64,000 nucleotides of DNA from Bradymonas sediminis. Its GTDB lineage: Bacteria > Myxococcota_A > Bradymonadia > Bradymonadales > Bradymonadaceae. The stretch lies in the NCBI RefSeq assembly GCF_003258315.1, contig NZ_CP030032.1:3015804-3079803 (forward strand), read 5' to 3'. A program made the translations under genes and the position numbers. The notes beneath the pieces are model-generated. The model was not told the origin of the DNA, did not search any database, and saw only the letters and a list, made by a program, of their open reading frames with translations. Below are positions 1-64,000 of this stretch, in pieces (within the stretch, counting starts at the first letter, position 1; every line of letters starts with the position of its first letter).

Positions 1-53
1 AGAAGAAAGAAGCGAAAAAAGCGAAGGACGCCGGCGTCATCGACCTGTGGTAA
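1..53 (+). CDS. C-terminal end of an unidentified protein (partial)
   Basis: Reading back from the TAA at 51-53 gives an open frame to the window edge. It encodes a lysine/alanine-rich tail, KKEAKKAKDAGVIDLW. Only about 16 residues are visible, too few to name a family. The basic tail and same-strand position upstream of moaA are all that can be said. Confidence 0.5.
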   Translation, partial: KKEAKKAKDAGVIDLW

Positions 54-148
54 GTTGGCCGCAATTCGCCTAGCGCGCCGTGGATTTATCGCCTGATACT
101 CTCCCCCAGGCATCCTCGGCGCGCTCATCCCCCCACACCGCCATTGTA

Positions 149-1237
149 ATGACACAACCGACTTTCCCCGACTTTAAGGACCGCTACGGGCGCAAGGTGA
201 CCTACCTGCGCGTCTCCATCACGGAGCGTTGCAATTTCCGCTGCGTCTACTGCATGCCAGCCGAGGGGATCGGGCAGATCGCCAGCAAAGAATACCTGAG
301 CTACGACGAGATCGCCGAGTTGGTCGAGATCTTCGCTGCACAGGGCGTCACCAGCGTGCGCATCACCGGCGGCGAGCCCCTGGTGCGCGCCGACGTCCCC
401 GACCTGGTCGCCAAGCTGCGCGCGATCGACGGCATCGAGCGCATCGCCATGACCACCAACGGCTTTCTGCTCGACCGCTACGCCCAGGCCCTCAAAGACG
501 CCGGCCTCGACAGCCTCAATATCAGCCTGGACACCCTGGACCCCGAGCGCTTCAAGCGGATCACGCGCGTGGGTGACCTGGACCGCGTCCTTCAGGGCAT
601 CGACGCCGCCCAAAAAGCCGGCTTCAAATCGGTCAAGCTCAACGCGGTCATCGTCGCCGGCTTCAACGAGGACGAGATGCTCGACCTGGTGCGCTTTGCC
701 ACCGAGCGCGCCATGATCATGCGCTTTATCGAGTTTATGCCCATCGGCGACACCGTCTGGGCAAACGACCTCATCGGCTCCGATGGCGCGCCCCAACTTC
801 CACCCGGCGCGGGCAGGTCAAACCTGGGCTATTGCGTGCCGGCCAAGACCATGCGCGCCGAGATCGCCAAGCATTACCGCCTCGAGGTCGACCCGAAACG
901 CTACGGCACCGGCCCGGCGCGCTACTGGCGCCTGCACGGCCCGGATACCCCGCCTGAGGGCCAAGCCTTCGGCATCATCGCCGCGGTCACGGAGTGCTTC
1001 TGTGACCTGTGCAATCGCGTGCGCCTGACCGCCTCGGGCGGGCTGCGCGCGTGCCTGGCCGACGATGACGAGATCAACCTGCGCGCGCCGCTGCGCACCC
1101 ACTCCGACCCGGTCTTGCGCCGCGCCGAAATCGAGGAGCGCGTCCACGAAGCCCTCTTCGGCAAAAAGGAGCGCCACGCCTTCGATATCGAGGGCGGCTC
1201 GGTGACCACCAAAAACATGACCTCCATTGGCGGATAG
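149..1237 (+). CDS. moaA: GTP 3',8-cyclase MoaA (molybdenum cofactor biosynthesis)
   Basis: Radical SAM enzyme that starts molybdenum cofactor synthesis by converting GTP to 3',8-cyclo-GTP. From the ATG at 149 it is 362 residues, slightly longer than the usual 330 or so. The N-terminal SAM cluster motif is CNFRCVYC (Cys28, 32, 35). The C-terminal GTP-binding cluster has C-x2-C-x13-C spacing in CDLCNRVRLTASGGLRAC. The protein ends in the conserved double glycine (SIGG) needed by MoaA. An in-frame GTG at 80 would add 23 residues with no family character, so 149 is preferred; neither start has a convincing ribosome binding site. No other molybdopterin gene is adjacent. Confidence 0.95.
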   Translation: MTQPTFPDFKDRYGRKVTYLRVSITERCNFRCVYCMPAEGIGQIASKEYLSYDEIAELVEIFAAQGVTSVRITGGEPLVRADVPDLVAKLRAIDGIERIAMTTNGFLLDRYAQALKDAGLDSLNISLDTLDPERFKRITRVGDLDRVLQGIDAAQKAGFKSVKLNAVIVAGFNEDEMLDLVRFATERAMIMRFIEFMPIGDTVWANDLIGSDGAPQLPPGAGRSNLGYCVPAKTMRAEIAKHYRLEVDPKRYGTGPARYWRLHGPDTPPEGQAFGIIAAVTECFCDLCNRVRLTASGGLRACLADDDEINLRAPLRTHSDPVLRRAEIEERVHEALFGKKERHAFDIEGGSVTTKNMTSIGG

Positions 1238-1343
1238 AATTCGGCTGAATATTCTGTTAAAAAGAGTCCTCGTGGGTAGAAATTCTAGCCGCGACTCATT
1301 ATTTCACCTGTTAGCATCCACGCGACACCGAGCCTATTGACCG

Positions 1344-1718
1344 ATGCATTATCGCCCCGACAGCCTCAAATTCCGAATCTTCTGGAGCCGCCTTATCAGC
1401 GCCGCTCTGGTGGTCTTCGGACTGTTGATGGCAACCGCGGCGGTCGCATCCAACCCCCCGACGGACGCCCACACCGGTGACGCGGTCGCCGAGGCCTCGC
1501 CCTGCGATGCCAAATGCCCGGGCGACGCTCCCGAAGACCTCTGCGCGGATGACTGCCCCGACTGCACGCATTGCCACTCCGTGGCCCCCACGCTTGCAGC
1601 CTATTTCGCGGGCGTCCATATTTTCCCCCTGCCTCATAGCAAAGATCCGATTCCCGTCGCGTCTATCGCGCCGTCCAACCTCGGATATCGCCTCTTCAGG
1701 CCGCCGCAACCCTCCTAA
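1344..1718 (+). CDS. small Cys-rich exported or membrane protein heading the metal efflux operon
   Basis: 124 residues. A hydrophobic segment at about residues 15-36 (SRLISAALVVFGLLMATAAV) reads as a signal peptide or membrane anchor. It is followed by a cluster of Cys, His and Asp (CDAKCPGD, CADDCPDCTHCHS). The cluster would suit binding of soft or borderline metals in the periplasm. I do not recognise a named family. It lies 148 bp upstream of an outer-membrane efflux gene on the same strand, and short Cys/His-rich proteins commonly head heavy-metal RND operons, so a metal-sensing or metal-delivery role is inferred. Confidence 0.65.
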   Translation: MHYRPDSLKFRIFWSRLISAALVVFGLLMATAAVASNPPTDAHTGDAVAEASPCDAKCPGDAPEDLCADDCPDCTHCHSVAPTLAAYFAGVHIFPLPHSKDPIPVASIAPSNLGYRLFRPPQPS

Positions 1719-1866
1719 ATCGATCTTCCCGGGTGAATTGTGCCTTGAACGCGTGCACTCTGCCGACTTCGGCGACACGCCGCGCGCCCTCACTCGCCGG
1801 AAAATTGCGCACAACTGAATCAATTTTATAACACCTTACGCTCCCAATTTACGATTTGGATCTGCG

Positions 1867-3228
1867 ATGTATGAGATGATCCCGACGGGATTTAAGACCC
1901 AGAAGCGTCTTTTTATAGGCGCTATCTTGGCCGCATTTTACCTGAGCGCGACGCCTGTCTACGCCCAGGAATCCGCGCGTAACGAGGCACAAAAAACCGC
2001 TGAACTCCTCAAGGAATACACCCTTGAGACCGGCCAGCCCCAATCCATGGCCGAGCTACTCGCCGTGGCTCGCGCGCACTCGCCCGACTGGCAGGCCGCC
2101 AAGATGCGCGTGACCCGGGGCGATGCGGCCATCGCCGGCGCGGCCCCGTTTCAGCCCTATAACCCCGAGGTCGACGGCAGCTTAGGGCTTAGTCTCAACG
2201 AGGCGGAAGTCTCGAAATTTGAGATTATGCTCAGCCAGCGGGTCGATATTTTCGGACAACGCGCCAGGCTCATCGAAGCTGCGCGCCTCAAGAAGAAGGC
2301 GCTGCAGGCGGCCGAGAACCGGGTCGCGCTGCAGGCAACCCAACGGGTGCGGCGCGACTTCGAGCTTGGCCTTATCGGCCGCGAGCGCCTGCGGGTCGAA
2401 CACGAGATCCTCGCCTTTACCCAGGAACTCTTCGACATCGCCAAGCGCCGCTACGAGGCCGGCGAGGAGCCGCGCGCGTCGCTCGTGATCGCGCAGGCCG
2501 AGCTCGCCCGCGCCCGCCAGGAGCTCGTCGCGGTTTGGGTCGATTATCGAAACGCCCTGCATACCCTCGCCGAAAATATCGGCTGGCAAGGCGACACGCC
2601 GCCGCAGCCCACCGGCGAGCTCGAAGCACGCGAGCCGCTGCCCGATAACGCGCGGCTGCTTGAGCAGGCCTTTGCCCAGGACCTCGAACTCGTCGCCCTC
2701 AATTTGGAGCTCGACGCTGCCCGCGCCGAGCTCGCCGCCGCGGAGCGCAGCGCCTGGCCCGACCCGCGCTTTGGCATCGGCTATGAGCGCGAAACCCGCG
2801 GCGCGATGCCCGCCGAGAACACCCTTCACTTCGCGATCGGCGTGCCAATCCCGCTGTGGAACCTGAACCAGGGCGAGGTCGCCGAAGCCCACGCAAAGAT
2901 CAATATCGCGCGCCAGGCGGTCGAAAACCGCAAGCGCAACCTCAGGAATCAACTCCTTAAGCACGCCGACCGCGTTCGCGGCGCGCATAAGCAGGTTGAA
3001 CTCTTCGAAGAAGAAGTCCTGCCCGCGCTCACCGCCCAACTCGAGATGCTCCAGGCCGGCTTTGAGCTCGGCGATATCAGCATGCTGGACGTCATGAACG
3101 CCCGCGACCGACTCCTCGCCGTCCAGCGACAATCGCTCGACGTGCGCGAAGAATACCTGCTCGCCGACAGCCAATTGCGAGAATTGCTCGGCCTCACGCC
3201 GAACGCCAATACCGGAGAAACCCCATGA
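1867..3228 (+). CDS. TolC/CzcC-type outer-membrane efflux protein
   Basis: 453 residues, the usual size of the outer-membrane channel of a tripartite heavy-metal RND pump. Residues 1-34 form a signal peptide ending at a Tyr-Ala-Gln site (VYAQ). The mature part is rich in long amphipathic helices full of Ala, Glu, Arg and Leu (RARQELVAVWVDYRNALHTL, ELEAREPLPDN), as in the two OEP repeats of TolC-family trimers. A second ATG at 1876 is possible. Its stop overlaps the ATG of the adaptor gene by four bases (ATGA), so the two are translationally coupled. Confidence 0.9.
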   Translation: MYEMIPTGFKTQKRLFIGAILAAFYLSATPVYAQESARNEAQKTAELLKEYTLETGQPQSMAELLAVARAHSPDWQAAKMRVTRGDAAIAGAAPFQPYNPEVDGSLGLSLNEAEVSKFEIMLSQRVDIFGQRARLIEAARLKKKALQAAENRVALQATQRVRRDFELGLIGRERLRVEHEILAFTQELFDIAKRRYEAGEEPRASLVIAQAELARARQELVAVWVDYRNALHTLAENIGWQGDTPPQPTGELEAREPLPDNARLLEQAFAQDLELVALNLELDAARAELAAAERSAWPDPRFGIGYERETRGAMPAENTLHFAIGVPIPLWNLNQGEVAEAHAKINIARQAVENRKRNLRNQLLKHADRVRGAHKQVELFEEEVLPALTAQLEMLQAGFELGDISMLDVMNARDRLLAVQRQSLDVREEYLLADSQLRELLGLTPNANTGETP

Positions 3229-4988
3229 AAATCAACAAGATCGCACACCTATATATGCGCGTTATTTCCTTCCTATTATTCTTGGCGATCGCCACCGCCG
3301 GTTGCGATTCGAAGTCCGACCCGGCCGCGACCAGCGCCTCTGCCCTGGCCACCCGCCCCGCCACCGCGGACCCGCAGGATTGGTGCGCCGAGCACGCGCT
3401 CCCCGAGTCGATGTGCACCAAATGCCATCCCGAACTCGTCGACGGCTATAAAGAAGCCGGCGACTGGTGCGACGAGCACGGGTTCCCCGAATCCGTCTGC
3501 CCTCAATGCCATCCGATGCAAGCACCGCAGACCGGCGCCACAGCCCACAGCGCCGACAACGGCGAGTGGTGCGCCGGACACGGCCTCCCCGAATCCCATT
3601 GCACCAAATGCCACCCCGAGCTCATCCCCAAATTCAAGGAAGCCGGCGATTGGTGTGACGAGCACGGATTCCCCGAGTCCGCCTGCCCCGTCTGCAACCC
3701 GATGACCCCGCCGGGCGCCAAGACCGCCACAGCCCACAGCTCCGATAACGGCGAGTGGTGCGCCGGGCACGGCCTCCCCGAATCCCATTGCACCAAATGC
3801 CACCCCGAGCTCATCCCCAAATTCAAGGAAGCCGGCGATTGGTGCGACGAGCACGGATTCCCTGAGTCCGCCTGCCCCGTCTGCAACCCGATGACCCCGC
3901 CCGGCGGCGTCGCGCCCATCGAGGGCGTTGAGCCCGGGACGAAGATCATCTTCCGCCAGGATGACCACGAGAAGGCGGTCGGCATCGAAGTTGTCGCCGC
4001 GCGCCAGGCCAGCGTCGGTATGGGCATCACAGCCCCGGCGCGCATCGAGTTCAACCAGAATCACCTGGCCGACGTGCGCGCCCCGGTGCCAGGCATCGTG
4101 CACGATGTGCGCGTCGATTTCGGCGAGACGATCGAAAAAGGTGCGCCCCTCTTCGTGCTTGAGAGCGCGCAAGTAGGCGGAACACAAGCGAAAATTCAGG
4201 CCGCGAATCAAGAGATCGCGACCGCCCGCGCCAACCTGGAGCGCCAGGAAAAACTGCGCGAAACCGGCCTCGCCGCCGAGCGCCAGGTCGAACTCGCCCG
4301 CCGCGATCTGCAGGCCGCCCAGTCGAACCTCGGCTCGCTCAATAACGCCCTTCGCCTGGCCGGCGCCTCCGGCGCGGCCCGAAGTGGCCGATATACCCTG
4401 CGCGCGCCGATCTCCGGCACCATCATCGCCCGCCCGGGCGTGGTCGGCGCCTTCGCCACCGAGGAGACCTCGCTGGCGACCGTCGCCGACACCTCAAGCA
4501 TGTGGGCGATGATCGACGTCGCCGAGCGCGACGGCTTCGCCCTTAAGACCGGTCAATCCGTCACGGTGACCATCCCCGGGGCAACCGACGCAAAATTCCC
4601 CGGAAAGATCACCTGGATCTCGCCGGCGGTGAACCCCAGAACCCGCACCATCACGGTGCGCGCCGAGGTCAAAAACCCCGACGCCAGCCTGCGCGCCAAT
4701 CAATTCGCGACCGCCGAAATCGGCATCGCCCCGGACGCATCCGGCGTGGTCGTGCCGCGCAGCGCCGTGCAGCGCCTGGGCGGCGGCACGGTCGTCTTCG
4801 TGCGCCTTAGCCAGGGGCAATACGAGCCGCGCGTGGTCGAAGTTGACCGCAGCGACGGCGACCTCGTTCAGGTCCGTGGCACCGTTACGCCAGGCGAACC
4901 CGTGGTCACCACAGGCGCGTATATTCTAAAAACCGAACTCAGCCGAGACAGCATCGGCGCGGGTTGCTGCGAAGTCCCGGGGGAATAA
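3225..4988 (+). CDS. RND efflux periplasmic adaptor (CzcB-like) with six N-terminal Cys/His repeats
   Basis: 587 residues. The N-terminus has a lipoprotein-type signal ending at Cys27 (IATAGC). Residues 52-228 carry six copies of a motif of the form W-C-x2-H-x(3)-E-S-x-C-x2-C-[HN]-P, arranged as three pairs. After residue 240 comes a normal membrane-fusion protein: a lipoyl-like segment (DVRAPVPGIVHDVRVDFGE), a coiled-coil hairpin (EIATARANLERQEKLRE), the second lipoyl half (YTLRAPISGTIIA) and a beta-barrel domain. Typical CzcB/CusB adaptors are about 350-500 residues, so the repeat region is an addition. The repeats probably bind metal and pass it to the pump; this is inference. The gene is coupled to the upstream outer-membrane gene and ends 3 bp before the pump gene. 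Confidence 0.9.
   Translation: MKINKIAHLYMRVISFLLFLAIATAGCDSKSDPAATSASALATRPATADPQDWCAEHALPESMCTKCHPELVDGYKEAGDWCDEHGFPESVCPQCHPMQAPQTGATAHSADNGEWCAGHGLPESHCTKCHPELIPKFKEAGDWCDEHGFPESACPVCNPMTPPGAKTATAHSSDNGEWCAGHGLPESHCTKCHPELIPKFKEAGDWCDEHGFPESACPVCNPMTPPGGVAPIEGVEPGTKIIFRQDDHEKAVGIEVVAARQASVGMGITAPARIEFNQNHLADVRAPVPGIVHDVRVDFGETIEKGAPLFVLESAQVGGTQAKIQAANQEIATARANLERQEKLRETGLAAERQVELARRDLQAAQSNLGSLNNALRLAGASGAARSGRYTLRAPISGTIIARPGVVGAFATEETSLATVADTSSMWAMIDVAERDGFALKTGQSVTVTIPGATDAKFPGKITWISPAVNPRTRTITVRAEVKNPDASLRANQFATAEIGIAPDASGVVVPRSAVQRLGGGTVVFVRLSQGQYEPRVVEVDRSDGDLVQVRGTVTPGEPVVTTGAYILKTELSRDSIGAGCCEVPGE
3541..3918 (+). repeat. 189-bp in-frame tandem duplication inside the adaptor gene
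   Basis: The DNA from 3541 to 3729 is repeated almost identically from 3730 to 3918 (period 189 bp, 63 codons), differing at only a handful of mostly silent positions. Each unit encodes one pair of the Cys/His motifs. A more diverged relative lies just upstream (about 3378-3540). Confidence 0.9.
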
Positions 4989-4991
4989 TCT

Positions 4992-8078
<3,087 letters not shown>

Positions 8079-8086
8079 GTTGGCTC

Positions 8087-8124
8087 GGGGCCAGCGTCGA
8101 GGACGCTCGACGCTGGCCCCTTTT
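8087..8124 (+). terminator. Rho-independent terminator of the metal efflux operon
   Basis: Perfect 14-bp stem (GGGGCCAGCGTCGA and its complement) with a 6-nt loop, followed by TTTT, starting 8 bp after the pump stop codon. Confidence 0.9.
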
Positions 8125-8261
8125 GATACACGCGCGTCGACTTGCACCTGCCAGGTCCAGCGAGTACCACTAGGGCATTGTTCCTCTCAATGGAGCACCT
8201 GAACGCTCCGGTGGACATTGTCTACTTACTCGATTTTATTGCGTGTATTAAAGAGCAATCC

Positions 8262-9461
8262 ATGACCTCCCCGCTTCGATCATGCATCCTCCTGCTCGTC
8301 ATGTTCAGCTTCTTAGGCGCCTCATTTGGCTGCGCCACGAGCGCCGCGAAACCCGCCTCAACGCCCGCCGAAGCGCCCCGCACGGAGCAACGCGACGCGC
8401 TCGAGCCCGCCCTGGCGATCTTTGAGCGCTACGCGTCTTATATGCCCGATGACACGGCGCTGATCGTGCTGGTGCGCACTGATTTAGCCGCGCGTTTCGC
8501 CGAGGAGACCTTCTATTCCCCCGACGAAGCGGTGTCACAAAAGCGCCTCGACGCGACGCGCGCCGACTTTCAGAGGCTCCTGCTGACCCGCCTGGGCATC
8601 GACCCGCTCTCCGCCGATTTCGTCATGGTTGTCTCCAGCCCCGAGCATGACTTTCTGATCCTCGACGGTGAGATCACGACCGAATTCGGCACCCAAAAAT
8701 CCATTGAATCCCAGGGGTATCAAGCCCGCTATATAAACGAAGATCCCGAGATGCCCGACGACGGCTTCTGGGTCGCCGCATTGCCCGAGGACGACGCGGT
8801 GGCGGTTTTTGACACCCCAGCGAGCTTCGAGGCCTTCGCCAAAAACGCGACCACCGCGTCCTCGGGGCTCCACAATAGTGCGCTTGCCCCGCTATACCGC
8901 GAGCTCTTTTCAAATACCAAAACCGCCCCCTTTAGCGGGGCGATCCTATTCGACGCCGCGAGCAAAGAGGAGTTCGCCAGCGAGCACTCCGTCACCCTCC
9001 CCGATGCCCTCGCCTTTCATCTCGGCAAGGAACTCCGGGTCGAGTTGCGCGGCGACGAACAGACGCTTAAGGGCGTGCATGAGTCGGTCGAGAAACTTCG
9101 CCAGGAAGCACGAGAGACGGCCGCCGAAAGCTACCACAGTCGCTGCAATGACGAGCCTTTTGAGGCTTCGGTGTCCATCTCGGCCTACCATCTACTGCGG
9201 CACTATGACGACCAGCTCATCGTGACTCCCCCCGCCGAGTCACTCGTCTACGAGCTCCCGCTGCCGCGCCATTTTCTGGCGTTCACCATCGCGACATCGG
9301 GCATTGCGGGCGCTGTATTCTTCAACCATCTTGATCGTTTATCAGAGGATGCAGAGCAGGCACTATTGGACCAGCATCGCGCGGAAGAGCCCACCGGCGA
9401 GGAGCCCCCGCCCACCGGCGAATCAAGCGACGGCGCGCCTGCGGATGCCGACCAACCCTAG
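8262..9461 (+). CDS. predicted lipoprotein, paralog 1 of a three-member family
   Basis: 399 residues from the ATG at 8262. A longer frame starts at 8142, but the 8262 start puts a signal peptide at the N-terminus and a lipobox-like Cys at position 24 (LGASFGC), exactly as in the two paralogs that follow. It shares with them the blocks IFERYASYMPDDTALIVLVR, LLLTRLGIDPLSADFVMV and a C-terminal hydrophobic stretch after ELPLPRHF. No enzyme motif is visible. The YMPxDTAxxxxxR opening recalls bacterial DUF3352-type proteins, but I could not verify that. The tail is rich in Glu, Pro and Gly. Confidence 0.8.
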   Translation: MTSPLRSCILLLVMFSFLGASFGCATSAAKPASTPAEAPRTEQRDALEPALAIFERYASYMPDDTALIVLVRTDLAARFAEETFYSPDEAVSQKRLDATRADFQRLLLTRLGIDPLSADFVMVVSSPEHDFLILDGEITTEFGTQKSIESQGYQARYINEDPEMPDDGFWVAALPEDDAVAVFDTPASFEAFAKNATTASSGLHNSALAPLYRELFSNTKTAPFSGAILFDAASKEEFASEHSVTLPDALAFHLGKELRVELRGDEQTLKGVHESVEKLRQEARETAAESYHSRCNDEPFEASVSISAYHLLRHYDDQLIVTPPAESLVYELPLPRHFLAFTIATSGIAGAVFFNHLDRLSEDAEQALLDQHRAEEPTGEEPPPTGESSDGAPADADQP

Positions 9462-9524
9462 ATTGCGGCGCAGGTCGCTCAACCAAATCAATCGCATTCA
9501 CCGATGACCGGGACCCCAACCCAA

Positions 9525-10640
9525 ATGTATTCTCCTCACCAAATATCGCTCGCATTATTGCTTATTTTAGGCCTGGGTGGCGCGCCATTCGGCTGCTCGA
9601 GCGCCCCGACCACTGCCGACCCGACGCTCCAAGCGCCCGCCCCTCAGAAGCCGGCCTCAGCCGCGGATATTTTCGCCCAATACCTGCCCTATATGCCGGC
9701 CGACACGGCCTCGGTGGCGATCTTTCGCACCCAGATGCTCTCGGAGCTGATGCAGGATGTCTTCGCCACAAAGCAGCAGGAAGGCGAAAAAGAGCATCTT
9801 CTAGCGATGCGCGAAGACTTTCGCAGCCTGCTGTTGGACACGCTGGGGGTCGACCCGCTCTCTGCAGATTCAGTCGTCGCGGTCATCAGCCCGAGCGCGC
9901 AATTTATCATCCTTGAGCGCACCGAACTCGCGGACCTGGGCGACGCAGACACAACCGATGCGCATGGAATGCGCGCGTATTATATCGCCGCCAACCCGGC
10001 CGAGCCGGACGCCGGCTTTGGCGCGTGGGTCGCGCCGTTTCCGCAGACTGAGACCGTCGCTGTTTTCGCCGACAAACACAGCTTTGAAGCGGCCGCGGCC
10101 GCCTACGCCAACACCGCCGACGGCCTGGCCGGCACGCCCAACGCCGACGCGCTCGCTGAACTGCTCTCGGCCCCCAAGATCTCGGTTATCACCGGCGCGG
10201 TCTTTATCAGCGACGCCATGAAGCTAGAATTCCAGGAGGACTACGGCTTCGCCCCGCCCGAGGCGGTTGCGTTCCATATCGACCGGGAGATACGCGTTGA
10301 TTTTCGTGGAGATGAGACCAGCCTCGACGGGATTAAGTTCTATATCGAGGTCTTTCGCAGCGCGTATCTTGCCGAGATCGAGCGCCAATACCAAATCAAG
10401 ATGACAAGCGAACTCGAGCAAGCTGCGGGCGCCATCTTGGCCTATCACCTCAGTTATAGCTTGGACGATAGCATCGTCATCACCCGCGGCCCGAGCAGCC
10501 TCACCCTCGAAGCCCACCTGCCACTGAGCGCCTCAAGCTTCGGGGTACTCAGCGGGTTCGGCATCCCGCTAATCTACGAATATATCCAGGAGTCGCCCAC
10601 CGCCGAAGCCCCGGCGCATGAGCCCGGGACGACCTTCTAA
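9525..10640 (+). CDS. predicted lipoprotein, paralog 2
   Basis: 371 residues from the ATG at 9525; an in-frame ATG at 9504 adds seven residues. The chosen start gives a signal peptide and Cys at position 24 (GGAPFGC), as in its relatives. Shared blocks are IFAQYLPYMPADTASVAIFR, LLLDTLGVDPLSADSVVAV, and LPLSASSFGVLSGFGIPLIY near the C-terminus. That last segment aligns with the pilin-type helix of paralog 3 but stops after it, so paralog 2 looks like a version without the pilin-like domain. Function unknown; probably anchored to a membrane and exposed to the periplasm or surface. Confidence 0.8.
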   Translation: MYSPHQISLALLLILGLGGAPFGCSSAPTTADPTLQAPAPQKPASAADIFAQYLPYMPADTASVAIFRTQMLSELMQDVFATKQQEGEKEHLLAMREDFRSLLLDTLGVDPLSADSVVAVISPSAQFIILERTELADLGDADTTDAHGMRAYYIAANPAEPDAGFGAWVAPFPQTETVAVFADKHSFEAAAAAYANTADGLAGTPNADALAELLSAPKISVITGAVFISDAMKLEFQEDYGFAPPEAVAFHIDREIRVDFRGDETSLDGIKFYIEVFRSAYLAEIERQYQIKMTSELEQAAGAILAYHLSYSLDDSIVITRGPSSLTLEAHLPLSASSFGVLSGFGIPLIYEYIQESPTAEAPAHEPGTTF

Positions 10641-10847
10641 TGTCTACCCGGCGCCCGAGAGGCCCCGATGAAATCGGCGAGTCCCGCGAGGATCTTCGCC
10701 CACAACCCGCTGTGGATGGGAATGCATAGAATCGACGATTGAGCCTGCACCAGCATGTATTCAAACCGCGCCTAATATTATAAGGTGGCGTTTCTGACCA
10801 AAGGAGCAATGATCGCATTTACTTAATTCTATTGCGAAGGCGGTATC

Positions 10848-11447
10848 ATGGACTCTGATAATAATAACAAACTCGACGTCGATTATAGCGTGCGCAAGCA
10901 GCGGGGAAACAAATCATGCCTGGTCACCGCGCTGTTCATCAGCTTCGGGGGCATCGTGCTGATCGGTATTCTGGCGGCGATCGCAATCCCTGCCTTTCAA
11001 AAATACCTCGCGCGCTCCAAGGCCGCCGAGGCCCCGCTGGTCGTGGGTAAACTCCAATTCCAGGCCATCCATTATTTTGAAACGTCGAGCGCCGACGGCG
11101 CGTGTCAATTCCCGCCCTCGGCGAACCCGGTGCCCGAAGGCCAGGAATGCTGCGAAAACGTCGGCCCGAGCGGCGGCGAAGAATGGACACCGCCGGCGCA
11201 AACCTGGCGCCAGGAGGGATGGAAGGCGCTCGGCTTTGAGAAAAACGAGCCGAGCTATTTCGCCTACCAGACGATCAACAAAAAGACCGACGAGGGCAAT
11301 GATCTGATGGAGCTTCGCGCCTTCGCCGACTTCCAACCTGGCGGCCCGCGCCACACCTACTCGGTCACCATCGAGGGTCACAAAAACGACCAGGGCGAAT
11401 GCGTCGCCAACGCCCAGGCGCCCGTGGTCTCCAACGATTTGGAGTAA
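10848..11447 (+). CDS. pilin-like membrane-anchored protein without a prepilin peptidase site
   Basis: 199 residues. About 30 polar residues precede a helix reading GGIVLIGILAAIAIPAFQKY, then LARSKAAEAP, the characteristic continuation of type IV pilin and pseudopilin N-terminal helices. The usual cleavage motif G-F-T-L-I-E is absent, so it should stay membrane-anchored with a cytoplasmic N-terminus rather than be processed. The globular part contains SADGACQFPPSANPVP and a Cys-Cys pair (ECCENVG), ending with AFADFQPGGPRHTYSV, a common layout in minor-pilin-like proteins of deltaproteobacteria. The same domain forms the C-terminal third of the neighbouring gene at 11595. Confidence 0.8.
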   Translation: MDSDNNNKLDVDYSVRKQRGNKSCLVTALFISFGGIVLIGILAAIAIPAFQKYLARSKAAEAPLVVGKLQFQAIHYFETSSADGACQFPPSANPVPEGQECCENVGPSGGEEWTPPAQTWRQEGWKALGFEKNEPSYFAYQTINKKTDEGNDLMELRAFADFQPGGPRHTYSVTIEGHKNDQGECVANAQAPVVSNDLE

Positions 11448-11594
11448 GGGATCTTCCGGCGCTCCCCCGCCGGTCCCGCGCAACCGACCCTGCCGGCCAT
11501 TTAAGACCGGCGGGTTAAAAAAATGCTCTTGGACAAGCCGCGTCAACGATTGGGGAGCCCCCCAAAATTTAAATATCTCTTGAACGAGCCCGCT

Positions 11595-13085
11595 ATGTAT
11601 TGCTCAAAAATGTCTCGCGCCATGCTGATCGCCTTTTTCTGCCTGCTCGGTGCACCGCTGGGCTGTGCGAGCAACGCCGCCCAGCCCGACCAGCCGGCTG
11701 CGACCTCACAGGTTCAGCCCCTGGAGCCCGCCGCCGATATCTTCGCCCGCTACGCAGCCTATATGCCGGAGGACACCGCGGCGGTTGCCATCGTGCGCAC
11801 CGAGAAGGCCTCCTCGCTCATGCAACAGCTCTTTTATTCGCCCGATCCCGAGAAAGGACAAAAGCACCTCGACGCGATGCGCGCCGACTTTGGCGAATTG
11901 CTCTTGGACAACTTTGGCCTCGACCCGCTCTCTGCCGATGTTGGCATCGTCGTCTTAAGCCCAAGCGTCCAATTCATCATCTTGGACGGCGAGATTCACA
12001 GCGACTTTAAGAGCCAAAAGACGGTGCGCTCGAACGGCCTCACCGCCCACTACGTCGAGACGACCGAGGAGTTCGCGGGCGCCGGCGTATGGGTTTCGCG
12101 GCTTCCGGACACACCCGGCCTGGCCGTATTTGCGGACTCGGCGACCTTTGAGCGGGTCGCCTCCACGTCGGAGCCCCTGGCGAAGTCGGCCAAAGGAGAG
12201 CTCCTTGGCGACCTTTTAACGAATAGCCCAACCTCCGCCATCGCGGGCGTGGTCGCGCTCCAGGGACCCCTTGGGCAAGCGCTCGCGGGACAGCTTCCCT
12301 TCCCGCTGCCCGACGCGCTCTCATTTCAGATTGACGCTCAGCTCCGCGTTGAACTTCGCGGTGACGCCGCCACAATTGAGGCGGTGGGTGATTTCGTCGA
12401 AGACTTCCGCCAAACGAACCTGACGACGATAACTCGGGCCTACCAGGACCGGGCGCAGCGGAGCCTGCCCGAATCCACCTTCATCACCCTCTCCTATCAC
12501 TTGACTCAGCACCTGAACGATAATCTTGTCATCACGGGCACAGCCACGAGCCTGGAACTCGAGAGTCCCCTGCCCTTGGGCCTCGTGGGCGTCACTTCGA
12601 TCGGGGCAATCAGCTCGGTCGCGATCCCCGGATTTCTACGCTACATCAAGAATTCAAAAGCGGCCGAAGCCCAGAGCGTCCTAAACACCCTTCAACGACG
12701 CGTCACGCAATATTACGAAGAGCATAGCGCCGACGGCACCTGCACATTGCCGCCCGCTGCCAACCCCGTTCCGGCGGACGTCCCATGCTGTGATGGCGTC
12801 GGACCAAGCAATGGTGAGAAGTGGACGGCGCCAGCCGGAACCTGGGAGCAGGAGGGCTGGAAAGCGATCTCATTCTCGCTGGAAGATCCCACCTATTTCG
12901 CCTACCAAATGCTGCGACGCACGCCCCCGGGCGGCCCGGAACTCTTGACGCTGCTCGCCTTCGCTGACTTCGTGCCCGGCGGCCCGCGCCACACCCTCTC
13001 GCTCACCTTAATAAGCCGCAAAGATGACGCCGGCCAATGCACCCTTATCGCCCAGCCGGCGGTCGTCGTTCACGAGTATGAGTAA
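11595..13085 (+). CDS. predicted lipoprotein, paralog 3, fused to a C-terminal pilin-like domain
   Basis: 496 residues from the ATG at 11595; a frame opening at 11523 has no family support. Signal peptide with Cys at position 24 (LLGAPLGC). Residues 30-330 match the other two lipoproteins (IFARYAAYMPEDTAAVAIVR, LLLDNFGLDPLSADVGIVV). Residues 335-496 match the neighbouring pilin-like protein: SVAIPGFLRYIKNSKAAEA, SADGTCTLPPAANPVP, a Cys-Cys pair and AFADFVPGGPRHTLSL. The fusion suggests the lipoprotein and pilin-like parts act together. The pilin helix is internal here, so it may pack against a partner or the membrane rather than be exported as a pilin. Confidence 0.85.
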   Translation: MYCSKMSRAMLIAFFCLLGAPLGCASNAAQPDQPAATSQVQPLEPAADIFARYAAYMPEDTAAVAIVRTEKASSLMQQLFYSPDPEKGQKHLDAMRADFGELLLDNFGLDPLSADVGIVVLSPSVQFIILDGEIHSDFKSQKTVRSNGLTAHYVETTEEFAGAGVWVSRLPDTPGLAVFADSATFERVASTSEPLAKSAKGELLGDLLTNSPTSAIAGVVALQGPLGQALAGQLPFPLPDALSFQIDAQLRVELRGDAATIEAVGDFVEDFRQTNLTTITRAYQDRAQRSLPESTFITLSYHLTQHLNDNLVITGTATSLELESPLPLGLVGVTSIGAISSVAIPGFLRYIKNSKAAEAQSVLNTLQRRVTQYYEEHSADGTCTLPPAANPVPADVPCCDGVGPSNGEKWTAPAGTWEQEGWKAISFSLEDPTYFAYQMLRRTPPGGPELLTLLAFADFVPGGPRHTLSLTLISRKDDAGQCTLIAQPAVVVHEYE

Positions 13086-13498
13086 CTCGCACAACAACAG
13101 CACCTGCCCTCCGTAGCCTCGGCCCCAGCGCCAGGCTCCCGCTGAGCGCCCCAAGCTTTTTGGGTCGCTCAGCGCGCCATCGCCCCCTTGGTGATCCTCA
13201 ACAAATTCGAATAGAGAACCCTAAATAAGACTATTAGACTCCACAATAAAAGGGTTATATACTCGGTTAAAGATGGGGTCTAAATCACATTATTAGCCTC
13301 ACCTAATTCACCCAGGGCACGATCTTCGAGATGCCGCATAATTTTCGCGATAAAATACGCCATCAACAATGCGCTACCGGCCTTGTCAACGCATCTGATA
13401 TTGAGTAACGAGCATGGCGACTGAATGAGCGCTCATTGGGAATGAAACCCCAATAGCAGGTGTTCCTTGAGCCCAATCGATTGACTGAAGGTAAATCC
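13086..13498. other. 413-bp intergenic region before ccmE
   Basis: The first 100 bp hold the paralog remnant and a hairpin without a T-tract, possibly a weak terminator for the lipoprotein cluster. The rest (about 13200-13450) is clearly more AT-rich than its surroundings and presumably carries the ccmE promoter. I see no open frame with coding character and no convincing -35/-10 pair. Confidence 0.5.
13115..13190 (+). pseudogene. decayed C-terminal fragment of another lipoprotein paralog
   Basis: Translated from 13115, the DNA reads SLGPSARLPLSAPSF, matching SLTLEAHLPLSASSF of paralog 2 at 10 of 15 positions. Similarity then continues in another frame (GxLS). There is no start codon or full reading frame. 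A 14-bp inverted repeat with one mismatch (13141-13174) lies inside it. Confidence 0.45.
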
Positions 13499-14017
13499 AT
13501 GAAAGATGATTATATTGAAGACCTCGACGCCGGCACCCACCACGATCTAAATGAGCTCTCCGAGCTCGACGCGACCGGCGGTCAGGGCGTTAATATCTGG
13601 GTCATCATGGCCGGATTGGCCGTGCTGGCGGTCCTGGCAGGCTTTATGATCACCGACGGTTTTGAGGCCGAGACCTATTTCTATGACGTCGACCAGGCGG
13701 TCGCGCAGGGAGAGGATCTCATCGGCCAAACCGTGCGGATTAAGGGACAGGTCGAGGCCGGCACCGTCGAAGGCAATGACGGCGAGTTGGGCCGCACCTT
13801 CCGCATCGCCGAGAAAGGCGAGTCGATCTGGGTGACCTATAACGGCGTGTTGCCCGACACCTTCGAGGAAGGTGTCGAGGTCGTAGCCCAGGGCAAGGTC
13901 AACAAAGACTATAAATTGGTCGCCGACGAAGTCCTGGTGAAATGCCCGAGTCGCTACGAAGGTGGCCCCTCGTCGCACCCGGACGATATCCCGATTAGCC
14001 CGCAAGCGTCGCGCTGA
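13499..14017 (+). CDS. ccmE: cytochrome c maturation heme chaperone CcmE, CxxxY type
   Basis: 172 residues from the ATG at 13499, which is preceded by GAAGG at good spacing; the frame extends to 13460 without support. One membrane helix (VIMAGLAVLAVLAGFMI, about residues 36-51) anchors a periplasmic OB-fold domain (VRIKGQVEAGTV, FRIAEKGESIWVTYNGVLPD, VEVVAQGKV). CcmE carries heme from CcmABC to the CcmF ligation complex. In most bacteria heme is held by His in an HxxxY motif; here the site reads CPSRY (Cys149, Tyr153), the CxxxY form described for a minority of CcmE proteins. The N-terminal cytoplasmic part is acidic and longer than usual. Confidence 0.9.
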   Translation: MKDDYIEDLDAGTHHDLNELSELDATGGQGVNIWVIMAGLAVLAVLAGFMITDGFEAETYFYDVDQAVAQGEDLIGQTVRIKGQVEAGTVEGNDGELGRTFRIAEKGESIWVTYNGVLPDTFEEGVEVVAQGKVNKDYKLVADEVLVKCPSRYEGGPSSHPDDIPISPQASR

Positions 14018-14094
14018 GCGACGCGCGCACGCGCCACGCCCACCGACTTAAACTCCGCTGTTCAAGCTGAAATCCCTCCAACATAGATGCTCCG

Positions 14095-16319
<2,225 letters not shown>

Positions 16320-16323
<4 letters not shown>

Positions 16324-16895
16324 CACCGATTCTCGTCCTTATTGCTATCGTCTTCACCCTGGTGATGCTCTACCAGACGGTGAGACCCTTTTTACGCTCG
16401 CAGCAGGAGCGCGTGCGCTTCGAGGTGCTCGACGATGACCTGCGCCGCGTCGGCGAACTCGCCGCGCGCAAGGCCGGCTTGTTGGAGTCCCTGCGTGAGC
16501 TCGAATTCGACTATAGTACCGGCAAATTGACCGACGAAGACTTCGCGGCCGCCAAATCACGCTATGAGCGCGCCGCGCTCAAGACCATGCGCGCGCTCGA
16601 CGAGCTTCACGGCGGCCGCGGCTGGGAAGCCGTGGTCGACAAAGAGCTCAGCAAGCACATCACCGTCGCTCGCCAGCAAGAGCAGACTGCCCAACATCAG
16701 GAAGTCGCGCCCAAGCAGCCTGCGCCCCTGGCCGAGGCCCTCATCGAGTGCCACGAATGCGGCAAAGAACTCGAGGCCGACGCCCGCTTCTGCAGCAAAT
16801 GCGGCACCACGGTCGAGCAGGCATCCACGGCCGATTCCGACGAACGAAAAAACTCGAGCACGCTTTCTAATTCCGGCTCCGAAGTGACGATATGA
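16320..16895 (+). CDS. membrane protein with CcmI-like helices and a C-terminal zinc ribbon
   Basis: 191 residues. One N-terminal membrane helix (ILVLIAIVFTLVMLY), then a charged helical hairpin (AARKAGLLESLRELEFDYST, DEDFAAAKSRYERAALK) like the cytoplasmic segment of CcmI-type proteins. A Pro-rich linker leads to a zinc ribbon with Cys144, 147, 158 and 161 (CHECGKELEADARFCSKCG). Position between ccmF and ccmA, with 4-bp overlaps on both sides, points to a role in cytochrome c maturation, perhaps the CcmI/CcmH place. A precise function cannot be assigned. Confidence 0.75.
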
Positions 16896-18286
16896 TCTCC
16901 AAGCGATCCGCCATGTCCAAAGTATCTCTGCGCCCCAACACCCTCGCGAAGGTCGCGATAGTCCTGCCAATTCTTTGCGCATTCTTGTTGCCAAGCGTCG
17001 CTCAGGCCCAGGACGCGCCGGCCAAGGCGCAGCCGGCCGACGCGGCAACGGCGGCCCCAGCGGCTGAGGACGCCGCCGCAGAGCAAGCAGCGCCCAAAGC
17101 GGTCGACTCATTTTCGGTCAGCGTCCAGCTCAACGCCGCGACCAACGTCGCCGACCAGGCGGTGATTCTGCTCGCCGCGCGTCCCAAAGGCCCGCACGAG
17201 CCCAAGGACCCGACGCCGCAGCATCAATGGACCGCGACCACCAACGCCCAGGGCCTGGCGACCTTTGCGAATATCCCGTTGACGGTCGCGACCTCCGGTC
17301 TTCGGCTGCACGCGACCACCTTCCAGAACGGTCATCTCTACAAGAGCCCCGCGGTCACCCCGGCCCCGGGAATCAAGCTCAATATCGGCATCTATGAGCA
17401 GGGGCATACGCTCGATGGCGTGGTGATCAAAGATGTTCAGACCATCGCCCATGTCTGGGAGAACCATATCTTCTTCCAGCAATTCTATCTGGTGAGCACC
17501 GAGGGCGATAAGCTCATCGACACCGCCCAACTCGCCGGCGCACGCTTCGAGAACGGCATGCCCATCCGCCTGCCGATCAAGGCGACCGGCATCCAGGTCG
17601 AATCACCGGGCGAGACCCGCGTGGTCAACTCCATCGTCAATTGGAAGGGTGTTCTGAAACCCGGTGAGAACGTCCCGGTCAGCGTGGCGTTTTCGATCCC
17701 GGCCGACCACACGACCTTCACCTACGAGCAGGAATTCGATTACCCGGTGCGCAGCGCGAAGATCTTGCTGCCGCTTGAGCCGACCAGCCCGCAGGTAAAA
17801 ATCGCCTATTTCGACACCGTCTCCCTGGCCGCCCCCGGCTTCAAGGTCGACGCCGTCGAAGGCGGCCTCAACGGACAGAACCAGGGCAAATTCCTGGTCG
17901 CCGACAATGGCACCTTCGAGAAAGACGGCGTCATGGCATTCCAGCTCACCGGCCTGCCCTTCGACGAGCCCACCGGCGCCTGGTTGGCCCTTATCCTGGG
18001 CGTCGCGGGTATCATCGTTGCCCTGATTTACTCCCGCCAGGAGCAGCGCCATATCGACAAAACGCGCACCTCCGCCGGCGTGGCTGAGATGTTGCGCGGC
18101 GAGCAAAAAGAGCTGCTCGATGAGCTCGCAGCCCTCGAGCAAGACTACGAAGACGGCGAAGTCGGCGACCTCGAATACGAGCGCGAATCGCTACTTTTGC
18201 GCGGACGCATCGCCCTGGTGATGCGCAAAATCGCCGAGATCGAAGAGGCGATGGCATCCCCCGAAGCCCCTAACGTCGCCGCATGA
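16892..18286 (+). CDS. membrane protein of the ccm operon with large periplasmic domain and CcmI-like cytoplasmic tail
   Basis: 464 residues. Signal peptide or first helix ends at VAQAQ near residue 36, followed by an Ala/Pro-rich linker. Residues 70-360 look like beta-sandwich periplasmic domains (VSVQLNAATNVADQAVILLA, TFANIPLTVATSGLRLHAT). A membrane helix follows (WLALILGVAGIIVALIYS) and then a cytoplasmic coiled tail (KELLDELAALEQDYEDGEVG, YERESLLLRGRIALVMRKI) resembling the helical hairpin of the upstream zinc-ribbon protein. Coupled by ATGA overlaps to the genes before and after. I do not recognise a named family; a scaffold role in cytochrome c maturation is inferred from context. Confidence 0.7.
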   Translation: MISKRSAMSKVSLRPNTLAKVAIVLPILCAFLLPSVAQAQDAPAKAQPADAATAAPAAEDAAAEQAAPKAVDSFSVSVQLNAATNVADQAVILLAARPKGPHEPKDPTPQHQWTATTNAQGLATFANIPLTVATSGLRLHATTFQNGHLYKSPAVTPAPGIKLNIGIYEQGHTLDGVVIKDVQTIAHVWENHIFFQQFYLVSTEGDKLIDTAQLAGARFENGMPIRLPIKATGIQVESPGETRVVNSIVNWKGVLKPGENVPVSVAFSIPADHTTFTYEQEFDYPVRSAKILLPLEPTSPQVKIAYFDTVSLAAPGFKVDAVEGGLNGQNQGKFLVADNGTFEKDGVMAFQLTGLPFDEPTGAWLALILGVAGIIVALIYSRQEQRHIDKTRTSAGVAEMLRGEQKELLDELAALEQDYEDGEVGDLEYERESLLLRGRIALVMRKIAEIEEAMASPEAPNVAA

Positions 18287-18975
18287 GCGAGATCCGCCTC
18301 GAATCAGTCTCCCGCATCTACGGGCGCTCATTCGCGCTGCACCGGGTCTCGCTGCGCCTTCGCCCCGGTGCCCTGACCGCGGTCGTGGGCGATAACGGCG
18401 CGGGAAAATCAAGCCTGCTCAATATCCTCGCCACCCTCGATAAACCCTCCGACGGCGAGGTCTACTTCGGCGAGCATACCTGGGCGACCTACGCCAAAAA
18501 GGGTCGCCATAAGATCGGCTGGGTCAGCCACGATTCCCTCATCTACGCCGAACTCACAGGCCGCGAGAACCTCGAGTTTTTCGCGTCCATGTACGGCCTC
18601 GATAACCCCGGCGAACTGAGCAAAACATGGCTTGAGCGCGTCGGCCTGACCGACGCCGCCGACCGCCTCTCCAGCACCTACTCACGCGGCATGAAGCAAC
18701 GCCTCACCCTGGCCCGCGCCCTGCTCCACAAGCCCAGCATCCTGCTGCTCGACGAGCCCATGACCGGCCTCGACCAGGCCGGCCGCACCCAGATGACCGC
18801 CCTCTTCCGCCAATTATGCGCCGAAGGCTGCCTGCTCGTGCTGGTCACCCACAACCTCAGCATGCTCCAGGACCTCGCCGACCACCTCGTCGTCCTGCGC
18901 CGCGGCAAGCTCGTCCACGACGCCCCGCTTGGCCCCGAGGATGACATCCTCGACATCTACCGCCAACACGCCTGA
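18283..18975 (+). CDS. ccmA: ABC transporter ATPase, CcmA-like heme exporter subunit
   Basis: 230 residues, a single ABC ATPase domain. Walker A GDNGAGKSS near residue 37, Q-loop region IGWVSHDSLIYAELTGRENL, signature YSRGMKQRLTLARAL, and Walker B ILLLDEPMTGLD with the switch histidine in LVTHNL. In System I, CcmA with CcmB releases heme-loaded CcmE from CcmC. The position at the end of a ccmE-ccmF gene run supports that role over a general ABC ATPase. Oddly, ccmB and ccmC do not follow; the coding run stops here and a tandem repeat array begins 21 bp later. Confidence 0.85.
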   Translation: MSEIRLESVSRIYGRSFALHRVSLRLRPGALTAVVGDNGAGKSSLLNILATLDKPSDGEVYFGEHTWATYAKKGRHKIGWVSHDSLIYAELTGRENLEFFASMYGLDNPGELSKTWLERVGLTDAADRLSSTYSRGMKQRLTLARALLHKPSILLLDEPMTGLDQAGRTQMTALFRQLCAEGCLLVLVTHNLSMLQDLADHLVVLRRGKLVHDAPLGPEDDILDIYRQHA

Positions 18976-18996
18976 GCGAGGCCCTACGCACTCGCC

Positions 18997-20945
18997 TCGA
19001 CACTCCTTGCCTGCTCGCTTTCGCCGCTTCGCGGCGACAAGAGCAGGATGCTCTTGCTCCCGGGGGGGGTACGCTTAAAACACTTCGCACGTGGCTGCTT
19101 GCTCGCTTTCGCCGCGGCGCCCCACCATCCGGTGGCAGGTCATCTTGACCTGCCTGAGTACACGCAAAAATATCGACACTGCTCGCTTTCGCCGCTTCGC
19201 GCCGACAAGAGCAGGATGCTCTTGCTCCCGGGGGGGTACGCTTAAAGCAGCACTTTGCACGTGGCTGCTTGCTCGCTTTCGCCGCGGCGCCCCACCATCC
19301 GGTGGCAGGTCATCTTGACCTGCCTGAGTATACGCAAAAATATCGACACTCCTTGCCTGCTCGCTTTCGCCGCTTCGCGCCGACAAGAGCAGGATGCTCT
19401 TGCTCCCGGGGGGGTACGCTTAAAACACTTCGCACGTGGCTGCTTGCTCGCTTTCGCCGCGGCGCCCCACCATCCGGTGGCAGGTCATCTTGACCTGCCT
19501 GAGTATACGCAAAAATATCGACACTCCTTGCCTGCTCGCTTTCGCCGCTTCGCGCCGACAAGAGCAGGATGCTCTTGCTCCCGGGGGGGTACGCTTAAAG
19601 CAGCACTTTGCACGTGGCTGCTTGCTCGCTTTCGCCGCGGCGCCCCACCATCCGGTGGCAGGTCATCTTGACCTGCCTGAGTATACGCAAAAATATCGAC
19701 ACTCCTTGCCTGCTCGCTTTCGCCGCTTCGCGCCGACAAGAGCAGGATGCTCTTGCTCCCGGGGGGGTACGCTTAAAACACTTCGCACGTGGCTGCTTGC
19801 TCGCTTTCGCCGCGGCGCCCCACCATCCGGTGGCAGGTCATCTTGACCTGCCTGAGTATACGCAAAAATATCGACACTCCTTGCCTGCTCGCTTTCGCCG
19901 CTTCGCGCCGACAAGAGCAGGATGCTCTTGCTCCCGGGGGGGTACGCTTAAAGCAGCACTTTGCACGTGGCTGCTTGCTCGCTTTCGCCGCGGCGCCCCA
20001 CCATCCGGTGGCAGGTCATCTTGACCTGCCTGAGTACACGCAAAAATATCGACACTCCTTGCCTGCTCGCTTTCGCCGCTTCGCGCCGACAAGAGCAGGA
20101 TGCTCTTGCTCCGGGTGGTGCGCTTAAAACACTTCGCACGTGGCTGCTTGCTCGCTTTCGCCGCGGCGCCCCACCATCCGGTGGCAGGTCATCTTGACCT
20201 GCCTGAGTATACGCAAAAATATCGACACTCCTTGCCTGCTCGCTTTCGCCGCTTCGCGCCGACAAGAGCAGGATGCTCTTGCTCCCGGGGGGGTACGCTT
20301 AAAGCAGCACTTTGCACGTGGCTGCTTGCTCGCTTTCGCCGCGGCGCCCCACCATCCGGTGGCAGGTCATCTTGACCTGCCTGAGTATACGCAAAAATAT
20401 CGACACTCCTTGCCTGCTCGCTTTCGCCGCTTCGCGCCGACAAGAGCAGGATGCTCTTGCTCCCGGGGGGGTACGCTTAAAGCAGCACTTTGCACGTGGC
20501 TGCTTGCTCGCTTTCGCCGCGGCGCCCCACCATCCGGTGGCAGGTCATCTTGACCTGCCTGAGTACACGCAAAAATATCGACACTCCTTGCCTGCTCGCT
20601 TTCGCCGCTTCGCGCCGACAAGAGCAGGATGCTCTTGCTCCGGGTGGTGCGCTTAAAACACTTCGCACGTGGCTGCTTGCTCGCTTTCGCCGCGGCGCCC
20701 CACCATCCGGTGGCAGGTCATCTTGACCTGCCTGAGTACACGCAAAAATATCGACGCTCCTTGCCTGCTCGCTTTCGCCGCGGCGCGCCGACAAGAGCAG
20801 GATGCTCTTGCTCCGGGTGGTGCGCTTAAAACACTTTGCACGTGGCTGCTTGCTCGCTTTCGCCGCGGCGCGCCGACAAGAGCAGGATGCTCTTGCTCCG
20901 GGTGGTGCGCTTAAAGCACTTCTCACGTGGCTGCTTGCTCCGGGT
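18997..20945. repeat. tandem array of about 11 units of ~175 bp with a two-unit higher-order pattern
   Basis: Units begin with TCGACACTCC at 18997, 19173, 19343, 19518, 19696, 19871, 20049, 20222, 20400, 20578 and 20751, giving steps of 176, 170, 175, 178, 175, 178, 173, 178, 178 and 173 bp. A truncated unit follows from about 20864. Two unit types alternate: one reads AAAACACTTCGCACG, the other AAAGCAGCACTTTGCACG. Every unit holds a 9-bp-stem hairpin (GGCAGGTCA, 3-nt loop), an 8-bp-stem hairpin (CAAGAGCA, 3-nt loop) and a small CACC/GGTG hairpin, plus two copies of GCTCGCTTTCGCCGC. The array fills the gap between the convergent ends of ccmA and the dehydrogenase gene at 20970, so it may stop transcription from both sides. 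Open frames inside it merely reflect the repetition. Confidence 0.95.
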
Positions 20946-20969
20946 GAGTGTGCGCGTCGACCTGCGTGA

Positions 20970-23924
20970 TTAGCGACGCAGCGCCCGCGCCAACATCACC
21001 GCCGCATGCTCCGACTCCTTCGAAACTCCGTCGCGTATCTGATGGCGACACGACGTTCCCGTCGCGCAGATCGCCGCGTCCTCATCCGCCTCTCGCAGTA
21101 GCGGGAAAAGCGTCAACTCACCGATCTGCATCGACAGATCGTAGTGATTGGCCTCGTAGCCGAAGGAGCCGGCCATGCCGCAGCAACCTGTCTTAAGCGT
21201 CTCGATCTCATAGCCCGCGATCTTCAGGGCCGCCTCGGTCGGCGCCGTACCCACGAGCGCCTTCTGGTGACAATGGCCGTGCAAGAGCACCGGCTTAAGC
21301 GGCGCCGACGTCCAGATATCCTTGAACTCTCCGACCTCGTTTTGCTCGGCCACAAACTCCTCAAACAGCCGGGCGCGCTCGCCGCACTCGACCGCCACGG
21401 GACGCCACTCGGGGGCGCACAGGTCGATGGATTCGTCGCGAAAGGTCAGGATCGAGCTGGGCTCCAGGCCGACGATCTTTCGCTCCGGGTATTTCTCAAA
21501 GAGCGGCTTGAACGTGCGCAAATTTCGCTCAGTAAGCTCGCGCGCGGCGCGCACCAGACCCTTCGATAGTAGCGTACGCCCGTCGTCGTGCACCGGGAGT
21601 TGCTCGACTCGGTAGCCACCCGCCTCCAGCACCCGCACCGCCGCCATGCCGATCTCAGGCTCATTATACTCGCTAAACGGGTCCACATAGAGCCAGACGA
21701 CCTTGTCTCCGGTCGCGGACGACGCCTTCTGGTGCGCCTTAAACATCTGCGAAAAGGTCTTATGCGCAAATTGCGGGAGGTCGCGCTCGGGCGAAATATT
21801 GAAGAGCTTAAGCAGCAGCCAGCGAACGATGGCGAGCTTGACGATGAAGTTGGCGAGGCGCGGCGTCCAGGAGGCAGGGATCGCGGCCTGGCGATAATGC
21901 CCGAAGAAGCGCGAGGACAGCGGCACGCCGTTATGATCGTAATAATGCTGAGTGAACTCGGCCTTGAGCCGCGCCATATCGACATTTGCCGGGCACTCCG
22001 ATTTGCAGGCCTTGCACGACAGACACAGGTCGAGCGCCTCGTGCAACTCCTCGCTCTTAAAAGCGTCGGCCGGGTTCGGGCTATAGAGCGCCTGACGGAA
22101 CACATTGGAGCGCCCGCGCGTGCTATCCTTCTCGTTGAGCGTGGCCATATAGCTCGGGCACATCGTGCCGCCGGCCTCGGCGCGCTTTCGGCACACGCCG
22201 GCGCCGTTGCACTTCTCGACCGCGCGCACCAGCCCCCCATCGGCGCTCCAATCATAATAGGCGTCCACCTCGGGCGTCGGTTCTCCGGGGACGACGCGCC
22301 AATCCTGAAGCATCGGCGCGGGGTCGACGATCTTCTTGGGGTTCAAGATATTCTGCGGGTCGAACGCGTCTTTGACCTCGGCGTGTAGCGCCATGATCTC
22401 GGGCCCGTAAAAACGCTCGAGCAAAGGCGCGCGCAGCCGCCCGTCGCCGTGCTCGCCGCTGATCGCGCCGCCGTATTTCTTCACCAGATCCGCGACGTCC
22501 TCGGCGATTTCCTTAAACTTCTGGGCGTCCCCGGCATCCTTGAGATTAAGCTGCGGGCGAAGATGCAATTCGCCGACCGAGGCGTGCGCATAATAGACGC
22601 ATTCATTGCCGTGGCGGTCCATAATCGCGCGAAACTCATCGATATAGTCGGGTAGCACGTCGAGGGCGACCGCGGTGTCTTCAACGACAGTCACGGGCTT
22701 TGTGTCCCCCGGCGTCCCCATCAGCAGGCCGAGCCCGGCCTTTCGAAGCGCCCACACGCTCTTGTCCTTGGGCGCCCGCACGATCGGGTAGGAATAGCCA
22801 AACCCCCGCTGCTTAAACGCCTCGATAAGCTCGCCAGCCTTTCGCTCCAACTCGGCGTCCTCATCTGCGTAAAACTCCACCACCAGGATCGCCTCGGGGT
22901 CCCCTTCGACGAAGAAACGATGCCGCTGCTGCTCAAGGTTATGCTTGGTCAGCTCAAGGATCGGCCGGTCCATCAACTCGACGGCCGCCGGGCGATGCGC
23001 GACCGCGAGGATCGTCGCCTCCAGCGAGGCGCGGATGGTCTCGAAGTGCACGCAAACCAGGATGTTCTTCTTGGGTTTTGGCACCAAATTGAGCTTCACC
23101 TCGGTGGTGATCGCCAGGGTCCCCTCGGTCCCGCAGAGGAACTCCGCCAGCGAAAACGCCCGGGACTCGCCGCCCATAAGGGGCTGATTTCCATAGGGTT
23201 TACTGGCCTCGATCACGTCCAGGGGATAACCAGTATTTCGGCGCCGCACCTCGGGGCGCGGATATCTCTCGCGGATAAGCGCGGCGTTCTCGCGCACCGC
23301 AGTGTCCAGGGCGCGAAGCCCCGCCCCCATGCGCCCCTGGTCTGTGAGCTTCTCGGCCAATTCGGCCTCGGACCAGGGCGTGATCGACTCGAAATTTCCG
23401 TCCGAGAAGACCACGCCCATCTCCAAAAGATGCGCGCGGGTCTGGCCGAAATAGATGGAGTGGGAGCCGCAGGAATTATTGCCGACCATCCCGCCGATCA
23501 TGCAGCGGTTCGAGGTCGAGGTGTCCGGGCCGAAGAACAGCTCGTGGGGTGCCAGAAAACGGTTAAGGTCGTCCAGGATCACCCCGGGCTGCACCCGCAC
23601 CCAACGCTCTTCGACGTTAAGCTCGATGATCTGGTTCATATAGCGCCCCAGGTCCACGACCAGCCCCGGCCCGACGCATTGCCCGGCCAAGGAGGTCCCC
23701 GCGCCGCGCGGGATCAGGCTGATCTTCATGCGCTCCGCGAAGCGAACCAACGCCTGCACGTCGCTCGTCGTGCGCGGATAGGCCACCCCAAGCGGCTCCT
23801 CCTGGTAGACCGATGCGTCCTGGGAAAACAGCATCCGATGCATGCGATCGAGGTGCACCTCGCCGTCCATATTTTGAACTAAGGCGTCGATTTCAGCGGG
23901 ATTTACTTCGGCTATGGATGACAT
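20970..23924 (-). CDS. FAD-binding and Fe-S 2-hydroxyacid dehydrogenase (YdiJ-like)
   Basis: 984 residues, near the roughly 1020 of E. coli YdiJ-type D-2-hydroxyacid (D-2-hydroxyglutarate/D-lactate class) dehydrogenases. N-terminal PCMH FAD-binding domain with RTTSDVQALVRFAER and PRGAGTSLAGQCVGPG. An FAD-oxidase C domain follows (HASVGELHLRPQLNLKD, GAISGEHGDGRLR). Next come ferredoxin-like cysteine clusters (CNGAGVCRKRAEAGGTMCP; CLSCKACKSECPANVD). Last are CCG-type heterodisulfide-reductase motifs (HGHCHQKAL, LKTGCCGMAGSFGYE, CATGTSCRHQ). It probably passes electrons from the oxidised hydroxyacid into the respiratory chain. Its 3' end abuts the repeat array; it has no obvious operon partner. 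Confidence 0.9.
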   Translation of the reverse strand: MSSIAEVNPAEIDALVQNMDGEVHLDRMHRMLFSQDASVYQEEPLGVAYPRTTSDVQALVRFAERMKISLIPRGAGTSLAGQCVGPGLVVDLGRYMNQIIELNVEERWVRVQPGVILDDLNRFLAPHELFFGPDTSTSNRCMIGGMVGNNSCGSHSIYFGQTRAHLLEMGVVFSDGNFESITPWSEAELAEKLTDQGRMGAGLRALDTAVRENAALIRERYPRPEVRRRNTGYPLDVIEASKPYGNQPLMGGESRAFSLAEFLCGTEGTLAITTEVKLNLVPKPKKNILVCVHFETIRASLEATILAVAHRPAAVELMDRPILELTKHNLEQQRHRFFVEGDPEAILVVEFYADEDAELERKAGELIEAFKQRGFGYSYPIVRAPKDKSVWALRKAGLGLLMGTPGDTKPVTVVEDTAVALDVLPDYIDEFRAIMDRHGNECVYYAHASVGELHLRPQLNLKDAGDAQKFKEIAEDVADLVKKYGGAISGEHGDGRLRAPLLERFYGPEIMALHAEVKDAFDPQNILNPKKIVDPAPMLQDWRVVPGEPTPEVDAYYDWSADGGLVRAVEKCNGAGVCRKRAEAGGTMCPSYMATLNEKDSTRGRSNVFRQALYSPNPADAFKSEELHEALDLCLSCKACKSECPANVDMARLKAEFTQHYYDHNGVPLSSRFFGHYRQAAIPASWTPRLANFIVKLAIVRWLLLKLFNISPERDLPQFAHKTFSQMFKAHQKASSATGDKVVWLYVDPFSEYNEPEIGMAAVRVLEAGGYRVEQLPVHDDGRTLLSKGLVRAARELTERNLRTFKPLFEKYPERKIVGLEPSSILTFRDESIDLCAPEWRPVAVECGERARLFEEFVAEQNEVGEFKDIWTSAPLKPVLLHGHCHQKALVGTAPTEAALKIAGYEIETLKTGCCGMAGSFGYEANHYDLSMQIGELTLFPLLREADEDAAICATGTSCRHQIRDGVSKESEHAAVMLARALRR

Positions 23925-23982
23925 ATTTCTTCCAGATAACGCACCGTTTATCTCGGCGATTTATGCGCGAGATAATGACGAT

Positions 23983-24018
23983 AAAAAGGCCCACACTGGA
24001 TGAACCAGCGTGGGCCTG
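23983..24018 (-). terminator. Rho-independent terminator after rplI
   Basis: On the minus strand a 13-bp stem (AGGCCCACGCTGG against CCAGTGTGGGCCT, one mismatch) is followed by TTTTTAT, 50 bp past the rplI stop codon. Confidence 0.85.
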
Positions 24019-24068
24019 ATGCTCTTCCCGCGCCGAGGCGCGGGATTTATTCGTTCGCTAATCGATGC

Positions 24069-24512
24069 TCAGACCGCAACGACCCACAGACGCACATAGG
24101 CGTAGATGGCGCTGGCGAGCTTGACGGGGATCTTATAGATGCCCAGCTCGCGAATCGGAGCGTCGATCTCGATCTGCTTGTGATCGACCGTGATGCCCTG
24201 CTGTGCGAGGACGTCGGCGATGTCACGCGCGGTGACCGAACCGTAGAGACGGTCGTCTTCGGCGATGCGCGAGGGAACCGAGATCGAAACGCCGTCGATG
24301 TCTCCGACGATCTTGCGCGCTTCTTCGCGCTCTTTCTCACGACGCGCTTCGACGACAGCGAGGCGGTGGTTGATTTCGTTTTTGCGGGCGGCGCTTGCAA
24401 GCTCAGCCATCGCGTTCGGAATCAGGTAGTTGCGGCCGTAACCGGCGGCGACTTCAACGATCTCACCCATCTCACCGAGATTGGCTACGTCTTCAAGTAG
24501 GATAACTTCCAT
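24069..24512 (-). CDS. rplI: 50S ribosomal protein L9
   Basis: 147 residues, the standard L9 size. The N-terminal rRNA-binding domain reads MEVILLEDVANLGEMGEIVE and AAGYGRNYLIPNAMA, followed by the long connecting helix rich in Glu, Arg and Lys (EARREKEREEARKIV) and the C-terminal domain. The start at 24512 is fixed by this conserved N-terminus and by GAGGAG seven bases upstream. Begins 4 bp after the rpsF stop, so the two are co-transcribed. Confidence 0.97.
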   Translation of the reverse strand: MEVILLEDVANLGEMGEIVEVAAGYGRNYLIPNAMAELASAARKNEINHRLAVVEARREKEREEARKIVGDIDGVSISVPSRIAEDDRLYGSVTARDIADVLAQQGITVDHKQIEIDAPIRELGIYKIPVKLASAIYAYVRLWVVAV

Positions 24513-24516
24513 TGAT

Positions 24517-24915
24517 TTACTCCTCTTCACCTTGATAGGGAAGGACTTCGACCTCTTCTTCCTCAGGACGCGCCAGGCGCTCTTCCGGAATCAGATTCTC
24601 GTCGACCTTGATGGTCATATATTTGAGGACACCGTCCATCAAACGCAGGTTACGCTCAACCTCAGCCACGGTATCGTTCGGGCTGATATAACGGTAGTAG
24701 TGGTAGACACCACGACCGAAGCGCTTGCCTGCGCCTTTGTCACGAATCTCGTAACCCAGGTCACGCTGGCCCCAATCGTCAAATTTCAGGATATGTCCTT
24801 CCTGACCCTCTACGATTCCTTCGACACGATCACGCACACCGGCGCGAAACTCATCGTCGGTATCCGGGCGAAGGATATAAATTGTTTCGTACTCTCTCTG
24901 TCTTGCAACTGGCAT
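24517..24915 (-). CDS. rpsF: 30S ribosomal protein S6
   Basis: 132 residues from the ATG at 24915, which gives the family start REYETIYILRPD and sits behind GAGAGG; the frame extends further upstream without support. The middle has the S6 core (FDDWGQRDLGYEIRDKGAGK, YHYYRYIS, EVERNLRLMDGVLKYMTIK) and the C-terminus is acidic, ending in a run of Glu. S6 normally partners S18, and rpsR commonly lies between rpsF and rplI; here it is missing. Confidence 0.97.
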   Translation of the reverse strand: MPVARQREYETIYILRPDTDDEFRAGVRDRVEGIVEGQEGHILKFDDWGQRDLGYEIRDKGAGKRFGRGVYHYYRYISPNDTVAEVERNLRLMDGVLKYMTIKVDENLIPEERLARPEEEEVEVLPYQGEEE

Positions 24916-25332
24916 TGAAACCTCTCGGAATGAACTGCCCCGCCGCGAAATGGCGGAGCGAGGTGTTTGTGGACGGTGGCTTTTAACGGATGCTCGCTCA
25001 AAACGCAATCATGGTTTGCGATATATTTGCTCACATCAAAAATAGCGCGCGCATCTCCTAGTTTACCCGCTAGTTTACCCGCGCAATCACGCCCGAACCG
25101 AGGCGACGCCGCCCGAATTATGGGCAGCTTGGATCCAGAGCGCTGCCCGGCGCCGAGTATCTTATCAACTCTTTAACACATATTTTCGCTCGACCGCCTT
25201 GAAAAATAGGTTGTCGATAACGTACTATCGAGGCCATCCTAAATTTGTACGTGCGCGGTCCAGCTTAGAAGTCCCATCGTATGCGGGGCACGGGGAGTTC
25301 TAATATTTTTCGATCTGACTTGGGAAAAGTCT
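24916..25332. other. 417-bp divergent intergenic region between rpsF and the kinase gene
   Basis: Holds the promoters of both directions. A 12-bp sequence TAGTTTACCCGC occurs twice in tandem at 25059-25082. Nearer the kinase gene is a promoter candidate, listed separately. No open frame with coding character is visible. Confidence 0.5.
25199..25231 (+). promoter_or_regulatory. candidate promoter with inverted repeat upstream of the kinase gene
   Basis: TTGAAA at 25199-25204 and TACTAT at 25223-25228 with an 18-bp spacer. The inverted repeat TCGATA-n6-TATCGA (25214-25231) covers the -10 box and could be an operator. About 100 bp of leader would precede the start codon. Confidence 0.4.
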
Positions 25333-27123
25333 ATGAATCGTGGATTGGACCTTATCGGACGCCAGATCGGCGTGTACCGCATCGAAGAGCTCATCGGGGC
25401 GGGCGGGTATTCGCGCGTGTACCGCGCGCTTGATAAAACCGTCGGGCGGATGGCCGCCATTAAGATCTTGCTGCCCAGCACCGGCGAAGACGGCTACTCG
25501 GAGCGGGTGATTCAGCGCTTCGAGCGCGAGGCGCGCATCGTCGCCAACCTGCGCGACCCTCACTCGGTGCTGCTCTACGAATACGGCCAGACCGACGACG
25601 GCCTCCTCTATATGATCTTCGAGTATATCGAAGGGCATACCCTCGAGGAGATGCGCCGCCAGCAATTCGCCCTGCCCGCCCTTCGCGTCATAAAGATCCT
25701 CGAGCAAATCCTATTAAGCCTGGAGGAAGCCCACGCGCTCGGGCTGATCCACCGCGATATTAAGCCCGCAAATATTATGGTCTTCGAGCATATCGGGCGC
25801 ACCGACCAGGTAAAGGTGCTCGACTTCGGCGTCGGCAAGGCCTTCGGCACCCATCCCGAGGCATCGAACCTCACCCAAACCGGAATGCTCATCGGCACCC
25901 CGCGATATATGGCCCCGGAGCAATGGTCGACCGAGGGCGTAATCTCACCCCAAACCGACATCTATAGCCTGGGACTCGTCACCTACGAATTGATCACCGG
26001 GGTGCGCGCGATCACCGCCGTCGACCCGGTCCACATCATGACGGCACACCTGAATAGCGAGCCCATCGCCCTGCCATCGGATCTGGACATCCCCTCAGGG
26101 CTTCGTCATATCGTCAACACCATGCTCCACAAGGAGCGCGGCGCGCGCTACCGAACCGTGACCCAGATTCTGGCCGATCTTCTTCGCCTCAAACCGGTCG
26201 CCGCCGAATCAAGCACGATGTTGCTGAGTAAAGCGAAGTTGCGCGGGGACGTGGTCGAGCCGACGCTCGATCCAGCAGCGGACGCGCAACTTGTCGACGC
26301 GCCCAAAACGGAAACAGCCTCGACCAGAGAACCCGCCCCGATCGAAGCTCGGCCCGCCCACCGCGAGAGTGACACCGAGGCGATCGCGGTGCCCAAGCGC
26401 CGGTGCGCCAAGACCATACGTATCGAACCAGAAGCCCAGCGCACACTAACCTCGGCACGCCCACAGCTTCCCGAAGAAATGCGGCCGCCCGAGACTCCGA
26501 CCCAACCGAAGCCCCCTAAGACCAAGACGCCCTCGGCTAGAGCCGCAGCGCGCGGAGCGCTGAAACCGGAGTCACCCAAATCCCCCCGACGAAAGCTTAT
26601 CTACCTGGCCCTGGGACTGGCGGTCACAACCAGCGCGATCGCCTGCATCTTAGCGCTCATCGTGACCCTATCCGCAAAAGACGCCGGACCGGGCGCCGCC
26701 CCCACGCCCACCGACCCGGCCTCCGCGGGGTCGACACCCGAGAAGTTGGCCACGTCGGGCGAGGAGCAAGAGAAACCGACTCGCCCTGCGCTCGCTCCGA
26801 AGGTGGTGCATGACGATGGCGCCCCGGCCCCCACGCCCCCGGTCGCCCCTGCCGGTTCAGCACCAAAGCCGCCAGCGACGCCACCGAGCTTTGCCCCAGC
26901 ACACCTGGAACAGCCTACACTTACGTCAGCGACACCGCCGGCGCCGCAACCAGCGCCCGAGACGGAGACGGAGACGAAAACGAGCGAGAACCGCCCACTC
27001 ACCAAATCAACGCCGAGGGCTGAGCCGGAGTCGACGCAAAGAAAGGAGCGCGCCAAACAACCCAAACGCGCCAAGAAGAAGACGCCCAAAGAACCGAAAT
27101 TACAAATATGGGGGATCGAATGA
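25333..27123 (+). CDS. membrane-anchored Ser/Thr protein kinase (PknB/Stk type)
   Basis: 596 residues. A eukaryote-like kinase domain spans about residues 15-285: glycine loop IGAGGYSRVY, catalytic Lys44 in AAIKILL, HRDIKPAN with Asp142, DFG at 164-166, and GTPRYMAPEQW. A disordered Pro/Ala/Glu-rich segment follows, then one membrane helix at about 422-445 (YLALGLAVTTSAIACILALI) and a Pro-rich, basic periplasmic tail ending in RAKKKTPKEPK. All catalytic residues are present. Its stop codon overlaps the next gene by ATGA, so the kinase and the TPR protein are made together, a pairing common in myxobacteria-like genomes. Confidence 0.92.
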   Translation: MNRGLDLIGRQIGVYRIEELIGAGGYSRVYRALDKTVGRMAAIKILLPSTGEDGYSERVIQRFEREARIVANLRDPHSVLLYEYGQTDDGLLYMIFEYIEGHTLEEMRRQQFALPALRVIKILEQILLSLEEAHALGLIHRDIKPANIMVFEHIGRTDQVKVLDFGVGKAFGTHPEASNLTQTGMLIGTPRYMAPEQWSTEGVISPQTDIYSLGLVTYELITGVRAITAVDPVHIMTAHLNSEPIALPSDLDIPSGLRHIVNTMLHKERGARYRTVTQILADLLRLKPVAAESSTMLLSKAKLRGDVVEPTLDPAADAQLVDAPKTETASTREPAPIEARPAHRESDTEAIAVPKRRCAKTIRIEPEAQRTLTSARPQLPEEMRPPETPTQPKPPKTKTPSARAAARGALKPESPKSPRRKLIYLALGLAVTTSAIACILALIVTLSAKDAGPGAAPTPTDPASAGSTPEKLATSGEEQEKPTRPALAPKVVHDDGAPAPTPPVAPAGSAPKPPATPPSFAPAHLEQPTLTSATPPAPQPAPETETETKTSENRPLTKSTPRAEPESTQRKERAKQPKRAKKKTPKEPKLQIWGIE

Positions 27124-27992
27124 TGCGGATATCGCAACTAAGAATAGCGATCGTCGCGACGATACTATTGCTGGCATCGAGCCATCCAGCCCTCGCCGGA
27201 GGCCCATCCACACCCGATGACCCGGCGAAGATCGTCGCCGCGCAGAAACACTTCGACGAAGGGGTCGCGGCCTATCAAAGAGAAGCCTATGACGTGGCGC
27301 TGGAGGAATTTCGACAGGCCTATGATCAGGTGCCGGCCGCGGTCTTTCTCTACAATGCCGCGCGCATGGCCGAGAAACTGGAGCGCCTGGACGAATCACT
27401 CAAACTCGCCGAGCTCGCCCACTTCCAAATCGAGCGCCCCCTGCCACCGCCGCTGGTCGAGAAAACAAACGAGCTCATCGAACGCCTCAACCACTCACTT
27501 GCGAAGGCGGATGCAAAGCGGAAGAAAAATATCGCCATGAAATACACCCCTAAACCCATGGCGCAAGCGCCAACTCCGGCAGCGTCCGCCGCCGACACGG
27601 AGCGTGCCGGGCACGCCAGCGGGTGGTCGGCGCTAGGTTACTCCGGCGCGGGGATCGCGGTGGTGGGCATCGGCCTCATCGGCGCTGCGACCTATCTGGG
27701 CGCCGACGCGAGCGCGCAGCTCGACGAGCTGGCCACCGTCACCAGCGCCACCGACTACAACGAGCGGCGCGCCAATATCGAATCGCAACAATCAATGGGA
27801 CAGGGATTTTTATATTCGGGGATCGCGACGGTCGCCCTCGGCGGCGCGTTCATCGCCTGGGACTTAATGAGCCCGACCGAGCGCCCATCGCGGGAGCCGA
27901 GCACGTCGGGAAACGTGTCGATCAGCGGGGTGTCTGCGAGCATCTCGGCCGACTCAACGTCGGCCGGCATCATGCTGCGCGGGGTCTATTAA
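27120..27992 (+). CDS. exported TPR protein paired with the kinase
   Basis: 290 residues from the ATG at 27120, which overlaps the kinase stop. An N-terminal signal peptide ends near SHPALAGG. Residues 35-120 form TPR-like helices (AAQKHFDEGVAAYQREAYDV, ALEEFRQAYDQVP, VFLYNAARMAEKLERLDES). The C-terminal half has two hydrophobic stretches (GAGIAVVGIGLIGAATYLGA and FLYSGIATVALGGAFIAWDL), probably membrane helices. Likely a partner or target of the kinase at the inner membrane; this is inferred from the gene pair only. Confidence 0.8.
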   Translation: MMRISQLRIAIVATILLLASSHPALAGGPSTPDDPAKIVAAQKHFDEGVAAYQREAYDVALEEFRQAYDQVPAAVFLYNAARMAEKLERLDESLKLAELAHFQIERPLPPPLVEKTNELIERLNHSLAKADAKRKKNIAMKYTPKPMAQAPTPAASAADTERAGHASGWSALGYSGAGIAVVGIGLIGAATYLGADASAQLDELATVTSATDYNERRANIESQQSMGQGFLYSGIATVALGGAFIAWDLMSPTERPSREPSTSGNVSISGVSASISADSTSAGIMLRGVY

Positions 27993-27999
27993 AGCACCT

Positions 28000-28560
28000 T
28001 CAGTGAAATCGATTCTGCGCAGCCTGAAGGCCTTCGGCCAGGAAGAGCTCCGTGGCATCGCAGGCCCGCTCGATGAGGTCATCCACATCGGGGGCCTCAG
28101 CGCCGGTAAAACGACCCAGCACGAAGTCGGAAACATCACCGTGCTCCGGGCGTCCGATACCGAGGCGCACACGCTTAAAATCGCGGGTAGACATACGCGA
28201 TGCAATATCACGCAACCCATTATGGCCGCCGTGGCCGCCCCCGTCTTTTAAGCGCAATTTGCCCAGATCCAGATCGATTTCGTCGTGCAAAACCAAAATA
28301 TTCTCGGGCGACACCTTATAAAAGCGTGCCACACCGAGAACAGATCCTCCGGAGCGGTTCATATAGGTCTGGGGCTCGAGCAGCACGACGTCTTGGTCGG
28401 CTACTCGGCCCATCCCATAAATACCGTCAAACTTCTGAGTCGATAATCCTATCGCGTAGCGATCGGCCAGACGCTCCAGGGCCATGAACCCGATATTATG
28501 TCGAGTTCGTGCGTATTTGGCACCTGGATTACCCAATCCAACGATAAGATAGCGACTCAT
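28000..28560 (-). CDS. pth: peptidyl-tRNA hydrolase
   Basis: 186 residues. It releases tRNA from peptidyl-tRNAs dropped by the ribosome. Catalytic residues of the family are all visible: Asn11 in GLGNPG, His21 in TRHNIGF, Asp93 in VLHDEIDLD and Asn114 in GGGHGGHNGLRD. It lies 30 bp downstream of rplY on the same strand, the common rplY-pth arrangement. Converges with the TPR gene, with only 7 bp between stops. Confidence 0.97.
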   Translation of the reverse strand: MSRYLIVGLGNPGAKYARTRHNIGFMALERLADRYAIGLSTQKFDGIYGMGRVADQDVVLLEPQTYMNRSGGSVLGVARFYKVSPENILVLHDEIDLDLGKLRLKDGGGHGGHNGLRDIASRMSTRDFKRVRLGIGRPEHGDVSDFVLGRFTGAEAPDVDDLIERACDATELFLAEGLQAAQNRFH

Positions 28561-28590
28561 AATAAGGCCTACAAAGGGTCAAACGCGGAA

Positions 28591-29253
28591 TCAGGCTTCT
28601 GCGCCTTCTGCTGCCCCCTCTGCTGCGCCTTCAGCTGCCTCGTCCTCATCCTCATCGACATCATCGAGACCGACGACGTTCTGACGCGGCATCATGACGC
28701 GAGCAACCGCGAAGTCGGTGACGTAGACCGGCTCGACGCCTTCGCCGAACTCGAGGTCGCTGGCCATACGAACATCGTTGGGTCCCATCGGGCTCACGTC
28801 GAGCTCGATCGCGACCGGGATGTTCAGCACGGAGCAACGGACTTTGATCTCAGGAGCGATCAAACGAAGTCGACCACCGGAGCGCTCGCCTTTCGCACGA
28901 CCAGTCGTGACGATCGGAACCTTGACTTCGACAGGCTGTCCGTCCGGAACAACCAGGAAGTCGGCGTGCAGGAGAGCGCGCGACAGCGGCGCAACCTGGT
29001 AATCATGCAGAACCACGTTCTTGAAGGTAAGGCCTTCGCCTTCGACGTCGACCTGGAAAACGGTGTTGAGACCATGCGGTCCGTCAATCGCGTCGAGCAG
29101 CGTGGTGCGGTTGATCGAAAGGGTCATCGAATCGATACCAGGACCATAGCAGGCCACCGGAAGACGTCCAGCAGCGCGCAGACGACGTGAAGATCCTTTT
29201 CCACTTTCAGTGCGGCGCTCGGCGAGCAAAGTCGGGTGTGTTTGAGCTTCCAT
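28591..29253 (-). CDS. rplY: 50S ribosomal protein L25, Ctc form
   Basis: 220 residues from the ATG at 29253, which follows GGAGAAAG; an in-frame upstream ATG at 29301 lacks support. The N-terminal L25 domain binds 5S rRNA (ERRTESGKGSSRRLRAAGRL, ACYGPG). It is followed by the second beta domain of the long Ctc type (EVKVPIVTTGRAKGE, GRLRLIAPEIKVRC). The C-terminus is a low-complexity acidic tail (DEDEDEAAEGAAEGAAEGAE). Confidence 0.95.
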   Translation of the reverse strand: MEAQTHPTLLAERRTESGKGSSRRLRAAGRLPVACYGPGIDSMTLSINRTTLLDAIDGPHGLNTVFQVDVEGEGLTFKNVVLHDYQVAPLSRALLHADFLVVPDGQPVEVKVPIVTTGRAKGERSGGRLRLIAPEIKVRCSVLNIPVAIELDVSPMGPNDVRMASDLEFGEGVEPVYVTDFAVARVMMPRQNVVGLDDVDEDEDEAAEGAAEGAAEGAEA

Positions 29254-29458
29254 CAGCTTTCTCCATGTGCAGCCGGCGTTCGCGTCGACAATGCGATGCA
29301 AGCGAGCCGAAAATACAAATCAATCGATTGGAATGGCAGTCTTAAATGTTTAAGCCACGTTTCACATGCCAAGGCATGCTATTCCGCGGGTGCGAGTGGA
29401 TAAATCATGCGCCCCTATAAGTAAAGAGCGAATTATCCCGTACTGACGACAAAGCATC

Positions 29459-29490
29459 GCCCCGGCCTCTTTTTATGTAGAGACCGGGGC
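29459..29490 (-). terminator. hairpin downstream of tRNA-Gln
   Basis: A 12-bp stem with one mismatch (GCCCCGGCCTCT against AGAGACCGGGGC) lies 33 bp past the tRNA-Gln 3' end. There is no clean T-run after it, so its activity as an intrinsic terminator is uncertain. Confidence 0.45.
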
Positions 29491-29522
29491 GAGTACGTGA
29501 AACGATTGGTTGCCGTCGGGTA

Positions 29523-29593
29523 TTCGGGTGCTAGGGATCGAACCTAGGATGACGGGATCAAAACCCGCTGCCTTGCCGCTTGGCTACACCCGA
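29523..29593 (-). tRNA. tRNA-Gln (anticodon UUG)
   Basis: Full cloverleaf on the minus strand. The acceptor stem is TCGGGTG with CACCCGA, the D-arm GCC/GGC, the anticodon loop TTTTGAT giving UUG, and the T-arm CTAGG-TTCGATC-CCTAG. U1-A72 pairing is typical of tRNA-Gln. The variable loop is short (4 nt) and CCA is not encoded. Confidence 0.95.
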
Positions 29594-29758
29594 TTAATAA
29601 GGGCCTTTAACCCTTCGTCGACGCTTGGCACAAAATGCTTTGTCCCAATCGACGCCGATGATGTAGCATGAGGTTTTCGATAATGTCAACACGTTTTTGT
29701 GTTTTTGCCCTCAAAAATTCGACCCGCAATTTTTTGCCCAACAATTTGCAAAAAACAC

Positions 29759-29786
29759 TTGCACGCGGCCTAAAAGCTATGCTAAT
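29759..29786 (+). promoter_or_regulatory. candidate promoter of tRNA-Val
   Basis: TTGCAC (29759-29764) and GCTAAT (29781-29786) with a 16-bp spacer, placing transcription start about 10 bp before the tRNA at 29803. The surrounding 200 bp is strongly AT-rich. Confidence 0.45.
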
Positions 29787-29802
29787 AGTCTCCGCCTTGA
29801 TT

Positions 29803-29874
29803 GGGCGTATAGCTCAGCGGGAGAGCGCTTCCCTCACACGGAAGAAGTCCCTGGTTCGATCCCAGGTACGCCCA
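29803..29874 (+). tRNA. tRNA-Val (anticodon CAC)
   Basis: 72-nt cloverleaf. Acceptor stem GGGCGTA with TACGCCC, D-arm GCTC/GAGC, anticodon stem CTTCC/GGAAG with loop CTCACAC giving CAC, T-arm CCTGG-TTCGATC-CCAGG, discriminator A, no encoded CCA. Confidence 0.96.
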
Positions 29875-29883
29875 CTATAGAGA

Positions 29884-29916
29884 ACCCCGGAAGATTCCAT
29901 ATCTTCCGGGGTTTTT
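29884..29916 (+). terminator. Rho-independent terminator after tRNA-Val
   Basis: Perfect 10-bp stem (CCCCGGAAGA and complement), 7-nt loop, then TTTTT, 10 bp after the tRNA. Confidence 0.93.
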
Positions 29917-29944
29917 CTGTTTCCACCGCTCACGCCCCCGCGTC

Positions 29945-32900
29945 TCACAGCGCCCGCGCGAGGGTCTCGCGAATCGACCCTGCGTCGAGCACGCCGGCGG
30001 CGATCTCCGGGGCTACCGCCGCTAGCACGCGTGTCCAGCGTTCGGCCTCGCTCAGGGGCTCGCGCGCGTCGAGGATTCCCTGGGCTTCGAAATACTCCGC
30101 GAGCTCCAGGCGCTTCGCAGATTGAAAGCGCTTTATCTCGCCGGCGATCAGCCCCTCCAATAACTTGGTCGCGTCCCCACCGTAGTTTTCATTCAATTCA
30201 GCGACCGCGTCGATGAAATTGTCGCTGACCGCGCCCGAGTCTTCGAGATCCGCGCGGGTGACGCGCTTTCCACGGCCGACCGACCACGCCTCAAAATACG
30301 CGCCCAGTGCCTTGGCCCGTGCTTCGATCCGCGTATAGCTTGCCGCCGACACCCCGACCGCCGCTAGCGCCCCGCTTCGTTGTAGGTTTTTTAGCGCGCC
30401 CCACCGGACGATATCGGCGCGAAGCATCTGCTCAAGCTCACGCGGATCGCTGGTCAGGTACCACAAATGGGTATGACCAATGGGCGTCATCGGGTTGAGC
30501 GCCCCTCGAATGTTGAGCACATCTTTATATTGGGGGTGAGAAAGGCCCTCGGCGCTGGGAACCTCTATCTTTTCAAACGCGGGGGCGTTGGGCGCGCCAT
30601 CGTCGCGGCCGGCCACAGGTTCGGCCCTAAAATCCGGCGCCCCGGTGATCGCGCCGAGATCGATAAACTCGCACGCCACGGCGCCCGCCGCGCCGACCTG
30701 GCGCCACTTCTCAACTTCGTCCTTCTGGGCGGTCAAATAGAAGATCTGGCGCCCATCGGCGGCGATCTGCACGAGGGCGTCGATGATCGCGCGGGCGCGG
30801 GCGTCGTCGCTATTTGCCAGGGTCTCGTCGAGGACCAGCGGCAATTTGGCGCCCCGCTCTAGCTGCTCAACGAACGCGACGCGCACCGCCAATAATAATT
30901 GTACGCGGGTGCCGCTGGAGAGCTCATCGAGGCTCTGCCCGACCTCATTGAGCATATCGAAGGCGCGAAACTGCGCGCCCTCACCCTCGTCGAGGTCCAG
31001 CCGGTAGCGCCCGTGGGTGATGCGGGCGAAGAGTTCGCGGGCGCGCCGAAATACCGCGGGGCGCGTGGCGTCGCGGGTCTCACGCTGCAAGAAGTCGGAG
31101 AGCACCGCGCCGGCGACGCTGCGGCTATTCGCGGCGAGATCTTCTGCCAACGCGTCGAGGGCCGCGTGATAGTCGGCGCGCCTTTGCTCAAGGGCGGTCG
31201 ATTTTTTGGCGTCCTCGACGCGCGCCTCGATCCGCGCGATCTGGCTCATCACTGCGTCTCTTTGGGCCGCGGGGCCCGACAGCTCAACGATCTCCTGGGC
31301 CAGACGCCCGGGGCCGCCCTCGAGCAGGTCGGGTGCATAGCCGGGCTGGGCCTCCAGACGCGTGCGCACATTCCGAAGGCGCGCGTGGGCGGCGAGTGAT
31401 TCCTCCCGAGCAGCTTCGTAATCAGCGCGCTGCGCGCAAAGTGCGTCGATCGCCCGCCCCATATCGGCATCATTGATATCGGGCGCGGCGCCGGATTCCG
31501 CGATCAGTTGAAGCCGCGCAAGCAGAACCTTCGATTCATCGAGCGCCTGCGATCGCCTCTCTCGCTGCTCAATCAACGCGTCCTGCATATTCTTGCGCTC
31601 GCGCAGATCTTGCCCCAATGCCCGCGCGCCCTTCTCAAGGGCGCGGGTCTGCGCCTGGGCGCTGGCAAGATCCGGTGCGTCCGCGACCTCAGCGGGCAAA
31701 TAGGGGCGAATCGCTGCGTGGAAGTCTTCAAGATTCTGCTCAAATGATGCGCTCTTTTGCCCGAATACAGCCGCACTCGCGCTGGCCTGCATGCGCGCCC
31801 GCTGCCAGGCTTCGATATGCGAGATGAGCCAGGCCAATTCAGCTGCTTCGTCGCCAAAGCCTAAGATATATTGCCCGCCAAAATGCAGGTCTAGATTCAG
31901 CCCAACACGCGCGGCCAGCGCGTCGCGCTCCTGGTGAAGCGCGCGCTGCTTCTGCTCGGTGGCCTGAAATGCCTCCATCTCTTGGGACCAGCGCGACGCC
32001 TTCTCAACATCGTTGGTGGCGCTCGCGATGAGCTGCTCGATCTCATCGAGCCGCTGCTCGACCGCGTCTGGTCCCCAGGCTTCGGGGGCGGCAAGCCCCG
32101 AGCGCTCAAACGCGCGCCGGTGCGTCTCGCGTTGGCGCCGCTGCTCCAGGGCACCGCGATCTTGCGCGCGAAGTGAACTCAGCACCCGCGACGCCGCGCC
32201 GAAAAGCCCGCCAAATATGAGCGCCGCGACCAGCAAGACCGGCCACGCGGAGTGCCCGCCATACACCCAGACAATGCACGCGATCGCCGCCAGGATCGTC
32301 GCGATAAGCGACACGATGCGCCCGACCTGCGCCCACTTTCGCGCGTCCTGAGTCGCCGGCCCCTGGGAACCATCGCCCCGACCGCGCAGCCACGCCCGAA
32401 GTTGGCGCGCCGCGTCGCGCAGACTCTCGAGGCGCGCAGCGTCAGCCCCGTTCGCGCCGGTGAGGATCCCGCGCAGCTTCTTATACGCCCACACCTCCCC
32501 CGCCACGCGATCGAAGCGCCGGGCCAGGTCGCTAAACGCTCTCAGGTCTTCGGCTGAAATGGTGTCGAGCGAAGATGGCTCGACCGTCGCGCTGATTAGG
32601 CGCCACGCCTCGTCGGCCTTCGCCTGGGCCTCGATAACCTCGGCCTGGGCCGCCGCGCGCTCGCTCGCCACGCGCTCGATCTCGCGCAGATACCCGTCGA
32701 GCGTTGGCACGACGCTATCGAGGATCTTCGCCTCGACATCCGCCGCCTCAAGCGTCGGGCGCGACAACGGGCTCTTCGCGACCCGCTCACTCAACGCGTT
32801 ATAGCGGCGCATCGTGCTATCTTCTGCCGCGTCCGCCTCGCGCACCCGCGCGCGCAGCGCGTCCAACCGTTCGGCCTCATCGCCGCGAACCTGCGCCATG

Positions 32901-33628
32901 GCCTCCGGAAACACCAACAGCCGCTCCCGGGCCGCCACGCTGAGCGCCTCGGCTTCGCCAAATTCGACCGCAACCCGAAGCAACGCGATACGCTGCTGGG
33001 CGGCGTCTGCGACCGCCAAGCGCCGCCGCAGCTCCGACAATCGCCCCGCCTCGCGACGAAGTTCGTCCTGGGCATCCTGTGCCTCGCCCAGTCGCGCGCG
33101 GACTTTCTCGACCTTTCGATTATTCGCCCGCTTCGAATACGAATAGCCGAGCGCGCTCGCCGCCGCCGCGACATCATAGCCCCCGGCCGATTCGCGGGCG
33201 ATAAACGCCGCAAAGCCCTCGTCTTTTCCGTCGAGCAGATCCCGAAGCCCCAGATAATAACGATCGCGCGACTCCTGCGGCGCCAGCCCGGGCCCGTGGC
33301 CCCGATCCCGGCCATTTAGCTGGTAGCGAACCCGCCCGGCGTCAAAGTCCACGCGCCAATCAGCACCCGCGAGCCGAAATTGCCCGGCAACCTCGGCGCG
33401 CCCGAGCGTAGGATCCTGGGGCCACAGGAGCGTCATAATCGCCTGGGCGAGCGTGGTCTTCCCGGCCGCGTTGGGCCCGTAGATGATATTGATGCCCGCG
33501 CATAACCCGTTGATCTCAAAGCGAGAAGAGCGAAACGACCGCGCGCGATAGATCGCGATCTTCTCGAATACAAGGCCGGGCGCATGCTCCGACTGCCCCG
33601 GGATGCGGGTCCCCAATGCCTCGGTCAT
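29945..33628 (-). CDS. YhaN-like SMC-type ATPase, partner of the YhaO-like nuclease
   Basis: 1227 residues. N-terminal P-loop IIYGPNAAGKTTLAQAI near residue 50, long Ala/Glu/Arg-rich coiled coils, and a hydrophobic hairpin in the middle (IVSLIATILAAIACIVWVYG, WPVLLVAALIFGGLFGAAS) as in YhaN proteins. The C-terminal ATPase half has the signature ELSSGTRVQLLLAVR and Walker B LPLVLDETLANSDD near residues 905-960. About 200 further residues follow (starting around ALNPMTPIGHTHLWYLT), which I do not recognise from YhaN. With the upstream nuclease, whose stop overlaps this start, it should form an SbcC/SbcD-like DNA-end processing complex; the membrane hairpin suggests it works near the membrane. 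Confidence 0.88.
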   Translation of the reverse strand: MTEALGTRIPGQSEHAPGLVFEKIAIYRARSFRSSRFEINGLCAGINIIYGPNAAGKTTLAQAIMTLLWPQDPTLGRAEVAGQFRLAGADWRVDFDAGRVRYQLNGRDRGHGPGLAPQESRDRYYLGLRDLLDGKDEGFAAFIARESAGGYDVAAAASALGYSYSKRANNRKVEKVRARLGEAQDAQDELRREAGRLSELRRRLAVADAAQQRIALLRVAVEFGEAEALSVAARERLLVFPEAMAQVRGDEAERLDALRARVREADAAEDSTMRRYNALSERVAKSPLSRPTLEAADVEAKILDSVVPTLDGYLREIERVASERAAAQAEVIEAQAKADEAWRLISATVEPSSLDTISAEDLRAFSDLARRFDRVAGEVWAYKKLRGILTGANGADAARLESLRDAARQLRAWLRGRGDGSQGPATQDARKWAQVGRIVSLIATILAAIACIVWVYGGHSAWPVLLVAALIFGGLFGAASRVLSSLRAQDRGALEQRRQRETHRRAFERSGLAAPEAWGPDAVEQRLDEIEQLIASATNDVEKASRWSQEMEAFQATEQKQRALHQERDALAARVGLNLDLHFGGQYILGFGDEAAELAWLISHIEAWQRARMQASASAAVFGQKSASFEQNLEDFHAAIRPYLPAEVADAPDLASAQAQTRALEKGARALGQDLRERKNMQDALIEQRERRSQALDESKVLLARLQLIAESGAAPDINDADMGRAIDALCAQRADYEAAREESLAAHARLRNVRTRLEAQPGYAPDLLEGGPGRLAQEIVELSGPAAQRDAVMSQIARIEARVEDAKKSTALEQRRADYHAALDALAEDLAANSRSVAGAVLSDFLQRETRDATRPAVFRRARELFARITHGRYRLDLDEGEGAQFRAFDMLNEVGQSLDELSSGTRVQLLLAVRVAFVEQLERGAKLPLVLDETLANSDDARARAIIDALVQIAADGRQIFYLTAQKDEVEKWRQVGAAGAVACEFIDLGAITGAPDFRAEPVAGRDDGAPNAPAFEKIEVPSAEGLSHPQYKDVLNIRGALNPMTPIGHTHLWYLTSDPRELEQMLRADIVRWGALKNLQRSGALAAVGVSAASYTRIEARAKALGAYFEAWSVGRGKRVTRADLEDSGAVSDNFIDAVAELNENYGGDATKLLEGLIAGEIKRFQSAKRLELAEYFEAQGILDAREPLSEAERWTRVLAAVAPEIAAGVLDAGSIRETLARAL

Positions 33629-34986
33629 TTGCGCCCCCCTTTGCCCACCGATGGATGCGCGTCGGCGCCATATTTTTGGGATAAAAGCTCCTCCAACAGG
33701 CGCACGCCTTCCACCTGCACGAGGCGATGCGCGGCGGCGTCGTCAACCTCAGCGCTCGCGATTTGCTCCGAGAGCAACGGGCCAAACGCGTTGGCGCGAT
33801 GCACCTGCGAGATTTCGTGACGCAGTTTCGCAAAGAGCGGCTGGAATTGCGCGCTCACCTCGCCCGCCTCAAGCTCAACCAACAGGCGCGCGAGCAGCGC
33901 GGGCGGGTCATTGCCGCGCGCGATCTCCCGAAGGTCAAGGGCGGGACGCGTGTGAATTTCGATCTTTTCGACCCGCGCCATGATATCGTCGACGGGCAAC
34001 TCGAAGTCCTCGACCACCCGCGCGCAAAGCCGCTCGATCTCGGCCCGATAGGGGGTACTCCCCACCAATTTAAGCCGGATCATCGCGCGCTCGGGCAAAT
34101 ACCCGGAGCCCGCGGACGCCCTCGCCTCCCGAATCCATCCGTGCAATTCGCCACGAATCGCGTCCATCATCAACTTCTCAAAATCATCCACGCCCTGCAT
34201 TGGGCCCAGGTCGACCTCGACGCCGGCATAGCGCACCGACGCCAACGCGACCTGATAGGCACGCGCGGGGCGATCGGGCGAGACCTCGACGATCCACGGG
34301 CCATGCACGCCGGGCTCTCCCGGGTCCAGTGGCTGCGGTGAGCCGGGATATAGCACAAGACTTCCGCCGCTCGTCCGGGTTTCGGTCGGTCGATGAATAT
34401 GCCCCAGGAGCCAGGCCGAAAACCCGTAAGCCCCCAACTCGCTGCTCATCACCGGCGCGTAGCGACTCGCCCGCTGGTCGAGATCGGCGTGAAGAATCCC
34501 AATCGTTGGCGTCCCAACGGACGCCAGGCCGGCAAACCCCTCCAGCGGAGACTGTGGATAATGCTGACGCGGAAAGGACCAGCCCACCAGGCGCAAGATG
34601 GGTTTTCCGTCACGCTCAAAAACCCGCGACTCCCAACTTCCCCCTCGCCCCAAAAGATAAAACATCCCGGAGTCGACCGCATCGGCGACTCGCGGAAGCA
34701 CGTCGAAGTCATGGTTTCCAGAAACCGCGAAGGTCGGAATTCCGGCCTGGCCAAGGCGCCGAAGCCCTTGCTCAAGCGGGCCGATCGCCTCGAAAAATCG
34801 ATTCTCCCGATCCACGACATCGCCGGTGAGCACGACCAGGTCGACCGCCTCGTCGATCGCGCACTCCACGGTACGCGCCCAGATATGCGCCACCGATAAG
34901 TTCGACGGGTTCCCATCAACACGGCTGGGATACCGGCCAAGATGCAGGTCTCCAGCGCATAGAATTTTGACGAGACCCTCGGGCAT
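33625..34986 (-). CDS. YhaO/SbcD-like metallophosphoesterase (DNA repair nuclease)
   Basis: 453 residues from the second ATG (34986), which places the family start VKILCAGDLHLGR close to the N-terminus; an ATG two codons upstream is also possible. The five metal-binding motifs of Mre11/SbcD nucleases are present: GDLHLG, LTGDVVDRE, VSGNHDF, IGILHADLD and LGHIHRP. The C-terminal part contains a capping region and amphipathic helices that could bind the ATPase. It overlaps the YhaN-like gene by four bases, supporting a two-subunit complex. Confidence 0.92.
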   Translation of the reverse strand: MPEGLVKILCAGDLHLGRYPSRVDGNPSNLSVAHIWARTVECAIDEAVDLVVLTGDVVDRENRFFEAIGPLEQGLRRLGQAGIPTFAVSGNHDFDVLPRVADAVDSGMFYLLGRGGSWESRVFERDGKPILRLVGWSFPRQHYPQSPLEGFAGLASVGTPTIGILHADLDQRASRYAPVMSSELGAYGFSAWLLGHIHRPTETRTSGGSLVLYPGSPQPLDPGEPGVHGPWIVEVSPDRPARAYQVALASVRYAGVEVDLGPMQGVDDFEKLMMDAIRGELHGWIREARASAGSGYLPERAMIRLKLVGSTPYRAEIERLCARVVEDFELPVDDIMARVEKIEIHTRPALDLREIARGNDPPALLARLLVELEAGEVSAQFQPLFAKLRHEISQVHRANAFGPLLSEQIASAEVDDAAAHRLVQVEGVRLLEELLSQKYGADAHPSVGKGGRK

Positions 34987-35136
34987 ACACAACTCCAGCT
35001 ACAGCGCACCTGATTGACGCGGCGATTCTATGGGCTGCGTCGCTTATTTCAAAGCAGGCAATCGACGCAGCGAGGACGCGAGCGCCCCCAAAGCCACCCC
35101 ATACGATCACTCCGGCGGCGCGACGTCGCTCCACAA

Positions 35137-35172
35137 CAAAAAGCTCGCCGGCGGATTCCTCCGCCGGCGAGC
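35137..35172 (-). terminator. Rho-independent terminator of the beta-barrel gene
   Basis: On the minus strand a GC-rich stem (GCTCGCCGGCGGA and complement, tiny loop) is followed by TTTTTG, about 50 bp after the stop at 35220. Confidence 0.85.
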
Positions 35173-35219
35173 ATGAATGATGTCCTCTTTGCCGACTAAA
35201 CGGCGACAGCCCCTCGTGA

Positions 35220-35906
35220 TTAGAGCTTATAATTATAGCCAACGAGGAAGCTAAATCCGGTGTTCATCACCTCAAGACCGCCGTCCATATCAGACGCTTT
35301 ATTGCTCTGGGTAAGCGAGCGGTCATAACGCAGGTCCAAGCTCAGCGCCCCGGGACCGGTGGCGAAGTCAACGCCCACGCCGGCAGCCACGCCGATATCG
35401 AGCCTTTCGACATCCTCCGCGTCGATATCCTTGGTGTCATCGCCGGCCTTGGTGCTCCCCGACAGGAAATAGCCAAACGTCGGGCCGACCAGCACCTTGG
35501 GCGTCACGGAGCCGCCCACCGGCAGCGCGAGGCGCGCGAGGACCGGGACCTGCAAATAGTTCGTGGTCGCCGTCGACTCGATATTGAACGGACCGGCCTC
35601 CGCCTTAAGCGTGGCGCCGTATTGCTTGAAAAGAATCTCGGGCTGAATGCCCAGGAAGGGGTTAAACTCGACCACCGCGCGCAGACCGCCACCGAAGCCC
35701 AGCGTGGACTCGGTATGGTCAGCGAACTCATCAGCGACGTCGCTATCGTCGGCAGAATACGCATGGGAGCTATAATTTAGCATCCCCACCACGCCGATCT
35801 GAGCGCCCCCGGAATTTGAGCGACTGGAGGTGACATCCTGAGCAAAGGCGTTGGCGCCAGCAAGCGTAATCAGCGAAGCGGCAAGACACATCGTAACTTT
35901 ACGCAT
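35220..35906 (-). CDS. outer-membrane beta-barrel protein
   Basis: 228 residues from the ATG at 35906, which follows GAGGG; upstream in-frame codons to 35966 are not supported. A signal peptide (MRKVTMCLAASLITLAGANA, cleavage near FAQD) is followed by alternating beta-strand pattern: FGGGLRAVVEFNPFLGIQPE, YLQVPVLARLAL, KVLVGPTFGYFLSG, LDIGVAAGVGVDFATG. It ends with an aromatic/leucine strand (FLVGYNYKL) as in barrels exported by Bam. It resembles the PorT/OMP_b-brl group of 8-stranded barrels. Role unknown. Confidence 0.85.
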   Translation of the reverse strand: MRKVTMCLAASLITLAGANAFAQDVTSSRSNSGGAQIGVVGMLNYSSHAYSADDSDVADEFADHTESTLGFGGGLRAVVEFNPFLGIQPEILFKQYGATLKAEAGPFNIESTATTNYLQVPVLARLALPVGGSVTPKVLVGPTFGYFLSGSTKAGDDTKDIDAEDVERLDIGVAAGVGVDFATGPGALSLDLRYDRSLTQSNKASDMDGGLEVMNTGFSFLVGYNYKL

Positions 35907-36102
35907 TTTACAAATCCCTCTTATAAAAACAGCTGAATACAAAAACAGAACTCGTTGGACACCCAAAACGCCGGTGCCTCACGCTTAGCAACAATCTTTC
36001 GCGCGGTTTATTCGATTATTTTACAAATAATTCGGATACCATCCAGGCGCCGCGCTCGTCGGCGCCGGACTTTTGGTGAAAAAAGAGGCGGCAATTCGGC
36101 AC

Positions 36103-36146
36103 AAAAAAGCCCGCCCCGCGCATCATGCGCGGGGCGGGCTTTTTTG
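36103..36146 (-). terminator. strong Rho-independent terminator after the papain-like gene
   Basis: A long near-perfect inverted repeat (core GCCCGCCCCGCGCAT and complement) flanked by A6 and T6, so it could stop transcription in either direction. It lies 55 bp beyond the stop codon at 36201. Confidence 0.93.
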
Positions 36147-36200
36147 CGTCGCGGTCAAGACCTTAACGCGTGGCGCGTGACGCGTGACGCGCCGGGATGA

Positions 36201-37715
36201 TTAGAAGGTCACTTCAATCGTCCACTCGTTAAGCGTACCAGCGTCGTATTTCGACTCGTCCCACATATAAAGTTCGTAGGTTCCCTGAGCCTCAAGGCCC
36301 TGGAACTCCTCGACGACATAGGTGCGTTTCTCGAAGGCGCCGGAGGTGTTGCTCGCCTCCTCAAGGATGACGATATCGCTACCGTTGGGGTGGACGAGCA
36401 TCAGGTCCAGGTCGCCCTGGTAGGCGTGCGTGATGTCGACCGTCACGGTGAACTCGGAGATGGCGCCGAAGTCTTCGACGTCGATGGTGCTGACGGCGCC
36501 GTTGGAGTCGTTGTCCGGAATCTCGAGCGCTTCGGAGTTCGTGTAGGTCTTGGTGTTGCTGTCTTCCTGACACGCTGCGCTCTCGGCGCACACGTCGTCC
36601 TCGCAGTCTGCGAAGCCGTTGCCGTCATTGTCGATGCCGTCGCCGCAAATCTCGACCTTCGGCTCGATTTCGGGCAGGTCGGCGACGCGACCGGAGCCGT
36701 ATTCGGCGACATATTTCTGCGAGATATAGCCGTAGCCGTCTCCGTTGGGGTTCTCGCTGCCGAAGCTGCCGGTGCCCCAGCTATTCTTGAAGATGAAGAA
36801 GCCCTTCTCCACCATCGGCTCGCCGTTCTCGTCGAGCATCACTTTGCCGTCTTTGTCGAGACGCTCGACTTCGAGGGTGTCGTCCCAACCGACCAGAAGG
36901 ATCGAGTGACCCGCGCGGTTCTTGAGGCTCTCGCGGCGGTCATCTTCGTTCGGATACAGCACATACCCTTTGCGCGAGTAGCCGCTGTTGACCTTGAGCG
37001 GCGACGCGCCGTGGTTCCACGACTGATAGAAGAAATCCAGCCCGACGATGACCGCCTGGCCCTTCTGGGTCATGAACGCTTTGATATCGTCGGTGCGCGT
37101 GGACAGCCAGCGACCGGTCGGAAGCGTGAACTTCTCGGCTTCTGCGGCCTCGGCCGGCGGCTCACCGTTGGTGTAGCAACGCGTGGGGCGCTTGTCCCCG
37201 GTGCACTCGGGGTCATTGCTGGTCGACCAGGCGCGCGACTCATAGGGCCACACATCCTCTTCGACCACGCCGAATCGGCTGATCGCCTCAAGGTTTTTGG
37301 CGCCGGTGGAGCCTTCCGTATTCCGGAACGATCCGACCTCGAATTTCGCCGACCACTGCAGATATTGCTCCGAGAAGTCCGGCGTCAGATAGGTGCCCTC
37401 TTTAATATAGAGATGCTCCATCAGGCCGATGGTCGAGAAGACCGAGCAAACGCCACGGCCGCCCTGGTTTTGCACCGGCGACTGCAGGACCACCAGATCT
37501 TCAAATTTCGGCGGATAGACCGCGTCCGCCTTTCCCTCGGTGGGCAGCTCGCTATTGTCCGGCGCGCCTTGCAGCAGCGTGTCGCGCGGGGTCAGCGGCG
37601 GGGCAATGATCCCTTCCTGGTCGACGACATTGTTGTCGACCGAATCGTCGGCGCAGGCACCCAGCGACAGAGCGAGCGCCAAGCCAAGGAAATAAAAACG
37701 GTTATTGAAGTTCAT
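36201..37715 (-). CDS. papain-like (C1) cysteine protease lipoprotein with a C-terminal P-domain
   Basis: 504 residues. Signal peptide with a clear lipobox, LSLGAC, lipidated at Cys21. The peptidase domain begins after a short propeptide: QNQGGRGVCSVFSTIGLMEH with catalytic Cys90, His in RAGHSILLVGWDD (about residue 270) and Asn in FIFKNSWGTG (about 311). An Asp/Cys-rich calcium-binding-like stretch (CGDGIDNDGNGFADCEDDVC) near 355-375 follows. Residues about 385-504 form a proprotein-convertase P-domain (FTVTVDITHAYQGDLDLMLV, GTYELYMWDESKYDAGTLNE). It is likely an active protease held on the outer membrane. GGGAGA-type ribosome binding sequence sits just before the ATG. Confidence 0.92.
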   Translation of the reverse strand: MNFNNRFYFLGLALALSLGACADDSVDNNVVDQEGIIAPPLTPRDTLLQGAPDNSELPTEGKADAVYPPKFEDLVVLQSPVQNQGGRGVCSVFSTIGLMEHLYIKEGTYLTPDFSEQYLQWSAKFEVGSFRNTEGSTGAKNLEAISRFGVVEEDVWPYESRAWSTSNDPECTGDKRPTRCYTNGEPPAEAAEAEKFTLPTGRWLSTRTDDIKAFMTQKGQAVIVGLDFFYQSWNHGASPLKVNSGYSRKGYVLYPNEDDRRESLKNRAGHSILLVGWDDTLEVERLDKDGKVMLDENGEPMVEKGFFIFKNSWGTGSFGSENPNGDGYGYISQKYVAEYGSGRVADLPEIEPKVEICGDGIDNDGNGFADCEDDVCAESAACQEDSNTKTYTNSEALEIPDNDSNGAVSTIDVEDFGAISEFTVTVDITHAYQGDLDLMLVHPNGSDIVILEEASNTSGAFEKRTYVVEEFQGLEAQGTYELYMWDESKYDAGTLNEWTIEVTF

Positions 37716-38086
37716 GGGTTCTCCCTAAATGGGCTATATTAAACTAAAAAGTAGGTCTCACATAATACAATAGCCGGCCCCGATACACCGATCAATTCGG
37801 TATATGCGAAACAGACGTATGCGCTACAGAGTCGGCTATTTAGCTATCTTTGAACTTTCTGTCAAACCCGCTTTGAAATCCTGCGCGCGGGTCCATAAAA
37901 GGTATCCGACACCCCGATCTACCACACCTGTGGGCGGGTCCTGGCGCCCGAGTTGCCCACTAATTTTTCGCGCGGCTTGCCGCGGCGCCCAAATTCCATC
38001 AGACTCAGTCTATAAATTACACGCAATTCGTTTGTATGCGGGATCACAAAACCGACGAGCCCACCTGCGCGCGAGGGGACTTAACG
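37716..38086. other. 371-bp divergent intergenic region
   Basis: Between the papain-like gene (minus) and the gene at 38087 (plus). It holds the promoter candidate listed next and is AT-rich near 37716-37800. Open frames here lack coding character. Confidence 0.5.
37767..37795 (-). promoter_or_regulatory. candidate promoter of the papain-like gene
   Basis: On the minus strand TTGATC (37795-37790) and TATTGT (37772-37767) with a 17-bp spacer, about 50 bp before the start codon. The -35 box sits in a short inverted repeat (CCGA-n5-TCGG). Confidence 0.45.
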
Positions 38087-38764
38087 ATGCCAAAAAAGAC
38101 GACGCCTCACTCTCAAAAGAGCAGCATCTTACGCCCGGAAGACCAGCAATCCGGGCTCGCTCCCCCCGATGACTTTCTGCTCAACCCGCATCCGGACCCC
38201 ACCGTTCAACTCTTTTTGGATGACCTTGAGCCCTACGAAGACCCGACCCGATCCGTGCCCCAGCAGCGCCTTTTAAATACGGCCTATGAAGACGCGCATG
38301 ATCACGACGACACCACTCAGAGCTTTGCGATTCCCCCCGAGCGCCTTGAGTCACTGGCCAGCAACCCGAAGATATCCTCCCCAGGCCGGCACGCAGAGGG
38401 CTCGAACCAGGTCGAGGTCTACGACCCGTTTATGACCCGCGAGACACCCGCGCCGGCGACGCCCCAGCACCGCCAGGGCCACGGCAAGCCGCGGGGTACC
38501 GTGAAACAGCGAAGCACCATAAAGATGGGCCCGGTGGGCGTGCGCCCCCGCGCCGCGGCATACACCTCGCTGGAGTCCGACCAAACAGCAGCGCGCTTCG
38601 CCCCGGCCCAATTGCGCGATATCGATGAGGACGGCTTCCACCTCTTTGTTCTTCGCCCGGACGCGCAGGGACGCGTAGTGCTCCCGCGCAGCTTCTTCGG
38701 CGCGCAGGGGGACCCCCAGGGCGCGATGCTCCTGGTCAAAGCCAAAGTACTTCGCTCCGACTAA
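38087..38764 (+). CDS. hypothetical hydrophilic protein
   Basis: 225 residues from the ATG at 38087, preceded by GAGGGG; the frame extends to 38036 without support. Residues 1-140 are low-complexity, rich in Pro, Asp, Gln and His (DDLEPYEDPTRSVPQQR), and probably disordered. The last 50 residues are more ordered (DIDEDGFHLFVLRPDAQGRV, VLPRSFFGAQGDPQGAMLLV). No family recognised. No signal peptide or membrane helix, so probably cytoplasmic. Confidence 0.65.
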   Translation: MPKKTTPHSQKSSILRPEDQQSGLAPPDDFLLNPHPDPTVQLFLDDLEPYEDPTRSVPQQRLLNTAYEDAHDHDDTTQSFAIPPERLESLASNPKISSPGRHAEGSNQVEVYDPFMTRETPAPATPQHRQGHGKPRGTVKQRSTIKMGPVGVRPRAAAYTSLESDQTAARFAPAQLRDIDEDGFHLFVLRPDAQGRVVLPRSFFGAQGDPQGAMLLVKAKVLRSD

Positions 38765-38893
38765 TTCACGCCGTTTATGCTTTGAAATCTATCGGGCATC
38801 CGGCTATCGTCGCGCCGTCAGGTGCGCGATTATTTGGCCCGTCGGGGCGCCGCGTGAAACCCTCTCCCCCAAACTCCCCATCTCAGGCACTCA

Positions 38894-39373
38894 ATGAGCA
38901 CGCACGACAAGGGCTCGCCCGACTCCAGCGCGACGCTGGTCTTATGGCTGGTCTGGGCCTCGATGCTTTTTAGCTTGATGGTCATGGCATCGGTCCCCCT
39001 TATTATACCGCCGCCCCCGGGCTTCGTCCCCTTCAGCATCGCCGCGGGCACCGTCCCGCCGATCGTGGTCATCCTGGCCGTGGCGAGCGCAATGCTCATC
39101 GCAGTGCTTCGCAACGCGCGCAAAAAGCGCTACTTTGACCAGGCCGCGAGCTACGCGAGCGCCGAGGAAAAAGACAACGCCTATTTCACGATGGCGTTGA
39201 CCACCTGGGTCATTTGCGAATTGGTGGGTGTCTTCGGGCTCGTAATAGGCTATCTCACCTTCGAGGCGCTCTTGGCTCTGCCATTTTTGCTCGTCGCCGC
39301 AACGCTATTGGGCATCTATCGCCCGAAATCGCCCGCGGCCGACGCAAACTCTTCGAAAGAGCCCCTCGACTGA
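38894..39373 (+). CDS. small integral membrane protein
   Basis: 159 residues with four predicted membrane helices: LVLWLVWASMLFSLMVMASV, IVVILAVASAMLIAVL, MALTTWVICELVGVFGLVIG, and EALLALPFLLVAATLLGIY. A basic loop (RNARKKRYFDQ) separates the two pairs. The C-terminus is short and polar. No family assigned. It lies 90 bp upstream of another small membrane-anchored protein on the same strand. Confidence 0.75.
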   Translation: MSTHDKGSPDSSATLVLWLVWASMLFSLMVMASVPLIIPPPPGFVPFSIAAGTVPPIVVILAVASAMLIAVLRNARKKRYFDQAASYASAEEKDNAYFTMALTTWVICELVGVFGLVIGYLTFEALLALPFLLVAATLLGIYRPKSPAADANSSKEPLD

Positions 39374-39463
39374 CAAAGCAGACGACTCTATCGCATCCCC
39401 CCGCGCGCGCTGGCGACTCAATCCATGTTGCCTTTGCCTTTGCCTCCGGTGTACGAATAGCTC

Positions 39464-39814
39464 ATGAGTAGCGAAGCCCCCCAAAACCATCGCAATTCCA
39501 ACCTCTACGTCCTCCTGCTTATCGCGATCACGATCGGCGGGACTGGCTTCTGGTTCTTTCTGAATCGCTGGGCCGCGGAACCGGTTGGACCGACCATCGC
39601 CAAAGAATTCGCCGAAGATTTCGAGAAAGAGTGCTTCCTCGAACTCCAAGAAGAGCGCGAATGCCGCAAGCTCATCGGCCTGAACCATAGCGAGTGTCTC
39701 TTCGCCAACGTCGAGCGCGTCACCCCCGGCAGCGGCGACCAGGGCGGCGATATCAAGCACGACCGCGAGGGCTATATGACCTGCATGCGCGAGAAGACCG
39801 GCGTTCGGCACTAG
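39464..39814 (+). CDS. small membrane-anchored protein with conserved-looking cysteines
   Basis: 116 residues. A short polar start, one membrane helix (NLYVLLLIAITIGGTGFWFF), then a soluble part with four Cys (EKECFLELQEERECRKLIGL, HSECLFANVERV, YMTCMREK) that could form two disulfides in the periplasm. Unrecognised. Confidence 0.65.
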   Translation: MSSEAPQNHRNSNLYVLLLIAITIGGTGFWFFLNRWAAEPVGPTIAKEFAEDFEKECFLELQEERECRKLIGLNHSECLFANVERVTPGSGDQGGDIKHDREGYMTCMREKTGVRH

Positions 39815-39976
39815 AGCATTCGGCCGGACCCGCTCCGCCGAAGCCTCCCGGCGAGCGCGCTGACCTCAGATGACGCGCGCCGCAACCGACACTATTGTCC
39901 CCCACACCCCGCTCAATTACGATAGCACCACCCGATTGAGCGAAACGACACGCCCACAATCAGGGCCCGAGTCGAG

Positions 39977-41599
39977 ATGTCAGCATTTAGCGATAAATCC
40001 ACAAATCATGTCCTGGGAGTCGAGACCTTCGTCGCGCGACTTCGCCTCGACAGCCGGGCCGGCGCCCGCCTGGCCAAGCGCCTGCACACCTATGACGCAG
40101 CGCTCGGCGCCGCCAACGCCCCGGGCGAGCTCGACAGCGAGCTCCGCCGTCTGCGCAGCGTTGATCGCTGGAGTGACGCGAGCGCCGAGACCCTCGACCT
40201 GGCGCGCAAGGCCCTCGTCGAGCTCCCCGAGCTTGAGCGTCCTGCCCGCCAGCTGCGCGCCGAGCAGGTGCTGGGCGAGGCCGAACTATTCAGCGTGAAG
40301 CAATTCCTCTACTACGCGACTCAGCTCTTCAGCGCAGCGCCCGAGTTGCTCTTCGACTGGGGCCTGGGCCCCGCGGATGCCTCGCGCAGCGAGAAATTAA
40401 TGGGGGCCATTCACCCCCAGAAGAACCCCACGCCGCGGTTTCACCTGGCCGCCGAGCTTAGCGCCGAGCTGGAAACCGCCCGGGTGTCGCTGCGCCAGAA
40501 CAAAAAGCTCGCCCGGCGTCTTCGGCGCGAACTCGAGAGCGCGATCGTCGCTGAATACGGCGGAAGCTTCGATATCCAGGGAAATTTTCGCGCCCCCGAC
40601 GATCTTCAAATCGACGACCCACGCCTTCGCTATACCCCGAAGGCCTGCCACCTCGCCGACCCCCAACTCAACGCGCTGGATGCCCAAAACGACCGACTTC
40701 AGGAAGAGATCGAGGCCCACGAATACGACCTGCGCGCGAAGCTAAGCAAACAGCTGCGCGCCTCGGTCGACTGGCTAATCGGCGTGGAGCGCGTCTTCGC
40801 CGACTTCGACCTTCGCCTCGCGAAGGTGCGCCTGCGCCGCGAAATCAACGGCTGCTGGGCGGCGCGACGCGCGTCGCCCGGACTTCGTATCGAGCAGGGC
40901 CGCGAACCCGAGGTCCACGCCGCCCTGCAGGCTCAAGGCCAGTCGATGCAGGCGGTCGACCTGGACCTCGACGCGCGCCCCGCCGTAGTCAGCGGTCCGA
41001 ATATGGGCGGAAAATCCGTCCTCCTTCGCCTCATCGGTCTTTGCCAATGGTGCGCACAGCACGCGATGCCGGTGCCCGCCGCCCATTTTGACTATTCGCC
41101 GGTCTCCGCCATAATCTATGTCGGCGCCGAGGAGACGGTCCACCGCCAGAGCACCCAGGGGCTCTCGTCATTTGGCCGCGAGGTCAAACGACTGGTGAAA
41201 TATTGGGACGCGCCCGCGGATGCGACGCGCCTGTGGCTGCTCGATGAGGTCGGACGCGGCACGCACCCCGATGAAGGGGCCGACATCGCCCTTGAGGTCA
41301 TCGAAAGCCTGAGCGCGCGGGGCGATCGCGTGGTCGCGGCCACTCACTTTCCCCGGGTCGCAGCCATGAAATCGGCGCAACGTCTGCGCATCGCAGGGCT
41401 CCGTGACCCGGCGAAGCTGGAACCTCTGCTCGCCGATGACACCCTTGACGTGCAATATGCGTTGCGCGCGGCCATGGACTATCGCCCCATTTGCGCCGAC
41501 ACTAGCTTCGGCGGGCAAGCCGAAGTGCCCCGCGACGCGCGCCTTGTCGCGCGGGCGCTGGGGCTTAATTTGCACAAAAATTCGACATCATCGGATTAA
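39977..41599 (+). CDS. MutS-family ATPase lacking mismatch-recognition domains
   Basis: 540 residues. The C-terminal half is a MutS-type ABC ATPase: Walker A SGPNMGGKSVLLR at residues 339-351, the STQGLSSFGREVKR region, Walker B LWLLDEVGRGTHPDEGADIA, and the switch AATHFPRVA. Upstream is a helical clamp-like region (FSVKQFLYYATQL, LSAELETARVSLRQNKKLAR). The N-terminal mismatch-binding and connector domains of MutS are absent, so it is not a mismatch sensor. Proteins of this build include the MutS-like ATPases proposed to reactivate B12-dependent aminomutases (KamC), but no aminomutase genes are nearby, so that is only one option. Confidence 0.8.
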   Translation: MSAFSDKSTNHVLGVETFVARLRLDSRAGARLAKRLHTYDAALGAANAPGELDSELRRLRSVDRWSDASAETLDLARKALVELPELERPARQLRAEQVLGEAELFSVKQFLYYATQLFSAAPELLFDWGLGPADASRSEKLMGAIHPQKNPTPRFHLAAELSAELETARVSLRQNKKLARRLRRELESAIVAEYGGSFDIQGNFRAPDDLQIDDPRLRYTPKACHLADPQLNALDAQNDRLQEEIEAHEYDLRAKLSKQLRASVDWLIGVERVFADFDLRLAKVRLRREINGCWAARRASPGLRIEQGREPEVHAALQAQGQSMQAVDLDLDARPAVVSGPNMGGKSVLLRLIGLCQWCAQHAMPVPAAHFDYSPVSAIIYVGAEETVHRQSTQGLSSFGREVKRLVKYWDAPADATRLWLLDEVGRGTHPDEGADIALEVIESLSARGDRVVAATHFPRVAAMKSAQRLRIAGLRDPAKLEPLLADDTLDVQYALRAAMDYRPICADTSFGGQAEVPRDARLVARALGLNLHKNSTSSD

Positions 41600-41613
41600 T
41601 CGGAAAAGATATT

Positions 41614-41865
41614 ATGACGGACGAAAAAGAGATTAGAATCTCGGGAAGATCGCTTAAAGCCCTGGTGCGCGCGGCCGAAACCCCGGGGATTGGCTTTGCG
41701 CTCAAGGAGCGGCTGATGTCTCAGATGGGGCTCGACGCGCTCTTTGAGATGGACCTTCGGGACCAGGGCGAGCCGGCCCTATCACCGACAATGCCCGAAG
41801 TTGACCCGCAGATTGGCGTCTTCTCCTTCGAATTCGAATCGGATTTCGACTTCGAGTCGGACTGA
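41614..41865 (+). CDS. small acidic protein between the MutS-type ATPase and the amidase
   Basis: 83 residues. It begins 14 bp after the MutS-like stop and ends 20 bp before the amidase start. A helical N-terminal half (SLKALVRAAETPGIGFALKE, RLMSQMGLDALF) is followed by a strongly acidic, Phe-rich tail (FSFEFESDFDFESD). The tight spacing suggests co-expression. No family recognised. Confidence 0.6.
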   Translation: MTDEKEIRISGRSLKALVRAAETPGIGFALKERLMSQMGLDALFEMDLRDQGEPALSPTMPEVDPQIGVFSFEFESDFDFESD

Positions 41866-41885
41866 ATTTATCTGGATATTTGAAC

Positions 41886-43313
41886 ATGTTCTTTGCTGAT
41901 CTCCGAATGACCGCCCGAGACTATGCCCGCGCCTATCGCGATGGGTCACGCACGCCCGAAGATGTCGCCGAGGCGGCGCTTAGGGCGGTTCGCCAGGCCC
42001 AGCAACGCCGGCGCCCCCTCGACGCGTTTGTGACCCTCGACGAGCAAGACGTGCGCCGCCAGGCCGCCGCATCGACCCAGCGCTTTGCCGAGAACAACCC
42101 GCTCGGCCCGCTCGACGGCGTCCTGATCGCGATCAAAGACGAATTTGACGTCAAGGGCTACCGCACCAGCGTCGGGACGACCTTCCGCGGCAAAACACGC
42201 GCGTCCGAAGATGCCGCCGCGGTCGCACGCCTGCGCGAGGCCGGCGCCATCATCTTTGGCAAGACGGCGATGCACGAGATTGGCTTTGGCGGCACCGGCA
42301 TTAACGCCAAGCATATCACCGCCCGAAACCCCCATGACCTTCGCCGCTGCGCGGGCGGCTCGTCGAGCGGCTCGGCGGCGGTGGTCGCCGCCGGCATCTG
42401 CCCGATCGCGCTGGGCAGTGACGCCGGCGGGTCGGTCCGCATCCCCGCCGCGTTCTGCGGCATCTACGGACTCAAGCCCACCTTCGGGCGCATCCCGACC
42501 ACGGGCGGCTCGATGCTCGCCTGGTCACTCGACCACCTCGGCCCGCTCGGGGCGAGCGTCGACGACCTCGCCCTCTTCTACGACGCCACGGTCGGCGCCG
42601 ATGCGGGTGACGAGAACACCCGCCACGCCCCGCGCCCGGTCGAGGTCGGCCCCTTGCAGCCCCCGGAGCTCAGCACCCTTCGCTTCGCCTGGAGCGCGCA
42701 GATGGGAAAGGATGCACAGGCGCCGATTCCGCACCTTTTCTCCACCGCGATCGCCCAACTCAAGGAGCACGGAGCGCATGTCGAAGAGCGCGTTGTCCCG
42801 CATATCCAGCAGGCTCAGCGGGTCGGCTTCGTGACGCTGGCCAGTGAAGCCGCCGCGAGCCAGCGCGACTGGCTGCCCAAATATCGAGAGCAATATAATT
42901 GGGACACCCGCCTGCTCCTGGCTATAGGCGCGCGCATCAGCTCCCAGCAATATCTCCACGCCCAGCGCGTGCGCACCATTGTGCGCAACGAATTCTTCAA
43001 GCTCTTTGAAGACTTCGACTATTTTATCACGCCCACCACCGGCCTGGTCGCCCCAGAGATCACCAAAGCCTCGCTGGACACCGGCGAAGTTGACTCCCGC
43101 ATCAATGAATACGTGTCGCGCTATACGTTTTTGGGCAATGTGACCGGCTTCCCCTCAGTCACCATTCCCTGCGGCACCGACGCCGACGGGATGCCCGTGG
43201 GCCTCATGATCACCGCCGCGCCCTGGAAAGAAAAAGAGCTCCTTAACGCCGCGGCGGCCTGTGACCAGGTCATGCCGCTCATCGACCGCCCCAAGCTCTT
43301 CTTCGATATCTAA
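41886..43313 (+). CDS. amidase-signature family hydrolase
   Basis: 475 residues from the ATG at 41886; a TTG two codons upstream is possible. The Ser-cisSer-Lys triad is intact: Lys84 in IAIKDEFD, cis-Ser in CAGGSSSGSAA (159-161) and nucleophile Ser183 in SDAGGSVRIPAAFCG. Such enzymes hydrolyse amide bonds. GatA is the best-known relative, but no gatB or gatC is adjacent and the C-terminal part (VTIPCGTDADGMPVGLMI) is of the general amidase kind. Substrate unknown. Followed by a bidirectional terminator. Confidence 0.9.
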   Translation: MFFADLRMTARDYARAYRDGSRTPEDVAEAALRAVRQAQQRRRPLDAFVTLDEQDVRRQAAASTQRFAENNPLGPLDGVLIAIKDEFDVKGYRTSVGTTFRGKTRASEDAAAVARLREAGAIIFGKTAMHEIGFGGTGINAKHITARNPHDLRRCAGGSSSGSAAVVAAGICPIALGSDAGGSVRIPAAFCGIYGLKPTFGRIPTTGGSMLAWSLDHLGPLGASVDDLALFYDATVGADAGDENTRHAPRPVEVGPLQPPELSTLRFAWSAQMGKDAQAPIPHLFSTAIAQLKEHGAHVEERVVPHIQQAQRVGFVTLASEAAASQRDWLPKYREQYNWDTRLLLAIGARISSQQYLHAQRVRTIVRNEFFKLFEDFDYFITPTTGLVAPEITKASLDTGEVDSRINEYVSRYTFLGNVTGFPSVTIPCGTDADGMPVGLMITAAPWKEKELLNAAAACDQVMPLIDRPKLFFDI

Positions 43314-43342
43314 GGGCGCCGCGAACGAGCTTCGAGCAAAAC

Positions 43343-43380
43343 AAAAGGAGCAACCATCCCGCGATGGTTGCTCCTTTTTT
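43343..43380. terminator. bidirectional terminator between amidase and MATE genes
   Basis: Stem AAAAGGAGCAACCATC with a perfect complement, 4-nt loop, T6 on one side and A-run on the other; it serves both convergent genes. Confidence 0.93.
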
Positions 43381-43397
43381 AATTTTTCACCCAAGCT

Positions 43398-44762
43398 TTA
43401 TTCGGCAGCCGCGACCGCCGGAACGCCGCTGAGCCGCCAGCCATTCTTATTGAATCGCCACAGCATCAATAGCCCCAGCGCGGTGATCTCGGCGGTCATG
43501 CCAAACCATGCGCCCACCGCGCCGCCGTCCATCACGACACCGAAAAGATAGCTCGATGGCAGCAGCACGAACCACGAGCAGGCGATGCCACCCAACATCG
43601 TAAAGCGGGTGTCGCCGACGCCGTTGAGCGCGCCGATGGCGACCATGGCGAGGGCGTCAAATATCTGGAAGAACGCCGCGATCAACAGGAGCTTTCCGCC
43701 CAGCTCGATGACCATTGGATCATCGGTAAAGAGGCTTACGATCTGGGAGTTGAAGCTAAAGAAGACCACCGCGCACGCGCCCATCACCCCGAGGGCGAGG
43801 AATAGGGTCGAGAGAAAGGATTTTCGAACTTCGTCCAATTTGTTGGCGCCCAGGTATTGGCCGGTCAAAATGGTCGCGGTTTCGCCCAGTCCATATCCCG
43901 GCAAAAAGCTGATACTCATCACCTTCAACGCGATCTGATGCGCCGCGACTTGCTCTTCGCCCATGCGCGCCAGGAACGCGGTAAACGCGGCAAACGCCCC
44001 GATATTGACCGCGGAGCGCACCCCGATCGGCAAGCCAATGCGCAACAACTCGGGCACGAAGCTCCACTGAATATTGCGAACCCAACCGACACGCCGCACG
44101 AAGACGCCAAACGCGATGACCATGCCCAAAACCTGGGCGACGACGGTCGCGACCGCCGCGCCCTCTACGCCCATCGCGGCGATGGGCCCCCAACCAAAGA
44201 TGAGGATGGGGTCCAGGATAATATTCACCGCGTTCGCCACGAGGTTGATCTTCATGGGTGTGCGCGTGTCGCCGGTGCCCTGGAAATAGTCGCAGAGCGC
44301 GACCATGGCGTAGACGAAGAAGGCGCCGAGCACGCGGATCGAGAAATAGTCGCCGGCGATGGCCTGCACCTGCGCCGAGCCGCCCATAATCGCGAAGATC
44401 GGTTCGCCGAGGAGCGCCGTCGAGGCGACCATGATCCCCAGCGGAATCGCGATCAGCGTGCCAACCCAACCGGCCATCTTCGCGTCGTCGTGGCGCTTGG
44501 CCCCGGTCGCCTGCGAGCTCATGACCTTGGTGCCGTGCAGGACGCCCATAAAAAATGAGTTGAACAAAAAGACGACGATGGTCGCGATACCCACCGCGGC
44601 CAACTCGGTCTTGCCGAGCCACCCGACGAATAGCGTGTCGGCCACGTCCATCGCAGTATATGACAGCATCGCGATCACGATCGGCCACCCAATATGCGCG
44701 GCCTCGCGGAGGCTGCCTGCCGCGTATACTCGCCGTGGATTCGACCTGGATTTCATGCTCAT
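43398..44762 (-). CDS. MATE family multidrug/Na+-coupled efflux transporter
   Basis: 454 residues with 12 predicted membrane helices. The N-terminal region matches the family pattern: IGWPIVIAMLSYTAMDVADT, LFVGWLGKTELAAVGIA, and FMGVLHGTKVMSSQATGAKR. The second half repeats the fold (VAAHQIALKVMSISFLPGYG, ETATILTGQYLGANKLDEVR). Likely exports cationic compounds using a Na+ or H+ gradient; substrate cannot be read from the sequence. Confidence 0.92.
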   Translation of the reverse strand: MSMKSRSNPRRVYAAGSLREAAHIGWPIVIAMLSYTAMDVADTLFVGWLGKTELAAVGIATIVVFLFNSFFMGVLHGTKVMSSQATGAKRHDDAKMAGWVGTLIAIPLGIMVASTALLGEPIFAIMGGSAQVQAIAGDYFSIRVLGAFFVYAMVALCDYFQGTGDTRTPMKINLVANAVNIILDPILIFGWGPIAAMGVEGAAVATVVAQVLGMVIAFGVFVRRVGWVRNIQWSFVPELLRIGLPIGVRSAVNIGAFAAFTAFLARMGEEQVAAHQIALKVMSISFLPGYGLGETATILTGQYLGANKLDEVRKSFLSTLFLALGVMGACAVVFFSFNSQIVSLFTDDPMVIELGGKLLLIAAFFQIFDALAMVAIGALNGVGDTRFTMLGGIACSWFVLLPSSYLFGVVMDGGAVGAWFGMTAEITALGLLMLWRFNKNGWRLSGVPAVAAAE

Positions 44763-45190
44763 AACACTTACCTAATTCCGCTTCGACAGACCCATTTTTG
44801 TATGGCGTTGTCGGCCGAAGCACTTACCCTTGGCAGCAAAATCACTGCCTTAAAAAAACAAAAAAACCGCCGGCATTGGAGATGCCTGCGGCCTCTAAAG
44901 GCGACGGAGTATTCGCGTCATTATCAACGCACCATAGCTCCCAGCAGGCGGCGATTCCGGTCGCCACCGCAAATAATTTGAAACCAAATGCTCAGAAAAA
45001 CACCTCGCTGCGTTGGAGAAACGGTCCCGCCAATCATCGTCGAATTTTTCTGCATGCGACCTACCTTTTGCGAAGAAATCTCAAATCTTGCTGCGCCTAC
45101 GCTCGCTGCCGGCAAATCCCCGCGCGAACAACCGACCTCCAACATAATTGAAAACGTGGGTCAAGCGGATACTGAGCAATCCCAAAATCA
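44763..45190. other. 428-bp intergenic region between MATE and clpA genes
   Basis: No frame with coding character. A hairpin (44866-44890, arms close to CCGCCGGCAT and ATGCCTGCGG with a mismatch) stands next to a run of about fifteen A with few interruptions (44853-44865). On the minus strand this would act as a terminator far beyond clpA. The stretch 45010-45150 is unremarkable in composition and I see no mobile-element ends. Confidence 0.45.
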
Positions 45191-45225
45191 GACGCGCCCC
45201 GCGATTTGAAATCGCGGGGCGCGTC
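45191..45225 (-). terminator. terminator after clpA
   Basis: A near-perfect 17-bp inverted repeat (GACGCGCCCCGCGATTT and complement), followed on the minus strand by TGATTTT, 40 bp beyond the clpA stop. Confidence 0.85.
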
Positions 45226-45264
45226 GATTTTGCGGGCGGGATTTAAAGCAATACGCCGTGCAAA

Positions 45265-47634
45265 TTATTCCTCTTTGGTCGCATTGCCCAGGACCACGTC
45301 CGGATCGACATCTTCGTCAATCGTCGCCGTGACGACCTCGTCGGCGGCGTCCTCTTCGGGCGGGTCGTTGGGCTCATACTCAAAGATAAAGTCACCCGAG
45401 TCACCGAGCAGCACGTGGACGGTGCCGCCGTATTGAAGCTGGCCGAAGAGAATCTCCTCTGCCAACGGGCGCTTGATGCGCTCCTGAATGACACGTGCCA
45501 GCGGTCGCGCGCCGAGCAATTCGTCGTAACCCTCGGTGGCCACCAGGTTGCGCGCGGCCGGGCTCAGCTCGATATGCACGTTGCGGTCGGAGAGCTGGAA
45601 CTCGAGCTCGCTGACGAATTTGTCGACGACCATCGCGACCACTTCGGTGGGGAGCGGGTCGAAGATTACGGTCGCGTCCAGCCGGTTTCGGAACTCCGGC
45701 GGGAATTGCTTCTCGATGGCCTTGACCGATTTATCCACGTCGACGCCGCGGCCGAAGCCAACGACATTCTGCGCCATATCGGCGGCCCCAGAGTTACTGG
45801 TCATGATGACCGTGACGTTTCTGAAGTCGGCCTCGCGCCCGTTATTATCAGTCAGGCGCGCGGTATCCATGACCTGCAACAGGATATTGAAGATATCCGG
45901 ATGGGCCTTCTCAATCTCATCGAGGAGCAAGACGCAATGCGGGTTATTGCGGATCTTCTCGGTGAGCAGGCCACCCTGATCATAGCCAACGTAGCCGGGA
46001 GGCGCGCCGATAAGCCGGCTCACGGCGTGGCGCTCCATATACTCACTCATGTCGAATTGGATAAATTCGACGCCCAGACCGCTGGCGAGTTGACGCGCGA
46101 CCTCGGTCTTACCGACGCCGGTGGGGCCGGCGAAGAGGAAGCTGCCGACGGGCTTGTCGGCCCGGGTCAGGCCGGCGCGGTTCATCTTCACCGCGCTGAC
46201 CACTGCCTCAATCGCGCGGTCCTGGCCAAAGACGTTGTCTTTCAGGCCAGCCTCAAGCTCCTGGAGGCGCTGCTTCTCGCTGCCCTTGATCTTGATATCC
46301 GGGATGCGGGCGATCTTGGCCACGACATGCTCGATATCGGGCACATCAATCAGGCTTCCGGAGAAGAGTTCGGGGTGCACCCGGTGGCGCGAGCCCACCT
46401 CATCGATCACGTCGATGGCGGTGTCCGGCAGCGCGCGGTCCCGGATATGTTTATGCGCCAACTCGACCGCCATCTCGATGGCCGCGTCGGTATATTTCAC
46501 CTCGTGGAAGTCCTCGTAATACTTCTTGATCCCCTTGAGGATCGTGAAGGCTTCCTCTTTGGTCGGCTCGAGTACGTCGATCTTCTGGAAGCGCCGGGCC
46601 AGGGCGCGGTCACGCTCGAAGGTCTTTCGGTACTCTTCCTGGGTGGTCGAGCCGATGCATTTCAGGCTGCCCTCGGCCAGGGCGGGCTTGAGAATATTGG
46701 AGGCGTCCATGGTGCCGCCGCTGGTCGCGCCGGCGCCCACGATGGTGTGAATCTCGTCGATAAAGAGGACGGCGCCCGGCTCCTTTTTCAGCGCGTTCAT
46801 CACGGCCTTAAGGCGCTGCTCGAATTGGCCACGGAATTTGGTCCCCGCCAAAAGCCCGCCCATATCGAGCGAGTAGATCTTGGCGTTAACCAGCACCTCG
46901 GGCACCTCGCCCAGGGCGATTTTACGCGCCAGCCCTTCCGCAATCGCGGTCTTACCGACGCCGGGCTCACCGACAAAGATCGGGTTATTCTTGCGGCGCC
47001 GGCACAGGACCTGGATGGTGCGGTCGATCTCGTGGGCGCGCCCGATCAGCGGGTCAATCTCGCCGTTATGGGCGCGCTTTACCAGGTCGGAGCAATACGC
47101 TTGTAGTGGGTTTTGCAAGGCTTCGGCCTCCTGGTCGTCGCCGGGAAACCCAGCGCCCCATCCCGGATCTGGCTCGTCGCCGCCCTCTTCTTCCGCGTCG
47201 TCGATCTTGGAGATTCCATGGGAGAGATAGCTAACAATATCAAGCCGGCTGACACCCTGCTCCTGCAGAAAATACACCGCGTGGGAGTCCGGCTCGCTGA
47301 AGATGCTCACGAGCACATTGCCGCCGTCGACCTCGCTTTTACCCGAGGAGCGCACGTGCATGATCGCGCGCTGCATCACCCGCTGAAACGCGATCGTCTG
47401 CACCGGCTCGCTGCCGACGCCTTCGGATAGGGTGTCGACGTTGGTGTCCAGGAATTCTTCCAGGTCTGCCTTCAACTTGCCGAGATTACATCCCACGCTT
47501 TTTAAGATCTTGCGCGTCGTCTCATCGAAGCAGAGCACATATAAGAGGTGCTCAAGGGTCAAATATTCGTGGCGGCGCTGGCGAGCTTCGCGCACGGCCG
47601 CCGAAAGGGCTATTTCCAAGTCGCGCTGGATCAT
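45265..47634 (-). CDS. clpA: ATP-dependent Clp protease unfoldase ClpA
   Basis: 789 residues, slightly longer than E. coli ClpA (758). N-domain ([19 protein letters not shown]), first AAA+ module with [18 protein letters not shown] and [19 protein letters not shown], second module with [15 protein letters not shown] and [20 protein letters not shown], and the [14 protein letters not shown] pore loop. The C-terminus adds an acidic extension ([11 protein letters not shown]). It unfolds proteins for ClpP. clpS lies 177 bp upstream on the same strand, the usual partner order. Confidence 0.97.
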
Positions 47635-47811
47635 GGCTATTGTTCTCGGTCAGGGATTCCGCCAAACGGTTTCTCGCCGCGGCGTTTTCATCGAATCTGA
47701 GTATCTATGCGTCTCTATAAAACAGCATCCGTCACATCGTCGGCTTCATCAGTGCGCCACCCACCTCTCATACGACGGCGGGGTTAAATCAAACGCGCGA
47801 GCCCATTGAAT

Positions 47812-48165
47812 TCATTCCGGCTCCATCGTCACCATCAGCGGGTGCCCCTCGCGGCGCGCGCAATCGCGGGTTAAAAACACCTTGGTCTCAGCCACCTCCC
47901 GGCTAAACACCCCGGCAACCCCATGCCCGGTTTTATGAACCTCGAGCATCACCTGCGCGGCGCGCGCCGGCGAGCAGTTAAAGATTCCCTCCAAGACCCG
48001 CACCACGAACTCCATCGTGGTGAAATCATCGTTGTGGAAGATGACCTTGAATAGCCTGGGCTTCTGGACTCGAGTTGTGTTGTCGACGGCAACATCGCCT
48101 TCCTCGTCACGCTGGGTCACTTTTACGACTCTCCAAAATGCGGGTGAATAATGACTGACTGGCAC
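47812..48165 (-). CDS. clpS: ClpS adaptor of the ClpAP protease
   Basis: 117 residues. The ClpS core is clear: KVIFHNDDFTTMEFVVRVL, the helix MLEVHKTGHGVAGVF and the final strand HPLMVTMEPE. ClpS delivers N-degron substrates to ClpA. The N-terminal 35 residues are variable, as usual. Confidence 0.95.
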   Translation of the reverse strand: MPVSHYSPAFWRVVKVTQRDEEGDVAVDNTTRVQKPRLFKVIFHNDDFTTMEFVVRVLEGIFNCSPARAAQVMLEVHKTGHGVAGVFSREVAETKVFLTRDCARREGHPLMVTMEPE

Positions 48166-48637
48166 TTAAAATAGGCACGCATATTAAGTTTTACTACCAC
48201 GGATACACGCGCCGATTCAAAAAAATTCCATCCGAATTAGCGACTACGGGATTGCGCCTTCGCCCCCCGTGAAGACGGGTCAGTCGACACCTGGGCGATG
48301 CGGGCGGGCAAGCGCGCCGCGCCCCAGCTCAATCCCCGCCACCGTGTATAGAATTTCACCGCGCGTTAATCCAGCGCCTTCCACGCCCCAGGCAGCGTTT
48401 CGCCCGCGGGTCCCAGCCCCAACGCAGTGCGTCTGCCGCCTCAATACTGACAATAAGCGCATTTCAGCAGCCCCCAAGTCCCGATGAATAAAAGCGAACA
48501 AATTGCGCGCCATTTTATCCAGAATTGCCACCCTTATGATCATCTGCTAGGGCCAACTCAGTCAGCCCTTTTTCTTCGCCACAGCGCCCCGCGCTGTCGC
48601 GGCTGTGTTCACTCCCCTGCCCCACGAGGCTTCGCAG
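48166..48637. other. 472-bp divergent intergenic region between clpS and pdxH
   Basis: Carries the promoters for clpS and pdxH. An 87-codon open frame on the minus strand (48543-48280) has no ribosome binding site or family character. I see no repeats or strong hairpins. Confidence 0.45.
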
Positions 48638-49237
48638 ATGACCGCTTCTCCCGAGACGACCGATCCCTTCGAGTGGTTTGGGCGCTGGTTTGACCGCGCT
48701 TGCGCCGAGATTGACGCCAACCCGGACGCGATGAGCCTGGCCAGCGTGGCCCCCGGCGGACAACCCTCCATCCGCCAGGTCTTGCTCAAAGACTTCGGCC
48801 CCGAGGGCTTCGTCTTCTACACCAATTATAACTCCCGCAAGGCCCGCGAGCTCGACGCCCACCCCGCCGTCGCCCTGACCTGGTATTGGCGCGGCATCGA
48901 GCGCCAGATCCGCGTCGAGGGCCTGGCCGAGCGCGTCGACGCCGCGACCTCCGACGCCTATTTTGCCACCCGCTCGCGCCCCAGCCAGCTGGGCGCCTGG
49001 GCCTCCCTGCAATCCCAACCGCTGCCGAGCCCCGACGCCCTGGCCGAGCGCATGGCCCAATTCGAGCAGAAGTTCCGCGACCAGGACGTCCCGCGCCCGC
49101 CGCACTGGGGCGGCTACCGCGTGGTCCCCACGCGCATCGAGTTCTGGGAAGGCGCCGCGCACCGCCTCCACGAGCGCTGGATATTCGAGCGCGAGGACGC
49201 CACGAGCCCCTGGGAAATCACACAGATCTTTCCGTAA
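48638..49237 (+). CDS. pdxH: pyridoxamine 5'-phosphate oxidase
   Basis: 199 residues from the ATG at 48638; a GTG at 48605 is the alternative. It oxidises pyridoxine or pyridoxamine phosphate to pyridoxal phosphate with FMN. Family features: DPFEWFGRWFDRAC start, FMN-binding RQVLLKDFGPEGFVFYTNYN and SRKARELDAHPAVALTWYW, ERQIRVEG, and the closing block PPHWGGYRVVPTRIEFWEG with RLHERWIF. The final residues (TQIFP) differ a little from the usual LxP end. Confidence 0.95.
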   Translation: MTASPETTDPFEWFGRWFDRACAEIDANPDAMSLASVAPGGQPSIRQVLLKDFGPEGFVFYTNYNSRKARELDAHPAVALTWYWRGIERQIRVEGLAERVDAATSDAYFATRSRPSQLGAWASLQSQPLPSPDALAERMAQFEQKFRDQDVPRPPHWGGYRVVPTRIEFWEGAAHRLHERWIFEREDATSPWEITQIFP

Positions 49238-49490
49238 GCGGCCGCCCCCCCAATGGCGCGACCTCATCGAGTCCGCGCCCCCCGGGCCTCGTTTCGCCGG
49301 GCCGCGGAAGAATTTGCCCGCTTGATCGTTGTACCCTCGGATGATCTTTTGTATGGATCAGCCCTGCTTTTGGCCCCGTGGCTCATATCGCATTGGCTGT
49401 ATAGATATTGACCCGGCGTGCGCACCTCATCGCAAAGCAATCACCGGGCTTTTAACACCCCGAAATTCCGCGACTCAAAGGAGAAGACCC

Positions 49491-50753
49491 ATGAAATTTC
49501 GACGCAAAATTTATATGGTTGGCGGCGCTCTGACGCCCTTTATCGGCAAGATGCACCCCGACTTCATCTGGAAGAAGCACCCGGATTTCGGCACCCGTGA
49601 GAACCCCACGCTCGAGGAAACCCTGAGCGCGGCGATCCAGAAGGCGCTGGCCGACACCAACGTCGACGCCGACGCCATCGAGAAGGGGTTTATCGGCAAC
49701 TTCGCCGGCGAACTTTTCTCGAACCAGGGCCACCTGGGCGCCATGGCGGTTCGCGCAGACGAGAAGCTCAACGGCAAGCCCTTCACCCGCGTTGAGGGTG
49801 CGTGTGCCTCCGGCGGCCTGGCCGCCATCGGCGCCATCGACGCGCTCAACGCCGGCTACGACGTCGTGATGGCCGCAGGCGCCGAGGTGCAGACCACGGT
49901 GAGCGCGCGCGAAGGCGCGGGTTTCCTGGCACGCGCGTCCCACTGGGAAGAGGAGCGTGAGATCGACGACTTCACCTTCCCGGCGATGTTCGCTCGGCGC
50001 GCGAAATTCTATAAAGAGAAATTCGGCGTCACCGACGAAGATATCGCCCACGTCACGGTGAAGGCGTACGCCAACGCCAATAAGAACCCGCTGGCGCATA
50101 TGCGCGAGGTCACGATGACGCTTGAGAACGCGTCGGCTGCCAGCGACCGCAACCCGGCGTTTTTGCGCAACCCCGAGCTCAAAGAGCACCTGAAGGTCAG
50201 CGACTGCTCCCAGGTCAGCAACGGCGGCGCGGCGGTCATCCTCGCCAGCGAAGACGGCCTCAAAAAGCTCGGCATCGACCCGAGCGATTGCGTCGAGATC
50301 CTCGGCTACGCCCACACCACCTCGCCGCTGGGCCGGGTCAACGACTATACCGTGCTCGACAATACCGAGCTTGCGGCCAAGCAGCTCTATGAAGAGACCG
50401 GCCTTCGCCCCTCCGACATCGACGTCGCCGAAGTTCATGACTGCTTCGCGGTCACCGAATTGTTGATGTACGAAGCCCTCGGATTCGCCGAGCCCGGCAA
50501 AGGTGCCGAGCTTGCGCGCTCCGGCGCCACCGCCATCGACGGCGACATCCCGGTCAACACCGGCGGCGGACTCATCGCCTACGGTCACCCGGTCGGCGCC
50601 ACCGGCGTCAAGCAGCTCCTCGAGATCTATCGTCAGATGAAGGGTCAATGCGGCGACTACCAGATGCCCAACGCCCCGACGGTCGGCCTGACGGCCAATA
50701 TGGGCGGCGACGACCGCACCACCGTGGTCATGGCGCTTAAGAATGTCGACTGA
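49491..50753 (+). CDS. SCP-x/thiolase-family acyl-CoA acyltransferase
   Basis: 420 residues. The ATG at 49491 has an excellent ribosome binding site (AAAGGAG) and is preferred over the long open extension to 49329. Active-site Cys lies in EGACASGGLAA, the second block is EVHDCFAVTEL, and GGGLIAYGHPVGATGVKQ holds the catalytic His, the SCP-x pattern rather than that of classic thiolases. Such enzymes cleave 3-oxoacyl-CoA in fatty-acid or branched-acid breakdown. A strong terminator follows. Confidence 0.92.
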   Translation: MKFRRKIYMVGGALTPFIGKMHPDFIWKKHPDFGTRENPTLEETLSAAIQKALADTNVDADAIEKGFIGNFAGELFSNQGHLGAMAVRADEKLNGKPFTRVEGACASGGLAAIGAIDALNAGYDVVMAAGAEVQTTVSAREGAGFLARASHWEEEREIDDFTFPAMFARRAKFYKEKFGVTDEDIAHVTVKAYANANKNPLAHMREVTMTLENASAASDRNPAFLRNPELKEHLKVSDCSQVSNGGAAVILASEDGLKKLGIDPSDCVEILGYAHTTSPLGRVNDYTVLDNTELAAKQLYEETGLRPSDIDVAEVHDCFAVTELLMYEALGFAEPGKGAELARSGATAIDGDIPVNTGGGLIAYGHPVGATGVKQLLEIYRQMKGQCGDYQMPNAPTVGLTANMGGDDRTTVVMALKNVD

Positions 50754-50780
50754 TTAAGCCCAGCGTTAGCCCGGACTCAC

Positions 50781-50820
50781 CGACGGCCCGCCCATTGTCA
50801 ATGGGCGGGCCGTCGTTTTA
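50781..50820 (+). terminator. Rho-independent terminator after the thiolase gene
   Basis: 16-bp perfect stem (CGACGGCCCGCCCATT and complement), 3-nt loop, then TTTTAT. Confidence 0.93.
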
Positions 50821-50946
50821 TATCGACTCATTTCGCCCCGGGGCTTTCTTTTCGGCCTGGTGTGCTTAAATAGTAGGCGGCTTTGACGCCCCCAATCGCG
50901 CAGACCTATGCTCATTGCGCATCTCTTTGAACCCCCTTGAGCCCGC

Positions 50947-50982
50947 GTCAAACGTTTGACACACCGCGTCATTTCGATTAAT
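50947..50982 (+). promoter_or_regulatory. candidate promoter overlapped by a 14-bp palindrome
   Basis: GTCAAACGTTTGAC (50947-50960) is a perfect palindrome. Its right half contains the consensus -35 TTGACA (50956-50961); a plausible -10, ATTAAT, lies at 50977-50982 with a 15-bp spacer. A repressor bound to the palindrome would block RNA polymerase. Target gene starts at 51037. Confidence 0.5.
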
Positions 50983-51036
50983 CAGCGATGATGGTTCTTT
51001 AAATTAATACGCTATTCTTTTTGTGAGGCACCCAGC

Positions 51037-52308
51037 ATGGCCGAGAAACCCACCCCAAAAGGTATCGAAGAGCTCGCACAGGTGAAATTCGTCGGACCGG
51101 CCAAGGCCGAGGCGATCATCGAACAGCTTGGCATCAATACGGTTGAGGAGCTTGTTGAGGTCTCCAAAAATGGCGAGCTTCAGAAGGTCAAAGGGATCGG
51201 CGCGGCGCTGGCCAAAAAGATTCACGCCGCGGCTAAAGAGGCGCTACAGGCGTCTGCTGCGGAGGTAAAAGACGCCCAGAAAGATGCCCCCAAGAAGGCG
51301 GCGAAACCGGCGCCAACCGAGAAAACCAAGGCGGCGCCGGCCGCCCAAAAGGCCGAGAAGCCCACGGTTGAGAAGAAGACCGAAAAGAAAGCCGCAGCCC
51401 CGGCCAAAGCGCCCAAGTCGGCGCCCGAGAAAATGACCCCGCTGCCCAAGCCGCCCGCGCAGCCGGCGAAACTCTCTCCGCGTGACGCCCGCGTGCTTCG
51501 TTTCATCGAAACGCTTCGATGCCCGGCCTGCGGACACGATGATTTTGACCGTGGTGCCACCACCCTGACCTGCAAGGCCTGCCACCGCGAGTATAATTTT
51601 CACAGCGGCGTCGCCGACCTCGCTCCGCCCAAGCCCAGCGGACGAAGCGTCACCCAGCGACTGATGGAGTCGCGCATCTACGCGCGCTTCTACGAAGACA
51701 TCATGCGCCCGCGCCTCACCGGGATCATCTCGGACCGAACCCTCGGCGAAGAGTATATCCTGGCCGGCGAGATGCTCGACCTGGAGGCGGACTCTCGCCT
51801 GCTCGACGTGGCCGTGGGCACGGCAAACTTCACCCGCTATTTTGCCCAGCGCCTGCTTGAGCTCTCGGGCAGTGACGAAGAGAAGTCACTGGTGGTCGGC
51901 ATGGACCTGTCCTGGCCGATGCTTGAGACCGCGCGCACGTATCTTCGCCGCGACGGGCTCGACGACGACGTCTTCTTGATCCGCGGCGACGCGGCGCGCA
52001 TCCCGGCACGCCGGGGCGCCTATAATCGCCTGCATTGTGCCGGCGCGCTGCACCTGATGGATAATATCGATGAGGCGTTGCGCAACTTCGCGCGCGTGCT
52101 CGAGGCCGACGGAATTTGCGTCATCAGCACGTTTATCCAGGGCGATGGCCTGCTGCGCCGCACCCTTAAGCGCGCCGCAGAGGTGCCGACGCAATTCCAC
52201 TGGTTTACCCGCGAGGAGTTGCACCAACGTCTGCGCCGCGCCGGCTTTGAGGTCATGGAAGACAGCATTGCAGGCGACGCGATCACGGTCAAAGCTCTGC
52301 GAACCTGA
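51037..52308 (+). CDS. helix-hairpin-helix / zinc-ribbon / SAM methyltransferase fusion
   Basis: 423 residues. Residues 1-70 hold tandem helix-hairpin-helix motifs (AQVKFVGPAKAEAIIEQLG, LQKVKGIGAALAKKI). Residues 71-148 are a Lys/Ala/Pro linker. Cys162, 165, 179 and 182 form a zinc ribbon (RCPACGHDDF, TCKACHREY) like that of RlmA or Trm112. Residues 200-423 are a class I methyltransferase: SRLLDVAVGTANFTRYFA (motif I), VVGMDLSWPMLETAR, and LIRGDAARIPARRG. The HhH part suggests DNA or RNA binding, so the substrate may be a nucleic acid or a bound partner; which one cannot be told. Ribosome binding site GTGAGG precedes the ATG. Confidence 0.82.
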   Translation: MAEKPTPKGIEELAQVKFVGPAKAEAIIEQLGINTVEELVEVSKNGELQKVKGIGAALAKKIHAAAKEALQASAAEVKDAQKDAPKKAAKPAPTEKTKAAPAAQKAEKPTVEKKTEKKAAAPAKAPKSAPEKMTPLPKPPAQPAKLSPRDARVLRFIETLRCPACGHDDFDRGATTLTCKACHREYNFHSGVADLAPPKPSGRSVTQRLMESRIYARFYEDIMRPRLTGIISDRTLGEEYILAGEMLDLEADSRLLDVAVGTANFTRYFAQRLLELSGSDEEKSLVVGMDLSWPMLETARTYLRRDGLDDDVFLIRGDAARIPARRGAYNRLHCAGALHLMDNIDEALRNFARVLEADGICVISTFIQGDGLLRRTLKRAAEVPTQFHWFTREELHQRLRRAGFEVMEDSIAGDAITVKALRT

Positions 52309-52344
52309 GCCCACCCGGCGCAGCTCGCGCCGGCGGAGCCACCG

Positions 52345-52791
52345 ATGCTCTCTAAACTCCTGCGCGACGCACTCTCGACGGGTGCGTCGCGCCAAAAAAC
52401 ACCGCCCCCCGAACTCCTGCGCGAGGTCTGGCCGACCTTGCTCGGCGAGCCCCTTTGCCACCGCACCCAACCCAAATATTTGCGCGATAAGACGCTGGTC
52501 ATCGCCGTGGCAAGCGACGCCTGGCTAAAGGAAATCAAGCGCCACAAGCGCTCGGTTCACGCGCGCATCCATCGCCTGCTGCCGTGGCGCGTCAACCGCC
52601 TCGAGTTCGTCGTCGAGAACCTGCCCGCCGCGCCGCGCAGCGGGGCTAAGGCGCCCGACGACGCCCCCGCGCTCCCGAACCTCGACACGCTCGACGCAAA
52701 CACCCAGGACAACCTCGCACGCCTTGACGATAAGACCCGCGATTTAATGTTGCGAATTCGCGCGCATATGGACGCTGAAAAGCCCGAATAG
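52345..52791 (+). CDS. dciA: DciA-like (DUF721) protein
   Basis: 148 residues. The core LLREVWPTLLGEPLCHRTQP, YLRDKTLVIAVASDAWLKEI and RIHRLLPWRVNRLEFVVE matches the DUF721 family, whose studied members load the replicative helicase DnaB in bacteria without DnaC. The C-terminal 50 residues are variable and polar. It is 36 bp from the methyltransferase gene on the same strand, so probably co-transcribed, and converges closely with glnE. Confidence 0.8.
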   Translation: MLSKLLRDALSTGASRQKTPPPELLREVWPTLLGEPLCHRTQPKYLRDKTLVIAVASDAWLKEIKRHKRSVHARIHRLLPWRVNRLEFVVENLPAAPRSGAKAPDDAPALPNLDTLDANTQDNLARLDDKTRDLMLRIRAHMDAEKPE

Positions 52792-52825
52792 GCGCGCTGA
52801 ACACCCGCCCCCACCTTTTCGAATC

Positions 52826-55800
52826 TTAGGGCGATTGCCCGAGCACTGCCTCAAGGGCCAGCGACACCCGCTCGGCCAGCACATCAAGCTCCGTGCGCAA
52901 TTGCTCGCCGGCGCTGCCCCCCTGAAACCCGAGGCGGCGCGCCAGGATATTCAATTCCTCGACCTCGGTCGGCAATTGGTTCGACGCCCGAAGATCGCTC
53001 ATACGAAGCCGCGCCTCCACCCGCCGCAACATACGGTAGTCTTCGAGCAATTGCAGGCAGTCGATGCCCAGGGATATCTCCTCGCGCTCCACGGCCTCGG
53101 CGAACCCGGCCAACGCGTGCATCGTATTCTGGCTGCGCGGGCCAAAGACTACGCCCTCGCCCAATCGCTGCGCCACCGAATCCACCTCGGCTCGGCCAGC
53201 CTCAGCCCCGTCAATATTGCTGACGCGACGGCCATAATAGAGTTGGAGGTATTGGGTCAGAAACTCCACATCGACCATGCCACCGGCGTCGAATTTTATA
53301 TCGAAGCTGGTCCCCGCGCTGCCAAATTCTCGGCTGATACGCCGGCGCATCTCAAACATCGCCCTGGCCAGATCGGCCGGATTCTCGCTCTCAAACGCAA
53401 TCTTTTGGCGCAGGGCCATCAGCCGTCGGCGAAGGCCTGGCGGACCGGTCAACGCGCGCGCCCGCACCATCGCCTGGCGCTCCCAGAGGTCGGCGTGCAT
53501 CGCATGATACTCCCGGAAGGCATCCAGGCTCACGACGAGCGTCCCCTGGGAGCCCGACGGGCGCAGGCGCGTGTCGACCTCATACATTTTCCCCTGCGCG
53601 CTCACGGACGACAGGTTTCGCACCAGCCGTTGGGCCAGACGCATATAGAACGAGGGGTCGAAGCCAAGTGTGTCGTCGGGCTCGTAGATAAAGACGATAT
53701 CGAGGTCGCTGCCAATTGAGATCTCACGCCCGCCGAGCTTCCCCATCGCGAGGACGACGAACCCAAGCTCCTCAAGCGGCGGCACCGGCCGGTCGCCCTC
53801 AAGCCCCTCGCAGAGGTTGGCGTAGACCTCGCCGAGCACCGCGTCGATCAAGACTTCGGCGAGCATCGACAATTGCCGCACGGACACCTCGATCTCGCAG
53901 GCACCGGCGACCTCGTGCAGCGCGATGCGCAGCACCTCTTCCTGGTGAAAGCGGCGCACACGCCCCAGCCGATGGCTCGGGTCTTTGATCCCCGAGAGAC
54001 GCCGCGCTAACTCGTCGGCCATCTCATCGCGCTCGCGCACCACCGCAACGGTGGAAGACCCGAGCAAATAGTCGATGATATTGGGCTCACGCAAAATGAT
54101 CGACGCCAGAAATTCGCTCGACCCCAGCACGTGCACCAGCAGCCGCGTGGCGTGCGGGTTCTCAAAGAGCATCCCATAAAAGCTCGGGCGGTCGCCGATG
54201 ATCGCCGATAACCTCGCCCAATTGCTCAGCGCCTGGTCGGGGTCCGGCGCGCTCGCGCAAGCCTGCAAAAGATATCGCCCGAGCTGGCTCTGTTCGGTGC
54301 CCGCCCGAAGCCCAAAGGGCCCGTAATTCTGCTCGCGCAACACCTGCACCTGCCCGGCGACCTGGCGCGGGCGCCGAAAGCCCAGCGCCACCAGGGAGTC
54401 AAGGACCACGGGGTCAAAGAGGCGCTCCGGGCTCACCCCCATCACCGTGACGAGCTCGCTCGGGCGCGACTCGCGCACCGTCGGCTCGCGCGAGGTCTTC
54501 GCCGAATCCCTAAAGAGGCGCTCGAAAATAACCGCGACCTTCTCGCGCGAGTACGTCAACGCGCTGCGCAGCGCGTCTTCGTCCATCAACATGCGCTGCG
54601 CCAGGCGCTGAAAGCCGTCGACGTCGGCAGGAAGCCGGTGTGATTGGCGGTCTGACTCCATCTGAATGCGGTGCTCCACGCGCCGAAAAAGGTCGTAGGC
54701 ATCGGCCAGGCAGCGGTGATCCTCGTGCGTGATCAACCCGACATAGAGCAGGCGATCCAGCGCCTCGAGGGTGCCGCGCACCCGCAAGGACTCGCGTGTG
54801 CCGCAGTGGATGAGTTGCAGGGCCTGCACGAAGAATTCGATTTCACGGATGCCACCCACCCCGATCTTCACGTCCCAGCCAAACGGCGAGGCGTCGCGCG
54901 CATCTCGGCGCTGGTCGGCCTCCGCGGGCTCGGACGGCGTGGGCGCCTTCGCGCCGGAATTGCCCCCGTTGCTCCCGGCGGATGGCTCCGGGCGAACCTC
55001 TTTAGCCAGCACCTTGCCGGCGCGGCTGCGACGCAACGCCCCGGTGCGCCCCAGCTTCTTTCGCATCCGTGACTGCAACGCGGAGACCGGCCGAGTCGGC
55101 TCCAATTGGGGCAGCACTTCCTGCTCCTTCAGACCCACGATGGCCGAGACATGCGCGTTTCGGTCAATCTTCTCCTTCATCGAGCGCAGCTCGTCGATCA
55201 CCTTAAAGTCGAGGTAGCGCCGGAACATAAACGGTTCGAGCTCCTCAAAAAGCGCGTCCGCCAGGGCGTGATTTCCGCCCACCGCCCGCGCCTTAATCAA
55301 AGCGCTTCGCTCCCAGGTGCTCCCCCAATTAAGGTAATAATTGACCATCGCGCCGACCGAGTTAACCAGCCCGCCTTTATTGCCGTCGGGCCGAAGCCGC
55401 AGGTCCACTCGGAACACATATCCTTCGTCGGTCGCCTCGCTCATCGCACGCGTCACCCAACGCCCGAGCTGGTCGATCTTTGATTTAAGGCCTTCGTCGA
55501 GCGCCGCCGGGTCGGTGCAGATCCAATTTGAGCAGATATAAATAAGGTCGACATCGGAGCTGAAATTAAGCTCGGTGCCGCCGAGCTTGCCCATGCCGAG
55601 CACGCAAAAATGCTCGACCAGCTCGGGGCGCCCCAGCAGCCTGGCGCCCTGCACGCACGCGACCTCCAGGCAGGCCTGGGCGAGGTTGGCGATCTCGGCG
55701 GCCGTCTGGCGCACCGAACTGGCGTTTTCAACCTCGCGCAAATAAATCCGCAGCGACTCTCGCCGCTTCAACCGGCGAAGCTCGGCAAACGCGACCTCCT

Positions 55801-56245
55801 CGAGAGCGCGCCCATCCGCCACGCCCGCGTCGATGCGCGCGTTAAGCTCGTCTAAGAGCGACTCGAGCCCGCGCCCCACATAATTTCTCTGCTGATTAAG
55901 ATGCCCCTCGGCCAGGTATAAAAGGTCATCGGGGTGGCGCTGCAGAAGATGCGCCGGGTGCTCGCCCTGGCCGGCCAGAATGATAAAAACACCCAGCGCA
56001 CCGGGCGCGGCGAGTCGGCGCGCGCCGCCCTCCTCCTCGCTGAATTGCAGCAGATATAACAGCGTGTCGGCCGGGTCTGCGACCTGCAAAACTCCCGCCA
56101 AGATCTCCGCCACTTGGGCCAACGCAAAACGCCCCTCACGGACGCCCAGGTTCAGGCGCGTGAGGAGCGTGTCGACGCGCTCAGGGGTATCGGTGCGCGC
56201 CCTCAAGGCGGGCAGATACTCCTGAGCTATCGCGTTAAAGTTCAC
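52826..56245 (-). CDS. glnE: bifunctional glutamine synthetase adenylyltransferase/adenylyl-removing enzyme
   Basis: 1139 residues, longer than E. coli GlnE (946). Both nucleotidyltransferase domains are intact: GMGKLGGTELNFSSDVDLIY (adenylyl-removing, about residue 217) and AMGKLGGREISIGSDLDIVF (adenylylating, about residue 830). A helical regulatory domain lies between. Part of the extra length is a disordered Gly/Ser/Ala insertion near residues 395-440 (EVRPEPSAGSNGGNSGAKAP). It adjusts glutamine synthetase activity to nitrogen supply. Begins 3 bp after the four-repeat protein gene, so the two are co-transcribed. Confidence 0.96.
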   Translation of the reverse strand: MNFNAIAQEYLPALRARTDTPERVDTLLTRLNLGVREGRFALAQVAEILAGVLQVADPADTLLYLLQFSEEEGGARRLAAPGALGVFIILAGQGEHPAHLLQRHPDDLLYLAEGHLNQQRNYVGRGLESLLDELNARIDAGVADGRALEEVAFAELRRLKRRESLRIYLREVENASSVRQTAAEIANLAQACLEVACVQGARLLGRPELVEHFCVLGMGKLGGTELNFSSDVDLIYICSNWICTDPAALDEGLKSKIDQLGRWVTRAMSEATDEGYVFRVDLRLRPDGNKGGLVNSVGAMVNYYLNWGSTWERSALIKARAVGGNHALADALFEELEPFMFRRYLDFKVIDELRSMKEKIDRNAHVSAIVGLKEQEVLPQLEPTRPVSALQSRMRKKLGRTGALRRSRAGKVLAKEVRPEPSAGSNGGNSGAKAPTPSEPAEADQRRDARDASPFGWDVKIGVGGIREIEFFVQALQLIHCGTRESLRVRGTLEALDRLLYVGLITHEDHRCLADAYDLFRRVEHRIQMESDRQSHRLPADVDGFQRLAQRMLMDEDALRSALTYSREKVAVIFERLFRDSAKTSREPTVRESRPSELVTVMGVSPERLFDPVVLDSLVALGFRRPRQVAGQVQVLREQNYGPFGLRAGTEQSQLGRYLLQACASAPDPDQALSNWARLSAIIGDRPSFYGMLFENPHATRLLVHVLGSSEFLASIILREPNIIDYLLGSSTVAVVRERDEMADELARRLSGIKDPSHRLGRVRRFHQEEVLRIALHEVAGACEIEVSVRQLSMLAEVLIDAVLGEVYANLCEGLEGDRPVPPLEELGFVVLAMGKLGGREISIGSDLDIVFIYEPDDTLGFDPSFYMRLAQRLVRNLSSVSAQGKMYEVDTRLRPSGSQGTLVVSLDAFREYHAMHADLWERQAMVRARALTGPPGLRRRLMALRQKIAFESENPADLARAMFEMRRRISREFGSAGTSFDIKFDAGGMVDVEFLTQYLQLYYGRRVSNIDGAEAGRAEVDSVAQRLGEGVVFGPRSQNTMHALAGFAEAVEREEISLGIDCLQLLEDYRMLRRVEARLRMSDLRASNQLPTEVEELNILARRLGFQGGSAGEQLRTELDVLAERVSLALEAVLGQSP

Positions 56246-56248
56246 CTA

Positions 56249-57340
56249 TCAGCCCTGCACCTTCTTAATTTCCTCGTACTCGTTTTGATAGAGCATCGCG
56301 TTATCCAACACGATATTCAGGTTCTTGCGGTTGCCCTCGTTATAGACCTCGGCATCGTAATCGCGCATCTGACGCGCCATATCGAGCATCTCGTCGCAAA
56401 TGCGCGACAAAAGGACCAGGTCACGCGAGGCGCGGTCTTTGCCGGCAAAATGCTCGCGATACTGCTCCATCGCCCAGTTTGCGCCGGCACCGAAATTCCC
56501 CGGAAGGTCGCCTTCTGCGACGTTGCGTCGGGCGTTCTGAATCTCGCCAAACTCCGTGCGATAGGTCTCTAATTGCGTCTCAACAATCTTGATATTGTTG
56601 CGATTCTGCTCGTTATTAAGCCCACCCTCGTCAAGCTTTTTCATCTGCGCGCCGACCTCTTCGAGGGTCGCGATCAGGCGGTGCATCAGGCCGGGGCGGC
56701 GCGAAACGCGCGGGCGTCCGGCGAAATGAAAGTTGTAGACCGCGAATTGCTCGTTGGCCAACGTCGCCAGATAGCTGGCCAACTCGTCGGGCTGAGCGTT
56801 GGCGCGCGCGTTGAGAATATGGTCGCGCTCCTTGCGATAAAGAGCGGTGTTGTTGCGCACGGTCTTGAGGTCCTCGCGCACCGAACGCATATCTTTTTTG
56901 GTCAGAAGCTTCTTCATCTGCGCTTCGGTCAGCTCAAGCTCCGAGATCATCTCGTTGAGACGCCCCAGGTCACGGGTGGCGCGGCCCTGGCCGGCGAAGT
57001 GGCGGAAATACTGCCCAAACTGCAGATTCGCCCAGGTCGCAAGCTTGCTGCCTTCGATCGCGGTCTCGCCCTGGGCCTGAACCCGCGCGATCTCTTTGCG
57101 CTCGGTGTCATAGGTCTCCAGGTTCTCGACCGCCTGCTCCACCATCGACGCAAGCGCCGGGTCCTGGGCGACGTTGCCCGCAGCGCGCGCCTCGTTCACC
57201 AGCGCTTCGAGTTTCTTGATGATATCATCAAGCTCGCTGATGGTGCGCGTGGCGCGAGGCTTGCCCGCAAATCGCGCGCCATACTCGTTATAAAGGGCCT
57301 GAGTCTGGTCACGAAAGTCTTTCAAATTAAGAGTTGCCAT
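56249..57340 (-). CDS. unrecognised protein of four ~91-residue helical repeats
   Basis: 363 residues made almost wholly of four tandem repeats. The landmark FAG followed by R-x2-R falls at residues 24, 115, 206 and 298 (RFAGKPRATR, HFAGQGRATR, HFAGRPRVSR, HFAGKDRASR), a spacing of 91-92. Each repeat continues with a helix containing a Leu/Ile pattern and a KK pair (QMKKL), and ends with a Tyr-x-x-E segment (ETYDTERKEI, ALYRKERDHI, ETYRTEFGEI, MLYQNEYEEI). No signal peptide, Cys or membrane helix. Highly charged, so cytosolic. The gene precedes glnE by 3 bp. I do not recognise a family. Confidence 0.88.
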   Translation of the reverse strand: MATLNLKDFRDQTQALYNEYGARFAGKPRATRTISELDDIIKKLEALVNEARAAGNVAQDPALASMVEQAVENLETYDTERKEIARVQAQGETAIEGSKLATWANLQFGQYFRHFAGQGRATRDLGRLNEMISELELTEAQMKKLLTKKDMRSVREDLKTVRNNTALYRKERDHILNARANAQPDELASYLATLANEQFAVYNFHFAGRPRVSRRPGLMHRLIATLEEVGAQMKKLDEGGLNNEQNRNNIKIVETQLETYRTEFGEIQNARRNVAEGDLPGNFGAGANWAMEQYREHFAGKDRASRDLVLLSRICDEMLDMARQMRDYDAEVYNEGNRKNLNIVLDNAMLYQNEYEEIKKVQG

Positions 57341-57518
57341 AAAATATACTGCTCACGAGATGGTGTTGGTGGTTTGATATGAATGGGATGCACAAAATGC
57401 GGCATATCAGTCGGCCGGTCTACAGCTCAAAAACCGAAGCGAGAAGCCCGATAGCGCGGCGCGCATTAAATTTGGCACGACTCTAGGAAAGGCAAGCTCG
57501 CAGTGCAACCTTTAAGGC

Positions 57519-57538
57519 AAAAAGCCTGAGAATCAGGC
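57519..57538 (-). terminator. Rho-independent terminator of the large kinase gene
   Basis: On the minus strand GCCTGA, a 3-nt loop and TCAGGC are followed by TTTTTG, 25 bp beyond the stop at 57563. Confidence 0.65.
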
Positions 57539-57562
57539 GTGCCGGGCAAATTCTGGCCGAAA

Positions 57563-60500
57563 TTATTCGCCCTCGACCTCGAGCAGGGCTTCGGCGGCCT
57601 GGACAATATTTCGGTTGATCGGGCGCGCCATAAAGACCTCGCGCGCCTGGGCGTCGGGAAATTCGTCGCGCAGCAAAATCACGTGGTCATAAGCGCGGCG
57701 CAAAACCTCTTTTCGCTCCTCTTCTCGCCCCTTAACCCCCCGCAAAAGCTCGGCGTGGGTATAGCGAATCGCGCCGTCGCCGTAGCTCGTGGCGTCGTCG
57801 AGCAGCGCCACCGCGGCGGTCGATCGCGCAAGGCTCTCCTCCCGCGCCCCGAGGCGGTCAAGCGCGCGCGCCATCACCGACGAGGCCGCCGCGACGCCCC
57901 AGGTCATCCCCGCGCTATTGCTGCGCTCCAGCGCGTCCTGCGCCTGCACCAGTGCGATACGCGCGTCTTCTTCGTCTGCGCCGTGGGTTGCCCGCTCCAG
58001 GTGCACCTCGGCGAGCACGAGCGTCGCCAGGGTCGCCAGATAGACGTTGGGGATCGAATCGGCGATGCGCAGCGCCTCCATCACGGTCTCCTCGGCCTTA
58101 TCCAGGGCGCCGCGCTCCAGATAACACCGACCGAGCGAGGTCTGGCCGTCGGCGATCTTGCGACCCATGCCGGCCTTCTCGGCCAAATAGATGGCCCGAC
58201 GAATCGTCTTAATCGCCTCGTCCAGGCGCCCCATATGCAGATAAGAATCGCCGAGGTTGACCAGCGCGCTGGCCTCATCGTTGCGATGGCCCAGGCGGCG
58301 GCATTGCTCGAGCGCGCGCTCATAGCGAATCACGGCCTGGCTGAACTTACCGGCATGCGCCAGCGCCACACCGGTGTTGATCAGCAGCATACGCTGCTGC
58401 TTCCCGAAGTCACCGGCCTCGGCGTATTCCAACGCCTTCTCATAGGCCGCGAACGCCTCGCGCTGGCGCCCCGCCTGGCGCAGCATCACCCCGCGCATAT
58501 TATAGCAAGTCGCCAACCCGGAGAGCGCCTCCTCGTCGAGGCTCTCCGAGAAGATCTCAATCGCGCGGTCGACCAACTCATGGGCACACTCGGGATTTCC
58601 GGCGCTCATATGAATCGGAATCTCGATCAAATAACTCGCCGCCAGCGTGCGCTTTTGCGTCTGTGGGTCGGCGTCGGCCGCGATCTCACGGGCGCGCTCG
58701 AAACTTGCGCGCGCCGTCGAGAACTCACCCTCGTCGAAATAACACCGCGCCTCGCGCAGCATGACTTCGATTTGCTCCGAGCGCGTCCCCACCCTCATCA
58801 CAAGCTCGCGCAGCTCGCGCAGCGCCTCGTGACGAACCTCGACCTCGCCCAACTCGGCCAGCGCCTTTTCGCGCAATAATAACACCTGCAGGGTCGCCTC
58901 TTCGTCGTCGCCCGACAGCGCGATAATTCGTTCGCAGATACGCAGGCACTCGGCGGCGCCGCGGTGATTAAACGCATTCTCGGCCGCGATTCGATAGTAT
59001 TGCACCGCGCGCTCGGTCTCGTCGGCGCTGGCAAAATGCCCGGCGATGATCGCGTTCTCGGCGCCAACTTGCTCGGCCCCGGTGCCCGCGACCTGCCGCT
59101 CCACCAGGTGCTCGGCGATCCGCAGGTGCAACTCCCTGGCGCGCTCGGGCACCAGGCTGCGCGAGGCGACCTCGCGGGTCAGCGCGTTGCTAAATTGGTA
59201 TAGGCGCGCCTCCGGGGGCGTCGCGGCCGGGTCGTAGGTCTGGCTATTGCCGCGCCCGGGGGTGTCGGCGCGCTCCAATAGTTGCAGCTCGACCAGGTCA
59301 TCGAGGGTCTCACGGGCGTCGTGCTCCACCACCAACTCCGCCTGTAGAGCCGAAAACGGCGCCCCGAGCAGCGCAACCTGCTGCAATACAATCTTCGGCC
59401 CGAGGTCCAGCCGGTCGATGCGCGCCCCGAGCAACCCCTCCACGCTGGCCGGCAGCCAATGGGGATTCTCATCGCTCAGCAGCAGGCTATTGACGGCCTG
59501 GGCGTCGTTGATGAGGTTTCGCCCGTGCAATACCTCGATGACCTCCTTGATAAACAGCGGATTGCCACCGGCGCGCCGCTGAATCTCGTCGACCAGGCGC
59601 TCATCAAACTCCCCGCGCACCCCGAGCAGACTCGTAATCAGCTCGCGCGCCGCGCTCGACCCGAGCTCGCTGAGCTCCTCGCGCTGCAGATACCTCGCCC
59701 CAAGAAACGCCTTCCACGCCGGGGTTTGCGTATTGGTTTGCGACAGGTCCGCGGTGAAGAGCAAATACGTCGGCGCGTCGTGGCGTGCGTTGAGAAACGA
59801 GGCGGTAAACTCGAGGGTCGACTCGTCCAGATTATGCACATCGTCGATGGCAACCACGACCGGCTTTCGCCGGGCGTAGCGCTGCCAAAGCCGCATCATG
59901 GACAGATATTTGCGCGCCCGGCGCTCCTCGCTATCGAGCGCGCTAAACGCACTATCGGTAAAGCGCAGGTTGAGGATCGCGCCGAGGGAGTGGAGCATCA
60001 AATCGCGCTCGGTCTGGTCGTCCTCCGGAAAGAACGCGTCGAGGCGCACGCGCAGGGTATCGCGCAACTGGCGAAGATCATCCGACGAGCCAAGCTGCAA
60101 CATATTGCGCAACATATTCGCCATCGCCCCCAGCGGCACGTCGCGCTCCAGCGGGGTGATGACGCCGCGCACAATCTCAACGTCGCGCGAGGCCAAGCCG
60201 TTCAAAAACTCCTCGACCAGGGTCGACTTGCCGATGCCCTGCTCGCCGGTGATCAGCACGCCGATGGCGCGGTCACGGGTGCGAGATTCCCGGTAGAGAT
60301 CGCGCAGCATGCCAAGGCGTAATTCGCGGCCATGGAACGCGCGATAGCTCTTGCGCAACTCCTGGAGCTGCGCCTCCTGGCTCTTATGCCCGAGCAAGCG
60401 ATAGGCCTGTGTCGGGGCCTTGCCGTCGACGGACACCGCGTCCACGGCCTCGCAATCATATTTGCGCAACACCCGACGGTAGACCTGCTTGCCGATCAGG

Positions 60501-62083
60501 GTCTCGCGCGCCATCGCAGCCTGCGACAGCCGAGTACCGCGGTCCTCGGTGTCCGAATAAAACGACCATTTATAGGCCGAAGCGATCTTGGTATTTCGCT
60601 CAACAAACGCCTCGCCAACGCTGACGCCGATGGCCAACTGGAGCGGACTATCCAGGCTAAAGCTCAACCCGGCGAGGGCCTCGTGTAAATCCATGGCGAT
60701 GCGCACCGCCCGCTCGGCGTCATTCTCGCTGGAGACCGGCACGCCCAGCACGATGACAAAACTCCTTTCATTGAAGCGATCGACGATCGCGCCGTTCTTA
60801 AACGCGATGGACTCCACGATCCGGCGGTAGTCCTGCAGCAGCTTATCCCAGCGCGCCCCCCCCGCGTGCCCGGCGCCCATCTCCACCACGCCGACCGCCT
60901 CGGCGACCAGCACGACGACTTCCTTAAGTTCGCGTGTCACCGTCGAGACCACCGTGCGGTCCGTGGAGCTTATCTCGCGGGTCGACGCCTTGGAGAAGAG
61001 GTCGTCAATCGGCGTGCTCTGCATTGACAGACCCGCGCGCGCCGCGTGGGCGGTTTGGGTCTGCTCGTTGGAGGGGCCGGTGATGACGTCGGTGACCGCG
61101 GTGTGGCTGGTCGCCCCGCTGCGCAGAGCCCCCGCCGGCGAGGCCTCAAGCATCGACGTCACATGCCCGGACAGGGTCAGCGCGTCGTGAATCTCGCCGA
61201 GCGAATAGAGGACCCGGGTCAACTCCACCTGAAACTCACGCGCCGACGCCGGACGCTGGTCGGGGTCGACCGCCAGAACCCGATAGAGCAGGCGCTCAAG
61301 CGCCTCAGGAACCTGCGAATTGAGCGTGGCGATATCGGGGACAACCGCCGACTTCACCAGGCTCATCGTCTCCTGTGAAGTCGCCCCGCGAAACAGTCGG
61401 CGCCCGCAGATCAGCTCAAAGAGCACCGTCCCCAGGCTAAAGAGGTCGCTGCGCGCGTCGACCGGCTCGGCGCTGGCCTGCTCGGGGCTCATATAGCTGA
61501 ACTTCCCCTTGAGCACCGCCGGCTGCTCGTTGACCTCACTGGTCGCCTTGGCGATCCCGAAGTCGACAATCTTCACCGTCCCATCGACCGACACAAGGAT
61601 ATTCTGCGGGCTGATGTCTCGGTGAACGATCCCCAACTCCTTGCCGTATTCGTCCAGGCGACTGTGGGCATAATGAAGCCCTTTGGCGACCTCCGAGACG
61701 ATATAGACCGCCTCGCCAATCGACAGCGGCGCCTCGGCCCGCTCGCACAGCGTGATCACCTCGGAGAGGTCGAGCCCGTCGACGAACTCCATGGCAAGAT
61801 AGAAGTCATCGTCGACCCTACCGAAGTCGTAGATCTGGACAATATTGGGATGGTTGAGCTGAACCGCGATCTTGGCTTCAGAGATGAACATCTCGATGAA
61901 ATTCTTATTCTGAGCGTATTCCGACAAGATCCGCTTGATCACCAGCGTCTTATAGAGCCCCTCCGCGCCATAGCTGCGCGCGCGGTACACCTCGGCCATG
62001 CCGCCGGTACCAATGCGCTCGACCAATTCGTATTTACCGAATTTGGTCGTGCTAAAGGGCTGTTTTTCTACGCTTGATTTCAC
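57563..62083 (-). CDS. multi-domain Ser/Thr kinase with cyclase-like, AAA-type ATPase and TPR regions
   Basis: 1506 residues. Kinase domain at about 18-290: VERIGTGGMAEVYRAR, Lys50, IVHRDISPQNILV (Asp156), DFG 174-176, and GKFSYMSPEQ. About 390-570 resembles a class III nucleotidyl cyclase (RFNERSFVIVLGVPVSSEND, AIGVSVGEAFVERNTK) but seems to lack the full metal-binding pair, so probably regulatory. About 590-850 is an NTPase with Walker A TGEQGIGKSTLVEEF and Walker B VVVAIDDVHNLDES. The remainder is TPR-like (AFAAYEKALEYAEAGDFGKQ, SALVNLGDSYLHMGRLDEAI). This is the architecture of PknK-type signalling kinases. trmL lies 33 bp upstream on the same strand. Confidence 0.9.
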   Translation of the reverse strand: MKSSVEKQPFSTTKFGKYELVERIGTGGMAEVYRARSYGAEGLYKTLVIKRILSEYAQNKNFIEMFISEAKIAVQLNHPNIVQIYDFGRVDDDFYLAMEFVDGLDLSEVITLCERAEAPLSIGEAVYIVSEVAKGLHYAHSRLDEYGKELGIVHRDISPQNILVSVDGTVKIVDFGIAKATSEVNEQPAVLKGKFSYMSPEQASAEPVDARSDLFSLGTVLFELICGRRLFRGATSQETMSLVKSAVVPDIATLNSQVPEALERLLYRVLAVDPDQRPASAREFQVELTRVLYSLGEIHDALTLSGHVTSMLEASPAGALRSGATSHTAVTDVITGPSNEQTQTAHAARAGLSMQSTPIDDLFSKASTREISSTDRTVVSTVTRELKEVVVLVAEAVGVVEMGAGHAGGARWDKLLQDYRRIVESIAFKNGAIVDRFNERSFVIVLGVPVSSENDAERAVRIAMDLHEALAGLSFSLDSPLQLAIGVSVGEAFVERNTKIASAYKWSFYSDTEDRGTRLSQAAMARETLIGKQVYRRVLRKYDCEAVDAVSVDGKAPTQAYRLLGHKSQEAQLQELRKSYRAFHGRELRLGMLRDLYRESRTRDRAIGVLITGEQGIGKSTLVEEFLNGLASRDVEIVRGVITPLERDVPLGAMANMLRNMLQLGSSDDLRQLRDTLRVRLDAFFPEDDQTERDLMLHSLGAILNLRFTDSAFSALDSEERRARKYLSMMRLWQRYARRKPVVVAIDDVHNLDESTLEFTASFLNARHDAPTYLLFTADLSQTNTQTPAWKAFLGARYLQREELSELGSSAARELITSLLGVRGEFDERLVDEIQRRAGGNPLFIKEVIEVLHGRNLINDAQAVNSLLLSDENPHWLPASVEGLLGARIDRLDLGPKIVLQQVALLGAPFSALQAELVVEHDARETLDDLVELQLLERADTPGRGNSQTYDPAATPPEARLYQFSNALTREVASRSLVPERARELHLRIAEHLVERQVAGTGAEQVGAENAIIAGHFASADETERAVQYYRIAAENAFNHRGAAECLRICERIIALSGDDEEATLQVLLLREKALAELGEVEVRHEALRELRELVMRVGTRSEQIEVMLREARCYFDEGEFSTARASFERAREIAADADPQTQKRTLAASYLIEIPIHMSAGNPECAHELVDRAIEIFSESLDEEALSGLATCYNMRGVMLRQAGRQREAFAAYEKALEYAEAGDFGKQQRMLLINTGVALAHAGKFSQAVIRYERALEQCRRLGHRNDEASALVNLGDSYLHMGRLDEAIKTIRRAIYLAEKAGMGRKIADGQTSLGRCYLERGALDKAEETVMEALRIADSIPNVYLATLATLVLAEVHLERATHGADEEDARIALVQAQDALERSNSAGMTWGVAAASSVMARALDRLGAREESLARSTAAVALLDDATSYGDGAIRYTHAELLRGVKGREEERKEVLRRAYDHVILLRDEFPDAQAREVFMARPINRNIVQAAEALLEVEGE

Positions 62084-62116
62084 GTCTTCTCTGCGCCGCT
62101 ACAAAACCGGCGAACT

Positions 62117-62677
62117 CTAAGGATTCACATCACTCGGCGACCAATCTAACTGCCGAAGCGCCTCATAAAGGACCACCGCGCACGCGTTGGACAGGTTCAA
62201 ACTGCGGACCTTATCCGTCATCGGGATGCGCAACAGCCGGTCATCATATTGCTCAAGCACATCGTCGCCCAAACCCTTGGTCTCGCGCCCAAAGACCAGC
62301 ACGGAGCCGGGCTCAAACGCCACATCTGTATAGGAGCGCGTCGTCTTCTTGGAGAAAAACCACAGCCGCTCTCGCCCGAATATCTGCTCAATCTCATCGA
62401 AATGGTCATGGACACATAATTTAACATTCGGCCAATAATCAAGCCCTGCGCGGCGCAGACGCTTATTATCGAGCTCGAACCCCAGCGGGCGCACCAGATG
62501 CAGCCAGACATCGGTGCCGGCGCACAGCCGGCCAATATTGCCCGTATTCCCCGGTATTTCGGGCTGAAAGAGGACAATATGCAAGTCGGTGTCGGCCGGC
62601 GTACCCCAGCGTGCCTGAGGTTGCTGAATTACAAAACCTTCGCGTTTCTCGTTCGTCAAATTACTCCCACTTATCAT
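62117..62677 (-). CDS. trmL: tRNA (cytidine/uridine-34-2'-O)-methyltransferase TrmL
   Basis: 186 residues. SPOUT methyltransferase that modifies the wobble base of certain tRNA-Leu. Signature blocks: IVLFQPEIPGNTGNIGRLCA, VLVFGRETKGLGDD and IPMTDKVRSLNLSNACAVVL, which form the knotted SAM site. The first 25 residues are extra; a later start is possible but none has a better ribosome binding site. Confidence 0.95.
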   Translation of the reverse strand: MISGSNLTNEKREGFVIQQPQARWGTPADTDLHIVLFQPEIPGNTGNIGRLCAGTDVWLHLVRPLGFELDNKRLRRAGLDYWPNVKLCVHDHFDEIEQIFGRERLWFFSKKTTRSYTDVAFEPGSVLVFGRETKGLGDDVLEQYDDRLLRIPMTDKVRSLNLSNACAVVLYEALRQLDWSPSDVNP

Positions 62678-62887
62678 ACGCCTTGTATCAACAATATGAT
62701 TCCGGAAAATAGTTCATATACCATCGCCGCGCTATATTATAGGCCCGGCGGGTCATCGCGGCGCTTAAACGCCGGCCCATGGTCGCCAAATCACGCGTTA
62801 AACAAGAGGTCGTAGCGTGACATTATTTCCATTCTACTTCATAACTTTTGGCGCGAAAAAGCTTCTTCGCACCCCAACCCTTTTCTG

Positions 62888-63553
62888 ATGAGCTACCCGA
62901 TGCACGACACGCCCTATTCAACCGCCGCTGAGACCATGATACGCGACGCCCACTGCTTCTACGAGCACGGCTGGCTGCTGGGAACCAGCGGCAATCTCTC
63001 GGTGCGCCTGGACGATACGAACTTCCTGATTACCGCCAGCGGGCGCGACAAGGGTCGGCTCACGCCGGATGACTTCCTGGCGCGCGAGATCGCGCGGCCG
63101 GGCGAGCGCGGGGCGAACTCAAGCGCCTACCCAACCGACCCGTCGCTTAAACCCTCGGCCGAGGAGTGCATCCACCAGGCCATCTACGCCCGGGTCCCCG
63201 GCGTGGGCGCGGTCTATCACGTACACGAACCCTATTCGGCCTTCTGCAGCGAGCGCGACGCCAACCTGGGCTCGACCCGCATGTCCAGCGCCGAGATGAT
63301 CAAAGGGCTCGGCATCTGGGAGGCCAACCCGCGGGTGCGCATCCCCATCTTCGCCAACCACGCCGACGTCCCCGCCATCGCCGCCGAGGTCGACGCGCAT
63401 TTAAGTGACCCTGCAAATCATAAAATCCCCGGCGTAAATATCCGCAACCACGGATATTACGCCTGGGGATCTACGCCCTTTGAGGCCAAGCGCCACGTCG
63501 AAACCTTCGCCTATCTATTTCGCTATAGCTGGGAGTTAGGCAACGGCGCCTGA
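62888..63553 (+). CDS. mtnB: methylthioribulose-1-phosphate dehydratase
   Basis: 221 residues, a class II aldolase-fold enzyme of the methionine salvage pathway. Features: WLLGTSGNLSVRLDD, LITASGRDKGRLTPDDF, the zinc-binding HVHEPYS, and NHGYYAWGSTPFEAKRHVET. The YYAWG segment distinguishes MtnB from fuculose or ribulose phosphate aldolases. No other mtn gene is adjacent. The ATG at 62888 is followed by another in-frame ATG four codons later. Confidence 0.93.
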   Translation: MSYPMHDTPYSTAAETMIRDAHCFYEHGWLLGTSGNLSVRLDDTNFLITASGRDKGRLTPDDFLAREIARPGERGANSSAYPTDPSLKPSAEECIHQAIYARVPGVGAVYHVHEPYSAFCSERDANLGSTRMSSAEMIKGLGIWEANPRVRIPIFANHADVPAIAAEVDAHLSDPANHKIPGVNIRNHGYYAWGSTPFEAKRHVETFAYLFRYSWELGNGA

Positions 63554-63568
63554 GCTGGCGCCGTTGCC
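63539..63568. terminator. hairpin between convergent mtnB and acyl-CoA dehydrogenase genes
   Basis: Perfect 12-bp stem (GGCAACGGCGCC and complement) with a 6-nt loop that includes the mtnB stop codon. No T-run follows on either strand, so it is terminator-like rather than a standard intrinsic terminator. Confidence 0.5.
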
Positions 63569-63576
63569 CCGGGAGC

Positions 63577-64000
63577 TTAGCCGCGCTCGTCGAGCAGCAG
63601 CTTGGCGATGGTCTGCAATTGCATATTGGTCGTGCCCTCGTAGATGGACCCGATTTTGGCGTCGCGGAAGAATTTCTCGGCGCCAAACTCCTTGGTGAAG
63701 CCGACGCCGCCGTGGAATTCCACGCATTTGGAGGCGACGCGCTCGGCCACCTGGCTCGAGATCAACTTCGCCATGGCGGCCGCTTTGGTGAAGTCTTCGC
63801 CGGCATCTTTGATGCGCGCGGCGTTATAGACCATCAGGCGGGCGGCCTCGATCTCGGAGGCGAGCTGAGCGTATTGGAATTGCAGGCCCTGGAAGTGCGC
63901 GATCGGTTTCCCGAATTGCTCGCGCTCCATCATATAATTCATCGCCAGGTCGAAGGCGCCCTGGGCCAGCCCGATCATCTGCGCGCCGATGCCGATGCGC
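63577..64000 (-). CDS. acyl-CoA dehydrogenase, C-terminal part (runs off the window)
   Basis: The last 140 or so residues of a FAD-dependent acyl-CoA dehydrogenase. [52 protein letters not shown], and the catalytic-base motif [18 protein letters not shown] are all typical. The frame is open to the window edge, where [13 protein letters not shown] begins, so the start lies beyond 64000. Fatty-acid oxidation is the likely context, in keeping with the thiolase at 49491. Confidence 0.95.

Follow-up and report, generated by a model that had tools for sequence, protein, structure and literature searches.

What fills almost the whole gap between two convergent genes of Bradymonas sediminis with about 1.95 kb of near-identical, hairpin-bearing units, and by what route could it have arisen? 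The array lies within the window, i.e., the whole 64,000-nt stretch of DNA analyzed here, and was compared with the rest of the home genome and with other genomes.

Structure and setting of the array

The tandem array at 18997-20945 of the window is real. TRF called positions 18997-20871 with periods of 178 bp (95% matches, 10.7 copies) and 353 bp (97% matches, 5.3 copies), followed by an irregular tail to about 20945-20946. The features of the locus are as follows (window positions).

18283-18975, plus strand: left neighbor, ABC ATPase of a cytochrome c maturation operon, CcmA-like (PF00005, 7e-31)
20970-23924, minus strand: right neighbor, FAD-linked oxidase with a 4Fe-4S domain (PF02913, PF01565, PF13183)
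18976-20969, no strand: convergent intergenic gap between these two ORFs, almost wholly array
18997-20750, no strand: ten full REP-A/REP-B units (TRF and unit-by-unit reading)
20751-20945, no strand: array tail, two REP-A-only half-units repeating at about 85 bp and followed by a fragment (REP-A model matches at 20790-20816 and 20875-20901)
19036-19062, minus strand: REP-A, copy 1 of 12, 27 nt (covariance model, E 2.7e-6 to 5.2e-8; perfect 8-bp stems)
starts at 19204, 19382, 19557, 19735, 19910, 20088, 20261, 20439, 20617, 20790, and 20875, minus strand: REP-A, copies 2-12, 27 nt each (covariance model)
19129-19155, plus strand: REP-B, copy 1 of 10, 27 nt (covariance model, E 5.4e-7; perfect 9-bp stems)
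starts at 19299, 19474, 19652, 19827, 20005, 20178, 20356, 20534, and 20707, plus strand: REP-B, copies 2-10, 27 nt each (covariance model)
19020-19037, no strand: accessory hairpin TTCGCCGC-TTC-GCGGCGA adjoining REP-A (pattern match at G000:C1:3034823-3034840)

The array is made of 22 REP-type hairpins: REP-A (CGGAGCAAGAGCATCCTGCTCTTG) occurs 12 times, on the minus strand, and REP-B (CCGGTGGCAGGTCATCTTGACCTGCC) 10 times, on the plus strand. They are short palindromes within the 20 to 40 bp typical of REPs, have loops of 3 nt, and fold as single strands (ssDNA folding z of -4.9 to -6.0). The perfect stems of 8 to 9 bp described in the earlier note were recovered, the 8-bp stem (CAAGAGCA/TGCTCTTG) in 12 copies and the 9-bp stem (GGCAGGTCA/TGACCTGCC) in 10. 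A covariance model made from 15 variants, hand-picked from the home genome, a genome of a sister genus (G010), and MAGs, and giving only rough E-values, matched the array 22 times (E of 1e-6 to 1e-8) and gave no convincing match in the rest of the 64 kb. Each unit joins two different REPs, REP-A on the minus and REP-B on the plus strand, with spacers, and this inverted pair recurs ten times in a row, which is the arrangement of a BIME. The inverted REPs do not form the single long hairpin of a REPIN: their stems (AAGAGC versus CAGGTC) are unable to pair together, and the unit is therefore not a classical REPIN hairpin. The accessory hairpin, which adjoins REP-A also at 312, 631, and 2002 kb of the genome, has mismatches in every unit but the first. 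Since only this outermost unit keeps it intact, it is unlikely to be what maintains the array.

The units start at 18997, 19173, 19343, 19518, 19696, 19871, 20049, 20222, 20400, 20578, and 20751, with steps of 176, 170, 175, 178, 175, 178, 173, 178, 178, and 173 bp. The array had been described as eleven full units plus a truncated one; only ten are full two-hairpin units, and the eleventh start, at 20751, opens a tail of two half-units in which hairpin A is present and hairpin B absent. The reported alternation of two unit variants, with a short and a long spacer, holds in units 1-8 and then breaks (long, short). Duplication of dimers fits the pairs starting at 19343 and 19696 (units 3-4 and 5-6), which are one change apart, but not the whole array: units 6-7 and 9-10 are also one change apart, and the duplicated block was therefore not always of two units. 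This pattern of variants supports a growth that would have proceeded by duplication of multiunit blocks, with dimers and a shift of about three units.

The left neighbor raises a question of its own. In most relatives examined, ccmB directly follows ccmA, while in the home genome it is distant, at 211.8 kb (G000:C1:211839-212525, L231). The operon is thus split in the home lineage, and the array sits beside ccmA where ccmB would be expected. The region upstream of ccmB (212 kb) showed no REP, which leaves any part of the array in causing the split conjectural. In G010, the 130-bp spacer between ccmA and ccmB (L210) holds a different palindromic repeat-like sequence (AACCGCAAAGG...CCTTTGCGGTT). 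Elsewhere in the window, positions 3381-3906 carry a 189-bp tandem repeat (63 codons), which may encode a protein domain, rich in neither name nor match but with Cys and His residues, in several copies.

The hairpin family across the genome

Whole-unit relatives were absent from 38 other genomes of the class, and partial matches to the unit elsewhere in the home genome amounted to one piece of 47 bp and one of 48 bp. The hairpins themselves are widespread. A pattern leaving the stem free (GGAGCNNNNNCATCNTGNNNNNG) had 66 matches in the home genome and none for the reversed control; nearly all stems of the distinct matches are complementary, unlike those of the chance matches in most other genomes. 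A genome-wide search with the covariance model (E ≤ 0.01) gave at least 134 copies, and such counts may be lower bounds. The family thus has dispersed intergenic copies, as expected of REPs, most of them in arrays and about ten at single or paired sites among the matches listed. Single copies elsewhere had been proposed as a check on the REP-like reading, and both single and paired hairpins are indeed present. Besides the array of the window, at least six further loci carry such REPs, with the following arrays (copies x period).

312 kb: 5 x 65 bp, REP-A array
861 kb (L052 6310-7885): 13 x 124, inverted pairs
948 kb (L236 4615-4992): 4 x 87, inverted pairs
2325 kb (L053 6414-7686): 13 x 99, three-unit higher-order period of 295 bp, inverted pairs
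2524 kb: 8 x 44 bp, on one side of a RAYT gene
2525 kb: 8 x 108 bp, two-unit period, inverted pairs, on the other side of the RAYT gene and in front of hemH
3291 kb: 4 x 54
4091 kb (L233 5239-5865): 6-7 x 85, inverted pairs, between co-directional genes

In the 861-kb array, CCGGAGCCAGACCATCTTGGTCTGG is followed by its inverted partner, and the inverted stems match each other.

The alignment of the 15 variants revealed that stems change in a compensatory manner: 98.1% of the cells are paired versus 77.6% after shuffling (score of 0.58 versus 0.17), and sliding the stem partner abolishes the signal. The head of the hairpin is CCGG[A/T]G or a near variant (TCGG, TTGG). It is not the GT(A/G)G head that, at the 5' foot of the hairpin, defines published RAYT-linked REPs (PMC2817692). 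The CCGG[A/T]G head was not found in the REP literature compared, which was covered in part and describes one RAYT subclass with atypical hairpins.

A linked RAYT and its relatives

Nine Y1-transposase genes are present in the home genome. One of them, at 2,524,653-2,525,255, is flanked on both sides by tandem arrays of the CCGG[A/T]G family; its neighbors, as named by reading the ORFs, are probably hemB and hemH. Its product matches Pfam Y1_Tnp (PF01797) above the cut-off and is closer to the REP-associated tyrosine transposases of NCBIfam NF047646 (E of 9.5e-19) than to IS200 (9e-4), with an NCBIfam score of 67.7 bits that is below the cut-off of 80. The HUH motif and the catalytic tyrosine are kept, the invariant residues being H122, H124, W161, Q162, R171, and Y182, and the W-Q...R set has the same spacing as the residues named for guide-sequence contact in Escherichia coli TnpA_REP. 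The gene thus has the features of a RAYT/TnpA_REP distinct from IS200 TnpA. A profile of five such RAYTs retrieved only TnpA_REP from the PDB (4er8, E of 1.7e-6).

No RAYT was found with the precise REP-A and REP-B variants of this array at its flanks, none lies close to the array, and none of the four other RAYT/Y1 loci scanned in the home genome has REPs of this family beside it. We also considered an IS200-type transposase near the 312-kb REP-A array as a mobilizer and rejected it: it has its own 195-bp repeats and is about 1.2 kb away, with another gene between. An IS200-type gene lies between two near-identical blocks of about two 195-bp direct repeats (L046 7322-7678, 8384-8743). A Y1-transposase ORF of 351 aa is ringed by another family of tandem hairpins (CCGGCGGGGCAAGCCCGCCGG), with periods of 67 and 134 bp and in both orientations (L048 7714-8104; L043, 711 kb), and is a second REPtron-like locus. 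Other RAYT genes of the home genome have unrelated hairpin repeats nearby (GCGGGCGGGGACGCCCGCGCTCC; GTCGGGGTGCCACCCAC; L049 7044-7296; L051 6785-6944, 9979-10050).

The sister-genus genome, G010, encodes two homologous RAYTs (54% and 50% identity). Tandem hairpins built in the same way, with TTGGAG and CGGTG as heads, flank both of them. Of the 21 family genomes, only the home genome (at least 134) and G010 (at least 167) gave model matches at E ≤ 0.01, and no other carries RAYTs of this subgroup (≥50% identity). The co-occurrence of REPs and RAYT corresponds to a coincidence of about 1 in 20 and not more, because the search began in the home genome and both genomes contributed to the model; there is one informative positive besides the home genome. 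Farther away, a closely similar hairpin (CCGGAGCGAGGGCATCYTGCCCTCG) occurs in public genomes (Gemmatimonadota, gamma- and alphaproteobacterial MAGs). In a Pseudomonadales MAG, a RAYT 34 to 43% identical to the query RAYTs has a 4 x 59-bp array on one side and, on the other, inverted copies of a sequence closely related to that hairpin (CCGGACCGAGGGCGTCCCGCCCTCG). REPs thus flank the RAYT at 2524 kb, the RAYTs of G010, and that of the Pseudomonadales MAG. The REP clusters of this MAG (L108 1550-1732, 4881-5942) have a CCGGA head and alternative loops (GCATCTTGC and GCGTCCCGC), with the stem kept in both.

Origin of the array and alternative explanations

These results make it very probable that the array arose by tandem amplification of a hybrid BIME from the CCGG[A/T]G REP family, the partner of which is the RAYT at 2,524,653-2,525,255. 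The earlier suggestion of an amplified REP/BIME-like element is borne out by the inverted pairing of the REPs, their dispersed copies, the RAYT linked to them, and the covarying stems; the REP anatomy, inverted pairing, covariation, linkage to a RAYT, and co-occurrence are all observed. What counts against it is the CCGG[A/T]G head, the absence of a RAYT near the array, the putative status of any RAYT cognate to REP-A, the NCBIfam score under the cut-off, the single informative positive in the co-occurrence, and stems that do not pair as in a REPIN.

RAYTs use single-stranded REP hairpins bearing a head sequence as substrates, and BIMEs consist of inverted REPs arranged head to tail (PMC2817692, PMC8266576). 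From this published biochemistry, the linkage, and the co-occurrence, we infer that a RAYT acting on single-stranded REP hairpins would have set a REP pair into the convergent gap. The pair would then have multiplied in place, in blocks of one to three units, probably by unequal recombination or replication slippage. The array may persist since a gap between gene ends tolerates it, and its effect on the neighbors, if any, would be that of an RNA 3'-end or DNA-structure element rather than of an intrinsic terminator.

The anatomy itself is known, as are arrays of such paired hairpins, which a domesticated transposase spreads. The alternating REPs and head-to-tail modules resemble the BIME-2 and modular BIMEs and the REPtrons (Nunvar 2010, PMC2817692; E. 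coli TnpA_REP, PDB 4er8), and the REPtrons of Nunvar 2010 (PMC2817692) also include two-type hybrid BIMEs, a RAYT with BIMEs on both sides, and complementary stem changes. Our system differs from them in its head (CCGG[A/T]G where those have GT(A/G)G), in its arrays of 10 to 13 units, and in a home genome outside the gammaproteobacteria, where those RAYT-REP pairs were found. Tandem clusters of REP pairs, some beside RAYTs, are known in Pseudomonas fluorescens (PMC3116915), and the ordered REPIN clusters of strain SBW25 (Bertels and Rainey 2011, PMC3116915) share the tandem REP pairs with flanks, the proximity of some to RAYTs, and mixes of two groups. In contrast to those REPINs, the REPs of the window unit have unlike stems and form no single REPIN hairpin, and the array spans about 1.95 kb whereas the largest ordered REPIN cluster reported in that study has four REPINs and >700 bp. 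The GTAG- and CGTC-tagged REPs of Di Nocera 2013 (PMC3733652) are likewise palindromes of 20 to 40 bp with an unpaired end tag, intergenic and often between convergent or co-directional genes, but the tag here, CCGG[A/T]G, is neither of theirs. TnpA_REP subclass 2.6 (PMC6006769), likened by description only, comprises RAYTs flanked by atypical hairpins with copies elsewhere in the genome. Relative to the literature compared, the large arrays are new, and so is the CCGG[A/T]G head, which takes the place of GT[A/G]G or CGTC.

The array might also be selected as a bidirectional 3'-end element for its convergent genes (a Rho-dependent terminator, an RNA 3'-end stabilizer, or a gyrase/supercoiling site), with a functional copy number. 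Such a role would come on top of the REP origin and not as an alternative to it. Four large arrays (312, 861, 2325, and 3035 kb, the last being that of the window) occupy convergent gaps, some of them 20 to 100 bp from stop codons, and in other genomes most REPs are found between genes that converge or run in the same direction (PMC3733652). Yet the arrays at 4091 kb (co-directional genes) and 2525 kb (before hemH) and a single copy at 631 kb (divergent genes) are outside such gaps; the two arrays rule out that all are in convergent gaps. Moreover, near-identical units reflect recent duplication and are no proof of selection. The bidirectional terminator put forward earlier finds no support in its intrinsic form: the array has no site with a GC-rich stem and a T run, against a mean of 2.8 in shuffles. 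Altogether, we regard selection for a 3'-end function as unlikely.

A locus of structured small RNA or attenuation, in which the hairpins act as RNA, is quite improbable. The dimer folds as RNA better than 100 of 100 shuffles (z of -3.46) and compensatory changes preserve the stems, but recognition of single-stranded DNA by a RAYT predicts the covariation equally. Furthermore, the array has no sigma-70 promoter-like site and no Rfam match up to E = 1, which also dismisses a known RNA family, and both strands carry copies, in several gene contexts. A simple satellite, grown by recombination from a chance hairpin without any transposase, would fit the block duplications and the rarity, outside arrays, of REP-A with its accessory hairpin. 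It is made very improbable by the dispersed single and inverted copies with different yet compensating stems, by RAYT-flanking arrays in three lineages, and by the absence of the REPs from family genomes lacking the RAYT subgroup.

An assembly artefact with a wrong copy number is extremely unlikely: repeats over 2 kb are a classic cause of collapse or expansion, but the genome is a complete single contig, distinct unit variants follow a defined order with an irregular tail and an edge unit, and further loci have similar arrays. A protein-coding repeat was rejected, as the earlier note had argued, because the ORFs found on both strands have no Pfam match and the unit lengths shift the frame. 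A CRISPR array was discarded since whole units, spacers included, are 95 to 97% alike instead of having unique spacers.

Returning to the amplified BIME, the family might belong to a separate RAYT/REP lineage, spread over the home family, Gemmatimonadota, and Proteobacteria, with a CCGG[A/T]G head and with BIMEs that have grown, in the home genome, into large arrays acting as 3'-end elements between convergent genes; we advance this only as a tentative possibility. If true, the CCGG[A/T]G head would imply that guide-sequence recognition by the RAYT has changed. Most of what is known of REPs and RAYTs comes from enterobacteria and pseudomonads, where the head is GT(A/G)G. A lineage in which another head goes with large arrays, and in which several groups have a RAYT linked to the REPs, would provide a natural test of how guides are read and how BIMEs grow. 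The units, being marked by variants, make changes in copy number and block duplications measurable between strains.
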